Of a stretch of 46,437 nucleotides of DNA, positions 1 through 46,437 are shown piece by piece. The notes below the pieces were generated by a model. It had not been told where the DNA came from. It saw nothing but the letters and a program-made list of their open reading frames with translations, and made no database searches. This DNA comes from a virus: IMG/VR virus record IMGVR_UViG_3300031884_000041, positions 1 through 46,437 of that record; one strand, 5' to 3'. Positions within the stretch are counted from its first letter, which is position 1. Each line of letters opens with the position of its first letter. Made by a program: the position numbers and the translations under genes.

Positions 1-255
1 AAACCAAAAGAACTGTTCAAATGCGGCACCTAGTTTTTCTAAGCATCGCATACTGGTATCAAGTGTTATTAGGTTGATTGAATTTCGATTATGATGCCAA
101 TCACCTAAGAATATACAAGTCTCACATTTATTCTTCTTTGCTTCGGCAATAAACCAGTCAACAAAATCTTCACAATCTTGATTGTGCGTTGAACTATTTG
201 ATTTAAGACCAAAATGTATATCGGTAAAACATGCTACTTTCTTAAAAAGTTTCAT
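1..255 (-). CDS. gp47: gp47-like recombination nuclease subunit (N-terminal part, cut by window edge)
   Basis: The 85 N-terminal residues are present and the rest lies outside the window. The start reads MKLFKKVACFTDIHFG, followed by HNQDC and FLGDWHHNR. The D-x-H pair and GDWHHNR are the first metal-binding motifs of the calcineurin-like phosphoesterase fold of SbcD/Mre11 nucleases. In T4, gp47 pairs with the SMC-like gp46 to process DNA ends for recombination-dependent replication. The gene lies directly downstream of gp55, as in T4, which supports the assignment. AGGAG at 266-270 precedes the ATG by 10 bases. The promoter at 277-306 overlaps the end of gp55, so it can be transcribed independently. 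Other phage metallophosphatases are possible because only the first motifs are visible. Confidence 0.8.
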   Translation of the reverse strand, partial: MKLFKKVACFTDIHFGLKSNSSTHNQDCEDFVDWFIAEAKKNKCETCIFLGDWHHNRNSINLITLDTSMRCLEKLGAAFEQFFWF

Positions 256-276
256 TAATTAGATTCTCCTAGATTT

Positions 277-306
277 AGTATAGCGGATTTATTGGGCAAA
301 GGTCAA
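277..306 (-). promoter_or_regulatory. sigma70-type promoter for gp47
   Basis: On the minus strand TTGACC (301-306) is followed by 18 bases and TATACT (277-282). The -35 box overlaps the gp55 stop codon. The expected start near 270 leaves a short leader containing the AGGAG ribosome site. An AATAAATC stretch inside the spacer resembles a weak late element but lacks the final A. Confidence 0.6.
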
Positions 307-1223
307 GCCTCTTCTCCGCCATCTTCAATAGGATCCTCTTCGCTCTTTGGCATTCTGAAGTTTTTATATAGTGATGCTTGTCTAGCAGTCTCTTCGGCAT
401 GTTCTGCTTGTGTCTGACGTGTAAGACTTGGCATTAAACCGTTTTCTTGTAACATGTCGTCTCGAATGTTTTGATTTTTCTTTTCGATATTCAATACACG
501 AGTAAATGAATTAGTAACTGCAGCCGTATAGTAAGCAAATGGGTTTTCTGATTTTGATTCATCAAACTGTAGACCAATTTGACTTAACTGTAGGATAGCC
601 TGTCCTCGCATTTCTTCGATATAGGTATAACCACGCCAATTTGAACGCTGTGCGTAACGTTCTGAAAGTTTGATAAACATTTTACCTAAGTTTTCTGTAA
701 TGCGTCCGTGGTCTTTGCTAAAATGTCCTTTAACCAAGTCACCTTTCCAATGGCTCTTACCTACACATATAAGTTCGTCATTCTCGTCAAACTTCCAATG
801 TTGGAAAGGTGGAAAATTTACCTTATCATGAGAATCTGCTCTACTTTTAACTGTTTTCTTACGACCCGGAGCCAGTGGAATATGATCAAAAGTCATAATA
901 CGAATAATAACATCTGTCTTAGCAATAGTTGTATAGTCTTTTGTACACTCTGCTAATTTAATTTTCTTATCGCCTGCGGCCCTTGCGGCGTTAAATGCTT
1001 CGAGTCCTTGGCGCTTTGCTCGATTGCGTTTGGCTTCTGCTATAGTTCGGATGTTAATCTTATCCAAACTTGTTAGAATAATGTCATGTTGACTGTATTC
1101 TTTTTTGGTAAAACTCGAAAATGAGTTTTTTGATTTGTGTATCTCTGCTAATAAATCTCTGTTATTTAGGTATCTTACCTTCCTACCCGGTGTTGGGGTT
1201 GCTGTCATATTGTCTATAGCCAT
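303..1223 (-). CDS. gp55: Late-transcription sigma factor gp55, long form
   Basis: This 306-residue protein carries a sigma region-2-like block at about 185-258, including NWRGYTYIEEMRGQA, FDESKSENPFAYYT and FTRVLNIEKKNQNIRDDM. The DPEKSDNPFAYFT-type motif is the hallmark of T4 gp55, which directs host RNA polymerase to TATAAATA late promoters. T4 gp55 is about 185 residues. Here a basic N-terminal region of about 180 residues (VRYLNNRDLLAEIHKSK at 17-33) precedes the sigma block. The C-terminus is acidic (SEEDPIEDGGEEA) and lacks an obvious hydrophobic clamp-binding tail. AAGGAGG at 1234-1240 sits 10 bases before the ATG. It has its own sigma70 promoter, as expected for a regulator made before late transcription. 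ATAAATA elements in this window are its likely targets. Confidence 0.9.
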   Translation of the reverse strand: MAIDNMTATPTPGRKVRYLNNRDLLAEIHKSKNSFSSFTKKEYSQHDIILTSLDKINIRTIAEAKRNRAKRQGLEAFNAARAAGDKKIKLAECTKDYTTIAKTDVIIRIMTFDHIPLAPGRKKTVKSRADSHDKVNFPPFQHWKFDENDELICVGKSHWKGDLVKGHFSKDHGRITENLGKMFIKLSERYAQRSNWRGYTYIEEMRGQAILQLSQIGLQFDESKSENPFAYYTAAVTNSFTRVLNIEKKNQNIRDDMLQENGLMPSLTRQTQAEHAEETARQASLYKNFRMPKSEEDPIEDGGEEA

Positions 1224-1244
1224 CTTATTGCGGCCTCCTTATAT

Positions 1245-1267
1245 TTGACAAGTATAGCACTTGTCAA
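1245..1267. promoter_or_regulatory. Inverted-repeat operator candidate over gp55 -10 box
   Basis: TTGACAAG (1245-1252), seven bases, then CTTGTCAA (1260-1267) form a perfect 8-bp inverted repeat that covers the TATACT box of the gp55 promoter. A third TTGACAA half-site, in direct orientation to the second, forms the -35 box at 1273-1279. A start near 1244 would leave the repeat untranscribed, so a DNA-binding site is more likely than an RNA hairpin. Confidence 0.5.
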
Positions 1268-1279
1268 GAAGTTTGTCAA
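1251..1279 (-). promoter_or_regulatory. Strong sigma70-type promoter for gp55
   Basis: On the minus strand a consensus TTGACA (1274-1279) is followed by exactly 17 bases and TATACT (1251-1256). A start near 1244 gives a leader of about 20 bases that contains the AAGGAGG site. This is the best host-type promoter in the window. Confidence 0.8.
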
Positions 1280-1292
1280 CCATTTAAGTACG

Positions 1293-1299
1293 TATTTAT
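1293..1299 (-). promoter_or_regulatory. Late promoter element facing gp55
   Basis: ATAAATA on the minus strand lies upstream of the sigma70 promoter of gp55. It matches the T4 late -10 element apart from the first T (here G). It would allow gp55 to feed back on its own gene late in infection. Seven bases are weak evidence in AT-rich DNA, but the site is intergenic and correctly oriented. Confidence 0.35.
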
Positions 1300-1306
1300 C
1301 TACATG

Positions 1307-1313
1307 GTAAATA
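1307..1313 (+). promoter_or_regulatory. Late promoter element for the virion gene block
   Basis: GTAAATA lies 19 bases upstream of the first virion gene at 1333, in the 109-base divergent intergenic region. It differs from ATAAATA at the first base. AGGA at 1323-1326 then serves the ATG. CATAT (1315-1319) can pair with ATATG (1331-1335) around that ribosome site, a weak version of the hairpins at gp6 and 43758-43786. Confidence 0.45.
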
Positions 1314-1332
1314 GCATATAATAGGAACCGAT

Positions 1333-2676
1333 ATGGCTGATCTAGCATCACTACAACAACAACTTGCCGCTAATGAATCTCAGCGTAATGCTCTAGCGGC
1401 TCAACTAGGTCCGATGACTGATGCCGCCCAGCAGGCATATGATACTATGGACATGTTTAACCCTGAGGGTAAAACGTTTAGTGCTTCGTGGACGGGTAGT
1501 TTAAATGGTGTAACCTATACTGATCCTCAAGCATTGTATGCCGCGGCACAGGCAGACTTCCAAGCAAAAGCAGATCTTAGAAAACAGACAGCACAAAAAT
1601 TCAATGCTTTATTTCCAGAAAAGGATAGCCTAGAACAACAAATAGATGAAGCAAAAAAGACTACTGAGCAAACAACTTCAAATGCTGGCCAAGAATCGAC
1701 TACCAATGTTCAAAATGCCGCAGATAGTAATGCTAGTAATACAGATAGTGCTGTAACTGTTCAATCTAACCAAACTGATTCTGCTGTTGCGGCCAATACA
1801 GCCGCCGCCGATGCAGCTGCAGCCGCCGCAGGTAGTCCAACAAATCCTTCTGCGACAGATGCTAATACTGCGGCAAAATATGCTGACCCTACAAGTGTTC
1901 CTATAGATCCTAAAAACGGAGCAGGAGCAACCAATCAAGCACAAGCACCTGACACATCTGCTTCAGATTCGTCGCCAACTCCTGGAAGTGGTCAAGGTGT
2001 TGGAGGAATTGGGTTCGGCGGAGTTAGTAGTATTGTTGGCGGAGCAGTTGCCAGTTTTGTAGGAGGACCTGGCGGAGACCTTCGTTCAATACTTCGTGTG
2101 CCAGCATCTTATTTTACTTCAGTGACTTCTGGTCCTGGTGTAATTGGAGTATTAAAACAATTTGGCGGAATTATATTTCCGTATACCCCAACTATCAGTT
2201 TTGACCATTCGGCTACTTATAACGGACTTAATCCCGTTCATAGTAACTACACACAATATTTTTATAAGAATAGTTCTGTTAGTAATATTAACGTTACAGC
2301 AAAATTTTCAGCGCAAAATGAAGGCGAAGCCGCAATTATTTTAGGTATTATTCATTTGTTAAGAGCATTAACAAAAATGAGATTTGGACCAGACAGTGAT
2401 CGAGGTTCTCCTCCGCCTGTTTGTAGATTTGATGCGTATGGTCCTTACATGTTAAAAAATATTCCTGTCACGGTTACAAACTTTAGACATGAACTTCCTG
2501 ATGGTGTGGATTATATTCAAACAGGAAAATTATATCCATTCTATGGAGTTAACTTAGTTCCTGTTCTTAGTACAATTTCTCTAGTATTACAACCAACATA
2601 CAGCAGATCAGAAATGCAAAAAGCAGGAGTAGCAGATTGGCTAGCAGGAAAACAAGTAGGTAAAGGATATCTATAA
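1333..2676 (+). CDS. Tail-tube-cap / baseplate-like structural protein
   Basis: The 447 residues fall into three parts. Residues 1-110 are largely helical and Gln/Ala-rich, probably coiled coil. Residues 110-250 are low complexity, first Ala/Asn/Thr/Ser-rich and then Gly-rich (GVGGIGFGGVSSIVGG). Residues 250-447 form the conserved domain with FPYTPTISFDHSA, PVHSNYTQYFYKNS, a helix EAAIILGIIHLLRAL, GSPPPVCRFDAYG and LPDGVDYI. That last domain resembles tail-tube initiator/cap proteins of large myoviruses, playing the part of T4 gp48/gp54 where tube meets baseplate. The T4 number is inferred from position next to gp53 and the hub, not from a clear match. The stop overlaps the next start (TAATG), so translation is probably coupled. 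A general baseplate protein is the alternative. Confidence 0.6.
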   Translation: MADLASLQQQLAANESQRNALAAQLGPMTDAAQQAYDTMDMFNPEGKTFSASWTGSLNGVTYTDPQALYAAAQADFQAKADLRKQTAQKFNALFPEKDSLEQQIDEAKKTTEQTTSNAGQESTTNVQNAADSNASNTDSAVTVQSNQTDSAVAANTAAADAAAAAAGSPTNPSATDANTAAKYADPTSVPIDPKNGAGATNQAQAPDTSASDSSPTPGSGQGVGGIGFGGVSSIVGGAVASFVGGPGGDLRSILRVPASYFTSVTSGPGVIGVLKQFGGIIFPYTPTISFDHSATYNGLNPVHSNYTQYFYKNSSVSNINVTAKFSAQNEGEAAIILGIIHLLRALTKMRFGPDSDRGSPPPVCRFDAYGPYMLKNIPVTVTNFRHELPDGVDYIQTGKLYPFYGVNLVPVLSTISLVLQPTYSRSEMQKAGVADWLAGKQVGKGYL

Positions 2677-2972
2677 TGGCAAACTACAACGCATCAAGTC
2701 CGTATTATACTACTACGCAGACTTCTTATCTTGACGTTATTAATTTTAGAGATATACCTGCTGTAGCAAATGATATTTTATGGACAGTTACCGCACCGTA
2801 TATGCATCGTCCTGATTTATTAGCATATGATTTATATCAAGATGTTGGGTTGTGGTGGGTATTTTCTGTACGTAATAAAGATTTAATTCATGATCCTGTG
2901 TACGATCTAGTTCCAGGACTACAAATTTATATTCCACAGTTAACAACTATTAAATCTGCTTTAGGAACATAA
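2676..2972 (+). CDS. gp53: Baseplate wedge protein gp53-like
   Basis: This 98-residue protein has the pattern FRDIPAVANDILWTVTA...RPDLLAYDLYQDVGLWWVFSVRNKDLIHDPVYDLVPGLQIYIPQ. The stretch LAYDLYQDVGLWW followed by a short LysM-like end (DLVPGLQIYIP) is typical of the gp53 family, which crosslinks wedges to form the baseplate ring in T4. T4 gp53 is 196 residues, so this is a minimal form. It begins inside the stop codon of the preceding gene (TAATG) and ends one base before the hub gene start, in a tight baseplate operon. Confidence 0.8.
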   Translation: MANYNASSPYYTTTQTSYLDVINFRDIPAVANDILWTVTAPYMHRPDLLAYDLYQDVGLWWVFSVRNKDLIHDPVYDLVPGLQIYIPQLTTIKSALGT

Positions 2973-2973
2973 T

Positions 2974-5900
2974 ATGAGTATTGCTGATATAGTAGGAAGT
3001 CTTGCTCCTTCATTAACAAAAGGATTGCCTGGTGGATCTAATAGTGGATCGACTGCGTCATCGATGCCTGGTGGAACTTATAATGTTTTAAATGACTATA
3101 GATCCTACACATATAATTTTACATTGGCATGTTTAGATAAAAATGCTCTTAAAAATCCAGACAGTTATAAAAAAAGTACACAAAATTTTCTTATTCTACG
3201 TTCTGGCGGAAAAGGTAATGATCTATTTAAAGCAACGCCACCTTCGCCAGCCGCTAATAACCCAACAATCACTGCCGTTGATACTCAAGGAGTAACTAAT
3301 CCGGGAGGTATAGGCAATATGAATAGTGCCGCATTATCTCCAAACGGGGCAAATGCCGCTACGGCTATTCCTAGCGGAGATACAGCGACTCCGCCTGCTC
3401 CGGCAGCACCTGAGCCTCCGCCAATTAACATTGCCGAACTAGTGGCAGGATTTAATAAAGAAAGTCCTGGAAGATTTGACATGTTTATAGACAATTTAGA
3501 AATGGATTGTGTTATTGCTCCAGGAAAACAACAAGGATCTTCTACAGCAACATCAGTTAAATTTGATGTTATTGAACCTTACAGTATTAACGGATTCTTA
3601 GAATCATTGTATGTTGCGGCTGTGTCTGCTGGTTATAAATCTTATGTTGGTGCTCCGTACTTGTTAAAAATAGACTTTGTAGGTTATCCTGATAGAGATC
3701 AAATGGGTGCTCCTGAAATTGTTCCAAACAGTAGTAGATACTTTGTCATTAGATTTACCAGTGTTGAAATGACAGTAACTGAACAAGGAACAAAATATAT
3801 TTGTCAAGCCACTCCTCAACCTGAGATGGCATTTTCAGAACCTAATAAAATCAAAACAGATCTTAAAATAACAGGAGCAACAGTCTCTGAAGCACTTGGA
3901 GATTTCTTTGAAAAATTAAATCAAACTTTAGCAGACAGAACTAAAGATGAAAAATCAGAAGGAAAGGCAGGAGCAAATAATCATGACATATATGAAATTT
4001 ATTTTCCTCCAGAACCTACTGACAATCAAAAACCTGATATTTCTAAATATCAAGCGTCGTCTAAAAAACCTGTTGATACACTTATTGGCAAAGCAAAGTT
4101 GCCAGATCATTTAACTAATAACTCTATTATTAGTATGGCTCCTATTGAAGAAAAGCAAAATACATCTGCTAGTTCTTCGTCTGATTCAAATACTAAAAAA
4201 GCAACTCCACAAAATTCACAAAATAAATCATACGTTCCGACTAGTCAGGTAATGCAAATTAGTCAAGGTGCACAAATTAATGAAGTAATAGAAGCATTAA
4301 TTCGTGATAGTGAATATTTTTCTAATATTTTAAAAGACGTTGATGCCGCGGCAGATTCTGCTGGATGTATTCCTTATTGGCATGTTGCGTCACCAAACAT
4401 TATTCCTTTAGATGCTAACGACAAAGTCACCGGTGAGCCATTAAAAAAATATCAATATGTAGTTACAATCCAACGTATACACAAAAGTAAATTGCCATTA
4501 CAGGCAGGTAAGCCTTATAGCACTAACGAGATAGTAAAGAAATATGTAAAAAGAACCTACAATTATATGTATACTGGTTTGAATACAGATGTTCTTACAT
4601 TTAATTTAAAATTTAACAATTTATTTTATCAGGCAGTTCCTCCTAAAGCAGGTAATGCTGACAACGTAGAAGTTGCGTCAGCAGGAGCAAACAATAAAGG
4701 GGTCACTACTACTCTTCCAGATAATGTTAGCGGAACTCAAGGAGTTAAACAACAAACAGGATCTGTTCCGGTTGTAGTTAGCAACGACTCTGTATCTAAA
4801 TCTGGAAAGGCTTTGCCTCCAAGGACAGATCCTTATTTTCAATTTGCCTATAACGCACACAAATCAATTTTAGAAAACAGTACAGATCAGTGTACAGCAG
4901 AAATTGAAATTATTGGCGATCCTTATTATATGGTCATGGGAGGATTAGGAGTCAATCTTCCTACTACTGCTACACCTGGGTTAACAACTGAAGGCACCGC
5001 AGATCATCAAAATAGTTTATGTTATGTAAAACTTAATTTTAGATCACCGACTGACATAGATAAAACTACAGGATCAATGATATTTCAAGATGAGTTGTTG
5101 CCGTTTAGTGGAGTGTTTCAGGTTACTACTGTTAGCAGTAAATTTGTTGACGGAAAATTTACGCAACGATTAAATCTAGTTCGAATGCCAGGACAAATTG
5201 TTGATCAGAAAGTTACACCAGAACCAGCAACAAAATTGGTTACCAAACCAAAACCTGGACAACAGCCTGCCAAAGATGTTGCGCCAGCCGATGTTGACAA
5301 ATCGGGTGTTCGTCCTAGTTCTTTCGATGTTAGTAAAGTATTGGGATCGTCTGCGTTAGGAGCAATTACTGGAGGAGCATTAGGAGCAATTACTGGTCGT
5401 CTAACAGGTATTTCGGCATTAGGAGCCGGTGCCCTTGGCGCCGCTGCCGGGGCATTAATTGGAAATGGATCAATTCCTATCCCTTCGTTGCCAACAATAC
5501 CAAATTTAAGTAATGCGGCCAAGGCTATTGGCGCATCAAATATTGTTGATCCTATTGATGTTGCTGGATCTATTGCGGCCGGAGCAACAAATCAAGCAAC
5601 AAATCTTGCTAATTCTGTAATTGGATCAGATTTTGCTAGTGCGGCTCAAGCAGGAATTGCGGCCGCTAATAATCTTGCCAGTAGTGTTGGATCATCAGCA
5701 GTTTCTGCTTTAGGTAGCGTAGCAAATCCTTCAAGTTTATTAAATGGTATAGGTTCTAAAGTAGCCGGACTTACAGCAGGCCTTCCTAACGATCCGTCTG
5801 CTATTGCAGCATCATTAGGAATCGATCCTTCAAAGTTATCTGGATTATCTCCTCAACTACAAAGTCAATTAACATCTCAATTGAGTGCTATTGCTAAAGA

Positions 5901-6429
5901 AGTTCCAACAGACGTTAACTTAGACACACTAAAACAAGCAGGGGTATCATTAGGAAATTTATCAAAAGATTCTTTACAAAATATTCCAGCAACGGCTCAA
6001 AAATTATTAGCATCAATTCCTCACGTACCGCCTGATGTTAATCCTAATGGAGTATTAACGGCTGTGGCCGCTAAGGCTAAAGAAAGTTTATCAAATCTTC
6101 CAAGCATGTCTAGTCTGGCAGGAGGGTTAGGTATTCCTAATAGTATTGGAAGTTTACCAGGTGCGCTGAGTGCTAATATTACAGGATTGGCAGGTAAATT
6201 AACATCTGCTCAAGGATTGACAAATAGTTTAACGGGTTCACTTCCTTCAGTTGAAGGGGCTCTTGGTCAAATAAGTAATCTAGCAGGGGGTAATCCTTTA
6301 AGCGGATTGTCGTCTGGTGCGATTTCTAATTTACAGAATTCTGTAGTCGCAAAATTTGGAAGTGTAAGCGCAGGTGCTGTTACTAATGCGCTTAACAGTC
6401 CTTTATCTAATCTAATGAACGGATCATAA
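2974..6429 (+). CDS. Baseplate hub-like protein with long low-complexity C-terminal tail
   Basis: The protein has 1151 residues. The first ~760 look like a beta-rich tail hub (T4 gp27/phage gpD-like role). They include FDMFIDNLEMDCVIAPG near 170, then VIEPYSINGFLESLYVAA, YLLKIDFVGYPD, a central YNYMYTGLNTDVLTFNLKFN near 530, IEIIGDPYYMVMGGLG near 655 and LPFSGVFQVTTV. From about 766 to 1151 the sequence becomes Ala/Gly/Ser/Leu-rich, with a glycine-zipper-like stretch (GGALGAITGRLTGISALGAG at about 803-822) and many repeats of the type NLASSVGSSAVSALG. The hub role is inferred from the motifs and the neighbouring gp53 and gp5. The tail could pack in the tube lumen or touch the membrane during DNA entry, which is speculation. 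A hub/tape-measure fusion is an alternative. The start follows the upstream stop closely, with AGGAA upstream. Confidence 0.6.
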   Translation: MSIADIVGSLAPSLTKGLPGGSNSGSTASSMPGGTYNVLNDYRSYTYNFTLACLDKNALKNPDSYKKSTQNFLILRSGGKGNDLFKATPPSPAANNPTITAVDTQGVTNPGGIGNMNSAALSPNGANAATAIPSGDTATPPAPAAPEPPPINIAELVAGFNKESPGRFDMFIDNLEMDCVIAPGKQQGSSTATSVKFDVIEPYSINGFLESLYVAAVSAGYKSYVGAPYLLKIDFVGYPDRDQMGAPEIVPNSSRYFVIRFTSVEMTVTEQGTKYICQATPQPEMAFSEPNKIKTDLKITGATVSEALGDFFEKLNQTLADRTKDEKSEGKAGANNHDIYEIYFPPEPTDNQKPDISKYQASSKKPVDTLIGKAKLPDHLTNNSIISMAPIEEKQNTSASSSSDSNTKKATPQNSQNKSYVPTSQVMQISQGAQINEVIEALIRDSEYFSNILKDVDAAADSAGCIPYWHVASPNIIPLDANDKVTGEPLKKYQYVVTIQRIHKSKLPLQAGKPYSTNEIVKKYVKRTYNYMYTGLNTDVLTFNLKFNNLFYQAVPPKAGNADNVEVASAGANNKGVTTTLPDNVSGTQGVKQQTGSVPVVVSNDSVSKSGKALPPRTDPYFQFAYNAHKSILENSTDQCTAEIEIIGDPYYMVMGGLGVNLPTTATPGLTTEGTADHQNSLCYVKLNFRSPTDIDKTTGSMIFQDELLPFSGVFQVTTVSSKFVDGKFTQRLNLVRMPGQIVDQKVTPEPATKLVTKPKPGQQPAKDVAPADVDKSGVRPSSFDVSKVLGSSALGAITGGALGAITGRLTGISALGAGALGAAAGALIGNGSIPIPSLPTIPNLSNAAKAIGASNIVDPIDVAGSIAAGATNQATNLANSVIGSDFASAAQAGIAAANNLASSVGSSAVSALGSVANPSSLLNGIGSKVAGLTAGLPNDPSAIAASLGIDPSKLSGLSPQLQSQLTSQLSAIAKEVPTDVNLDTLKQAGVSLGNLSKDSLQNIPATAQKLLASIPHVPPDVNPNGVLTAVAAKAKESLSNLPSMSSLAGGLGIPNSIGSLPGALSANITGLAGKLTSAQGLTNSLTGSLPSVEGALGQISNLAGGNPLSGLSSGAISNLQNSVVAKFGSVSAGAVTNALNSPLSNLMNGS

Positions 6430-6430
6430 T

Positions 6431-8668
6431 ATGGCAGAGTTAAGTCGCGGGTCAAGTACATCTCAATCTTTAAGCACAGGTCCTTACTTGGCTATTATAA
6501 CTAATCATCTAGATAAAAGTTATATGGGTGCTCTTGAGGTATCTATTTTAAAGAAAACTACAGCAAGTTTAACACAAGATACTGAAACACATATTGTTCA
6601 ATATTGTAGTCCTTTCTTAGGAAATACTGCTGCACGTTATGAAGGAAACGATTCTTCAAACTTTGGCGATGTTCAAAAGAGTTACGGATTCTGGGCAGTA
6701 CCTCCTGATATTGGTTCTACTGTAATGGTAATTTTTATTGAAGGAGATCCTAATCAAGGATATTGGTTTGGATGTGTTCAAGATCGTTATCAAAATTTTA
6801 CAATGCCAGGATTGGCGGCAACACAAAACGTTGAAATTACACCTGAACAAGAAACATATTTTGGAACTAAATTACTGCCTGCTGGAGAATTTCTTAAGAA
6901 AACAAGATTATCTGGTCCAGACAATGATAGTCGAGATGTGAACAGTTATAATAAACCAATACACCCTTTTGCCGAACGATTGGTTGAACAAGGTCTAGTA
7001 CTTGATACTATTAGAGGCGTAACTTCTAGTAGTGCTAGACGAGAGATCCCAAGTAGTGTATTTGGAATGAGCACCCCTGGCCCATTAGATAAAGGCGGAC
7101 AAACATCTTCTCATATTAAAAATACATCTAAACAAGTTCCTATTCCTGGAACAGATCCGTCTGCGGGTATGATGTATACAAGTAGATTAGGCGGAAGCAC
7201 CTTTGTTATGGATGACGGAGACGCAGATGGACAAAACGAATTAGTTCGTATCCGCACACGAACAGGGCATCAAATACTTTTACATAATAGTCAGGACTTA
7301 ATTTACATAGCAAATGCTAGAGGTACCGCTTGGTTAGAATTCACTAGTGACGGAAAAGTTGATATCTATGCCGCAGATAGTGTAAGCATACACACTGAAG
7401 GAGATTTTAATTTACGTGCTGACCGTGATTTTAATTTAGAAGCAGGTCGTAATATCTACATGAATGCTGGCAACGATTTCCAATCTGACATCAGAGGAAA
7501 TTGGACCATCAATGCTATGCAAAAAGGTCTAGTTACAGTAGGATCGACTCTTGATGTAAACGTAGTAGATACTCTTAAAGTAACAAGCACTGGACAAATA
7601 CATTTAAAATCACAAAATCAAACTTATGTAACGTCTGGATCTGATCTTCATTTAAATGGAGGGGCTGATACATTTGTTTCTGCTAAAGGCAACCTAAATA
7701 TGACAGCCGCTGATTGGAAAGTCAGCGCCAGCGGATCAACAAATATCACATCAGGCCATCACATAGAAACTGCTGGTACTATTGACATGAACGGTCCTGC
7801 AGCCGCAGGTGCTACTGCTTCTGATACTGCTGATACTGCTGATGCAGCAACAGATTTACCTTTGAATACCTTACCCAACAGAAGTTTTGATAACGGTTGG
7901 GCAAACGGAAAATTCTACAGAGCAGAAGATATTGTTTCAATTATGAAACGTGTTCCAACTCACGAACCGTGGGATCAACACGAAAGTATTGACAAAGAAA
8001 AGTTTTCATTAAGTGCTACAGATGCTACTGCTACACCTGCTCCAGGAGCAAAAAGTCCAGTATTACCACAAGACGGAAAAACTACTACACAATATAAAGT
8101 TGCTCCTTCGACTTCTGGAACACCGCCTGCTAAGACAGGCGATGTTGAACAAGATAATATTGCGGCATTCTTATGGATGATTCGTAATTGTGAAGGAACA
8201 GCAGGCCCTACCGGTTATCAATCAATGTTTACTGGTGCTATATTTGATCCTAATAGTCCTACAGTTGTTGCGACAAACTCCTATGTTAAACAATTTGAAG
8301 GACAGCCTAATAAGGCACAAGGATTTAAAGATCATCCGGGATTGGCTATTACAGCCGGTGTGAACGGTAAAGGACTAACATCGACCGCGGCCGGCGCTTA
8401 TCAGTTCTTAACAACTACCTGGGCCGCTTGTCAGAAACAACTTGGGCTACCTGATTTTAGTCCAGCAAGTCAAGATAAAGCCTGCGTGTTATTATTAAAA
8501 CGTAGAGGTGCTCTTGATGATGTTAAAGCCGGCCGCTTCTCAAGTGCTATTACAAAATGTAATAAAGAGTGGGCAAGTTTACCTGGTAGTCCTTATAATC
8601 AGCATCCTAAAGATATGCAAGTTGCTCTTAATTTTGTTAAGCAGGGCGGAGGAACCATTGTTGCGTAA
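6431..8668 (+). CDS. gp5: gp5-like central spike with C-terminal lambda-R-type lytic transglycosylase
   Basis: The 745 residues show three parts. Residues ~15-125 look like the OB-fold of gp5/VgrG spikes (YLAIITNHLDKSYMGALEV, VMVIFIEGDPNQGYWFG). Residues ~260-455 are a beta-helix rod with register repeats such as FNLRADRDFNLEAGRNIYMN, as in the gp5 C-terminal needle. Residues ~573-740 match the lambda endolysin R family (GH104): NCEGT with Glu588 as the expected catalytic acid, GLTSTAAGAYQFL, LGLPDFSPASQDKA, KRRGALDDVKAG and EWASLPGSPY. T4 gp5 carries a different lysozyme between OB-fold and needle. Here the enzyme follows the needle after a Ala/Thr/Pro linker. It should cleave peptidoglycan during tail penetration rather than act as holin-dependent lysis enzyme, because it is fused to the spike and sits between hub and wedge genes. 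Confidence 0.88.
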   Translation: MAELSRGSSTSQSLSTGPYLAIITNHLDKSYMGALEVSILKKTTASLTQDTETHIVQYCSPFLGNTAARYEGNDSSNFGDVQKSYGFWAVPPDIGSTVMVIFIEGDPNQGYWFGCVQDRYQNFTMPGLAATQNVEITPEQETYFGTKLLPAGEFLKKTRLSGPDNDSRDVNSYNKPIHPFAERLVEQGLVLDTIRGVTSSSARREIPSSVFGMSTPGPLDKGGQTSSHIKNTSKQVPIPGTDPSAGMMYTSRLGGSTFVMDDGDADGQNELVRIRTRTGHQILLHNSQDLIYIANARGTAWLEFTSDGKVDIYAADSVSIHTEGDFNLRADRDFNLEAGRNIYMNAGNDFQSDIRGNWTINAMQKGLVTVGSTLDVNVVDTLKVTSTGQIHLKSQNQTYVTSGSDLHLNGGADTFVSAKGNLNMTAADWKVSASGSTNITSGHHIETAGTIDMNGPAAAGATASDTADTADAATDLPLNTLPNRSFDNGWANGKFYRAEDIVSIMKRVPTHEPWDQHESIDKEKFSLSATDATATPAPGAKSPVLPQDGKTTTQYKVAPSTSGTPPAKTGDVEQDNIAAFLWMIRNCEGTAGPTGYQSMFTGAIFDPNSPTVVATNSYVKQFEGQPNKAQGFKDHPGLAITAGVNGKGLTSTAAGAYQFLTTTWAACQKQLGLPDFSPASQDKACVLLLKRRGALDDVKAGRFSSAITKCNKEWASLPGSPYNQHPKDMQVALNFVKQGGGTIVA

Positions 8669-8682
8669 GGTTAAATATAATC

Positions 8683-9117
8683 ATGTTATACAATAGAATC
8701 CAAATTACTCCTGCTAACGGTACAGTACCACAAATACAACCAACTAGTCATATATATAAAGGATTCAGCACGGTAGATGATTCTACAAAAAGTGTTAAAT
8801 TGTTTGACACAGATTTAATTAAACAAGATTTATTAAATCACTTCAATACTCGTATTGGAGAAAGATTAATGAATCCAACGTTTGGAACACGTATCTGGGA
8901 TTCAATTTTTGAACCCTTAACACCTGCGATTAGGGATCAAATTACTAACGATATAAACACCGTACTAGCGTCTGATCCGAGATTGACTCCGATAAACGTA
9001 GCCATTACAGAACAACCGTTTGGCTTCAGAATTGAGTTAACTTTGTTGTATGTGTTAACCAACCAAACTGAAACTTTACAAATGACGTTTGACGCGGAAA
9101 ATGGCATCTCGGTATAA
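8683..9117 (+). CDS. gp25: Baseplate wedge protein gp25
   Basis: This 144-residue protein fits the gpW/gp25 family in length and sequence: DTDLIKQDLLNHFNTRIGER, LMNPTFGTRIWDSIFEP and a helix/strand end with LTLLYVLTNQTE. The RxGER...P.FGT...D..FEP pattern is diagnostic for gp25, the wedge component next to sheath and gp6/gp53 in T4, also conserved in T6SS as TssE. The gene follows the spike by 14 bases. TAAGG precedes the ATG. It forms the core wedge set here together with gp53 and gp6. Confidence 0.92.
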   Translation: MLYNRIQITPANGTVPQIQPTSHIYKGFSTVDDSTKSVKLFDTDLIKQDLLNHFNTRIGERLMNPTFGTRIWDSIFEPLTPAIRDQITNDINTVLASDPRLTPINVAITEQPFGFRIELTLLYVLTNQTETLQMTFDAENGISV

Positions 9118-9138
9118 TATACCAAGTTTATTTTTGCC

Positions 9139-9145
9139 ATAAATA
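9139..9145 (+). promoter_or_regulatory. Late promoter element for gp6
   Basis: ATAAATA, preceded by C, ends 24 bases before the gp6 ATG. It lies in the 52-base gap after gp25, one of the few gaps in the virion block. Transcription would be expected to start about 6-7 bases further on, within or just past the 5' arm of the adjacent hairpin. Confidence 0.6.
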
Positions 9146-9146
9146 C

Positions 9147-9167
9147 GCTATCAAAAGGTTAGATAGC
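9147..9167 (+). promoter_or_regulatory. Hairpin with the gp6 ribosome site in its loop
   Basis: GCTATC (9147-9152) pairs perfectly with GATAGC (9162-9167). The loop AAAAGGTTA holds the AAGG ribosome site, and the 3' arm ends two bases before the ATG at 9170. In transcripts reading through from upstream the stem can form and mask the site. In transcripts starting at the late promoter most of the 5' arm should be missing. Confidence 0.5.
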
Positions 9168-9169
9168 AA

Positions 9170-12100
9170 ATGATACCATCAACAAACAAAAAACTTTTAG
9201 TTGCTGAAGATTGGACAAAACTGTACCAGAGTTTTAAGAACGCCGACTTCAAATCGTACGATTTCGACACACTTCGTCGTACAATGATCAGTTATCTAAG
9301 AGAAAATTATCCAGAGGACTTTAATGATTATCTTGATTCAAGCGAATATATTGCTCTCATTGACCTTATTGCTTATCTTGGCCAAAATTTAAGTTTCCGT
9401 GTTGACTTAAATGCTCGTGAAAATTTCTTAGAAACTGCTCAACGTCGTGATAGTATTCTTCAACTTGCGTATCTAATTAATTACAATCCTGCTAGAAACT
9501 CAGCGGCTAGCGGTTTATTAAAAATTACAGCAGTTACAACAACAGACAATGTATTAGATGCTAATGGTATTAATTTAGGTAATACTCCTATTGCGTGGAA
9601 CGATCCTTCTAATTCAGAGTGGTATCAACAGTTTGTTTCTATTATTAACTCTACAATGCCAGGATCAATGATATTTGGCGCACCGTCGGCTAAAAGTTCA
9701 ATTTCCGGAATAGATACAGAACAATATATTATTAATTCAACTAATTCTGATATTCCGACATTTGGATTTAATACACCAGTAAACGGTACAACTATGGATT
9801 TTGAAGTAGTTGGAAGTACATTTGCTGGACAAAATTATGTTTACGAAACTCCTCCAATCCCTGGTGGAAATTTTACATTCTTGTTTCAAAATGATAACAA
9901 GGGCAGTGGTTCTTCTAATACAGGATTCTTTGTTAGTTTCCGTCAAGGTGTAACACAGTCTAGTGCTTTTTCAATTGATGTTCCTGTCGAAAATCAAGTT
10001 GTAAGTGTAAATTCAAATAATATTAACAATAATGATATCTGGTTATGGCAACTAGATTCTAACAATAATTTTACAACTTTATGGAAACAAGTTCCTTCCC
10101 TAGTAGGTAATAATGTTATATATAATAGTTTAAGTAACAGTGAAAGAAATATCTATGCTGTAATTACTAGAGCAGGCGACCAAGTTGATTTTAATTTTGC
10201 TGATGGTAATTTTGGCGATCTACCTAAAGGCACATTCATTGCTTATTATAGAACAAGCAACGGTTTAAGTTATTCTATAACACCTGATCAGATGACCGGT
10301 ATTCAAATTAATATTCCTTATTTGAATAAATCTGGTCAGCCACAAACGCTTACCTTAAACGCAAGTTTACAATATACTGTTGACAATAGTAGCGGATCAG
10401 AATCTAATGAAAGCATAAAATTAAAAGCGCCACAGACTTTCTATGCACAAAATAGAATGGTAACAGGAGAAGATTATAATATTTCTCCATTAGGTGCTGG
10501 AACAGATATTCTTAAAGTTAAAAGTGTTAATAGAACAGCCAGTGGAATTTCTAAATATTTTGAATTAACAGACGTAAGCGGTCAGTACTCTAGTACAAAT
10601 ATTTTTGCTACAGATGGATTAATTTACAAAAATACTCAAGACAACACTCTAACATTTAATTTTACAACACGTAATCAGATATATGCTGAACTTCAGGGAT
10701 CTATTGCCACTATTGTAGCATCTAACGGATTAAGAAATTTTTATTGGGATAATTGGCCAAGACCTGACGCAAGTCAATTAAGCGTTACTTGGAAACAAAT
10801 AACAAATCAAACAGGTCAATGTACAGGATATTTTGTTTCAAATTCAACTCCTCAACAAGTTGGATATTTTAGTTCTAATACATTACAATATGTTGGAACT
10901 GGTGCTTTGGTTAAATTTAATGCCGCTGCCGGCCAAGTATTTTATAATGGAAGAATGTTAAATTCTTCTAATGCTCCTGCTGGGTCACCTAATTATATCT
11001 GGGCAAAAGTTTCTAATGTAATCGGTGATGGTGCTAATAGCGGTAAAGGTAGCCTATCAAATGGCCAAGGCCCTATTGTATTAAGTGGAACTATTCCTTC
11101 TGGCGCAATGGTATCTGAAATTATTCCAGAATTCGTAAGTGTTTGGAATTATAATCTTAACACAACCATTGTTAATATTACTGTTACAAATAGAAATTTT
11201 GCTTTAAGTTTTGATCGTTCAACACGTCAATGGTTTGTAATTACAGAAACAAATCTTAATCTATTCTCTGATTTTAGTCTATTGTACCAAGGTGATACAA
11301 CAAATCAAAATAGAGACGCAAGTTGGTTAATTGCGTTCGAGTGGGACGGACAAGAATATATTGTTCATTATAGAACAACAGAATACATTTTTGAAAGCGT
11401 CGAACAAACGGCTTTCTATTTTGACAACACACAGAACAAATATGATTTTGTGAACAACACAGTTATTAAAGATCAAATCAATGTTTTAGGGATCAATGCC
11501 CAAGCAACAAATTCTGGAGCCGGCATAGGTGTTGATCAGTTATGGGAAATTGATGATGTTGTTATTGAACCAGATGGATATCAAGATCCTTCTAAAGTAA
11601 AGATTAGTTTCTTTGATGCTCAAAATAATGGACAAATATCTGATCCAGATAGTTTTGAAACAATAGTTCAAACAACTACTACATCTGTACTATCGGACAC
11701 CTACGGATACAATGATAAGTTTGTTTATTTTACTGTTTCTTCTAATGGACTTTCTTATGTTCCATTAGATATTACTACAACAAACTTTTCACAAATTGAG
11801 GCATATCCTACAGAAGATAAAGTTTCAAATCCTTCAACTTCTACATTGTATTATTTTTATGATCCTAGCATTAACGTAGTAAAATCTTATTCTACTGTTA
11901 CAAATGAATTTAATTTAGAAAATAGTTATATTGCGTTTCCTGGAAGAAATAATTTAAAATTTCATTACCAACATAACAGCGCAGATGATCGCAGATTAGA
12001 TCCTAGCAAGACTAACATCGTGGATATCTATTTGTTAACAAGTGAATATGATACCGCATATAGATCATGGCTAGCAACAGGAATTGGTAGCAAACCATTA

Positions 12101-12592
12101 CCGCCAACTAGTTCTTCACTTGAAGAAAATTATAGTTCTTATTTAGAACCTATTAAGACAATTAGTGATCTAATTATATATCAGCCAGCAGTATATGTTC
12201 CTTTATTTGGATCCACTGCTCCTGTGTCTCTTCAAGCAACATTTAAGGCTGTGGCAAATAGTGCTTACAACATAAGCACAAATCAATTACAGGCTCAAAT
12301 CCTAACTGGAATTGAAAACTTTTTTGCTTTAGAAAATTGGGACTTTGGTCAACAGTTTAACTTTAGTGAACTATCAACTTACATAATGAATTTAATGACA
12401 CCGTATATTACTAACTTTGTAATTGTTCCTGCTTCAGGAAATGCCTTTGGAAGTTTATTAGAAATTTCTTGTAACTCAAATGAAATATTTGTTAACGGTG
12501 CTAGAATTTCTGATATACAAATTATTGATTCTATAACAGCATCTAATCTAGGAATTTCTGGTGCTATTGTAACTACGGCAGTTGGAGTATAA
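9170..12592 (+). CDS. gp6: Baseplate wedge protein gp6, enlarged
   Basis: The N-terminal ~130 residues are clearly gp6/gpJ-like: WTKLYQSFKNADFKSYDFDT, YLRENYPEDFNDYLDSSEY, IALIDLIAYLGQNLSFRVDL, NARENFLETAQRRDSI and LINYNPARNSAASG. gp6 forms the inner ring joining the six wedges in T4. The C-terminal section (from about 990) keeps the family pattern, with VYVPLFGSTAPVSLQATFKA, a helix leading to ALENWDFGQQFNFSEL and a final small beta domain. The protein is 1140 residues against about 660 in T4. The extra length is beta-rich, Asn/Thr/Ser-rich material between ~250 and ~950. It begins behind a late promoter and the ribosome-site hairpin. The next gene starts four bases after its stop. Confidence 0.9.
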   Translation: MIPSTNKKLLVAEDWTKLYQSFKNADFKSYDFDTLRRTMISYLRENYPEDFNDYLDSSEYIALIDLIAYLGQNLSFRVDLNARENFLETAQRRDSILQLAYLINYNPARNSAASGLLKITAVTTTDNVLDANGINLGNTPIAWNDPSNSEWYQQFVSIINSTMPGSMIFGAPSAKSSISGIDTEQYIINSTNSDIPTFGFNTPVNGTTMDFEVVGSTFAGQNYVYETPPIPGGNFTFLFQNDNKGSGSSNTGFFVSFRQGVTQSSAFSIDVPVENQVVSVNSNNINNNDIWLWQLDSNNNFTTLWKQVPSLVGNNVIYNSLSNSERNIYAVITRAGDQVDFNFADGNFGDLPKGTFIAYYRTSNGLSYSITPDQMTGIQINIPYLNKSGQPQTLTLNASLQYTVDNSSGSESNESIKLKAPQTFYAQNRMVTGEDYNISPLGAGTDILKVKSVNRTASGISKYFELTDVSGQYSSTNIFATDGLIYKNTQDNTLTFNFTTRNQIYAELQGSIATIVASNGLRNFYWDNWPRPDASQLSVTWKQITNQTGQCTGYFVSNSTPQQVGYFSSNTLQYVGTGALVKFNAAAGQVFYNGRMLNSSNAPAGSPNYIWAKVSNVIGDGANSGKGSLSNGQGPIVLSGTIPSGAMVSEIIPEFVSVWNYNLNTTIVNITVTNRNFALSFDRSTRQWFVITETNLNLFSDFSLLYQGDTTNQNRDASWLIAFEWDGQEYIVHYRTTEYIFESVEQTAFYFDNTQNKYDFVNNTVIKDQINVLGINAQATNSGAGIGVDQLWEIDDVVIEPDGYQDPSKVKISFFDAQNNGQISDPDSFETIVQTTTTSVLSDTYGYNDKFVYFTVSSNGLSYVPLDITTTNFSQIEAYPTEDKVSNPSTSTLYYFYDPSINVVKSYSTVTNEFNLENSYIAFPGRNNLKFHYQHNSADDRRLDPSKTNIVDIYLLTSEYDTAYRSWLATGIGSKPLPPTSSSLEENYSSYLEPIKTISDLIIYQPAVYVPLFGSTAPVSLQATFKAVANSAYNISTNQLQAQILTGIENFFALENWDFGQQFNFSELSTYIMNLMTPYITNFVIVPASGNAFGSLLEISCNSNEIFVNGARISDIQIIDSITASNLGISGAIVTTAVGV

Positions 12593-12595
12593 TAT

Positions 12596-15500
12596 ATGGG
12601 AAACAGCATCATTAATGTAGTCGATGTTAACAATCCTGGTAATAACAGAAAATCAGTTGACCTTCTTCCTAGTGTTTTTAGAACAAATAAAAATACAAAA
12701 TTTTTAGCAGGCACACTTGACCCATTAATCCAACAACCTAATATTGATAAAATTAGTGGTTGGGTAGGAAGTACCGGCACATTAACTTATAATTCTAGCA
12801 CAGATTTCTATATTCAAGAAACATTGCCATTGCGTCAGGCATATCAATTACAACCTGCTGTAATTGTATCAGATACTAATCTAAATATTGATAAGGCTTT
12901 TAGTTACGATGATTTGATTAATCAATTAGGCTTTGACGGAGCATTTACTAATAATTTAGATAGATTATTAAGACCTGAGTTCTTAAGTTACGATCCTCAT
13001 ATTGAATGGGATAAATTTGTAAACTTTACACAGTATTATTGGATTCCTACTGGTCCTGATCCTATTGATATTGTTGGCGCACAAAAAGCAACAGTAAGTT
13101 CATATACTGTTAAAGATGATAATACCAAAGAAAATTTTATTATTAGTCCTGACGGATTAACACCTGATGAAACTATTATATTGTACAGAGGTACAACTTA
13201 TAATTTTAATATAAATTCAACTCATAAATTTTTCATTAAAACACAAAGAACCCAACAAGGTAACGAATATAATAACAACGTAACAAATAACGGAGTTAGT
13301 CTTGGTCAAGTTAGTATCTACGTAGATCAAACAACACCAGATACTTTATACTATTGTACAGATGACAGTCCTTATCCAGGTGGTGTAATTTTAGTTTTAG
13401 ATCCTATACAAGATACAATCATCAATGTACAGAACGAAGTAGTAGGAAAATCATCTTACACTTCTGGTAACGGTGTAGTATTATCTAATGGAATGAAAAT
13501 TCAATTCCTTGGAGAGGTATTGCCTGCTAGTTATAAAGATAAGCAGTTTATTGTTGAAGGTGTTGGCACAGCAATTCAATTGATTGATTATTCAACATTA
13601 ACAACTCCAGAAGCATATTCAGATATGCTAGATGATAATTTTGACGGAACAGGGTTCGACGAATATCCATTTGATACTTTTGAATCTTTACCTCTAACAC
13701 CTGAGTATGTTACTATCAATCGTTCTAGTCAAGATTTAAATCCTTGGTCACGATATAATCGTTGGTTCCATAAAGATGTATTAATTGCCACAGCGGCGTC
13801 TACTGGTCAACCATTAAATCTTCCTCAAAATGCTAGAGCCACTCGTCCTATTATAGAATTTAAACCTAACATTCAGTTGTTTAATTTTGGTGCTCAAAGC
13901 CAGACTAACATTGATTTAATCGATACAGTAACTACTGATGCCTTCAAACAAGCAGAAGGACAAACAGGTTATTATATTGACGGTGTTTTAGTTGATGCCG
14001 GTAACTTAGTTGTTTTTGCGGCTGATACCGATCCTGATGTTATAGGAAAAATTTATCAAGTACAATTTGTAAACAATGATGGAATATTTAGAGTACACTT
14101 TGAAGAATATCTAACAGTTAATGATCTTGATAATGTTATTATTAACAGTGGTAATACCCAACAAGGAAAAAATTGGTGGTATACTAACTCTACTGGATCC
14201 GGCAAGTGGACATTTGGACAGCAAAAAACAGATTTAAATCAAGCACCGGTATTTGATGTATTTGATACTAACGGAAATAGTTTTGGAAATACAACATATT
14301 ATAACAGCGATTTCTCTGGAACTCGTATGTTTGGTTATGCTGTAGGAAAAGGTACTCCTGATCCTGTATTAGGATTTCCATTAGAATATACTAATATTGC
14401 TGACCAGGCATACTATTTGTTTAATAATTATTTTATGGACGATGTATTTAATGTTATCGTAAATGAAATAAACACTATTCAAAATGTTAATACAGGATTT
14501 TTAAGAATTAATTCTTTAACTCCTGAATATGTAACAGTATGGACAGACGCTGCCGAATTTAATATTCCTGAAACGAACGGAGTATACGATGTTTCGATCG
14601 GATACACAAATAATCCGTTAAACGGAAATATCAGTCAATTTACACTTTCTGAATTAAGTGCCCATGCTCAATCTGCGGCTCAAAGAAACCCAGACGTTAC
14701 TGGAAAGTTTTTAGGATCTAATAATGTTAGGGATCTTCCTAATTTTATTACATACGGAACTCGTTTAATTGTTAATAAAAATCCGTTAGCGATGGCTGGT
14801 TATTTTGTGTGCGATTTAACACACGATGTTCCTGCGGCTATTCGACAAGTTGGATCACAATATAATCAATTTAAATTAAGATTATTAACTGCGGCTTCTA
14901 ATCTAGCACACAAACATACTCCTGCTGAAGCATTGGATATTTGTTTACATAATATTAATATTATTAACAACAATAATTTTCCATATAACAATACTGATAT
15001 GTTAGCATGGGGTCCGCAAAATACAACAAGAAGTTATCCAGTTACTGACTATAGATTTACTTCTTATACATTGCCTAACGGTGTGTTTAATTTAAATGAA
15101 TTAGGACGTCGAGCAGTTTACATATATCATACAGATACATCTGGAAATATAACTCAACTAACTTACGGAATTGATTATACATTTGATCCTGTACTTGCCG
15201 ATGTTAATATCTCTTATGAGTTAACAAAAGGCGATACAATTACAGTTGTTGATTATCCTACATCACAAGCATGTTATGTACCAATGACTCCTACGAAAAT
15301 GGGAATGTATCCTGCTTTTGAACCTAAAATGTATGTTGATGATACTTACGTTACTCCAACAATGGTTATTAGAGGGCATGATGGAAGTATTACAGTAGCC
15401 TACGGCGACAATAGAGATGATGTACTATTAGAATTTGAAAAACGTGTTTACAATAATCTTAAAGTAAAATACAACACAGATTTATTAGATATTAATTCTA

Positions 15501-18500
15501 TTATTCCTGGTGTAAGTCGAACAACAGATTATACTATTAGTGAAGTAAACAGTATTCTCGAAAAAGAATTTTTACAATGGACTAATCTTTATAGATTTGA
15601 TTACAGTACAAATAGTACTGTAACAGAAGATATCTTCACATATAATTTTTCTAGCGCAGTAGATACAAATACTGGATTGATTATGCCAGGTGGCTGGAGA
15701 GCCATTTACAAATTATATTACGATACAGATCGTCCTCACGAAGCACCTTGGGAAATGTTAGGATTCCAAGATATGCCTGATTGGTGGGAAGAGATGTATG
15801 GCCCAGCACCATATACTAACGGTAACTTAAATCTTTGGGAAGATCTTGCCGCAGGTAAAATTAATGGTGCTGTAAATCCTTTATATGTAAGACCAAATCT
15901 TTTAAAATATATTCCTGTAGACGAATCTGGAAACTTATTAGACCCAATCGCCGCAGGCATGGCAATGCGATTGAACCCGCTTCGAACAACAGATCCATGG
16001 ACCTTTGGAGATATGGGTCCTGTAGAAACTGCTTGGAGACGTAGTGTACTTTATCCATTTGCGGTATCTATCATGATGTCAGCAACTAAACCTGCTGACT
16101 TCTATTCAAAGTTATTTGATACAAGTAGAATGACAATGAATCTTGCCGGAGAGTATGTTTATAAAGATACTGGCACATTCTTTAGTCCTAATAACTTGTC
16201 AATATACAACGATACATCTTCTGGCTCTCCTGTAATGGCTACAGGATATATGCCAATGGTTGTTGAAATTGGTGTACAAAAAGATAGTTCTTTTATTACA
16301 AATTTAAAGAACGATTTAAATTCTTTAAATTTACAACTGCTTTACAAAGTTGGCGGATTCGTTGAAAAAGATAGTCTTGAAATTATTATTGACAGCGTAA
16401 ACCCAAGTACTTCAAATCCGGGCGTTTCTCTTAACAATGAAGATTATACTATTTTCTTAAATCAAGGTAACCCATTTACAGTTGCTAGTATTTCTGGTCT
16501 AGTTATTCAGAGAACAGAAAGTGGATATATGTTAAAGGGTTATGACAGCGGTCATCCTTACTTTAAAATTTACAATCCTATATTTTCTGCTTTAGGAAGA
16601 ACATTAAATGTTGGAGGTAAAAGTGCTCCATACGTTATATGGACTCCTAGTTCAACGGATATTGATAGACCAACACAAACTGGAACAGCAGTAAATCCTT
16701 CCGGCAATAAATTTTATACAGCAGGAACTTATGTATCTTATAATAACAAGTGGTATATTGTTACAGTAAGCCATACTGCTGGGCCCGCCTTTAATGCTTC
16801 TTATTTCCAACAAATTCCTGTATTGCCGACAATCAATGGCATTACTGTAAATGTTCCTACAGGATACGAGAGTACTGAAACAATTATTCCTTATGGTACA
16901 ACATTCACGGACGAGCAAAGTTTATACAATGTTATTGTAGGTTATGGTGCTTGGCTTGAGGCTCAAGGTTTTATATTTGATGATTATCAAGGAGATATGC
17001 AACAAGTCCTTGATTGGAATTATTCTGCTAAAGAATTTTTATTCTGGTCATTACAAGGCTGGGCCGCTGATAGTTTAATTACAATTAGTCCATTTGCTAA
17101 CACATTAAAATTTTCAAATCCTAACGGAGTTGTCGACAATGTATTAAATGGTTATTATCAATATAGCCTATTAAGAGCAGACGGTACTAGCCTAAGACCT
17201 AATAAAGTAAGTACTCAACGTATTGATAATACTTTTATGATTCAAACATTAGATTCCTTAGAAGGATTATTCTTTGCTGAATTAAATGTTGTACAAAAAG
17301 AACATAACATTATTTTAAACAACAAGAGTTATTTTAATGACATCATATATGATATTGAAACAGGATATCGTCAAGGTCGAATTAAATTAAAAGGATTTAA
17401 AACTTCTGGATGGACCGGAGGAATGCAAAGTCCTGGATTTATATATGATGAAGCAGAAGTTAACAACTGGAGTCAGTACACTGATTATACTGCCGGGGAT
17501 GTTGTTCAATACAACGGAATTTATTACGGTGCTTCAAAAAATATAGACGGTACAAGTACTTTTGCTTTTAGTAGTTGGGATGTATTACCAGGTAAACCTA
17601 CTCCTGGATTATTACCTAACTTTGATTTAAAAGCAAGACAATTTGAAGAATTTTATTCTGTTAACCTTGATGGGTTTGATCCTGATCAACAAAGTCTAGC
17701 ACAGCATTTAATTGGATATCAGCCAAGACCATACCTACAAAATATTTTTAGTGATAACGTAACACAGTATAAATTCTATCAAGGATTTATCAAAGAAAAA
17801 GGTACACGTAATAGTATCAATCGTTTAGACAAGGCTAGTGTGATAAGTCTTGATACAAGCATTGATTATTTCGAAGAATGGGCTTTCCGTATCGGCGCAT
17901 ACGGTTCTTACTCAACCTCACAAGAAATTGAATTCCCATTGAATCAACAAGGGTTCTTAGAAAATCCTCAAATTATTAATTTTGTTAATACTGCTCCGTA
18001 TCAGTCGACTGATTTTATACAATACGTAACTCCTGGAAATCTAGTTATTTCACCTAGTGATTATAATAGTTCTCCGTTTTCTACAATTGATTTTGCTGAT
18101 TTAGATACTAACAAAACACTTCCTGTAGCAGGATATGTTCGTATCGACGATGTAACTGCTACAGCCTATAACAAAAACAGTATTATTGATATTGCTAATA
18201 ATAGATCACTTAATGACGGTGACAGTATCTGGTTAGGATTTAGAGAAGACTCTAGTTGGGATGTATATCGTTATACATTATTATCTTCTAAGATTGTCAA
18301 TGCTGCATTTTTAGTTCCAGGCAGTCAATTAATTGTGACAACTGATTCTGCTCACAATTTACAAGCAGGGGATTTAATTTCTATAAGTCAATTTGGTACA
18401 GAAATTAATGGAGTGTACGCAGTCTTATCAGTTCCTGATTATAATTCTTTTGTTATCAGTACTACGTTAACATTTTTAACAAGTCCTTTTGTTCCAGACA

Positions 18501-21500
18501 CAGGATTGATTTATCAATTTGCTAGTGTTCGTCATGCTACTCCTAACGATGTATCTGCTAACACAGCATTAAATTCTGCGAAATTTGGAGAAAAGATTTG
18601 GGTCGATGATGCTGATGGTCAAGGACATTGGGCAGTATATCAAAAATCAAATGTTTACACATCTCAAAATATTCAAAACATTGAACCTGGAATTTTACTT
18701 CCTGTAAATCAACAATTCGGTGATAAGATTATTACTGATGAAACAGGAAAATATGTATTTGTCGGTTCTCCAAATCATAGAATGTCTGGAGTAAGTAACG
18801 GCCGTGTTCTAGCATATCAGAAAGACGGAACAGGAACTAATCAATTAATTAAATTGTATTCTATTGATTATGTAGAAGCAGGAACAGATCCAAGTACAGC
18901 AACTAATATGTTGTTTGGTTCTAGTCTAGCCTTTGACAATACTGAAAACATTCTAGCAATAGGTGCTCCTGGAACAAATGGAGGCCGAGGTACTGTAAAA
19001 TTTGTACAATTAGATTTTGCTAACAATTCTTTAATTCTAAACAATGCTGTATCAAGTCCTACGCCTACTGCTAATGGACAATTTGGTACTGATATTTTTG
19101 TCAATGATGTTGGAGTTGTTTATGTCGGAGAACCAGGAACGGGTTCAGTATGGATGTCTTCAAATTTTGAATTTGCTCAAAGTAATCCTACGTTCAACAT
19201 GTTCCATACTACAAGTACAGGATTTGGTACAAGTATTTCTGGATCGGCCGACGGAAATTATCTAGTTGTTGGATCACCTAATGAGGATGCTGTGTATGTA
19301 TTCCATGGGGTTAATAATCCTTCTACAATGACAACTTCAACAATATTTGTCAAAGGAATTCCTGGAATGACTACAGGAATAAATTTTGGTTATAAAGTTA
19401 CAATGGATCAAGCAGGTCAAACACTATTTGTTAGTGCGCCGGTTGCTAAGAAAGTTTTTGTATACTCTATTGGAACAAATGGTCTATTTACTAATCCGCC
19501 AACACAGATAATTTCTACACCTTTTGCTAATCAAGATACATTGTTTGGTGTTGATATATCTATCGATCCTGCTAGTGATACACTAGTTGTAAGTAGTAGC
19601 GGTGAAGGAAGAGATACTTTGACATTTGATACATATCAAAATTTATTAGAAAATTCTACATCAACATACGGTACCCCGTATGTAAAAGATCCAACATCTA
19701 CACAAAAAACTTCTACAACTTTCGACGGAAAAACTACAGCATTCTACGGAACTTTTGCTCAAAGCGGAAACGTATATGTTTACAATCGTTTCGGTAATAA
19801 TTTTGTTTTAGGACAAACTGTTGAAGATTCAAACGTAGAAGCATTTGATGCGTTTGGAACTTCTGTAGCATCTTCAAATGGATACATTGTTGTAGGTGCT
19901 CCTGGTACAAATAATAATCCTCAACAAACTGGAAGTATATTTGTATTTGATAGTACAGCAACAACTTCTTGGTCTATTTTAAGACAACAAGTTCCTTTAG
20001 TTGATATGTCAACTATTAATAGAACATATACAATTGATACAGTTAATGATGTTGTACAAGACTATTTAGAAATTATTGATCCTATTAAAGGATTAATTCC
20101 TGGTCTTGCCGATCAAGAGATTAAATTTAAAGCAGTAACCGATCCTGCTGTTTATAGTGTAGGAAATTCTTCAACTGTAGTTGATACCAATTCAAACTGG
20201 TTAGATGAACACCTAGGAGAACTATGGTGGGATTTAAGTACGGTAAAATATGTATGGTATGAGCAAGGAGATTTAGAATTCCGTAGAAACAACTGGAACG
20301 CAACATTCCCTGGATCTACCATTGATGTTTACGAATGGGTTAAATCATCTTATCTTCCAAGTCAGTGGGCTACTCTAGCAGACACAGTCGGTGGCCTTGC
20401 TCAAGGAATCAGCGGACAACCTAAATATCCAGATAATTCTGTTCTTAGTGTAAAACAAGTTTATAGTTCATTAACAAATAGTTTTAGCAACGTTTATTAT
20501 TTCTGGGTTAAAAATAAAACTACATTGCCATCTACTGCTGGTAGAAACATGAGTTCTTTTGATACTTCAAATCTTATTGCTGATCCAAAAGGACAAGGTA
20601 CATTGTATGCTTCATTCATTGATCCTACAGCATTGATGCTAACAAATGTTAAACCTACATTAAGAGACAGTTCTATTGATCTTGTTGTTGAAATGGATAC
20701 AACAAAAAATGATATTAATAAACATACAGAATGGGTGTTGTTCCGCGAGGGCGATGTTAATAGTGCCCCAGACATTGGTACTACACTAGTACAAAAATTA
20801 TTAGATAGTTATATCGGTAGAGATCCTTTAGGAAATCCTGTTCCTGATCCAGCATTACCATCACGTATGAAATATGGTATTGGATTTAGACCACGACAAA
20901 GTATGTTTGTGGATCGTATATCTGCGCTACGTTCGTTGATAGGATATGTTAATTCTCAATTTATAAATTATCAAGTCAATGAAGAACATTACGATTTTAC
21001 TAGATTGTATGCTCAAGAACAGCCTGATGATCAGTCAGCAGGCACATATGATGTTGTAGTTGAAGATAATACCGCATTTGATGCTGTTGTGAATCAATAT
21101 TGGGTACAAGCACAGTTATCAGTTGATCTATTGAACGGAAGAATTAGTAATGTTACTATATCTAATCCTGGATCTGGATACGGAACATTTACCGGCCTAA
21201 CACAAGATGTTAATGGAAATTATATTACATTTAAAGGGCCGACTGTTAGTATCTTAGGTGATGGACAGAATGCTGAAATTCGTACAATCGTTGATGTTAA
21301 CGGAAAAGTTATTGATACAGTTATTGTCAATCCTGGTACTGGTTATAACAATTTAATTGCAACTGTAAGACCTCACGCAGTAATTATAACATTAGACAGT
21401 ACAGTTAATAATCGTTGGAGTTTAAATCAATTTAATTACTCTACAAAACAATTCTTAAGAATTCATACACAAAGTTTTAATGTTACACAGTACTGGAAAT

Positions 21501-24500
21501 ATGTTGATTGGGTAAGTCCTGATTATGTATTACACAGCACTATACAAAAAACTATAGATTATACATATCAACTTCCGATAGTTGATGTTACTGTTGGTTC
21601 ATATGTACGAATTAATAATCCAGGTGACGGCAACTATATAATTCTACAAAAAATATTCCCGGCTCAATATCCTGGAACATTTAACAATGAATACAATTTG
21701 GTCTATAAACAAAACGGAACTTTACAGTTCTTAGATAATTTATGGAGTAATAATAACAACAACTATGGCTTTGATACAGCAAACTGGGATCAAACTCCTT
21801 TCAGTCAAGCAAATGATACTGAAATGGAATATATTGCTAGTGCGTTATTATTTGATTTATTGACTGGTGATTTAGCAATCTATAATAATATTGTATGGTT
21901 TAAGTCTGTTAAGTATGCGTTAGCAGAACAAAAATTCTTAGATTGGGCATTTAAAACAAGTTTCATTTATGTTGTAAACAGCGCAGGATATTTGAATCAA
22001 CCTGCTACCTACAAATTACAAGATACAAGTTATTATGAAAGTTATATTAACGAAACTAAACCTTACCATACAAAGGTAAGAAGTTTCCAAAGCACATATA
22101 CTGCTACTGAACTAACCAGTGCGTATCCAACTGACTTTGATTTGCCTAGTTATTGGAATAGCGCAACAAATAGTTTTGAAACAGTAACTTTTGGTAATCC
22201 ATTATTACTACAACAACCATATATTAATTGGTTAGACAACTATACATATAATGTAAGTGAAATTATTGTCTATGATGGCGGTAGCGGATATCGAACACCT
22301 CCTATCGTTAATCTTGTAAATCAAACAGGTGATCCTGGTAAAGGTGCTACTGCCGAAGCCTATATTGCTTTAGGAAAAGTAACTCAGGTTATTGTTACTA
22401 ATTCTGGTAGTGGATATTTAAGTGCTCCTATTGTAGAATTTGTTGGCGGCGGAAACAATGCGGCAGTTCCAGCGAGAGCAGTTGCTAGAATTCAAAATGG
22501 TAATGTTCGCTCTAATTTAATTCACATTAAATTTGACCGTGTAAGTGGAAGTAATGAAATTGGAGATCAAAGAACTCTTGATACTTTTATTTCCGATGGT
22601 AGCACTAGAGAATATCAATTAACTTGGAGTCCAGAAACTGCTACTTCGACATTTGATGTTGAAATAAATGGTATTATAGTATTGCCTGGAACATATAGTG
22701 TATTGTTCTCGACTGCCATGTATAATGGTTACACTAAAACTTACGCTAAATTGACTTTAGGATCTGTTCCTAACGAAGGCGATGTAATTACTGTATCTTA
22801 TAATAAAAATATTGATTTATATCACGCCGCAGATCGAATTCGTGATTATTATGTTCCGGTCGCCGGCATGCCAGGCAACAGCGCAACCTTGTTAATGGCA
22901 GGGTTAGAGTATCCAGGAACTGTTATCGATACATTACCACTACAAACAAGTGCTGGTTGGGATACTGTAGGTTGGGCATCAAGTGTATGGGATGATTATG
23001 ATGGTGAAACAGGATTATATTCTACTTATGGATCTGATTCTACAACAACATTTACTTTGCCGTTTACTCCATCAGTCGGCGAAAAAATTACAACCTACAT
23101 AACCACAACAACTAATAATAAAATTACAACAGTTAGAATAGATGACCCTCATTATGGTACAACTGCTTCTAAAAATGTTTATGCTACAACATCTACATTT
23201 ATTGGCAATGGTATAACTAGAACAATTAATATTGGAACATTAACTAATGCCGCTACAATTATTGATTTTAGATTATCAAGTAGTGACGGTACTGTAGTTC
23301 CTACTGATTATGACGTAGATAGTATTATTGATAGCGGTGGATGGAACACAAGTTTTGATGCCATTACTGGTATTAATCTCGACGGAGACGGATTAGTAAC
23401 TCCAAATAACAGTTACGGTCCCGAAGAAAATCTTCCAGGTACTGTAAGTGATACATTAGGAATTAGCGTCTACACAAGATCACCTTCAGAAATTCCATTA
23501 GTTACAACTAAAAAATATGTAGTTGATGGTACAACTGAATTTAATTTAGGAACAGTTCCTGCTAATACAGCATCTGTACAAGTCATGTACAATAATGATT
23601 TGTTGACCTACGGTTTAGATTATAATATTGATTATGCTAATCAGGTTATTAATTTGTTAACATCGACTAGTACATCAACAATTTATTACTATGATACCGG
23701 AATTTCTAAACCTAGTTATGAAACAACTACAAACATACCTTTCCAAACTCAAACTGCCCAAGGACCTATTGATTTAGGATTCTCTTGGAATATGTATGGA
23801 ACAGAGTATACGTCAGTTGAAATAGGTGTTAACGGATATATTACTTTTGGTGGTGCTGAAAATGTTTACTCTCCATATGAATTAGGAAGTTTATTTTACC
23901 CTGCTATCTATCCGCAATATACAAATTTATTTGTTGGTTCGGAAACCTATGGTGCAGGAGCAAGCGGACAGCCGTTATCGACTGGCGAAGTTCCGGGCTA
24001 TTTCTATTCAACCGGTGAAGTTAATGATTTTAAATATTGGACCCTACGTTTCCAAGGAACTCATTATACAACCAGAAATAAAACTCCAACAGTTCCTGCT
24101 TATGATTTTGAAGTATCGTTATACACAAACGGTGTTGATCAATATGTTGAAATGATATATGGAGTAGTTGTTCCTTCTACACTACAAGGTATTAATTCTT
24201 CAGATCGTGGAGCAGTTTATGGTATCGCAAACAATGGTACTCCTACTAACCCTGGTGCTAGAGTTGGACCAACTACTGTTACAAATTATTCAAGTCATGT
24301 TTATTATTCAAAAGCAAATGACGGAAATTGGTCTTACCTAGGAACAGGAAGTTTTAATTCTAATAAGATCCGATATCAGTCTAACAAACTAATCAGTCCT
24401 TCAAACACCATAGATTTATTAAGTATTACTACTGTAGGTGTAAGCGGACAAAATATGTTAGACTCTGCGGCTATAGTAGTATCAAGCAATTTAGTATCTA

Positions 24501-26959
24501 ATAAATTGTTTGTGTTTAATGCGTCTTACAGTGATGTAAAGAGTTGGTATGTAACTGTTAACGGAAATAAAGTTGATACTCCGGTCTTTAGTGTTGTATC
24601 AGATAGCAGTGAAGCATCAAATCGTGTAGCATTAGAATTTGCTTCTGCTTTACAAAATGGTGATGTTTTACAGGCGTGGTTCTTTAATGCTCCTTATAAG
24701 GCATTTAATGAAGCAGTAGATCAATATATTAACAATGTTGGATTAACTGATAATAACTTTGTATTGACTAATCCTCCGGGAGCAACTGCTCCGTTCCATG
24801 ATCAGGCAATTGTGTCATTTAACGGATTACAACTATTGCCACCTGACACAATTTATTATATTGCTAACGCAGGACAAACTAAATTTTCTATATTAGCAGG
24901 TGTTGATTATGAAAGTGGGTCAATTGGTGCCGACCAGTTAGAAGTTTATGTTAACGGAAAACTTTCAACTTACACTTATATTCAAGTTGAAGATACTGTT
25001 GAAATTCCTACTGTTAATAAAGGTGATGCGGTTGCCATAGTTATTATGGTTGATAATCAATATGAAATTAATTCATCGGGTGTTTTAATATTGTCTTCGA
25101 ACGTTACAAGAACCGGCAATGATACAATTCGTGTAACAACATATAATAATGATAACGGTCTTTCATTAAGACGTGAAAGATTTACAGGGTTAGTTAATAA
25201 TCGTTATGTACTAAGTAGAACTATTATTAGTTCTGAATATTTGTGGGTTGAAATTGACGGAAAACCAATTGCCAGTGAGACTGGATTCCAATTGGATCAA
25301 GATGCTCAAACAGTTATTTTAAATTCTAATTTACGAGTTAATTCTTCTAACAATGTTGTAATTTCATCAATTGGCGGAAATTATACTTATGGAGGCATAA
25401 TTGGTTATAGAATTTTCTATGATAACAATGGCCTAACATCTTACAAACGTCTAAGTTCAGCAAATAGCACTCAATTAGTTGATGATATATATCCTACTGA
25501 TACAACAATCACTGTGCTTGATGCCTCAACTCTAACGCCTCCAAATCTTGATCAACGCATTCCTGGAGTTGTATTAATTGATGGCGAGCGAATTGAATTT
25601 TATACTTTAGATGTTGCTAACAATAAATTAGGACAATTAAAAAGAGGTTCTAGAGGAACAGGTATTAAATTAGTTCATCCTTCTGGCACAACAGTTATTG
25701 ACCAAGGTTCTAATCAAACAATTAGAATTAAAGACAATATTGGTATTAATACAATACAGCCTACAACATCTAGTCAACTTGTTTCTAATATTGTTCTTAC
25801 TTCAACAACTTCGACAACTTTTCAATTGCCTCTAACAGTTGTTACAAGTACTGAATACTACAATACATTTACATATACTGCTATTGTTGCTTCTGGAAAC
25901 GGTATAGATTATAATATTAGTCCTACAGGTTCTGTAATGTATCAAACAGTACAGGCATTTACTACAGATCTTCCTCCGCTATCTTACATTAATTTACCAG
26001 AACAAGATATTGGTTGGTTAGGAATAAGTGAAGTAAGTGTTGGCGGAGTCAAAGGAGATAATACATCGTGGTTTAGAGATTTACAAAATTCTGTAAACAC
26101 AGAAACATCCGGAACAACTTATTTGTATTTCTTTGATGGCGTTAACAATGTAGGCAATTTTGTTGTAACTGAAGTTTATGACGGAAGCACTACAGAATTC
26201 CAAAGCAAATATAATATTCCTTTATTTGCGGCTTCTGCTGTAACTGATTCAGCAACTGGTAATACTTCTACAGTTTGGTACTTAAAAGTTCAACCAGCAT
26301 CAATTGATATTGGAATTTTTACGGCAAGTACAAATATTTCTCTAACTTGGAATCATACAGTTCCTAATACATTAGGCGAAACTCCTTATTTTGTAACAAG
26401 TGCTACAATTATTCCTAACGGATTAACTGCTACTGTGTTTTTAACCACTTCGACAGTTGTTAATTCTACAGGAACAATATTTGAATTAACTGGAATTGAT
26501 TTCACTTCAAGTGCTAACGATTTGTCAAGGGAAGCAAGTGTTTATTATCAAGGTACTTTATTAAAAAATTCATTAAGTACCATTACAAATCATTCTGCAA
26601 ATATTGCCTATGACAGTGGTGAAGTTAATAGTATTGGTCTAGTAAGTGATCCGGTAGTTCCTGATGAATATAGAATTACGCAGTTCCAGAATAGATACTT
26701 CCTTGAATTGTTTATTCCTATAGCATTAAATTCTCAAATAAGAGTTGTAAAGAACTCTACAACTGTTTGGTGGGATTTGAATAGTGATCAGTCATTAATT
26801 AATCAAAATACTGAGCAGATTCGCTTCTTGCGTAGTGCGCCTGCTGCACTACCAGATAAATATCAATATGGACAAAACACAGATTCAATTCCTGTACTAG
26901 TTACTGAAGACGGTGATACGTTACAAACTGAAGGCGGAGATCTATTGTTGGATGAATAA
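12596..26959 (+). CDS. Giant 4787-residue baseplate/tail structural protein in gp7 position
   Basis: One uninterrupted frame takes up 31% of the window. The N-terminus (1-160) has LLPSVFRTNKNTKFLAGTLD and LLRPEFLSYDPHIEWDKFVN, a conserved-looking entry domain that probably anchors it to the baseplate. Inside are two segments resembling chitin-binding-type modules (about 1367-1408 and 1621-1665, the latter with WSQYTDYTAGDVVQYNGIYY) and FG-GAP/propeller-like repeats (about 2040-2465: FGSSLAFD...LAIGAPGTNGG, FGTSVASSNGYIVVGAPG). GSGY repeats follow (about 2855-2930 and 3220-3302), then a nidogen-like region (about 3711-3858: GFSWNMYGTEYTSVEIGVNG) and several VYVNG-type beta modules. The end, LVTEDGDTLQTEGGDLLLDE, is a common phage structural-protein C-terminus. 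T4 gp7 (1032 residues) occupies this place after gp6, but no direct match is claimed. Ligand binding is inferred. GGAG lies 8 bases before the ATG. Confidence 0.7.
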   Translation: MGNSIINVVDVNNPGNNRKSVDLLPSVFRTNKNTKFLAGTLDPLIQQPNIDKISGWVGSTGTLTYNSSTDFYIQETLPLRQAYQLQPAVIVSDTNLNIDKAFSYDDLINQLGFDGAFTNNLDRLLRPEFLSYDPHIEWDKFVNFTQYYWIPTGPDPIDIVGAQKATVSSYTVKDDNTKENFIISPDGLTPDETIILYRGTTYNFNINSTHKFFIKTQRTQQGNEYNNNVTNNGVSLGQVSIYVDQTTPDTLYYCTDDSPYPGGVILVLDPIQDTIINVQNEVVGKSSYTSGNGVVLSNGMKIQFLGEVLPASYKDKQFIVEGVGTAIQLIDYSTLTTPEAYSDMLDDNFDGTGFDEYPFDTFESLPLTPEYVTINRSSQDLNPWSRYNRWFHKDVLIATAASTGQPLNLPQNARATRPIIEFKPNIQLFNFGAQSQTNIDLIDTVTTDAFKQAEGQTGYYIDGVLVDAGNLVVFAADTDPDVIGKIYQVQFVNNDGIFRVHFEEYLTVNDLDNVIINSGNTQQGKNWWYTNSTGSGKWTFGQQKTDLNQAPVFDVFDTNGNSFGNTTYYNSDFSGTRMFGYAVGKGTPDPVLGFPLEYTNIADQAYYLFNNYFMDDVFNVIVNEINTIQNVNTGFLRINSLTPEYVTVWTDAAEFNIPETNGVYDVSIGYTNNPLNGNISQFTLSELSAHAQSAAQRNPDVTGKFLGSNNVRDLPNFITYGTRLIVNKNPLAMAGYFVCDLTHDVPAAIRQVGSQYNQFKLRLLTAASNLAHKHTPAEALDICLHNINIINNNNFPYNNTDMLAWGPQNTTRSYPVTDYRFTSYTLPNGVFNLNELGRRAVYIYHTDTSGNITQLTYGIDYTFDPVLADVNISYELTKGDTITVVDYPTSQACYVPMTPTKMGMYPAFEPKMYVDDTYVTPTMVIRGHDGSITVAYGDNRDDVLLEFEKRVYNNLKVKYNTDLLDINSIIPGVSRTTDYTISEVNSILEKEFLQWTNLYRFDYSTNSTVTEDIFTYNFSSAVDTNTGLIMPGGWRAIYKLYYDTDRPHEAPWEMLGFQDMPDWWEEMYGPAPYTNGNLNLWEDLAAGKINGAVNPLYVRPNLLKYIPVDESGNLLDPIAAGMAMRLNPLRTTDPWTFGDMGPVETAWRRSVLYPFAVSIMMSATKPADFYSKLFDTSRMTMNLAGEYVYKDTGTFFSPNNLSIYNDTSSGSPVMATGYMPMVVEIGVQKDSSFITNLKNDLNSLNLQLLYKVGGFVEKDSLEIIIDSVNPSTSNPGVSLNNEDYTIFLNQGNPFTVASISGLVIQRTESGYMLKGYDSGHPYFKIYNPIFSALGRTLNVGGKSAPYVIWTPSSTDIDRPTQTGTAVNPSGNKFYTAGTYVSYNNKWYIVTVSHTAGPAFNASYFQQIPVLPTINGITVNVPTGYESTETIIPYGTTFTDEQSLYNVIVGYGAWLEAQGFIFDDYQGDMQQVLDWNYSAKEFLFWSLQGWAADSLITISPFANTLKFSNPNGVVDNVLNGYYQYSLLRADGTSLRPNKVSTQRIDNTFMIQTLDSLEGLFFAELNVVQKEHNIILNNKSYFNDIIYDIETGYRQGRIKLKGFKTSGWTGGMQSPGFIYDEAEVNNWSQYTDYTAGDVVQYNGIYYGASKNIDGTSTFAFSSWDVLPGKPTPGLLPNFDLKARQFEEFYSVNLDGFDPDQQSLAQHLIGYQPRPYLQNIFSDNVTQYKFYQGFIKEKGTRNSINRLDKASVISLDTSIDYFEEWAFRIGAYGSYSTSQEIEFPLNQQGFLENPQIINFVNTAPYQSTDFIQYVTPGNLVISPSDYNSSPFSTIDFADLDTNKTLPVAGYVRIDDVTATAYNKNSIIDIANNRSLNDGDSIWLGFREDSSWDVYRYTLLSSKIVNAAFLVPGSQLIVTTDSAHNLQAGDLISISQFGTEINGVYAVLSVPDYNSFVISTTLTFLTSPFVPDTGLIYQFASVRHATPNDVSANTALNSAKFGEKIWVDDADGQGHWAVYQKSNVYTSQNIQNIEPGILLPVNQQFGDKIITDETGKYVFVGSPNHRMSGVSNGRVLAYQKDGTGTNQLIKLYSIDYVEAGTDPSTATNMLFGSSLAFDNTENILAIGAPGTNGGRGTVKFVQLDFANNSLILNNAVSSPTPTANGQFGTDIFVNDVGVVYVGEPGTGSVWMSSNFEFAQSNPTFNMFHTTSTGFGTSISGSADGNYLVVGSPNEDAVYVFHGVNNPSTMTTSTIFVKGIPGMTTGINFGYKVTMDQAGQTLFVSAPVAKKVFVYSIGTNGLFTNPPTQIISTPFANQDTLFGVDISIDPASDTLVVSSSGEGRDTLTFDTYQNLLENSTSTYGTPYVKDPTSTQKTSTTFDGKTTAFYGTFAQSGNVYVYNRFGNNFVLGQTVEDSNVEAFDAFGTSVASSNGYIVVGAPGTNNNPQQTGSIFVFDSTATTSWSILRQQVPLVDMSTINRTYTIDTVNDVVQDYLEIIDPIKGLIPGLADQEIKFKAVTDPAVYSVGNSSTVVDTNSNWLDEHLGELWWDLSTVKYVWYEQGDLEFRRNNWNATFPGSTIDVYEWVKSSYLPSQWATLADTVGGLAQGISGQPKYPDNSVLSVKQVYSSLTNSFSNVYYFWVKNKTTLPSTAGRNMSSFDTSNLIADPKGQGTLYASFIDPTALMLTNVKPTLRDSSIDLVVEMDTTKNDINKHTEWVLFREGDVNSAPDIGTTLVQKLLDSYIGRDPLGNPVPDPALPSRMKYGIGFRPRQSMFVDRISALRSLIGYVNSQFINYQVNEEHYDFTRLYAQEQPDDQSAGTYDVVVEDNTAFDAVVNQYWVQAQLSVDLLNGRISNVTISNPGSGYGTFTGLTQDVNGNYITFKGPTVSILGDGQNAEIRTIVDVNGKVIDTVIVNPGTGYNNLIATVRPHAVIITLDSTVNNRWSLNQFNYSTKQFLRIHTQSFNVTQYWKYVDWVSPDYVLHSTIQKTIDYTYQLPIVDVTVGSYVRINNPGDGNYIILQKIFPAQYPGTFNNEYNLVYKQNGTLQFLDNLWSNNNNNYGFDTANWDQTPFSQANDTEMEYIASALLFDLLTGDLAIYNNIVWFKSVKYALAEQKFLDWAFKTSFIYVVNSAGYLNQPATYKLQDTSYYESYINETKPYHTKVRSFQSTYTATELTSAYPTDFDLPSYWNSATNSFETVTFGNPLLLQQPYINWLDNYTYNVSEIIVYDGGSGYRTPPIVNLVNQTGDPGKGATAEAYIALGKVTQVIVTNSGSGYLSAPIVEFVGGGNNAAVPARAVARIQNGNVRSNLIHIKFDRVSGSNEIGDQRTLDTFISDGSTREYQLTWSPETATSTFDVEINGIIVLPGTYSVLFSTAMYNGYTKTYAKLTLGSVPNEGDVITVSYNKNIDLYHAADRIRDYYVPVAGMPGNSATLLMAGLEYPGTVIDTLPLQTSAGWDTVGWASSVWDDYDGETGLYSTYGSDSTTTFTLPFTPSVGEKITTYITTTTNNKITTVRIDDPHYGTTASKNVYATTSTFIGNGITRTINIGTLTNAATIIDFRLSSSDGTVVPTDYDVDSIIDSGGWNTSFDAITGINLDGDGLVTPNNSYGPEENLPGTVSDTLGISVYTRSPSEIPLVTTKKYVVDGTTEFNLGTVPANTASVQVMYNNDLLTYGLDYNIDYANQVINLLTSTSTSTIYYYDTGISKPSYETTTNIPFQTQTAQGPIDLGFSWNMYGTEYTSVEIGVNGYITFGGAENVYSPYELGSLFYPAIYPQYTNLFVGSETYGAGASGQPLSTGEVPGYFYSTGEVNDFKYWTLRFQGTHYTTRNKTPTVPAYDFEVSLYTNGVDQYVEMIYGVVVPSTLQGINSSDRGAVYGIANNGTPTNPGARVGPTTVTNYSSHVYYSKANDGNWSYLGTGSFNSNKIRYQSNKLISPSNTIDLLSITTVGVSGQNMLDSAAIVVSSNLVSNKLFVFNASYSDVKSWYVTVNGNKVDTPVFSVVSDSSEASNRVALEFASALQNGDVLQAWFFNAPYKAFNEAVDQYINNVGLTDNNFVLTNPPGATAPFHDQAIVSFNGLQLLPPDTIYYIANAGQTKFSILAGVDYESGSIGADQLEVYVNGKLSTYTYIQVEDTVEIPTVNKGDAVAIVIMVDNQYEINSSGVLILSSNVTRTGNDTIRVTTYNNDNGLSLRRERFTGLVNNRYVLSRTIISSEYLWVEIDGKPIASETGFQLDQDAQTVILNSNLRVNSSNNVVISSIGGNYTYGGIIGYRIFYDNNGLTSYKRLSSANSTQLVDDIYPTDTTITVLDASTLTPPNLDQRIPGVVLIDGERIEFYTLDVANNKLGQLKRGSRGTGIKLVHPSGTTVIDQGSNQTIRIKDNIGINTIQPTTSSQLVSNIVLTSTTSTTFQLPLTVVTSTEYYNTFTYTAIVASGNGIDYNISPTGSVMYQTVQAFTTDLPPLSYINLPEQDIGWLGISEVSVGGVKGDNTSWFRDLQNSVNTETSGTTYLYFFDGVNNVGNFVVTEVYDGSTTEFQSKYNIPLFAASAVTDSATGNTSTVWYLKVQPASIDIGIFTASTNISLTWNHTVPNTLGETPYFVTSATIIPNGLTATVFLTTSTVVNSTGTIFELTGIDFTSSANDLSREASVYYQGTLLKNSLSTITNHSANIAYDSGEVNSIGLVSDPVVPDEYRITQFQNRYFLELFIPIALNSQIRVVKNSTTVWWDLNSDQSLINQNTEQIRFLRSAPAALPDKYQYGQNTDSIPVLVTEDGDTLQTEGGDLLLDE

Positions 26960-26962
26960 AAA

Positions 26963-28204
26963 ATGAAAATATCGCAATTAACAACTTCTACAAATCCTAG
27001 TGATAACGCCTCGGTTCCTATAGTGGACAACGGTAACAGTTATCAAGTCAGCGTCGGTACTCTTAAAAGTACACTTGCTAAGTCTTTACAAGGACCATCG
27101 GGTGCTACAGGACTAGTAGGTCCAACAGGAAATATCGGAGCAACTGGAGTAGAAGGTAGCACAGGTGCTACAGGTCCAGCAGGTGCCACTGGCGCTCAAG
27201 GACCACAGGGTATCCCAGGCACATTCGTAGCAGTTGGCGGAACAGGTGCTACAGGGCCTGATGGAGCAACTGGAGCAGGTGCTACAGGAGCAACTGGTCA
27301 GCGAGGAAGTACAGGAGCGTATGGGCCTAACGGTGCTACTGGTGCTACAGGTTTTGGTGCTACAGGCGCTACAGGACCTGCTGGTGCTACAGGACCACAA
27401 GGTATTCCAGGTACTGCGGCTCTTCAGGGTGCTACTGGTGTTCAAGGCGCTACTGGACCAACCGGTTCTACTGGTGTACAAGGCGCCACAGGTGTACAAG
27501 GTGCCACAGGTGTACAAGGTGCCACAGGTAGCGCAGGAGCAACTGGCCCAATTGGATCAACTGGCGCACAAGGAATTCCGGGTACTGCGGCTGCACAAGG
27601 TGCTACTGGCGCTACAGGCATTAACGGTGCTACTGGCCCTCAAGGTAATCAAGGTAATCAAGGAACAACTGGTGCTACTGGTCCTCAAGGAAATGCTGGA
27701 GCAACTGGCCCTCAAGGAAATGCTGGAGCAACTGGAGCCGGGGCGACTGGTGCCACTGGCCCTCAAGGCCCATCCGGTACAGGTTCAACAGGAGCAACAG
27801 GCCCTGCTGGCGCTGGCGCTACAGGAGCAACAGGACAATCAGGAACAAATGGCAGTACGGGTGCCACTGGCCCATCGGGCGGAGTTGGCGCAACTGGTGC
27901 TGTAACTATAGTTGGAAATACATATACAGTACAAACATTATATGCTAGTACATTAACAGTTAGCGTACTTGGACTGGGCAGTATTGTTAGCGGAAATGAT
28001 CTTGCGTTAAAAGCCGCTGGGCAAATCACAGTTAATGCTCCTTTTGTACTAACAACATCAACTACTGCTGGTTTAAGCAGTATTGGACCAATTACACAGA
28101 AAGGTGCTATGGTTTTTGTAACCGATGCATCTGGGGGTGCTCAGCCTTGTTATTATGACGGAACACACTGGTATACCGTAAATGGAAGAACTCAGATCGC
28201 CTAA
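26963..28204 (+). CDS. Collagen-like fibre protein
   Basis: The 413 residues consist of a ~43-residue N-terminal head ([20 protein letters not shown], a motif often starting phage fibres), a Gly-X-Y domain from about 44 to 315 dominated by GAT, GPQ, GAQ and GIP triplets with a few interruptions, and a ~95-residue beta cap ([20 protein letters not shown]). Collagen-like repeats in phage fibres form trimeric rods, and the cap probably sets register and trimer folding. The cap resembles the end of the fibre at 38042-39346. The gene starts three bases after the giant gene, so coupled translation is likely. The Thr-rich GAT bias is typical of bacterial and phage collagens, which lack hydroxyproline. 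Confidence 0.85.
27093..27903 (+). repeat. Gly-X-Y coding repeat with near-identical 18-base and 27-base tandem units
   Basis: This is the DNA behind the collagen-like rod. At about 27472-27528 an 18-base unit coding for GVQGAT occurs three times with one or two changes. At about 27684-27737 a 27-base unit coding for GPQGNAGAT occurs twice. Such units can gain or lose copies by recombination and so change rod length. Confidence 0.8.
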
Positions 28205-28214
28205 TTTTTAAAGA

Positions 28215-28221
28215 ATAAATA
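28215..28221 (+). promoter_or_regulatory. Late promoter element upstream of the 28227 gene
   Basis: ATAAATA (preceded by A) lies just after the collagen-like gene. It is only 5 bases before the first ATG of the next gene, so a transcript from it would start at or after that ATG. It would then serve an internal ATG at 28248 (residue 8) or the downstream fibre genes. Confidence 0.4.
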
Positions 28222-28226
28222 GCACT

Positions 28227-28883
28227 ATGAATACAGACGAGAATAAAATGCCACAACAACCAAAACCAACTCCTCAGATGGGCGATGTAGGGGGTGTAAA
28301 ACTCCAAGGTCACATCAAAATTTTTGATCCTGAAACAAAAGAAGTCTTTGTAGATAAGCGAAATGCTATTCATTACGAAAATTTTAGTATTGCTTTAGTA
28401 CAAAGTATTGGTAACTTGGGTCAAGGATTTATATCTGAAATGGCATTTGGTAACGGTGGCACACGTATTGATCCTACAGGAATTATTACATATCTAACTC
28501 CTAATACATTAGGCGTTAATAGCCAGTTATACAATCAAACATATTACAAAAACGTCGATGCTCAAAGCGTTAATGACTTAGATCCTTCTCGCAATTACAT
28601 GGAATATCGTCATGTTTCGGGAGCAACATATTCAGATTTATTGGTTAGTTGTTTGTTAGATTTTGGAGAACCTAGCGGACAACTAGCATTTGATACAGGA
28701 ACTAATCTTTCAAATGATTTTATTTTTGATGAAATTGGTTTAAAAGCGTATAGTCCTGTTGGTGCTAATATGGGTTCACTATTAACTCATGTTATTTTTC
28801 ACCCTGTGCAGAAATCATTAAACCGTTTAATTCAAATTGATTACACAATTAGAATTCAAAGTATTAGCGGAACTGGAGCCTAA
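28227..28883 (+). CDS. Conserved phage virion protein of unknown role
   Basis: The 218 residues begin with a Pro/Gln-rich lead. A compact, apparently single-domain body follows, with GHIKIFDPETKEVFVDKRNA, IHYENFSIALVQSIG, EMAFGNGGTRIDPTGIITYL, a central YMEYRHVSGATY, NDFIFDEIGLKAYSP and a C-terminal strand LNRLIQIDYTIRIQSI. I recognise the pattern as recurring beside fibre genes in marine T4-like phages but know no tested function. It could be a connector between baseplate and fibres (T4 gp8-gp10 zone). Two starts are possible: the ATG at 28227, behind a weak AAAG, or ATG at 28248, which suits the late element at 28215-28221. It ends four bases before the first of the four paralogous fibres. 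Confidence 0.55.
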   Translation: MNTDENKMPQQPKPTPQMGDVGGVKLQGHIKIFDPETKEVFVDKRNAIHYENFSIALVQSIGNLGQGFISEMAFGNGGTRIDPTGIITYLTPNTLGVNSQLYNQTYYKNVDAQSVNDLDPSRNYMEYRHVSGATYSDLLVSCLLDFGEPSGQLAFDTGTNLSNDFIFDEIGLKAYSPVGANMGSLLTHVIFHPVQKSLNRLIQIDYTIRIQSISGTGA

Positions 28884-28887
28884 GTAG

Positions 28888-31656
28888 ATGCCTTACATTC
28901 TTTACAAATCAGATCCGACTAAACAAAATCAGGCAATCACAGTCCAGGACGGCACAACAAATGATACCGATACAAGTTTAACTTTTATTGGAAAAAATGC
29001 TCCTAGTTTTGGCATATCAGTCAACGAAGATTTTTTATATCTGTTAGAAAACTTTTCTAATTCAAATCCTCCGTTACATCCTACCGAAGGACAGTTGTGG
29101 TACGATACATCTAACGCATCATTAACTGGCAATAAGATAAAAGCCTTTGATGGCACATTGTGGAAGCCTGTTAACGGAATTTGGCAACAATCAAAACAAC
29201 CAAGTGGATCAGTTGATCCTGGTGATATATGGGTAGATACATCTCGTTCACAGTTATATATTACACAAGACGGAACATCATGGACTTTAATCGGACCTAC
29301 ATATTCTAGTGTATTAAAGACTGGTAGTTATGCTGAGACTATTACAGATAATTCTGGCGCTGTTCACAATGTTATTAAAAATTATATTAATGATCAAGTT
29401 GTTGAAGTAATTGCCAGTGAAGTATTTTATCCTCAGCCTCCTATTTACGGATTTACAGAATTACAACCTGGTATTAATTTAAGTTCAGTATTCAACAGTC
29501 AGTTAAATGCCACAGCCAGTACTGCTAATGGATTAAATTTAGCAGATGGTTCTGTGTTGTCAGGAAACGCTGTTGTAAGAACAGACGTTAACAGTACAAT
29601 CAACGCAACACTATTTGCTAGTCAAATTGGCATTGGTCAATCTTCAAGCGGAGGAACTACAAGTCCTTGGGTGTTAAGTCAAACTAATGGATATCAGGCA
29701 AATATTAGTAATCCTGTTCCTGCTGGAACATTTAATGTTACAGTAACAAATCCTTCCGGTAATCCTTTAAGATTATTAACAATTGATGGAAGTATTGGTG
29801 GTATTGGTATTAATATTCCTACATCTTCAACTCCATTGGCTAATCAATCATTAGATGTTAATGGCAATGTTACTATTAGAAAACAACTTTCGTTAACAAC
29901 AAGTACAACAGGATTGGTATCTAGCGGTGCTGTAACAGTTAACAATGTATTAACTGTTAACGGTAATAGTAATTTAGTTAATGCTTATATTACAGGAACC
30001 ACTTATTTAGGAACATCAAACTGGCCTAAAACAACTTCTGCGTTACTGCCAGTTGGTACAGGCAACAATGCTCCAGATATTGGATCTCCGACATACCCAT
30101 TTGGTACAATATACTCTCAGGTGTTTTCAGCACCAGAGGCGGCATCTGGCGCGGTAGCAGGAACTAATGCGGTTGGCAATCTACTTGTTAATATTTCCAC
30201 AGGAGAATTAAGAACAGGTGATCCTATATATTTTACATATACACCATTAACCCCTACTGCTTCAATAACACAAGTAACTACTAATTTAATTGTGCTAAGT
30301 TCAATAGCAGGTGTTAATGTAGGAATGCCTGTAACATTTTCTTACACTCCTTCAACGGTAACTGTAACAGGTATATACCCCGGAAGCGGATCTAATCCTA
30401 ATCAGTTTATTGTTAATAGTACAGCAGGCCTTGCTGAAGGAATGAGTATTAAATTTACTGGAACTGTTGGGGCCAGCAACGTTAGTACTTCGACTACATA
30501 TTTCATTCAAAATATTGTTGACTCTACACATATCACTGTTAGTAGCAGTTGGTTTGGAGCACTACCATTTACTGTTACGGGAACAGCATCAGTTGGAAGT
30601 CCTCCATACATACCTGTCACATTAACAGGCACAGTTGGAGCAACATTTGGCGGTCTGACTACATCTACAACCTATTACGTACAAAGTATTTCTGGAAACA
30701 GTATACGTGTTTCAACAAGTTACGGCGGTAGTCCTCTTTCTTTAACAAATGGATCAGCAGGACCAAGCGGAGTTCAATTATCTATTGGCGGTCCTTTTGC
30801 TCTTGTTAATAATGTTGGACCTAAATACCTGTATCAAGTAGAATCAGTTATTGATTTTTCTCATATAACTATTGCCGACAATAGTGGAATTCCAATATCC
30901 CTTCCTGCGAATGTAAATTTATTTGGAATTAATTTTAGTGGTGGCACTAGTTTAAGTACAACATTTATTGGTAATTTAGCAGGTGGAGCAAGTACATTAA
31001 CTAATGCGGCGACTTGGAAAATTGAAGGACAAATCCAAGCAAGCGGATTTACATACGGCGGCGGCCCGGCTCCAACACAGGCAAATGGTCAATCTTATTA
31101 TGCGTTTGAAGCATTATTGTCACCGACTGCTATTACAAGTCAAACAGTAATTACATCTGTACAAAGTACTTCTACTATATTAGTTTCTAATAATGGTGGA
31201 CTACAGCAAATTACCAAAGGTAATTATCTACAAGACATATATGCAAATTTAGTACCTACTGGATCAGTGCTACCTTATGCTGGTTTAGTAAGTAAGATTC
31301 CTAGCGGATGGTTACTATGTGACGGTGCGTTAGTTGATACAGGCGAAAGTGACGGAATATATCAAAACTTATTCAACACTATAGGATACCTATACGGAAA
31401 AGGTTCAGTATCTTCGGAATTTAGATTACCTGATTTGAGATCTCGTATACCTTTAGGTTACGATGATATGAATAACTATCCAAATTTATCTGGTACTACT
31501 ATTAACAATGCCGCAGGATTAACTAATAACACAACGCCTAATCAACAATTGGCACAAAATTTTGCGGTAGGAGTTTCCGATGTTGCTGGAGAAATTGCTA
31601 GTTCTGGTACCAGCGGAATTTATTATCAAGCAATGAACTATATTATAAAGATCTAA
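28888..31656 (+). CDS. Tail fibre paralog 1 with phage tail-collar domain
   Basis: Residues ~1-135 form the shared N-terminal module of four fibres here: SLTFIGKNAPSFGISVNEDF, LYLLENFSNSNPP, EGQLWYDTS, GDIWVDTSRSQLY, WTLIGP. The middle is Ser/Thr/Gly-rich and beta-structured, probably a trimeric shaft. Residues ~789-861 are a tail-collar domain (GSVLPYAGLVSKIPSGWLLC, then SSEFRLPDLRSRIPLGYDD), the family found in T4 gp12 and many fibres. The protein ends 40-60 residues later, without an obvious separate chaperone. The shared N-terminus suggests that all four fibres dock at equivalent sites or on one another, while the C-terminal parts differ and may bind different receptors. At 922 residues it is the longest of the set. 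Confidence 0.82.
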   Translation: MPYILYKSDPTKQNQAITVQDGTTNDTDTSLTFIGKNAPSFGISVNEDFLYLLENFSNSNPPLHPTEGQLWYDTSNASLTGNKIKAFDGTLWKPVNGIWQQSKQPSGSVDPGDIWVDTSRSQLYITQDGTSWTLIGPTYSSVLKTGSYAETITDNSGAVHNVIKNYINDQVVEVIASEVFYPQPPIYGFTELQPGINLSSVFNSQLNATASTANGLNLADGSVLSGNAVVRTDVNSTINATLFASQIGIGQSSSGGTTSPWVLSQTNGYQANISNPVPAGTFNVTVTNPSGNPLRLLTIDGSIGGIGINIPTSSTPLANQSLDVNGNVTIRKQLSLTTSTTGLVSSGAVTVNNVLTVNGNSNLVNAYITGTTYLGTSNWPKTTSALLPVGTGNNAPDIGSPTYPFGTIYSQVFSAPEAASGAVAGTNAVGNLLVNISTGELRTGDPIYFTYTPLTPTASITQVTTNLIVLSSIAGVNVGMPVTFSYTPSTVTVTGIYPGSGSNPNQFIVNSTAGLAEGMSIKFTGTVGASNVSTSTTYFIQNIVDSTHITVSSSWFGALPFTVTGTASVGSPPYIPVTLTGTVGATFGGLTTSTTYYVQSISGNSIRVSTSYGGSPLSLTNGSAGPSGVQLSIGGPFALVNNVGPKYLYQVESVIDFSHITIADNSGIPISLPANVNLFGINFSGGTSLSTTFIGNLAGGASTLTNAATWKIEGQIQASGFTYGGGPAPTQANGQSYYAFEALLSPTAITSQTVITSVQSTSTILVSNNGGLQQITKGNYLQDIYANLVPTGSVLPYAGLVSKIPSGWLLCDGALVDTGESDGIYQNLFNTIGYLYGKGSVSSEFRLPDLRSRIPLGYDDMNNYPNLSGTTINNAAGLTNNTTPNQQLAQNFAVGVSDVAGEIASSGTSGIYYQAMNYIIKI

Positions 31657-31660
31657 GACA

Positions 31661-33922
31661 ATGTCATACACAATAACTTATACTAACGGACAAATTTTAG
31701 CACTATTAGCAGATCAGACTGAAGATTCTGTTAGTACTAGTCTTACATTGGTAGGAAAAAACTACAATGGGTATGGGTCTGCTGTTAATAATAACTTTGT
31801 TCATCTCTTAGAAAACTTTGCTAACAATACTCCACCTATCAGTCCTATGGAAGGACAATTATGGTACAGTAAATTAACGGGTTCATTGAACCTTTATACA
31901 AATGATACATGGAAATCTGTAGGAGCACCAATAGCAAGTGCTACTCAACCTTCCTCATTAGTCAACGGAGATTTTTGGTTTGACACAACTAATAATCAAC
32001 TATGGTATTACAATGGTATTAATTTATTAAATCCTGGAAAGCCATACGGTGACACATCAGGAAAAACTGGCGCGTTATCTGAAACTGTAATAGATTCTAC
32101 AAACGTAGCAAGAAATATTGTATCTGTTTACGATAACGGTACATTATTGGCATGGTTTAGTGATAAACAAATTTCATTAAATCCTGCGTCAAACGCTTTG
32201 TATATAGCAAGTACAACAACTATTCAACCTGGGTTGACTCTTAACCCTGCGGTACCTGGTTTACAAATCTACGGTACTGCTACAAGCGCAGTTTCTTTCC
32301 AAGGTTATGATTCTTCTAACGTTATGCTTAACAATCAAGATAATCGTACGTTTGGAATTATTGAAATTAGTAATGATGGCGGTTTAGAAGTTTTAAATTC
32401 AAGTTCAACAAACGGAATTTTATTATACTCTAAGAGCAACAATACTAGCACAACTATTATTCGCAATAGTGTTGCTGAATCTTATCTAACGTTTGGGTTC
32501 GATTCAACTACTACTGGCATGATAGTTGATGGAATTAACAGAGGTGTTGGTATTAATACCACAACTGTTACTTTTGGATATTCTTTTGACGTTGAAGGTC
32601 CTGCGTTAATTAATAACAATTTAACAGTATACTCTGGATTGACTGTTACTACTGGAACTAATGCTTACAATGATGCTTCGTCCGTTGTAAAATTTAATCC
32701 TTCTTGGATCAGTATCGGAGCAGGTTACAGTTCTTCTCAATTTGTTAATGCTAATCAAGGTGGTATTGTATTAACAAACTCAGTTAATAATGGTGTGTTT
32801 TGGTTATACGAACACAATTATAATCAATGGAGAACAACTGTAAACAGTATTAGACTTGAATCTTCAGCCGCTAGCGCAGGTTATTATTTAGGCGGGTTCC
32901 CAATGATTACCACTGACGGTAATGGAAACTATTCTTTAGGTCCTAAAATTAACAAAGCAGATGGGCTACAAACATTAACTGGAGTATTAGAATTAACTAT
33001 CGGTTCAGATACAGATCCAGCAGGTCAATTAATTTTAACTTCCGGAACTATTTCTACAACGCTTGGTTTAGAAATTAATCCTGGCAACGGTTCTATTAAT
33101 TTAAACAATTCTCAGATCCAGAACATGAAGTCAACTTTAAGTTCTGATAGCGGACAAGTTGCGGCTACCAAGGACTATGTTGATAATAGTATTGCTGCAG
33201 CAACTGGCGGATACGGTGGACGTAAACCTTACACACTTCAAATAGATATTAGTGGATTTACTAACACTAACGCTCAAGTATTGGGTTATGTTAAACAACT
33301 ATTGCCAGTTAATGGTGGTGATGTAATTTATTATGCTCAACCTCCTGGCGCAAGATGTAATGTTTTATGTGCTTCATATACAGCAAACAGTGGAACATTT
33401 ACTTTAAGTATCAATGAAAATCAAATTCCAGCACAATCTATTGTTGTTAGCACAGGCACATCAACTGTAACTATTACTACAGGCTCTGGTACAAGTACAA
33501 CTACAAGTACACAAATTGTTGTTACTTCTACTACATGGTCGACCGCTACAACTATTGTAACATCTGTTGCTGGTACTGTAACAGTTACTCCACCTTTGAA
33601 TACTGTAAATTACTCAATTAAACAGTTCCAAGTAATTAGTATTTCAACATCTGCGGCACAAACAGTTGTTACTAACTTTGTTTCTAATGGTGATGCTAGC
33701 GCAACAAGTACAGGCACATTATTAACAGTTTCACAAACTGATGGAATATATGCTGGTGCTGTTATTTCAGGAACTGGATATACTAACGGACAAATTGTAG
33801 TTGAAGTATTAAGTACTCAAACAGTATTAACTAACACAGCGCCTAATGCGACACCTAGCGGATCGTTATCATTCACACAAGTACCAGGATTTAACGATTG
33901 GGTATTTTTAAGAAATTTGTAA
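31661..33922 (+). CDS. Tail fibre paralog 2
   Basis: The 753 residues start with the shared module (SLTLVGKNYNGYGSAVNNNF, VHLLENFANNTPP, EGQLWYSK, GDFWFDTTNNQLWYYNG). The central part includes phrases common in phage fibres (GVGINTTTVTFGYSFDVEG). Near residues 503-512 it has VAATKDYVDN, a fibre motif usually found near a helical trimer junction. The C-terminal ~230 residues form a new domain opening with YGGRKPYTLQIDISGFT, then a very Thr/Ser/Val-rich stretch, ending PGFNDWVFLRNL. No collar domain or catalytic motif is seen. Host receptor binding is inferred from place and family. The start is four bases after the previous stop. Confidence 0.75.
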   Translation: MSYTITYTNGQILALLADQTEDSVSTSLTLVGKNYNGYGSAVNNNFVHLLENFANNTPPISPMEGQLWYSKLTGSLNLYTNDTWKSVGAPIASATQPSSLVNGDFWFDTTNNQLWYYNGINLLNPGKPYGDTSGKTGALSETVIDSTNVARNIVSVYDNGTLLAWFSDKQISLNPASNALYIASTTTIQPGLTLNPAVPGLQIYGTATSAVSFQGYDSSNVMLNNQDNRTFGIIEISNDGGLEVLNSSSTNGILLYSKSNNTSTTIIRNSVAESYLTFGFDSTTTGMIVDGINRGVGINTTTVTFGYSFDVEGPALINNNLTVYSGLTVTTGTNAYNDASSVVKFNPSWISIGAGYSSSQFVNANQGGIVLTNSVNNGVFWLYEHNYNQWRTTVNSIRLESSAASAGYYLGGFPMITTDGNGNYSLGPKINKADGLQTLTGVLELTIGSDTDPAGQLILTSGTISTTLGLEINPGNGSINLNNSQIQNMKSTLSSDSGQVAATKDYVDNSIAAATGGYGGRKPYTLQIDISGFTNTNAQVLGYVKQLLPVNGGDVIYYAQPPGARCNVLCASYTANSGTFTLSINENQIPAQSIVVSTGTSTVTITTGSGTSTTTSTQIVVTSTTWSTATTIVTSVAGTVTVTPPLNTVNYSIKQFQVISISTSAAQTVVTNFVSNGDASATSTGTLLTVSQTDGIYAGAVISGTGYTNGQIVVEVLSTQTVLTNTAPNATPSGSLSFTQVPGFNDWVFLRNL

Positions 33923-33941
33923 AATAAAGGAATAAAAGAGC

Positions 33942-36074
33942 ATGCCTTATGTATTGAACACGTATGATGGAATAAACTTAGTAACCATCGCAGACGGCTC
34001 TGTTGATGCCCAACAGACAACGCCTCTATTCCTGATTGGTAAAAATACTACAGCATACGGTACTAGACAAAATGAAAACTTTTTGTATTTGTTACAGAAT
34101 TTTGCTGGTATTAATCCTCCTAGTCCTGCCTTAGAAGGGCAACTATGGTTTAATAAAGATACAAAATATTTAAAACCAAAAATTTATGATGGTGCTAATT
34201 GGAGAACACTAGGTGTAACAGAAATTTCTACCAGTACGCCTACTACATTGAAATTAGGTGATTTTTGGTTCGATAGTGGAAATAAACAGTTATGGGCCAA
34301 ATCAGATACAGGTACTGGTTTTACTTTAATTGGTCCTAATATTGTTAGTGGATTTGGAGTTACACAATTAGTTTCTAATTCAGCACAAGATATTAACGGA
34401 TCTAACCATGCGGTTATTGATGTAACAGTTAATGATGACACTATTGCTGTGTTTTCTAAAGATGCTTTTACATTAGCAGGTACTGCGGCAGAATACAGTC
34501 AAGGGTTTACTACCATTGCTAGAGGTTTAACTTTAAAATCTGGAGTAACAATTCAAGGTCTTGATATTCCAAGTAGAAATACTACTGAACCAATTAATAG
34601 TCAATGGAACTTTACAAGCGGTATTGCTCTTGGAGCAAATAATTCTATTACAATCGATTCTAATAATGATCTTATATTAGGTGCTCCCGATGGTAGTATT
34701 ATCATTAATTCAGAATCAATTCTTCCTATTGCTCCTGGAATTACAATTGGTGCGGCCACTCAACAGTATCAGACAGTCTTTACTTCTGAAATCAGCGCAG
34801 GATCTACACTAGGACAGTTACAATTAACTGGTCAAATTGTTGTATTTAGAAATGGTGTAATTAAACCTTATCTAGACAATAATGCAACATTAGGTATACC
34901 TAACAATAAGTGGTCTAACATTTATACATATGGTGTGTCTTCAGGTAGTCCAACTAATGTAGGAACATTAGATGGCTTATGGGAAATGACTGAAGGAAGC
35001 AAATTTGATACCCCGTGGTTAATTACACCTTTTATTACAGCGGCCAATGCTGAAGCAACAGGACAAATAGAAGGTCAGTGGTCAATTTCTCCAGATCATT
35101 CAAGTTTAGTTCAAGCAACATCTTTAGTTTTTAACACAGCACAAAGTAATGCTGAATATTTTCCTTCTACATCGGCAGATATTCAAACAGTTGCTTTAAG
35201 AAATGGTAGTGGAGATGTTTATGCTCAAAAGTTTGTAGCGGAAAATATATTCATTGGTCCTTTACAAGGTAATGTTACTGGTAATGTTCTTGCTACAGCA
35301 GTTACCGCAACTAACTTTTATGGACCACTAACTGGCGATGTTACTGGAAACTTAACAGGAAATGTTACAGGTAATGTCACTGGAAACTTAACAGGTAATG
35401 TTACTGGTAATGTAACAGGAAATGTTACTGGTAATTTGACTGGAAATATAACAGGAAATGTTACTGGTAATATTAATTCTATAAGTGCTGTATCGGAAAA
35501 TTTTTATGGTACCTTAAATGGAAATGTAATAACTGCCGATAACGGTTCAGTTACAATTACATCAACTGATCCTAATGGTCGAGGTTCTTTGTATATAAAC
35601 AATACCTATAGTACCGAATACGGTTATAGAATACAGATGGATTTTGGTCGAAACCTTGAAATATTATCTCATAATTCTAACGGATCAGAAAATTCTATTT
35701 TTACAATAGACAATCAAGGAAATATTAATTCTACCAGTTTTAATGGTCCTTTAAATGGCAATGTTACAGGTAATGTTACAGGAAATGTTACAGGTAACGT
35801 CACTGGCAATGTTACAGGTAACGTCACTGGTAGCCTAACAGGTAATGTTTCAGGCAATCTTTCTGGATCATATATTAATGTATCAACAGTTAATGTAGGA
35901 CAACCTACAACAAATTACGCTGTAAATGTCCAAGGTGATATAGCATGTAACACCCTACACGGACTTGCTGATAACTCTGTTCAATGGAATGGTTCTAATC
36001 AGTATGTAAGTACAAATGCCCCAACAAACGACCAAGGCAAAGACGGAGATTTCTGGTTCCAAAGGGAGGCTTAA
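33942..36074 (+). CDS. Tail fibre paralog 3 with TGNV tetrapeptide repeats
   Basis: The 710 residues begin with the shared module (PLFLIGKNTTAYGTRQNENF, LYLLQNFAGINPP, EGQLWFNKDTKYL, GDFWFDSGNKQLWAK, FTLIGP). Two blocks of tetrapeptide repeats of the type TGNV/TGNL occur at about 441-511 and 604-638, each introduced by FYGPL or FNGPL. Regular short beta repeats like these probably form a stiff fibrous shaft. The end carries DKDG-type fibre wording (TNDQGKDGDFWFQREA). The stop codon is directly followed by the ATG of the glycine-rich adhesin gene, so the two are probably made together. GGAAT lies upstream of the start. Confidence 0.75.
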   Translation: MPYVLNTYDGINLVTIADGSVDAQQTTPLFLIGKNTTAYGTRQNENFLYLLQNFAGINPPSPALEGQLWFNKDTKYLKPKIYDGANWRTLGVTEISTSTPTTLKLGDFWFDSGNKQLWAKSDTGTGFTLIGPNIVSGFGVTQLVSNSAQDINGSNHAVIDVTVNDDTIAVFSKDAFTLAGTAAEYSQGFTTIARGLTLKSGVTIQGLDIPSRNTTEPINSQWNFTSGIALGANNSITIDSNNDLILGAPDGSIIINSESILPIAPGITIGAATQQYQTVFTSEISAGSTLGQLQLTGQIVVFRNGVIKPYLDNNATLGIPNNKWSNIYTYGVSSGSPTNVGTLDGLWEMTEGSKFDTPWLITPFITAANAEATGQIEGQWSISPDHSSLVQATSLVFNTAQSNAEYFPSTSADIQTVALRNGSGDVYAQKFVAENIFIGPLQGNVTGNVLATAVTATNFYGPLTGDVTGNLTGNVTGNVTGNLTGNVTGNVTGNVTGNLTGNITGNVTGNINSISAVSENFYGTLNGNVITADNGSVTITSTDPNGRGSLYINNTYSTEYGYRIQMDFGRNLEILSHNSNGSENSIFTIDNQGNINSTSFNGPLNGNVTGNVTGNVTGNVTGNVTGNVTGSLTGNVSGNLSGSYINVSTVNVGQPTTNYAVNVQGDIACNTLHGLADNSVQWNGSNQYVSTNAPTNDQGKDGDFWFQREA
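35266..35856 (+). repeat. Two blocks of 12-base coding repeats (TGNV/TGNL)
   Basis: Blocks at about 35266-35475 and 35752-35856 repeat a 12-base unit close to GGTAATGTTACT. Third positions drift while the protein stays regular, so selection is on the protein. Copy number may vary by slippage or recombination. The repeat is coding and has no separate spacers, so it is not a CRISPR. Confidence 0.8.
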
Positions 36075-38015
36075 ATGAGTAACCAAGTTACTATAGCATG
36101 TTCCCAGTTACTTGGTTACTATTCAATAGTAGTTCCTACAGGTTACTCTACCACTATTAATTATGATTTAACTGGTGGTGGAGGTGGAGCCGGATATTCT
36201 TTTTACGGAGCAAATGGTGAACAAGGCGGTAATGGTGATCGAATAATCGGAACATTTACTGCTAACCCCGGTGATGAGATTGATGTTTATATTGGCGGTG
36301 GCGGTGGAACTGGAACTTATGGTGTGGGTGGTGTTCTACTATCTGGTGGCTTGGGGGGTTCTGCTTGTATTATAGGTAGCGGAGTTAATAACGGAACAAC
36401 AGTATGGTATCCAGTATCATTATCATATGCGTGGTCTGGTTTTATGAATACCTATGCTGTATGGGTAAACAGTAATGAAGTTGATCCAGTTGGATCTTGG
36501 GTGTCTTCAACTAGAACTTTTTATGTCGCTTCAGCAGGTCAGTATTATACTCAATGTCAAGCAGACAATCATTTAAATTTTTATATTGACGGTCGTTTAA
36601 TTTCTCAATCAAATGATTTTCAAAACACAACATACGTACCGACATATTTAAATGTTGGATATCATACATTACAATTTGATGCCCTTAACGATGGAGGACC
36701 TGCTGGTTTTGCTGTAACTATTGCTTCAGGCGATTATTCAGACAACGGTGGTAATGTTGTGTGGGATACACGTACAGGAATACCATTAGGAACTAATCCT
36801 AAGTATGCCTTTTATGGCGGCAACGGAGGGTTTACTATCGGTGATGGTTCATATACCTATAATAGTCCAGGTGGTGGTGGTGGAGCAAGCGCAATATTTT
36901 TAAACGGTGTACCTATAGTAGTTGCCGGCGGTGGCGGCGGCGGTGGCGCTCAAGGTGGCCACGGAGATGCTGGCGGAGCCGGTGGCGGTGGAGGTGGTGC
37001 GTATTCTACAAATCCTGCTGGATATCCTGGGTATGGAGTTGGTCAAAACGGTATTAATGACGAAGATGATTATCTTTATGGATCAGGTGGTGCCGGAACA
37101 CCAGGTGGTGGCGGTGGTTGGATAGGTGGTGCAACTACACCTACAGTAAATTATGATGACGCTCCTAGTAACGGAGCCTATGGCGGAACTAGTCTTGTAC
37201 CTCCAGGATCATCAAATGGCAACGCAATATCTTATTACGGATCTGGTGGAACAAACAGTAGTAATGGAGTTTCGGGATACGGACTACTTACATTTACACA
37301 ATTAGGTACAGGTAAAGTTAAAGTAAACGGCCAATGGAAACAAATAGATGATACTTTTGTTAAAGTAGGAGGTCAATGGAAGCGTGTTGATCAAGCATGG
37401 ACAAAAGTTGACGGAGAATGGAAAATTATTTCCGGCGGTGTACCTGTTACATCATCCTTTATAGTTGGAAATAGCGCAGGACAATCAATTGTAAGTGCTT
37501 ATATACCTGGCGTCGGAGAAGGTGGCGGCGGACCGGCTGCTCAAACAGGCGGAAATGTTAACGGATATAGTACAGAAAATATTGCGATAGTTTCGACACA
37601 TTATCAAGATTCTTATGGAACAGATTTTACAGCAAATAAATGTCTAGCATTTGTTAATCCAAATACTACATTAACGGCTAATGATCTTGCCGGAATGGGG
37701 TACGATCCAAGCGATGTTCGAAGAGCAGAAAATATTATCTTAACAGGATTCTCAGCCGGGGTAGATAGTTATCTAGAATTAGGTTATGCTTTTTATGGTC
37801 CAGGTGCTGATCCATCTAACTGGTACGGTAAGACTTCAGTTTACGCATATTCTGATCCGCAAGGAGATAGACATTTCCACAATGACGGAGCATTATCTGC
37901 TCAAATAGCAAGTACTATAGGAACTAATCAATTGTTGTTTATATATCTGTATGACGGAAGTGGTTCAAACGGTATTAATATATCTATACAGATTGATGAC
38001 TACGGCGCATTTTAA
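36075..38015 (+). CDS. Glycine-rich adhesin / receptor-binding protein candidate
   Basis: The 646 residues have a distinctive build. Glycine-rich segments at ~33-105 and ~250-405 hold runs such as GGGGGAGYSFYGANG and VAGGGGGGGAQGGHG. Between them, at ~110-235, sits a beta-sandwich-like insert (YAVWVNSNEVDPVGSWVSST, FYIDGRLISQ, GYHTLQFDALNDGGPAGFAV) resembling PA14/CBM-type ligand modules. At ~413-452 there are three short repeats of the form VKVxGxWKxI/V. The final ~190 residues are an unrecognised domain. Polyglycine-rich tips occur in T-even gp38-type adhesins, where loops between glycine strands bind receptors. By analogy this may be a fibre-tip adhesin for the preceding fibre. That function is inferred. 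GGGAGG gives a strong ribosome site, and the ATG abuts the upstream stop. Confidence 0.65.
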   Translation: MSNQVTIACSQLLGYYSIVVPTGYSTTINYDLTGGGGGAGYSFYGANGEQGGNGDRIIGTFTANPGDEIDVYIGGGGGTGTYGVGGVLLSGGLGGSACIIGSGVNNGTTVWYPVSLSYAWSGFMNTYAVWVNSNEVDPVGSWVSSTRTFYVASAGQYYTQCQADNHLNFYIDGRLISQSNDFQNTTYVPTYLNVGYHTLQFDALNDGGPAGFAVTIASGDYSDNGGNVVWDTRTGIPLGTNPKYAFYGGNGGFTIGDGSYTYNSPGGGGGASAIFLNGVPIVVAGGGGGGGAQGGHGDAGGAGGGGGGAYSTNPAGYPGYGVGQNGINDEDDYLYGSGGAGTPGGGGGWIGGATTPTVNYDDAPSNGAYGGTSLVPPGSSNGNAISYYGSGGTNSSNGVSGYGLLTFTQLGTGKVKVNGQWKQIDDTFVKVGGQWKRVDQAWTKVDGEWKIISGGVPVTSSFIVGNSAGQSIVSAYIPGVGEGGGGPAAQTGGNVNGYSTENIAIVSTHYQDSYGTDFTANKCLAFVNPNTTLTANDLAGMGYDPSDVRRAENIILTGFSAGVDSYLELGYAFYGPGADPSNWYGKTSVYAYSDPQGDRHFHNDGALSAQIASTIGTNQLLFIYLYDGSGSNGINISIQIDDYGAF

Positions 38016-38018
38016 ACC

Positions 38019-38025
38019 ATAAATA
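38019..38025 (+). promoter_or_regulatory. Late promoter element for fibre paralog 4
   Basis: ATAAATA, preceded by C, lies in the 26-base gap after the adhesin gene and ends 16 bases before the ATG at 38042. It would let the last fibre be transcribed separately from the long virion transcript. Confidence 0.5.
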
Positions 38026-38041
38026 TATTATAGAGAAAAAC

Positions 38042-39346
38042 ATGAGTTATACATTATACAAAACAAACGGAACATTATTAACAACAGTAAATGACGGATC
38101 GTTAGATACAACGACTGATCTAACTTTTGTTGGTAAAAATTATTCCGGATACGGACCAACACTTAATCAAGACCTTGTGAGTTTGTTAGAAAATTTTGCT
38201 GGCAAGGTTGCTCCTTCAAAACCTATTACAGGCGAGTTATGGTACGATTCCGGCACTTCAAAATTACGTGTTTATAACAGCACAAGATTTAAGCCAGTTG
38301 CTACAATCGATTCTGGAAATACATATCCTACAGATTTATCACAGGGTGATTTATTTTGGAATATTTCAGAACAAAAATTATATCTATATACAGGTTCTGG
38401 TTACATTGCCATCGGTCCTCAACAATCTGGATTAGCCGCAACAAATACCGTTCAATATGCTAATGTATATGATACTTCAAACTACACTCATAATATTTTA
38501 GAACACAATGTTCAAAATAGAGCAGGAACACTTTTAGCCACAGCAATATCAAATTCAGACAGCGATTTTACACTGAATGGAATTAACGCAATTCCTGGAT
38601 ATACAAAAGTGTATCAAGGTATTACATTCTACGGTGCTAATCAAACAAACGGCGTTACAAGAACATCGACTACTGGTAGTGGGTATATCCTGTGGGGTAC
38701 TGCCGCACACGCACTAGCGTTTGGCCCAAACGCTAACATTGCCGCAGACTTTGTATTGAAGGCAAGTCCTATTATGACAGAACAACTTCAGATCAATTCT
38801 GATAGCGGACTTGTTATTCAAAGTTCTAATTCTGGACAAACATTAATTAAAAACTCAGGTGATGATACACAAATTATTAATCAGATCGGTGGACTAATTA
38901 GTGTTAAAGGTTTGTCTGGTGGTAGTATTACTGATATCTTAAATTTTAACCCAGAGGCACTACAAGTACTTCCAACACAAACTCCCGGACTAACCACTGA
39001 CATTGGTAGTAATATTAAACCTTTTGCCAATGTGTGGGCAACAAATAGTCGTAGTGTAAATTCTTATAGTACATCTTCTTATGTACAAAATCTATTACCA
39101 TTCTTTGGTAGTACAACAGGATTTGCTAATACGATCGGATCTGCTATTGATCCATTTGATACAGTTTATGCTACAAACATTGTTACTTCTAGTTTAGAAT
39201 CTGAAACAATGAAGTTACCTGTATACGCTACTAATACGGCACGTGATGCAGCCATTACTATTCCTCAAGCAGGTATGCTGGTATTTGTAACTAGTGGTTC
39301 ACACTTCCAAGGATATAATGGAAGTGCGTGGGTAAACATTACCTAA
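38042..39346 (+). CDS. Tail fibre paralog 4 (short)
   Basis: This 434-residue protein is the shortest of the family. The shared module is intact: DLTFVGKNYSGYGPTLNQDL, VSLLENFAGKVAPSKP, GELWYDSGTSKL, GDLFWNISEQKLYLY. The mid part has ITDILNFNPEALQVLPTQTP and repeated Asp-Ile-Gly-Ser-type phrases (TTDIGSNIKPFANVWATNS, NTIGSAIDPFDTVYATN) that often mark fibre repeats. The C-terminal cap, PQAGMLVFVTSGSHFQGYNG, resembles the cap of the collagen-like fibre. It has its own late promoter element and is the last gene before the bidirectional terminator. A role as a short fibre or baseplate peg is possible but not shown. Confidence 0.72.
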   Translation: MSYTLYKTNGTLLTTVNDGSLDTTTDLTFVGKNYSGYGPTLNQDLVSLLENFAGKVAPSKPITGELWYDSGTSKLRVYNSTRFKPVATIDSGNTYPTDLSQGDLFWNISEQKLYLYTGSGYIAIGPQQSGLAATNTVQYANVYDTSNYTHNILEHNVQNRAGTLLATAISNSDSDFTLNGINAIPGYTKVYQGITFYGANQTNGVTRTSTTGSGYILWGTAAHALAFGPNANIAADFVLKASPIMTEQLQINSDSGLVIQSSNSGQTLIKNSGDDTQIINQIGGLISVKGLSGGSITDILNFNPEALQVLPTQTPGLTTDIGSNIKPFANVWATNSRSVNSYSTSSYVQNLLPFFGSTTGFANTIGSAIDPFDTVYATNIVTSSLESETMKLPVYATNTARDAAITIPQAGMLVFVTSGSHFQGYNGSAWVNIT

Positions 39347-39347
39347 T

Positions 39348-39373
39348 AAAAAAGCACCCTAGGGTGCTTTTTT
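39348..39373. terminator. Bidirectional intrinsic terminator
   Basis: AAAAAAGCACCCT is followed directly by AGGGTGCTTTTTT, a perfect 13-base inverted repeat. The GC-rich stem GCACC/GGTGC closes on a small CTAG loop and has T runs on both strands. It lies one base after the fibre stop (39346) and two bases before the end of the convergent gene (39375), so it can end both transcripts. Confidence 0.92.
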
Positions 39374-39374
39374 A

Positions 39375-40019
39375 TTAACTTACTAAGTTTCTAGAACGAT
39401 TCGGTCTTGCCAAACGTTTCTTCGGTTTCTCCGCCGGAGGATTTTCAAGAGCATCCGCTTGAGCACGAAGTGTTTCTGCTTTCTTAGCATGGTCATCTGC
39501 CATTTGTCTAAGTTCGTCTGGTGTAAAATCAAAACCAGTACCAGTTCCTTTAGCAGGAGTCTTTTTCTCTTCTGTTACAACTGTTTTACCAGTATAAGCA
39601 CTTGCTGCATTTTCCTTGTCAGATGGGTTATTAGTTACTGGAGCAGGATTCAAGTCTTCTACACTTGATAAACCTTTTTGCTCAGCAATAATTTTATTCA
39701 ACTCATCCAATGGAAGCATTGTCTTAGTGTCTGGAGTTACAACAACATTTTTAGTTGGAACTTTTTTAAGGTGTCCATTTAAATGTAACCATTCTAAAAT
39801 ATTGTTGCCATCTGGAAACTTACGCACGGCAAGAACATCAGCCAACTCACTGGCTTGCTGTCCGCTATCGCTCTCTAAAACAGACATTAAATTGTCGTGG
39901 TAAATGTCAGGTAGTCCAGTAGTGCCAACAACTAGAGCACTATGTACATCACCTGGTAGGGTGCGAAAAGCAATAGCAACTCTCGCGCTATTATTTTTCA
40001 TTTTGCCGACGTGTTTCAT
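39375..40019 (-). CDS. Unknown phage protein, 214 residues
   Basis: I do not recognise a tested family. Residues ~10-85 look like a globular domain (ARVAIAFRTLPGDVHSALVV, LPDIYHDNLMSVLESDSGQQ, ASELADVLAVRKFPDGNNIL, LEWLHLNGHL). The rest is Pro/Thr/Lys-rich and probably disordered up to a helix at about 170-195 (FTPDELRQMADDHAKKAETL), ending with a very basic tail (KPKKRLARPNRSRNLVS) that could bind nucleic acid. AAGGAGA is 8 bases before the ATG. It is the last of three small genes (40571, 40274, 40019) read together toward the terminator. The conserved front suggests a real structural or regulatory protein, but no function is assigned. Confidence 0.6.
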   Translation of the reverse strand: MKHVGKMKNNSARVAIAFRTLPGDVHSALVVGTTGLPDIYHDNLMSVLESDSGQQASELADVLAVRKFPDGNNILEWLHLNGHLKKVPTKNVVVTPDTKTMLPLDELNKIIAEQKGLSSVEDLNPAPVTNNPSDKENAASAYTGKTVVTEEKKTPAKGTGTGFDFTPDELRQMADDHAKKAETLRAQADALENPPAEKPKKRLARPNRSRNLVS

Positions 40020-40031
40020 ATTTAAATCTCC

Positions 40032-40274
40032 TTATTGTGCTGGAGGTGTTGCTGGTTGCTGTGCTTGTGATTGTGCGGCAACAGCGTTCAGGAACGCATC
40101 CAACTTATTGAAAACAGTACCAACAGCGGCCATCTCTGCGGCTTTAAACGCACCTCTTGTAGAAGCAACATCAATGATTGCTCTCAAGTTTTGAAGATCT
40201 GTAATACTTAGATCTGGTGGTGTTGCGGCCGCAGGTGCTTGTTGATCTGCAGTTTGCTGTGTATTATCTGGCAT
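40032..40274 (-). CDS. Small conserved-type phage protein, 80 residues
   Basis: A helical core LSITDLQNLRAIIDVASTRG, then FKAAEMAAVGTVFNKLDAFL, is flanked by Gln/Ala/Pro-rich ends. I recognise the core wording (IIDVASTRGAF...VG.V...L..FL) from small proteins of T4-like marine phages, where it is annotated as hypothetical. It is probably a helical oligomer or adaptor. AAGGAG lies 9 bases upstream of the ATG. It sits 12 bases both from the upstream 94-residue gene and from the downstream 214-residue gene, so all three are likely one transcript. Confidence 0.65.
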   Translation of the reverse strand: MPDNTQQTADQQAPAAATPPDLSITDLQNLRAIIDVASTRGAFKAAEMAAVGTVFNKLDAFLNAVAAQSQAQQPATPPAQ

Positions 40275-40286
40275 TTAAAAATCTCC

Positions 40287-40571
40287 TTAATTATGCAGAA
40301 ACGGACATGATAGACTTAAGAACGTTAATTCTTTTGGATCTTCTACGCCTATTTCTGTAACCATTGTAAGTTTATTATCATCGGTTACAGTTTGGACATT
40401 TCTGATACAATATCTACTGTCTAAATTATTATAAATCCATCTGTCTATATCTTTTACTTTATGTATATATTCAAACGGAATGTTCATTTTGGCAAAATTG
40501 GGCGGTATATACTTTAACTTTCTTAAATTAAGAACGTTCAAAGGGTTTACCTTATTCCTTACTAAAGCCAT
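40287..40571 (-). CDS. Unknown protein, 94 residues
   Basis: The sequence has a basic N-terminus (ALVRNKVNPLNVLNLRKLKY) followed by a short alpha/beta body (PFEYIHKVKDIDRWIYNNLDSRYCI, then TMVTEIGVEDPKELTFLSLS). No membrane segment or catalytic motif is seen and I do not recognise the family. It starts 12 bases after the VWA gene stop. A TATAAATA element overlaps that stop, so it may be expressed late together with the two genes below it. AGGT before the ATG is a weak ribosome site. Confidence 0.55.
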   Translation of the reverse strand: MALVRNKVNPLNVLNLRKLKYIPPNFAKMNIPFEYIHKVKDIDRWIYNNLDSRYCIRNVQTVTDDNKLTMVTEIGVEDPKELTFLSLSCPFLHN

Positions 40572-40583
40572 AATGTACCTACT

Positions 40584-41849
40584 TTATTTATAATATGCGA
40601 CCTGACCGAATGGTGGTTTTATGGTTTCACTACCATGGATAATAAACAGCGTATCGCAGTAATCTTCATCACCCCAACTACCGCAAGGATATCCGTCTGT
40701 AAACATAATGAACTTTTTAGGCTCAATATTGTTTTCTTTCATAAATTCCCAATTTGCGTAAAAGTCAGTTCCACCACCGCCCTTAATTTCGTAATTATAG
40801 ATATCTTCGGCATTGTCTCCAGTATATTTTTGGTACCCGTAAATTTCTGTATCAAAGCACCACAAGTCTAATTTGAAGTCCTTGTATTCATCCATAATAC
40901 CTTTAACTTCTGACAAGAAGTCTTTAGCCATTGAGTCACTAATACTGCCAGACAAATCAATTGCCGCTGATACATCAATTGTGTCCTCGTTCATCATACC
41001 TGGTAATACAGCACCTGTATGTTGTGATTTACGATTTGGACGAGCAAAACTAAAATTACTTTTAATAATACTTTGGATATTCATACGCAACATTTCGCGC
41101 CAATCCATTTTAGGCTCAGTTAAATCTTTAATGAAACGAGCAATACCAGATGGCATACGTCCTGCTTCAGTATTTTGCATTGCTGAAATCATTGCTTCTT
41201 TGATTTCGTCTTTGATTTTTTTCTTTTCTTCGGCAGTAAGTCTTGGACGACCTTTTCCTTCTTTGTCGCCATCACCATCGCCGTCACCTTCGCCATCACC
41301 GTCTTCATCATCTAAGTGATCGTCGAGCAATTCTCCAAGGCTATTGATATTAATTTTAATAGCGTTCTTTTCAATCTCGTCATAAATTTCTTCGTATGAC
41401 CAACCACGGTATTTGTTGTCTTGGAAGATTTTAATAAAATGAGGCACTACGCCAATTTTCTCATCTACAAGAATTTGATTAACAGCATAGTCAGCGGCAA
41501 TGTTTGACAACTGAGGATCTCGACTTAGTCGACGTCCCATGTGATCAAATACATTATGTAATACTTCGTGTGCGAAGCCAAACTCCATTTCTTGTACAGA
41601 ACAAGCATTAATAAATCCTACATTGTAATAAAATGTACGACCGTCTGTGGCCAATGTACCGCACCAATCGCTAGCATCTACCAAACGCAGACGTGTAGCC
41701 ATATTACCAAAAAATGGATGACGTAGGAGCAAACGTACACGAGCGGTAATTAATGTGTCAATGGCCTTGCTTTGATCTGCCTGTGAATATTCTTTACCAA
41801 CAAAATTTTGGAACTTTGCTGACTTTTCAGATTTCATAACTTTTGACAT
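40584..41849 (-). CDS. VWA-domain protein with HExxH metallopeptidase-like N-terminal domain
   Basis: The 421 residues contain an N-terminal putative metallopeptidase domain with HEVLH at 94-98, His103 and AADYAVN at 118-124, as in the DUF2201/VWA-like families. A very acidic linker follows (DGDGEGDGDGDGD, ~183-195). The VWA domain comes last, with an intact MIDAS: DLSGS at 298-302, Thr361 in GGGGTDF and Asp385 in FTDGY. VWA proteins of this kind partner with MoxR/CobS-type AAA+ ATPases, and the gene for one lies just upstream, giving a CobS/CobT-like pair. Substrate and reaction are unknown. The start at 41849 is chosen because TAGGAG at 41855-41860 fits it. An upstream in-frame ATG at 41876 has no such site and would fall in the promoter. 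A terminator and a separate promoter lie between the pair, so levels may differ. Confidence 0.85.
   Translation of the reverse strand: MSKVMKSEKSAKFQNFVGKEYSQADQSKAIDTLITARVRLLLRHPFFGNMATRLRLVDASDWCGTLATDGRTFYYNVGFINACSVQEMEFGFAHEVLHNVFDHMGRRLSRDPQLSNIAADYAVNQILVDEKIGVVPHFIKIFQDNKYRGWSYEEIYDEIEKNAIKININSLGELLDDHLDDEDGDGEGDGDGDGDKEGKGRPRLTAEEKKKIKDEIKEAMISAMQNTEAGRMPSGIARFIKDLTEPKMDWREMLRMNIQSIIKSNFSFARPNRKSQHTGAVLPGMMNEDTIDVSAAIDLSGSISDSMAKDFLSEVKGIMDEYKDFKLDLWCFDTEIYGYQKYTGDNAEDIYNYEIKGGGGTDFYANWEFMKENNIEPKKFIMFTDGYPCGSWGDEDYCDTLFIIHGSETIKPPFGQVAYYK
40585..40592 (-). promoter_or_regulatory. Consensus late promoter element TATAAATA
   Basis: A full T4 late -10 octamer on the minus strand overlaps the stop codon of the VWA gene. 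It lies 13 bases from the ATG of the 94-residue gene. The short distance implies a very short leader for that gene, but the two genes further down would be well served. It is the only exact 8/8 match noted. Confidence 0.5.
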
Positions 41850-41867
41850 TTTTGCTCCTAAAAATAT

Positions 41868-41896
41868 ATTATACATTAAAAACTAAAAAAGGGCAA
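41868..41896 (-). promoter_or_regulatory. sigma70-type promoter for the VWA gene
   Basis: On the minus strand TTGCCC (41891-41896, 4/6) is followed by 17 bases and a consensus TATAAT (41868-41873). The -35 box is part of the terminator stem of the upstream AAA+ gene. A start near 41861 places the ribosome site almost at the transcript end. Confidence 0.55.
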
Positions 41897-41907
41897 GAGC
41901 CCTTTTT
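41886..41907 (-). terminator. Intrinsic terminator after the AAA+ ATPase gene
   Basis: AAAAAGGGC (41886-41894) pairs with GCCCTTTTT (41899-41907) around the loop AAGA, a 9-bp stem. Read in the minus direction it follows the ATPase stop by one base and ends in a T run. It probably limits read-through into the VWA gene. Confidence 0.85.
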
Positions 41908-41908
41908 A

Positions 41909-42991
41909 TTAGTTCTTGTTTGCTTCATGAATGTACTTGCCGTACACTTTATGGAACTTAGCAAAACTTTCCATTTCAGCAGGTTCGAATGGCAAGTCAT
42001 AACCTGTCAACGCAACCTTGGCACCCATAACAACTAGTTCAGTTGGGAAATTTTCCATCATAAAACTAAAGAAGTTATCTGCCGATGAGTTAAACTTTTT
42101 GGATTGCTTTTCGGCAATTTCTTTAAGTTCGTAGCACATACTAATAGTAAGTGAGTACATCGCAGAAATTTCTTTGATGTCAATTTTCTTAACAGAGCCT
42201 GACAAGATATCTTCTGGCTTAGGCATCTGTTTAGCAACTTTACGGTGTGCCATAAACTTAACAGCCAAACCATCACCAACAGCACCTGATACCAAATCAG
42301 TTAGTGTGCTTTCGTCCAAGTCGTCATCTTTAAGCAAATCGCTAACAAATGACCAAGAACGTGGAGTAGCAAAAGAGCGTGAGCCAGAACGTGGGTCAAA
42401 GTCATACAGGTCTTGTTTAGCAAAACCTACATAACCTACAACTTGCTCATGTACCATGTTAGCGGTAGCCCATTGTAGCCAGTCGTCAAAACTTGATTTA
42501 AGTTCAATGTGAACAAAACGGTTTGCCAACGGACTAGGCATACGATATGTAACACCCTTGTCAGTTTCACGGTTACCAGCCGCAACAATTGAAACACCAT
42601 CTGGCAATTTATATGTGCCAACACGGCGGTTTAGAATAAGTTGATAAGCCGCGGCCTGTGTAGCAGGAGCCGCTGAATTAAGTTCGTCCAAAAATAGAAT
42701 AGCGGTACTATTTGGATCTTGTGGCAATTCACTAGGAGATGCCCATGTCATTGTTTTCTCGTCACTATTGTAATATGGAATACCTTTAATGTCTGTAGGT
42801 TCCCAAAGTGACAATCGAACGTCAATAACTTCACGGCTCTGTTCTTCGCCGATCTGCTTAACAATATCAGACTTACCAATGCCTGGGGGGCCCCACATAA
42901 ACACAGGACGCTGAATTTTGATACACTTGCGAATAGCACGTTTGGCTTCGTTGGGTGTAACTGTACGATTTTCGGAAATTTTCTCTGCCAT
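41909..42991 (-). CDS. MoxR/CobS-type AAA+ ATPase
   Basis: The 360 residues carry a complete AAA+ core: Walker A GPPGIGKS at 34-41, Walker B ILFLDE at 98-103, sensor-1 AAGN at 137-140, PLANRF with Arg158 as likely arginine finger, and a sensor-2-like SFATPRSW near Arg211. SLWEPTDIKGIPYY after Walker A is typical of MoxR-like proteins. The C-terminal ~120 residues are helical. Such ATPases form hexameric rings that remodel or load metal into targets through a VWA partner. The downstream HExxH/VWA gene is the evident partner. Cyanophage CobS-annotated genes are the nearest known parallel, but cobalamin synthesis is not implied here. A sigma70-type promoter precedes it at 43037-43065. AAAGG lies before the ATG. 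Confidence 0.9.
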   Translation of the reverse strand: MAEKISENRTVTPNEAKRAIRKCIKIQRPVFMWGPPGIGKSDIVKQIGEEQSREVIDVRLSLWEPTDIKGIPYYNSDEKTMTWASPSELPQDPNSTAILFLDELNSAAPATQAAAYQLILNRRVGTYKLPDGVSIVAAGNRETDKGVTYRMPSPLANRFVHIELKSSFDDWLQWATANMVHEQVVGYVGFAKQDLYDFDPRSGSRSFATPRSWSFVSDLLKDDDLDESTLTDLVSGAVGDGLAVKFMAHRKVAKQMPKPEDILSGSVKKIDIKEISAMYSLTISMCYELKEIAEKQSKKFNSSADNFFSFMMENFPTELVVMGAKVALTGYDLPFEPAEMESFAKFHKVYGKYIHEANKN

Positions 42992-43036
42992 TTTTAACCT
43001 TTAAAAAAGTGTTTAAGTGTCTAACTAACAGTAATA

Positions 43037-43065
43037 ATTATACACGGTACCGACGTCAACGTCAA
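43037..43065 (-). promoter_or_regulatory. sigma70-type promoter for the AAA+ ATPase gene
   Basis: On the minus strand TTGACG (43060-43065) is followed by exactly 17 bases and a consensus TATAAT (43037-43042). The -35 box overlaps the stop of the upstream 142-residue gene. A second TTGACG directly follows the first, and the spacer holds the palindromes GACGTC and CGGTACCG, which could bind a regulator. Confidence 0.75.
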
Positions 43066-43490
43066 TCGGTTTTTTTAAGATTATTTTGTTGTTGTTTTAA
43101 CGCAACACTCTTAGCACGAGCAAGTCCAAATTTTTGGATATTGCCGGAAAAAAGAATTAATTGGACAGCCATACTACTGTCAAATAGTTTGATATTTTTG
43201 TGGGTAAGATAATATGGGCAGTCTACGTACTTGTCTAACCAAAGAAATGTTTGGTTTGTAAACTCTATATCTTCTGGAAGGTCTACAGAAAACTCTTCTA
43301 AATCTAATTTACGTAGTGCTTCGTATCCTTCGGAACTCAATCGCATACCGCCGGTTCTTTTTGCTCTAGGGTTTAACCACCAAAGCATATGATACTTTTT
43401 GATCTCGCTGATATCCAACCCTAATTTTTCAATTAGGCCGTTTGTTATGATCTCTCTACGAGTCGGTCGGTATTTGGGTTTTCTCGCCAT
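43062..43490 (-). CDS. Unknown basic protein, 142 residues
   Basis: The family is not recognised. The N-terminus is strongly basic (ARKPKYRPTRREIITNGL). A compact body follows with YHMLWWLNPRAKRTGGMRLS, then a helix-rich part SSEGYEALRKLDL. The C-terminal section holds DKYVDCPYYLTHKNIKLFDS and VQLILFSGNIQKFGLARAKS. The protein looks like a small soluble nucleic-acid-associated protein. It starts within the last 35 bases of the 99-residue gene in another frame and has no visible ribosome site, so translation probably depends on ribosomes finishing that gene. Confidence 0.6.
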   Translation of the reverse strand: MARKPKYRPTRREIITNGLIEKLGLDISEIKKYHMLWWLNPRAKRTGGMRLSSEGYEALRKLDLEEFSVDLPEDIEFTNQTFLWLDKYVDCPYYLTHKNIKLFDSSMAVQLILFSGNIQKFGLARAKSVALKQQQNNLKKTD

Positions 43491-43755
43491 TTGTTAACTT
43501 ATAAACTGAAAAGTCTGTACAGTTGTATAGTTTATTTAATTTTTCAGCAAGATTGAAAGCGTGTCCCGAATTTGAAAAACTTACTTTCTTGTATTTTGGA
43601 CCAAGGTCTTGTGCTACAACAGAAGTAGTTTTTAAATTAACAGGCTTGTCCTTATAGAAAACAGCCCAAATGGCTTCGGCTTCAAGCACTTGCTCGACTT
43701 TGTAATTTTTCTTATTTGTAACTTCTAACAAAATGTTTGGCTTTGGTCGACTCAT
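43456..43755 (-). CDS. Unknown small protein, 99 residues
   Basis: This alpha/beta protein reads NILLEVTNKKNYKVEQVLEA, EAIWAVFYKDKPVNLKT, KYKKVSFSNSGHAFNLAEKL and NCTDFSVYKLTNGEKTQIPT. I do not recognise a tested family. It ends in TAG, the only amber stop found among the genes here. The ATG is preceded by GGAG in the loop of a hairpin and by a late promoter element at 43786-43792, so late-only translation is suggested. The following 142-residue gene overlaps its end by 35 bases. Confidence 0.6.
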   Translation of the reverse strand: MSRPKPNILLEVTNKKNYKVEQVLEAEAIWAVFYKDKPVNLKTTSVVAQDLGPKYKKVSFSNSGHAFNLAEKLNKLYNCTDFSVYKLTNGEKTQIPTDS

Positions 43756-43757
43756 TT

Positions 43758-43786
43758 ATCTACGCACTCCGGTTATGTACGTAGAT
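43758..43786 (-). promoter_or_regulatory. Hairpin with the ribosome site of the 99-residue gene in its loop
   Basis: On the minus strand ATCTACG (43780-43786) pairs perfectly with CGTAGAT (43758-43764). The 15-base loop holds GGAG. The 3' arm ends two bases before the ATG at 43755, the same spacing as the gp6 hairpin. The 5' arm begins at the last base of the late promoter element, so late transcripts would lack most of it. Confidence 0.55.
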
Positions 43787-43792
43787 ATTTAT
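43786..43792 (-). promoter_or_regulatory. Late promoter element for the 43755 and 43490 genes
   Basis: ATAAATA on the minus strand (preceded by A) lies in the 43-base gap after the 75-residue gene, 30 bases before the ATG at 43755. Confidence 0.55.
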
Positions 43793-43798
43793 TTCAAA

Positions 43799-44026
43799 TC
43801 ACTTAAAACTGCCCCCGTCCATTTCGATGGTAACAATGTCTTGTGTTGGTGTTGATGCTATTTGTTTGTCTAATTTGCCTGCTAGACGTGTCATAACAAC
43901 AGCAAGACTATCGCTAAGTGAAATGACGTCTTTTATGTCGAGATTAAGAGTCTTTTGGCCAGATTTAGTTGCGATTCTGGCCTTTTCTAAGAACATTTCG
44001 ATAGGTAATGTGTTCAATGGTTTCAT
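43799..44026 (-). CDS. Unknown small helical protein, 75 residues
   Basis: The protein is mainly helical (LPIEMFLEKARIATKSGQKT, then LDIKDVISLSDSLAVVMTRL, AGKLDKQIAS) and ends in the short strand TIEMDGGSFK. No known family is recognised. Its ATG overlaps the stop of the upstream gene as ATGA, which is strong support for a real, translationally coupled gene. It closes the operon that starts at or before queE. Confidence 0.62.
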   Translation of the reverse strand: MKPLNTLPIEMFLEKARIATKSGQKTLNLDIKDVISLSDSLAVVMTRLAGKLDKQIASTPTQDIVTIEMDGGSFK

Positions 44027-44496
44027 TTGACAATACTTAGTTGTTGTCTCATTTCTTGTTCGGTTCTAAAAGGACCTTTAAATGGATAACGCTCTAATGT
44101 AATTAGTTTAGGACAAAAGGACTTAACCCACCCTTTTCTAAATTGAATTACATAATATCCGGCACAATATTGACTTTTGCTCTTTGTACTCTTTGCGTAA
44201 ATTGGTAATTTTTTACGAACGTTATACAATGGATTATATGGTTTACTCGAACAAGGAAAATCGTAAACTGTGTTTACTGTATCTTTTTTTGGTGTAACTG
44301 TTTTTGGTTTAGACAGTTGTTCTGTAATATCAATGCCAAATTGTTCTTTAACATTTTTAGCATTTCCAATTTCATACTTCTGTCCATTTAACAAGAAACT
44401 ATATCCTGTTTTTTCTTTACTCAAGGTCCCTAATTTAGATCCTTGGTTTTCTAATAGCCAACTTTTATTTGGTATCAATACTTTTACTGTAGTCAT
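44023..44496 (-). CDS. Unknown protein, 157 residues
   Basis: The protein starts TTVKVLIPNKSWLLENQGSK and has a small N-terminal beta-rich part (TGYSFLLNGQKYEIGNAKNV), a Lys/Pro linker near 70 and a C-terminal basic domain (YCAGYYVIQFRKGWVKSFCP, LERYPFKGPFRTEQEM). That end resembles small AP2-like or other DNA-binding folds only in general character, so no family is claimed. The start at 44496 is preferred because GGAGGT at 44501-44506 precedes it. The in-frame ATG at 44508 lies upstream of that site. The stop overlaps the next start as ATGA. Confidence 0.6.
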   Translation of the reverse strand: MTTVKVLIPNKSWLLENQGSKLGTLSKEKTGYSFLLNGQKYEIGNAKNVKEQFGIDITEQLSKPKTVTPKKDTVNTVYDFPCSSKPYNPLYNVRKKLPIYAKSTKSKSQYCAGYYVIQFRKGWVKSFCPKLITLERYPFKGPFRTEQEMRQQLSIVK

Positions 44497-44509
44497 TTCT
44501 ACCTCCATG

Positions 44510-45496
44510 TTATATTACATACCTTGCGTTAAGCGGTTCAGAAAAACTCTGAGCCTGATCTACAACTTTTTGTAGTTCATACTTGTTAGCAAACTTCATT
44601 AAACGAATGCCAACTTGCGGTATTGATTTTTCTTTCTGTGTCTCTGTTTTAATAGTCTCGTCGATTAACTTTCTAATATCATCGGGTTGTGCGGATAAGT
44701 CACATAATTTTACATTACGAGTATAATCATCTAGTACACGATGTTCTTGACCTTCGTGATCTGACCAACGCTGCAACATTAGATTGTTCCAAGAATATCC
44801 TTTACTATTACGATCAGCAAATGCTTCTCTTAATCCTACTTTATTCTTAGTACCTTTTTCACGTACACCTGGATAAGCACTAAAGATATTATCGCTAGTA
44901 TCTCCACGCATACATTTTTCAAACAGTAACCATTCTGGATCTGGAGCAGGTTTTGCTAGACCTGTTTTTTTATCTTTTACGGGTTTACCTTTTTCGTCAA
45001 AGTATCCCTCGTGTGTAGTAGTTATCCCCATTACACCGTTGTATTGTTTAACATTGGGCGCAATTAATTGGGCAAAATCTCCGTCTGTACTAATGATCAC
45101 GTGATCATCGTTTGGATGTGCTTGGATAAACCCTGCTATTAAATCGTCTGCTTCTAATTGCGGGTGCTGTAATACTGTACAGTTTGTACCGTTTTGTATG
45201 TACTCTTTAAAAGTATCAAAGGTTTCCCAAAAGAGTTTTTCTTCTTCTGCTTCTTTGACAGTATGCTTTGATCGTGCGTCTGCTCTTTGTGCTTTGTAGG
45301 GCTTATAATAATCTTTACGCCAAGAGCGACCTTCTAAGCAGAAAATAACGTGGGACCCATCAAAATCTTTCCATGCTTTACGTACACTATTAAAAGTAAC
45401 GTGTAGACACATACCGATCTTTTCTTCAAGATCTCCACGCACTACATGACGTGCTCTAAAAAATAAATTTGCTGTATCTACTAAAATATAAGTCAT
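44510..45496 (-). CDS. rnh: RNase H / 5'-3' exonuclease of the FEN family
   Basis: The 328 residues include the acidic metal-binding set of PIN/FEN nucleases: Asp7 (ILVDTANLFFRAR), Glu115-Asp117-Asp118 (QLEADDLIAGF), Asp138/Asp140 (IISTDGDFAQL), and Asp199/Asp202 in CMRGDTSDNIFSAYPG, which leads into the helix-3-turn-helix. RSWRKDYYKPYKAQRADAR gives the conserved basic helix that grips the 5' end. Length and layout fit T4 RNase H (305 residues), which removes RNA primers and flaps during lagging-strand synthesis. The start overlaps the upstream stop as TAATG. A phage FEN acting mainly in recombination is possible, but replication is the likelier role. Confidence 0.9.
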   Translation of the reverse strand: MTYILVDTANLFFRARHVVRGDLEEKIGMCLHVTFNSVRKAWKDFDGSHVIFCLEGRSWRKDYYKPYKAQRADARSKHTVKEAEEEKLFWETFDTFKEYIQNGTNCTVLQHPQLEADDLIAGFIQAHPNDDHVIISTDGDFAQLIAPNVKQYNGVMGITTTHEGYFDEKGKPVKDKKTGLAKPAPDPEWLLFEKCMRGDTSDNIFSAYPGVREKGTKNKVGLREAFADRNSKGYSWNNLMLQRWSDHEGQEHRVLDDYTRNVKLCDLSAQPDDIRKLIDETIKTETQKEKSIPQVGIRLMKFANKYELQKVVDQAQSFSEPLNARYVI

Positions 45497-45921
45497 TAAC
45501 TAATTTCCGATCTGCCATCACCTAGGCTGTTTACGTTGATATATCCACTACCTCTACGATCCATATTAACATTTTGTTCATTGCCAATATTTCTACATAA
45601 ATCTTGGAACCATTGATCAACAATGGCTTCTTCAGTTTCGCCATTGTATCCTGCGGCCTTTAATTCTACAATAAAAAACTCATTCCAGTCAAGTTCAAAA
45701 AATCCATTTCGTGGATTGTCTTTGTTTACTTTTGTATCAAGTACTGCTACGTAAGATTCTTTTCTTTCGGTGGCAAGTTCCTTGGGACTTAACTTTGCTA
45801 TTCTTTTTGCTTCTTCTGCTTCCTTTGCCGTTGCTACCGCCAACGCCGCGGCTTCTAATGCCGTTTGACGTTCTTTTTCTAAACGTTCAATTCCTGTTAT
45901 TTTCTTTAAAAAATTCTTCAT
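45496..45921 (-). CDS. Coiled-coil phage protein of unknown function, 141 residues
   Basis: Residues 1-60 form a long charged Ala/Glu helix (LEKERQTALEAAALAVATAK, EAEEAKRIAKLSP), probably a coiled coil. Residues ~60-141 form a small domain with KESYVAVLDTKVNKDNPRNG, FFELDWNEFFIVELKAAGY, VDQWFQDLCRNIGNEQ and the end GSGYINVNSLGDGRSEIS. The latter wording recurs in T4-like marine phages as a hypothetical protein. The start at 45921 is chosen because it overlaps the upstream stop as ATGA. An ATG at 45933 in the same frame is possible. Its place before RNase H suggests a link to DNA metabolism, which is inference. Confidence 0.65.
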   Translation of the reverse strand: MKNFLKKITGIERLEKERQTALEAAALAVATAKEAEEAKRIAKLSPKELATERKESYVAVLDTKVNKDNPRNGFFELDWNEFFIVELKAAGYNGETEEAIVDQWFQDLCRNIGNEQNVNMDRRGSGYINVNSLGDGRSEIS

Positions 45922-46091
45922 TGGGTTCCCCATTTAATCTTGTTCCATATCCTTTCGTGTACATAGAAACAAATAGTTGTTAGAGCATGAACCGCCAACG
46001 CTGTACGGAGCCCTGTTATTGGAATAGTCACTGCTATCGTAAGTATTTTAAAACTAACCATTTTAACAATACTACGTTTTTGACTATCCAT
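45918..46091 (-). CDS. DUF2061-family small membrane protein
   Basis: This 57-residue protein reads KRSIVKMVSFKILTIAVTIP, then TGLRTALAVHALTTICFYVH and ERIWNKIKWG. The opening KRSxVKxxSxK and the closing YxHERxWNKIKWG are the signature of DUF2061, a family of short membrane proteins with two hydrophobic segments, found in bacteria and many marine phages. Function is unknown. The start at 46091 gives a TAATG overlap with the queE stop and fits the family's usual start better than the in-frame ATG at 46103. The stop overlaps the next gene as ATGA. Confidence 0.8.
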   Translation of the reverse strand: MDSQKRSIVKMVSFKILTIAVTIPITGLRTALAVHALTTICFYVHERIWNKIKWGTQ

Positions 46092-46437
46092 TAAGTACCC
46101 CATTCATTTTTAAACAATGGCACCTGCAATCTATCACTATATCGCAAACCATGTTTCATTGCCATTAATGCTACTGATTTAGCATTTAAGTTATATACAC
46201 TTTCAACGCCTCCAACTGGCATAAAGTAAACATGCCCGTTAAATCCTGCCGCACGATATTCACTTGCGGCTTTAAGAGCGTAATCTCGATCTTCTTCTGT
46301 AGCAATAACAAACTTTAGGTATGCTGTGCCAAACCATTCATACTCGCAAACAACAGATGGGCGAATGGCGTCTTCCCAAGGCTCTCCGCTACATGGGAGT
46401 TTAGCACTTACACTAAATGTAATTTCTCTATCCTTAA
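46091..46437 (-). CDS. queE: QueE-like 7-carboxy-7-deazaguanine synthase (C-terminal part)
   Basis: The last ~114 residues are present and the N-terminus with its radical-SAM cysteines lies beyond the window. The visible part includes EITFSVSAKLPCSGEPWEDA, YLKFVIATEEDRDYALKAA, HVYFMPVGGVESVYNLNAKS and HGLRYSDRLQVPLFKNEWGT. VY.MPxG followed by GxRYSxRLQ near the C-terminus is the QueE pattern. QueE is a radical-SAM enzyme that makes CDG on the path to preQ0, used for queuosine or, in phages, for 7-deazaguanine DNA modification. Partner genes (queC, queD, folE or a DNA transglycosylase) are not in this window, so the end use is open. It is first in a run of overlapping genes that includes RNase H. 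Confidence 0.82.
   Translation of the reverse strand, partial: KDREITFSVSAKLPCSGEPWEDAIRPSVVCEYEWFGTAYLKFVIATEEDRDYALKAASEYRAAGFNGHVYFMPVGGVESVYNLNAKSVALMAMKHGLRYSDRLQVPLFKNEWGT

Follow-up and report, generated by a model that had tools for sequence, protein, structure and literature searches.

A predicted late-promoter hairpin switch upstream of a conserved 99-residue gene of T4-like jumbo phages

We identified an RNA hairpin joined to a late promoter in the leader of a gene encoding a conserved 99-residue protein of jumbo phages, and we consider it likely that this leader acts in cis to time expression, as a switch of the type described for the T4 genes e, soc and I-TevI. The window, by which we mean the whole stretch of DNA that was analysed, is a 46.4-kb IMG/VR virus record whose source is a T4-like jumbo myovirus. 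The T4-type switch is known, and the putative instance at the 99-residue gene is both new and well supported. From the promoter, the hairpin, its conservation with compensatory changes, and the upstream gene, all of which are read from the sequence, we infer the start site, the inhibition of read-through mRNA and the late expression of the gene.

Structure of the leader and its predicted start site

On the minus strand, positions 43793 to 43753 carry, in order, AATAAATA, TCTACGTACATAACCGGAGTGCGTAGATAA and ATG (Table 1). The end of the predicted promoter overlaps the 5' arm of the hairpin by the first two bases of that arm. The two arms form a stem of 11 base pairs, including one G-U pair, that is closed by a 9-nt loop (-13.9 kcal/mol by folding) and terminates one base 5' of the ATG. 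The first-pass annotation had noted at 43792-43755 an ATAAATA box, a perfect stem of 7 bp that begins on the final base of the box, two A residues and the ATG; all of these are present, the stem being ATCTACG/CGTAGAT. The seven pairs are correct, but they are too short a description of the stem, since they belong to the 11-bp helix with its one G-U pair. That annotation had also placed GGAG in the loop; GGA is indeed there, but the last G pairs in the inner part of the extended stem, and the spacer between the Shine-Dalgarno sequence and the start codon is paired as well. The leader resembles the T4 class in that its hairpin, situated at the ribosome-binding site, has a late promoter in or directly adjoining the 5' arm. 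Copies of ATAAATA are depleted in the window, with 7 seen and 27 expected from shuffles, and most of them sit just 5' of genes, as expected of a late promoter box. An Rfam search returned no family above the gathering score; its sole match was sub-threshold, attributable to chance and located elsewhere.

Table 1. Coordinates of the leader elements, the adjoining genes and related loci in the window
Feature	Position	Strand	Basis
gp55-like late sigma factor gene, whose product would read the late promoter	303..1223	-	PHROG 12791, E 9.8e-85
gp6 leader: ATAAATA, stem GCTATC/GATAGC around AAAAGGTTA, ATG at 9170	9139..9166	+	Sequence
99-residue gene	43456..43755	-	ORF; relatives in at least hundreds of viral contigs among the matches listed
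Hairpin 3' arm GTGCGTAGATA, occupying the Shine-Dalgarno-ATG spacer	43757..43767	-	Fold; compensatory changes in relatives
Shine-Dalgarno GGAG, 11 nt 5' of ATG	43767..43770	-	Sequence
Hairpin loop ATAACCGGA, 9 nt, containing GGA of the Shine-Dalgarno	43768..43776	-	Sequence and fold
Hairpin 5' arm TATCTACGTAC	43777..43787	-	Folding; arm-swap and 5'-arm-shuffle controls
Predicted late transcription start, G	43780	-	T4 rule; sixth base after TAAATA, within the 5' arm
Predicted late promoter AATAAATA (T4 consensus TATAAATA)	43786..43793	-	Sequence; gp55-like gene in the window
Upstream 75-residue gene, same strand, candidate source of read-through mRNA	43799..44026	-	ORF

In T4 late promoters TATAAATA spans positions -13 to -6 (PMC1524935), which would put the start at G43780 in this leader, six bases beyond TAAATA. 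Our main set consists of 107 distinct leaders, among the matches listed, that have TAAATA and precede a protein of at least 65% identity. A purine occupies the sixth position after TAAATA in 106 of these 107 leaders (G in 99), and the nucleotide that follows it is a pyrimidine in 97%. The sixth position is also a purine in 93% of the more distant leaders among the matches listed, most of which have no hairpin. The preference is less sharp at promoter-like sites genome-wide, probably because many of these sites are not promoters. Judged by this pattern, the late start most likely lies within the 5' arm.

A TATAAATA-like box at -13 to -6 relative to the putative start, in a phage that encodes its own late sigma factor, is what a gp55-dependent late promoter would be expected to present. 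Like the T4 promoters read by gp55, the leaders have AATAAATA, or more generally [A/C]TAAATA, and a purine as the sixth nucleotide beyond it, and a gp55-like gene is present. Unlike the T4 consensus, the first base of the box varies, with A or C common. Such a variable first base has been noted in the late promoters of other T4-like phages (PMC1524935).

The stability of the hairpin depends on the seven bases 5' of the predicted start. The local minimum free energy is -9.1 for the real sequence, -3.1 when these seven bases are shuffled, and -1.6 for the late transcript. In the 5'-arm-shuffle folding control, 96 of the 107 leaders among the matches listed fall individually in the top 5%. We gave no weight to how accessible the start region is predicted to be, since this accessibility rises in the late transcripts of hairpin-less leaders too (from 0.40 in the full to 0.63 in the late transcript, versus 0.30 to 0.57).

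Conservation and covariation among relatives

Relatives were drawn from IMG/VR by similarity to the 99-residue protein alone, so the leaders themselves were not selected. TAAATA occurs just 5' of the start in all of the best 80 relatives, which represent 37 distinct leaders, and after two further scans there were at least 162 distinct upstream regions among the matches listed. Nearly all relatives among these matches, down to about 50% protein identity, have TAAATA 14-40 nt 5' of the start. A strong hairpin (stem score of at least 14) is kept in 91 of the 107 leaders of the main set, again among the matches listed. Below about 60% identity, in the same body of matches, TAAATA stays and the stem is mostly lost or replaced, which implies that the gene is not always dependent on the hairpin. 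Named relatives of the window include PA5oct, Phosso, Atu_ph07 and SCTP-2. The first three, all in the group below 60% identity, have the promoter without a strong stem, and SCTP-2 has neither promoter nor stem close to the start of the 99-residue gene. Two distant cases (L215 and L248, at about 1440-1500) present a larger hairpin 5' of the gene that pairs the promoter box itself; the 81-nt stretch concerned is very stable in both, at -34 and -30 kcal/mol, respectively.

The hairpin is kept by pairing rather than by sequence. In leaders at or above 65% identity among the matches listed, the score of the leader's own stem is 17.6, against 11.9 (sd 0.29) if arms are exchanged at random across the whole set and 15.0 if they are exchanged with those of the five nearest relatives by protein. 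In the first 37 leaders the own stem scored 18.1 and swapped arms 11.6 (sd 0.57; maximum of 1000 shuffles 13.5). Leaders below 65% identity among the matches listed show little gap between own and swapped arms (9.1 versus 7.5). Compensatory changes, which had been suggested as a check on the structure, were found both between close leaders and in an alignment of 22 leaders. Close leaders differ by two-sided changes from A-U to G-C (L353/L269 and L031/L053) and from C-G to U-A (L078/L080). In the 22-leader alignment 99.3% of the cells pair and 13 cells are changed on both sides, values that none of 500 shuffles reached; the number of pairs with a two-sided change is itself not unusual, because only two positions vary in this way. 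Loop length ranges from 4 to 17 nt among the leaders, and L026, L031, L075 and L363 have unrelated stems. Part of the similarity is sequence conservation, since the arms share a GCGTA/TACGC core, which recurs together with a TTGGAG loop in many leaders, and the gap between own and swapped arms is narrower for the nearest-relative swap.

The proposed switch and competing explanations

A gene on the same strand ends close upstream of the leader in 105 of 106 cases among the matches listed, at a median of 9 nt 5' of TAAATA, and in 105 of 106 there is no terminator-like T6 run between this frame and TAAATA. The upstream gene adjoins the leader, and it appears to be placed so as to deliver read-through transcripts into it; any of its transcripts that continues must carry the hairpin. 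We propose that such transcripts, which would carry both arms, fold into the hairpin, with the Shine-Dalgarno sequence held in the loop and the spacer filled up to the AUG, so that the 30S subunit could not bind both and the gene would be silent. Once the gp55-like sigma factor is active, the late promoter AATAAATA would start transcripts at G43780, inside the 5' arm. These would lack the outer 7 of the 11 base pairs, and with GGAG and the AUG accessible they would be translated. The Shine-Dalgarno sequence is mostly in the loop, unlike that of T4 e, which is in the stem, and repression may therefore be weaker here. The earlier suggestion of late-only translation is well supported as a prediction for the 99-residue gene, by the architecture, the covariation, the purine start and the upstream gene, but it would not be the point of the hairpin at gp6, where the genes upstream are baseplate genes.

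The 99-residue protein has no match in Pfam, PHROG, NCBIfam or PDB. Its AlphaFold model is a confident small alpha/beta structure (pLDDT 88) that has no PDB fold match at E <= 0.001 and two structural matches in BFVD, both of them uncharacterised phage proteins. The gene block that contains it also holds a PHROG 107 exonuclease-like gene and an ATPase gene. Genes of these sorts are expressed early or middle in T4, and by analogy the block would be early or middle in timing.

In the leaders of T4 e, soc, 49, I-TevI and segB, and of Aeh1 mobE, read-through mRNA folds and is not translated, and the late mRNA, which is without the 5' arm, is translated (PMC3014915; PMC2988022). A scan of T4 with the same design as ours recovers e, soc and I-TevI. 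In T4 e, which encodes lysozyme, the late promoter lies within the region encoding the 5' strand of the inhibitory hairpin (PMC3014915). The leader described here shares that embedded promoter, with read-through RNA that would fold and late mRNA that would lack the 5' strand. However, in T4 e the Shine-Dalgarno sequence is inside the 3' arm (TAGGAGGTA) rather than mainly in the loop, and the gene is different and the sequence unrelated. T4 soc is the closest counterpart, because most of its Shine-Dalgarno sequence is likewise in the loop; in both the promoter is upstream and the 3' arm reaches the start codon, although the soc stem pairs the AUG itself, whereas ours stops one base short, and the gene again differs. 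The hairpins of I-TevI, I-TevII, I-TevIII, segB and Aeh1 mobE are present on early or middle read-through transcripts and missing from late ones (PMC2988022). The promoter of the 99-residue gene is similarly placed, such that late transcripts would lack the hairpin; those genes encode homing endonucleases, whereas here the product is a small conserved jumbo-phage protein.

Instead of silencing the gene outright, the hairpin could tie translation of read-through mRNA to ribosomes finishing the upstream gene. The position of the upstream stop in 105 relatives speaks for such coupling: at the median distance given above it is some 13 nt short of the 5' arm, close to where the edge of a terminating ribosome would be. 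Coupling alone, however, explains neither the T4 precedents nor why nearly every relative joins a late promoter and a purine start to the 5' arm, and we think it unlikely. The location of the hairpin at the gene's own start site, with a core and loop that recur, would also suit an RNA operator bound by a phage protein, perhaps the 99-residue protein itself in autoregulation like that of T4 gp43. This is quite improbable, given that stems and loops vary widely and include unrelated ones, that pairing and not sequence is kept, and that the side of the stem that varies is the one late transcripts would lose.

T4 RegB cleaves the GGAG of early mRNAs (PMC3014915), and GGAG is present in 64 of the 107 leaders at or above 65% identity among the matches listed, as would suit a cleavage site for a RegB-like RNase; alternatively, the inverted repeat could act in DNA. 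An explanation of either kind is highly improbable: the palindromes are variable, which argues against a sequence-specific DNA factor, and a search for RegB homologs in ten phage records gave no match, with the controls equally silent, so that absence does not follow. As to a chance inverted repeat beside a late promoter, such a stem arises by chance at roughly 1% of sites, whether promoter-start pairs or ATGs that lack a promoter, and chance likely accounts for the case at 1315-1335 and some other sites. For the 99-residue gene this account is already refuted and deserves virtually no credence, as 91 of the 107 leaders keep the stem and the swap controls are far exceeded. The first-pass annotation had considered chance less likely, and for this leader that judgement is borne out by the arm-swap, base-shuffle and 5'-arm-shuffle controls, all of which are exceeded.

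The e/soc/I-TevI switch has been documented in T4 and its close relatives, and the timing switch that we propose would extend it to giant phages, with deep comparative support, at one conserved gene. The covariation in these leaders is also strong comparative material for a mechanism whose support has come mainly from single cases. Such gating would indicate selection against making the 99-residue protein early. A fuller version of this reading strikes us as unlikely: a hallmark protein of a large clade of jumbo phages, damaging or mistimed if made early, would be kept off until late in infection by a hairpin constrained in its pairing across about a hundred leaders, and the stop-to-stem spacing may add coupling, giving a two-input switch. 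We know of no description in T4 of a two-input switch that combines a hairpin with coupling to upstream translation.

Similar arrangements at other genes

The window also encodes baseplate genes and gp6, and the leader of gp6 had been described as having the same order of elements. Its hairpin is real, with a 6-bp stem, but besides near relatives only one independent case has it. The near relatives include a compensated form in L087, gp6 of G003 has an unrelated stem, and most relatives at 45% identity have no such hairpin. A weaker 5-bp instance that had been reported at 1315-1335 exists, but it is not conserved, and relatives keep TAAATA without the stem.

The scan for such arrangements covered five jumbo genomes together with PA5oct and T4, and arm swapping served as its control. 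The 99-residue gene is found behind TAAATA in all five jumbo genomes and has a strong stem in four; the G007 leader has a bulged stem with a lower score. At other genes a stem was present at 10 of 357 promoter-start pairs, versus 3.3 expected by arm swapping, and none of 200 shuffles reached 10. PA5oct has 6 among 118 promoter-start pairs, versus 1.7 expected, and two of these six overlap. The enrichment over the arm-swap control is thus small and real, but it concerns only a few genes per genome, and we rejected as weakly supported the earlier proposal of a genome-wide device.

Further stem-bearing genes encode a GH19-type endolysin (G001), a pectate-lyase-like tail spike (G002) and gp6 (G003). 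The G001 endolysin hairpin was rejected as a conserved case because it is not shared by the 80 nearest endolysins, L371 excepted. The leader of the L371 endolysin (about 1440-1500) has an 11-bp perfect stem, AAAATCTCCTA/TAGGAGATTTT, that is unrelated to that of G001; it encloses the late-promoter box and hides AGGAG, and would apply the same logic at a lysis gene. Recurrence at an endolysin involves a kind of gene that is gated likewise in T4. In G002 a gene for a multihaem cytochrome c7-like protein with CXXCH motifs (L160:9840-10649) has a late-promoter box and a 7-bp stem, and in the jumbo phage G004 a gene for a CsgF-like secreted protein (L197:17977-18456) has an 11-bp promoter-hairpin leader.

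A family of 143-residue orphan proteins in G002, G003 and G004 was rejected as a further conserved case, since the promoter and TAGGTATATA are conserved and the stem only partly so. In L450-L458 (about 1420-1500) the leaders of this family consist of a strong terminator, a late-promoter box and a conserved GTAGGTATATA, followed by the ATG, and the Shine-Dalgarno sequence is within the 3' arm of the partly conserved stem.

Two other promoter-like sites in the window are of a different kind. At 1293-1313, in the interval that separates the gp55-like gene from a structural gene, a minus-strand ATAAATA stands back to back with a plus-strand TAAATA, at a distance of about 8 nt. Relatives keep this pair of boxes, and a late promoter of its own may drive the late sigma gene. 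At 28215-28250 a late-promoter box is separated by 5 nt from the ATG at 28227, which would be the very first codon of a transcript started 6 nt on; translation may therefore really begin at the in-frame ATG at 28248.
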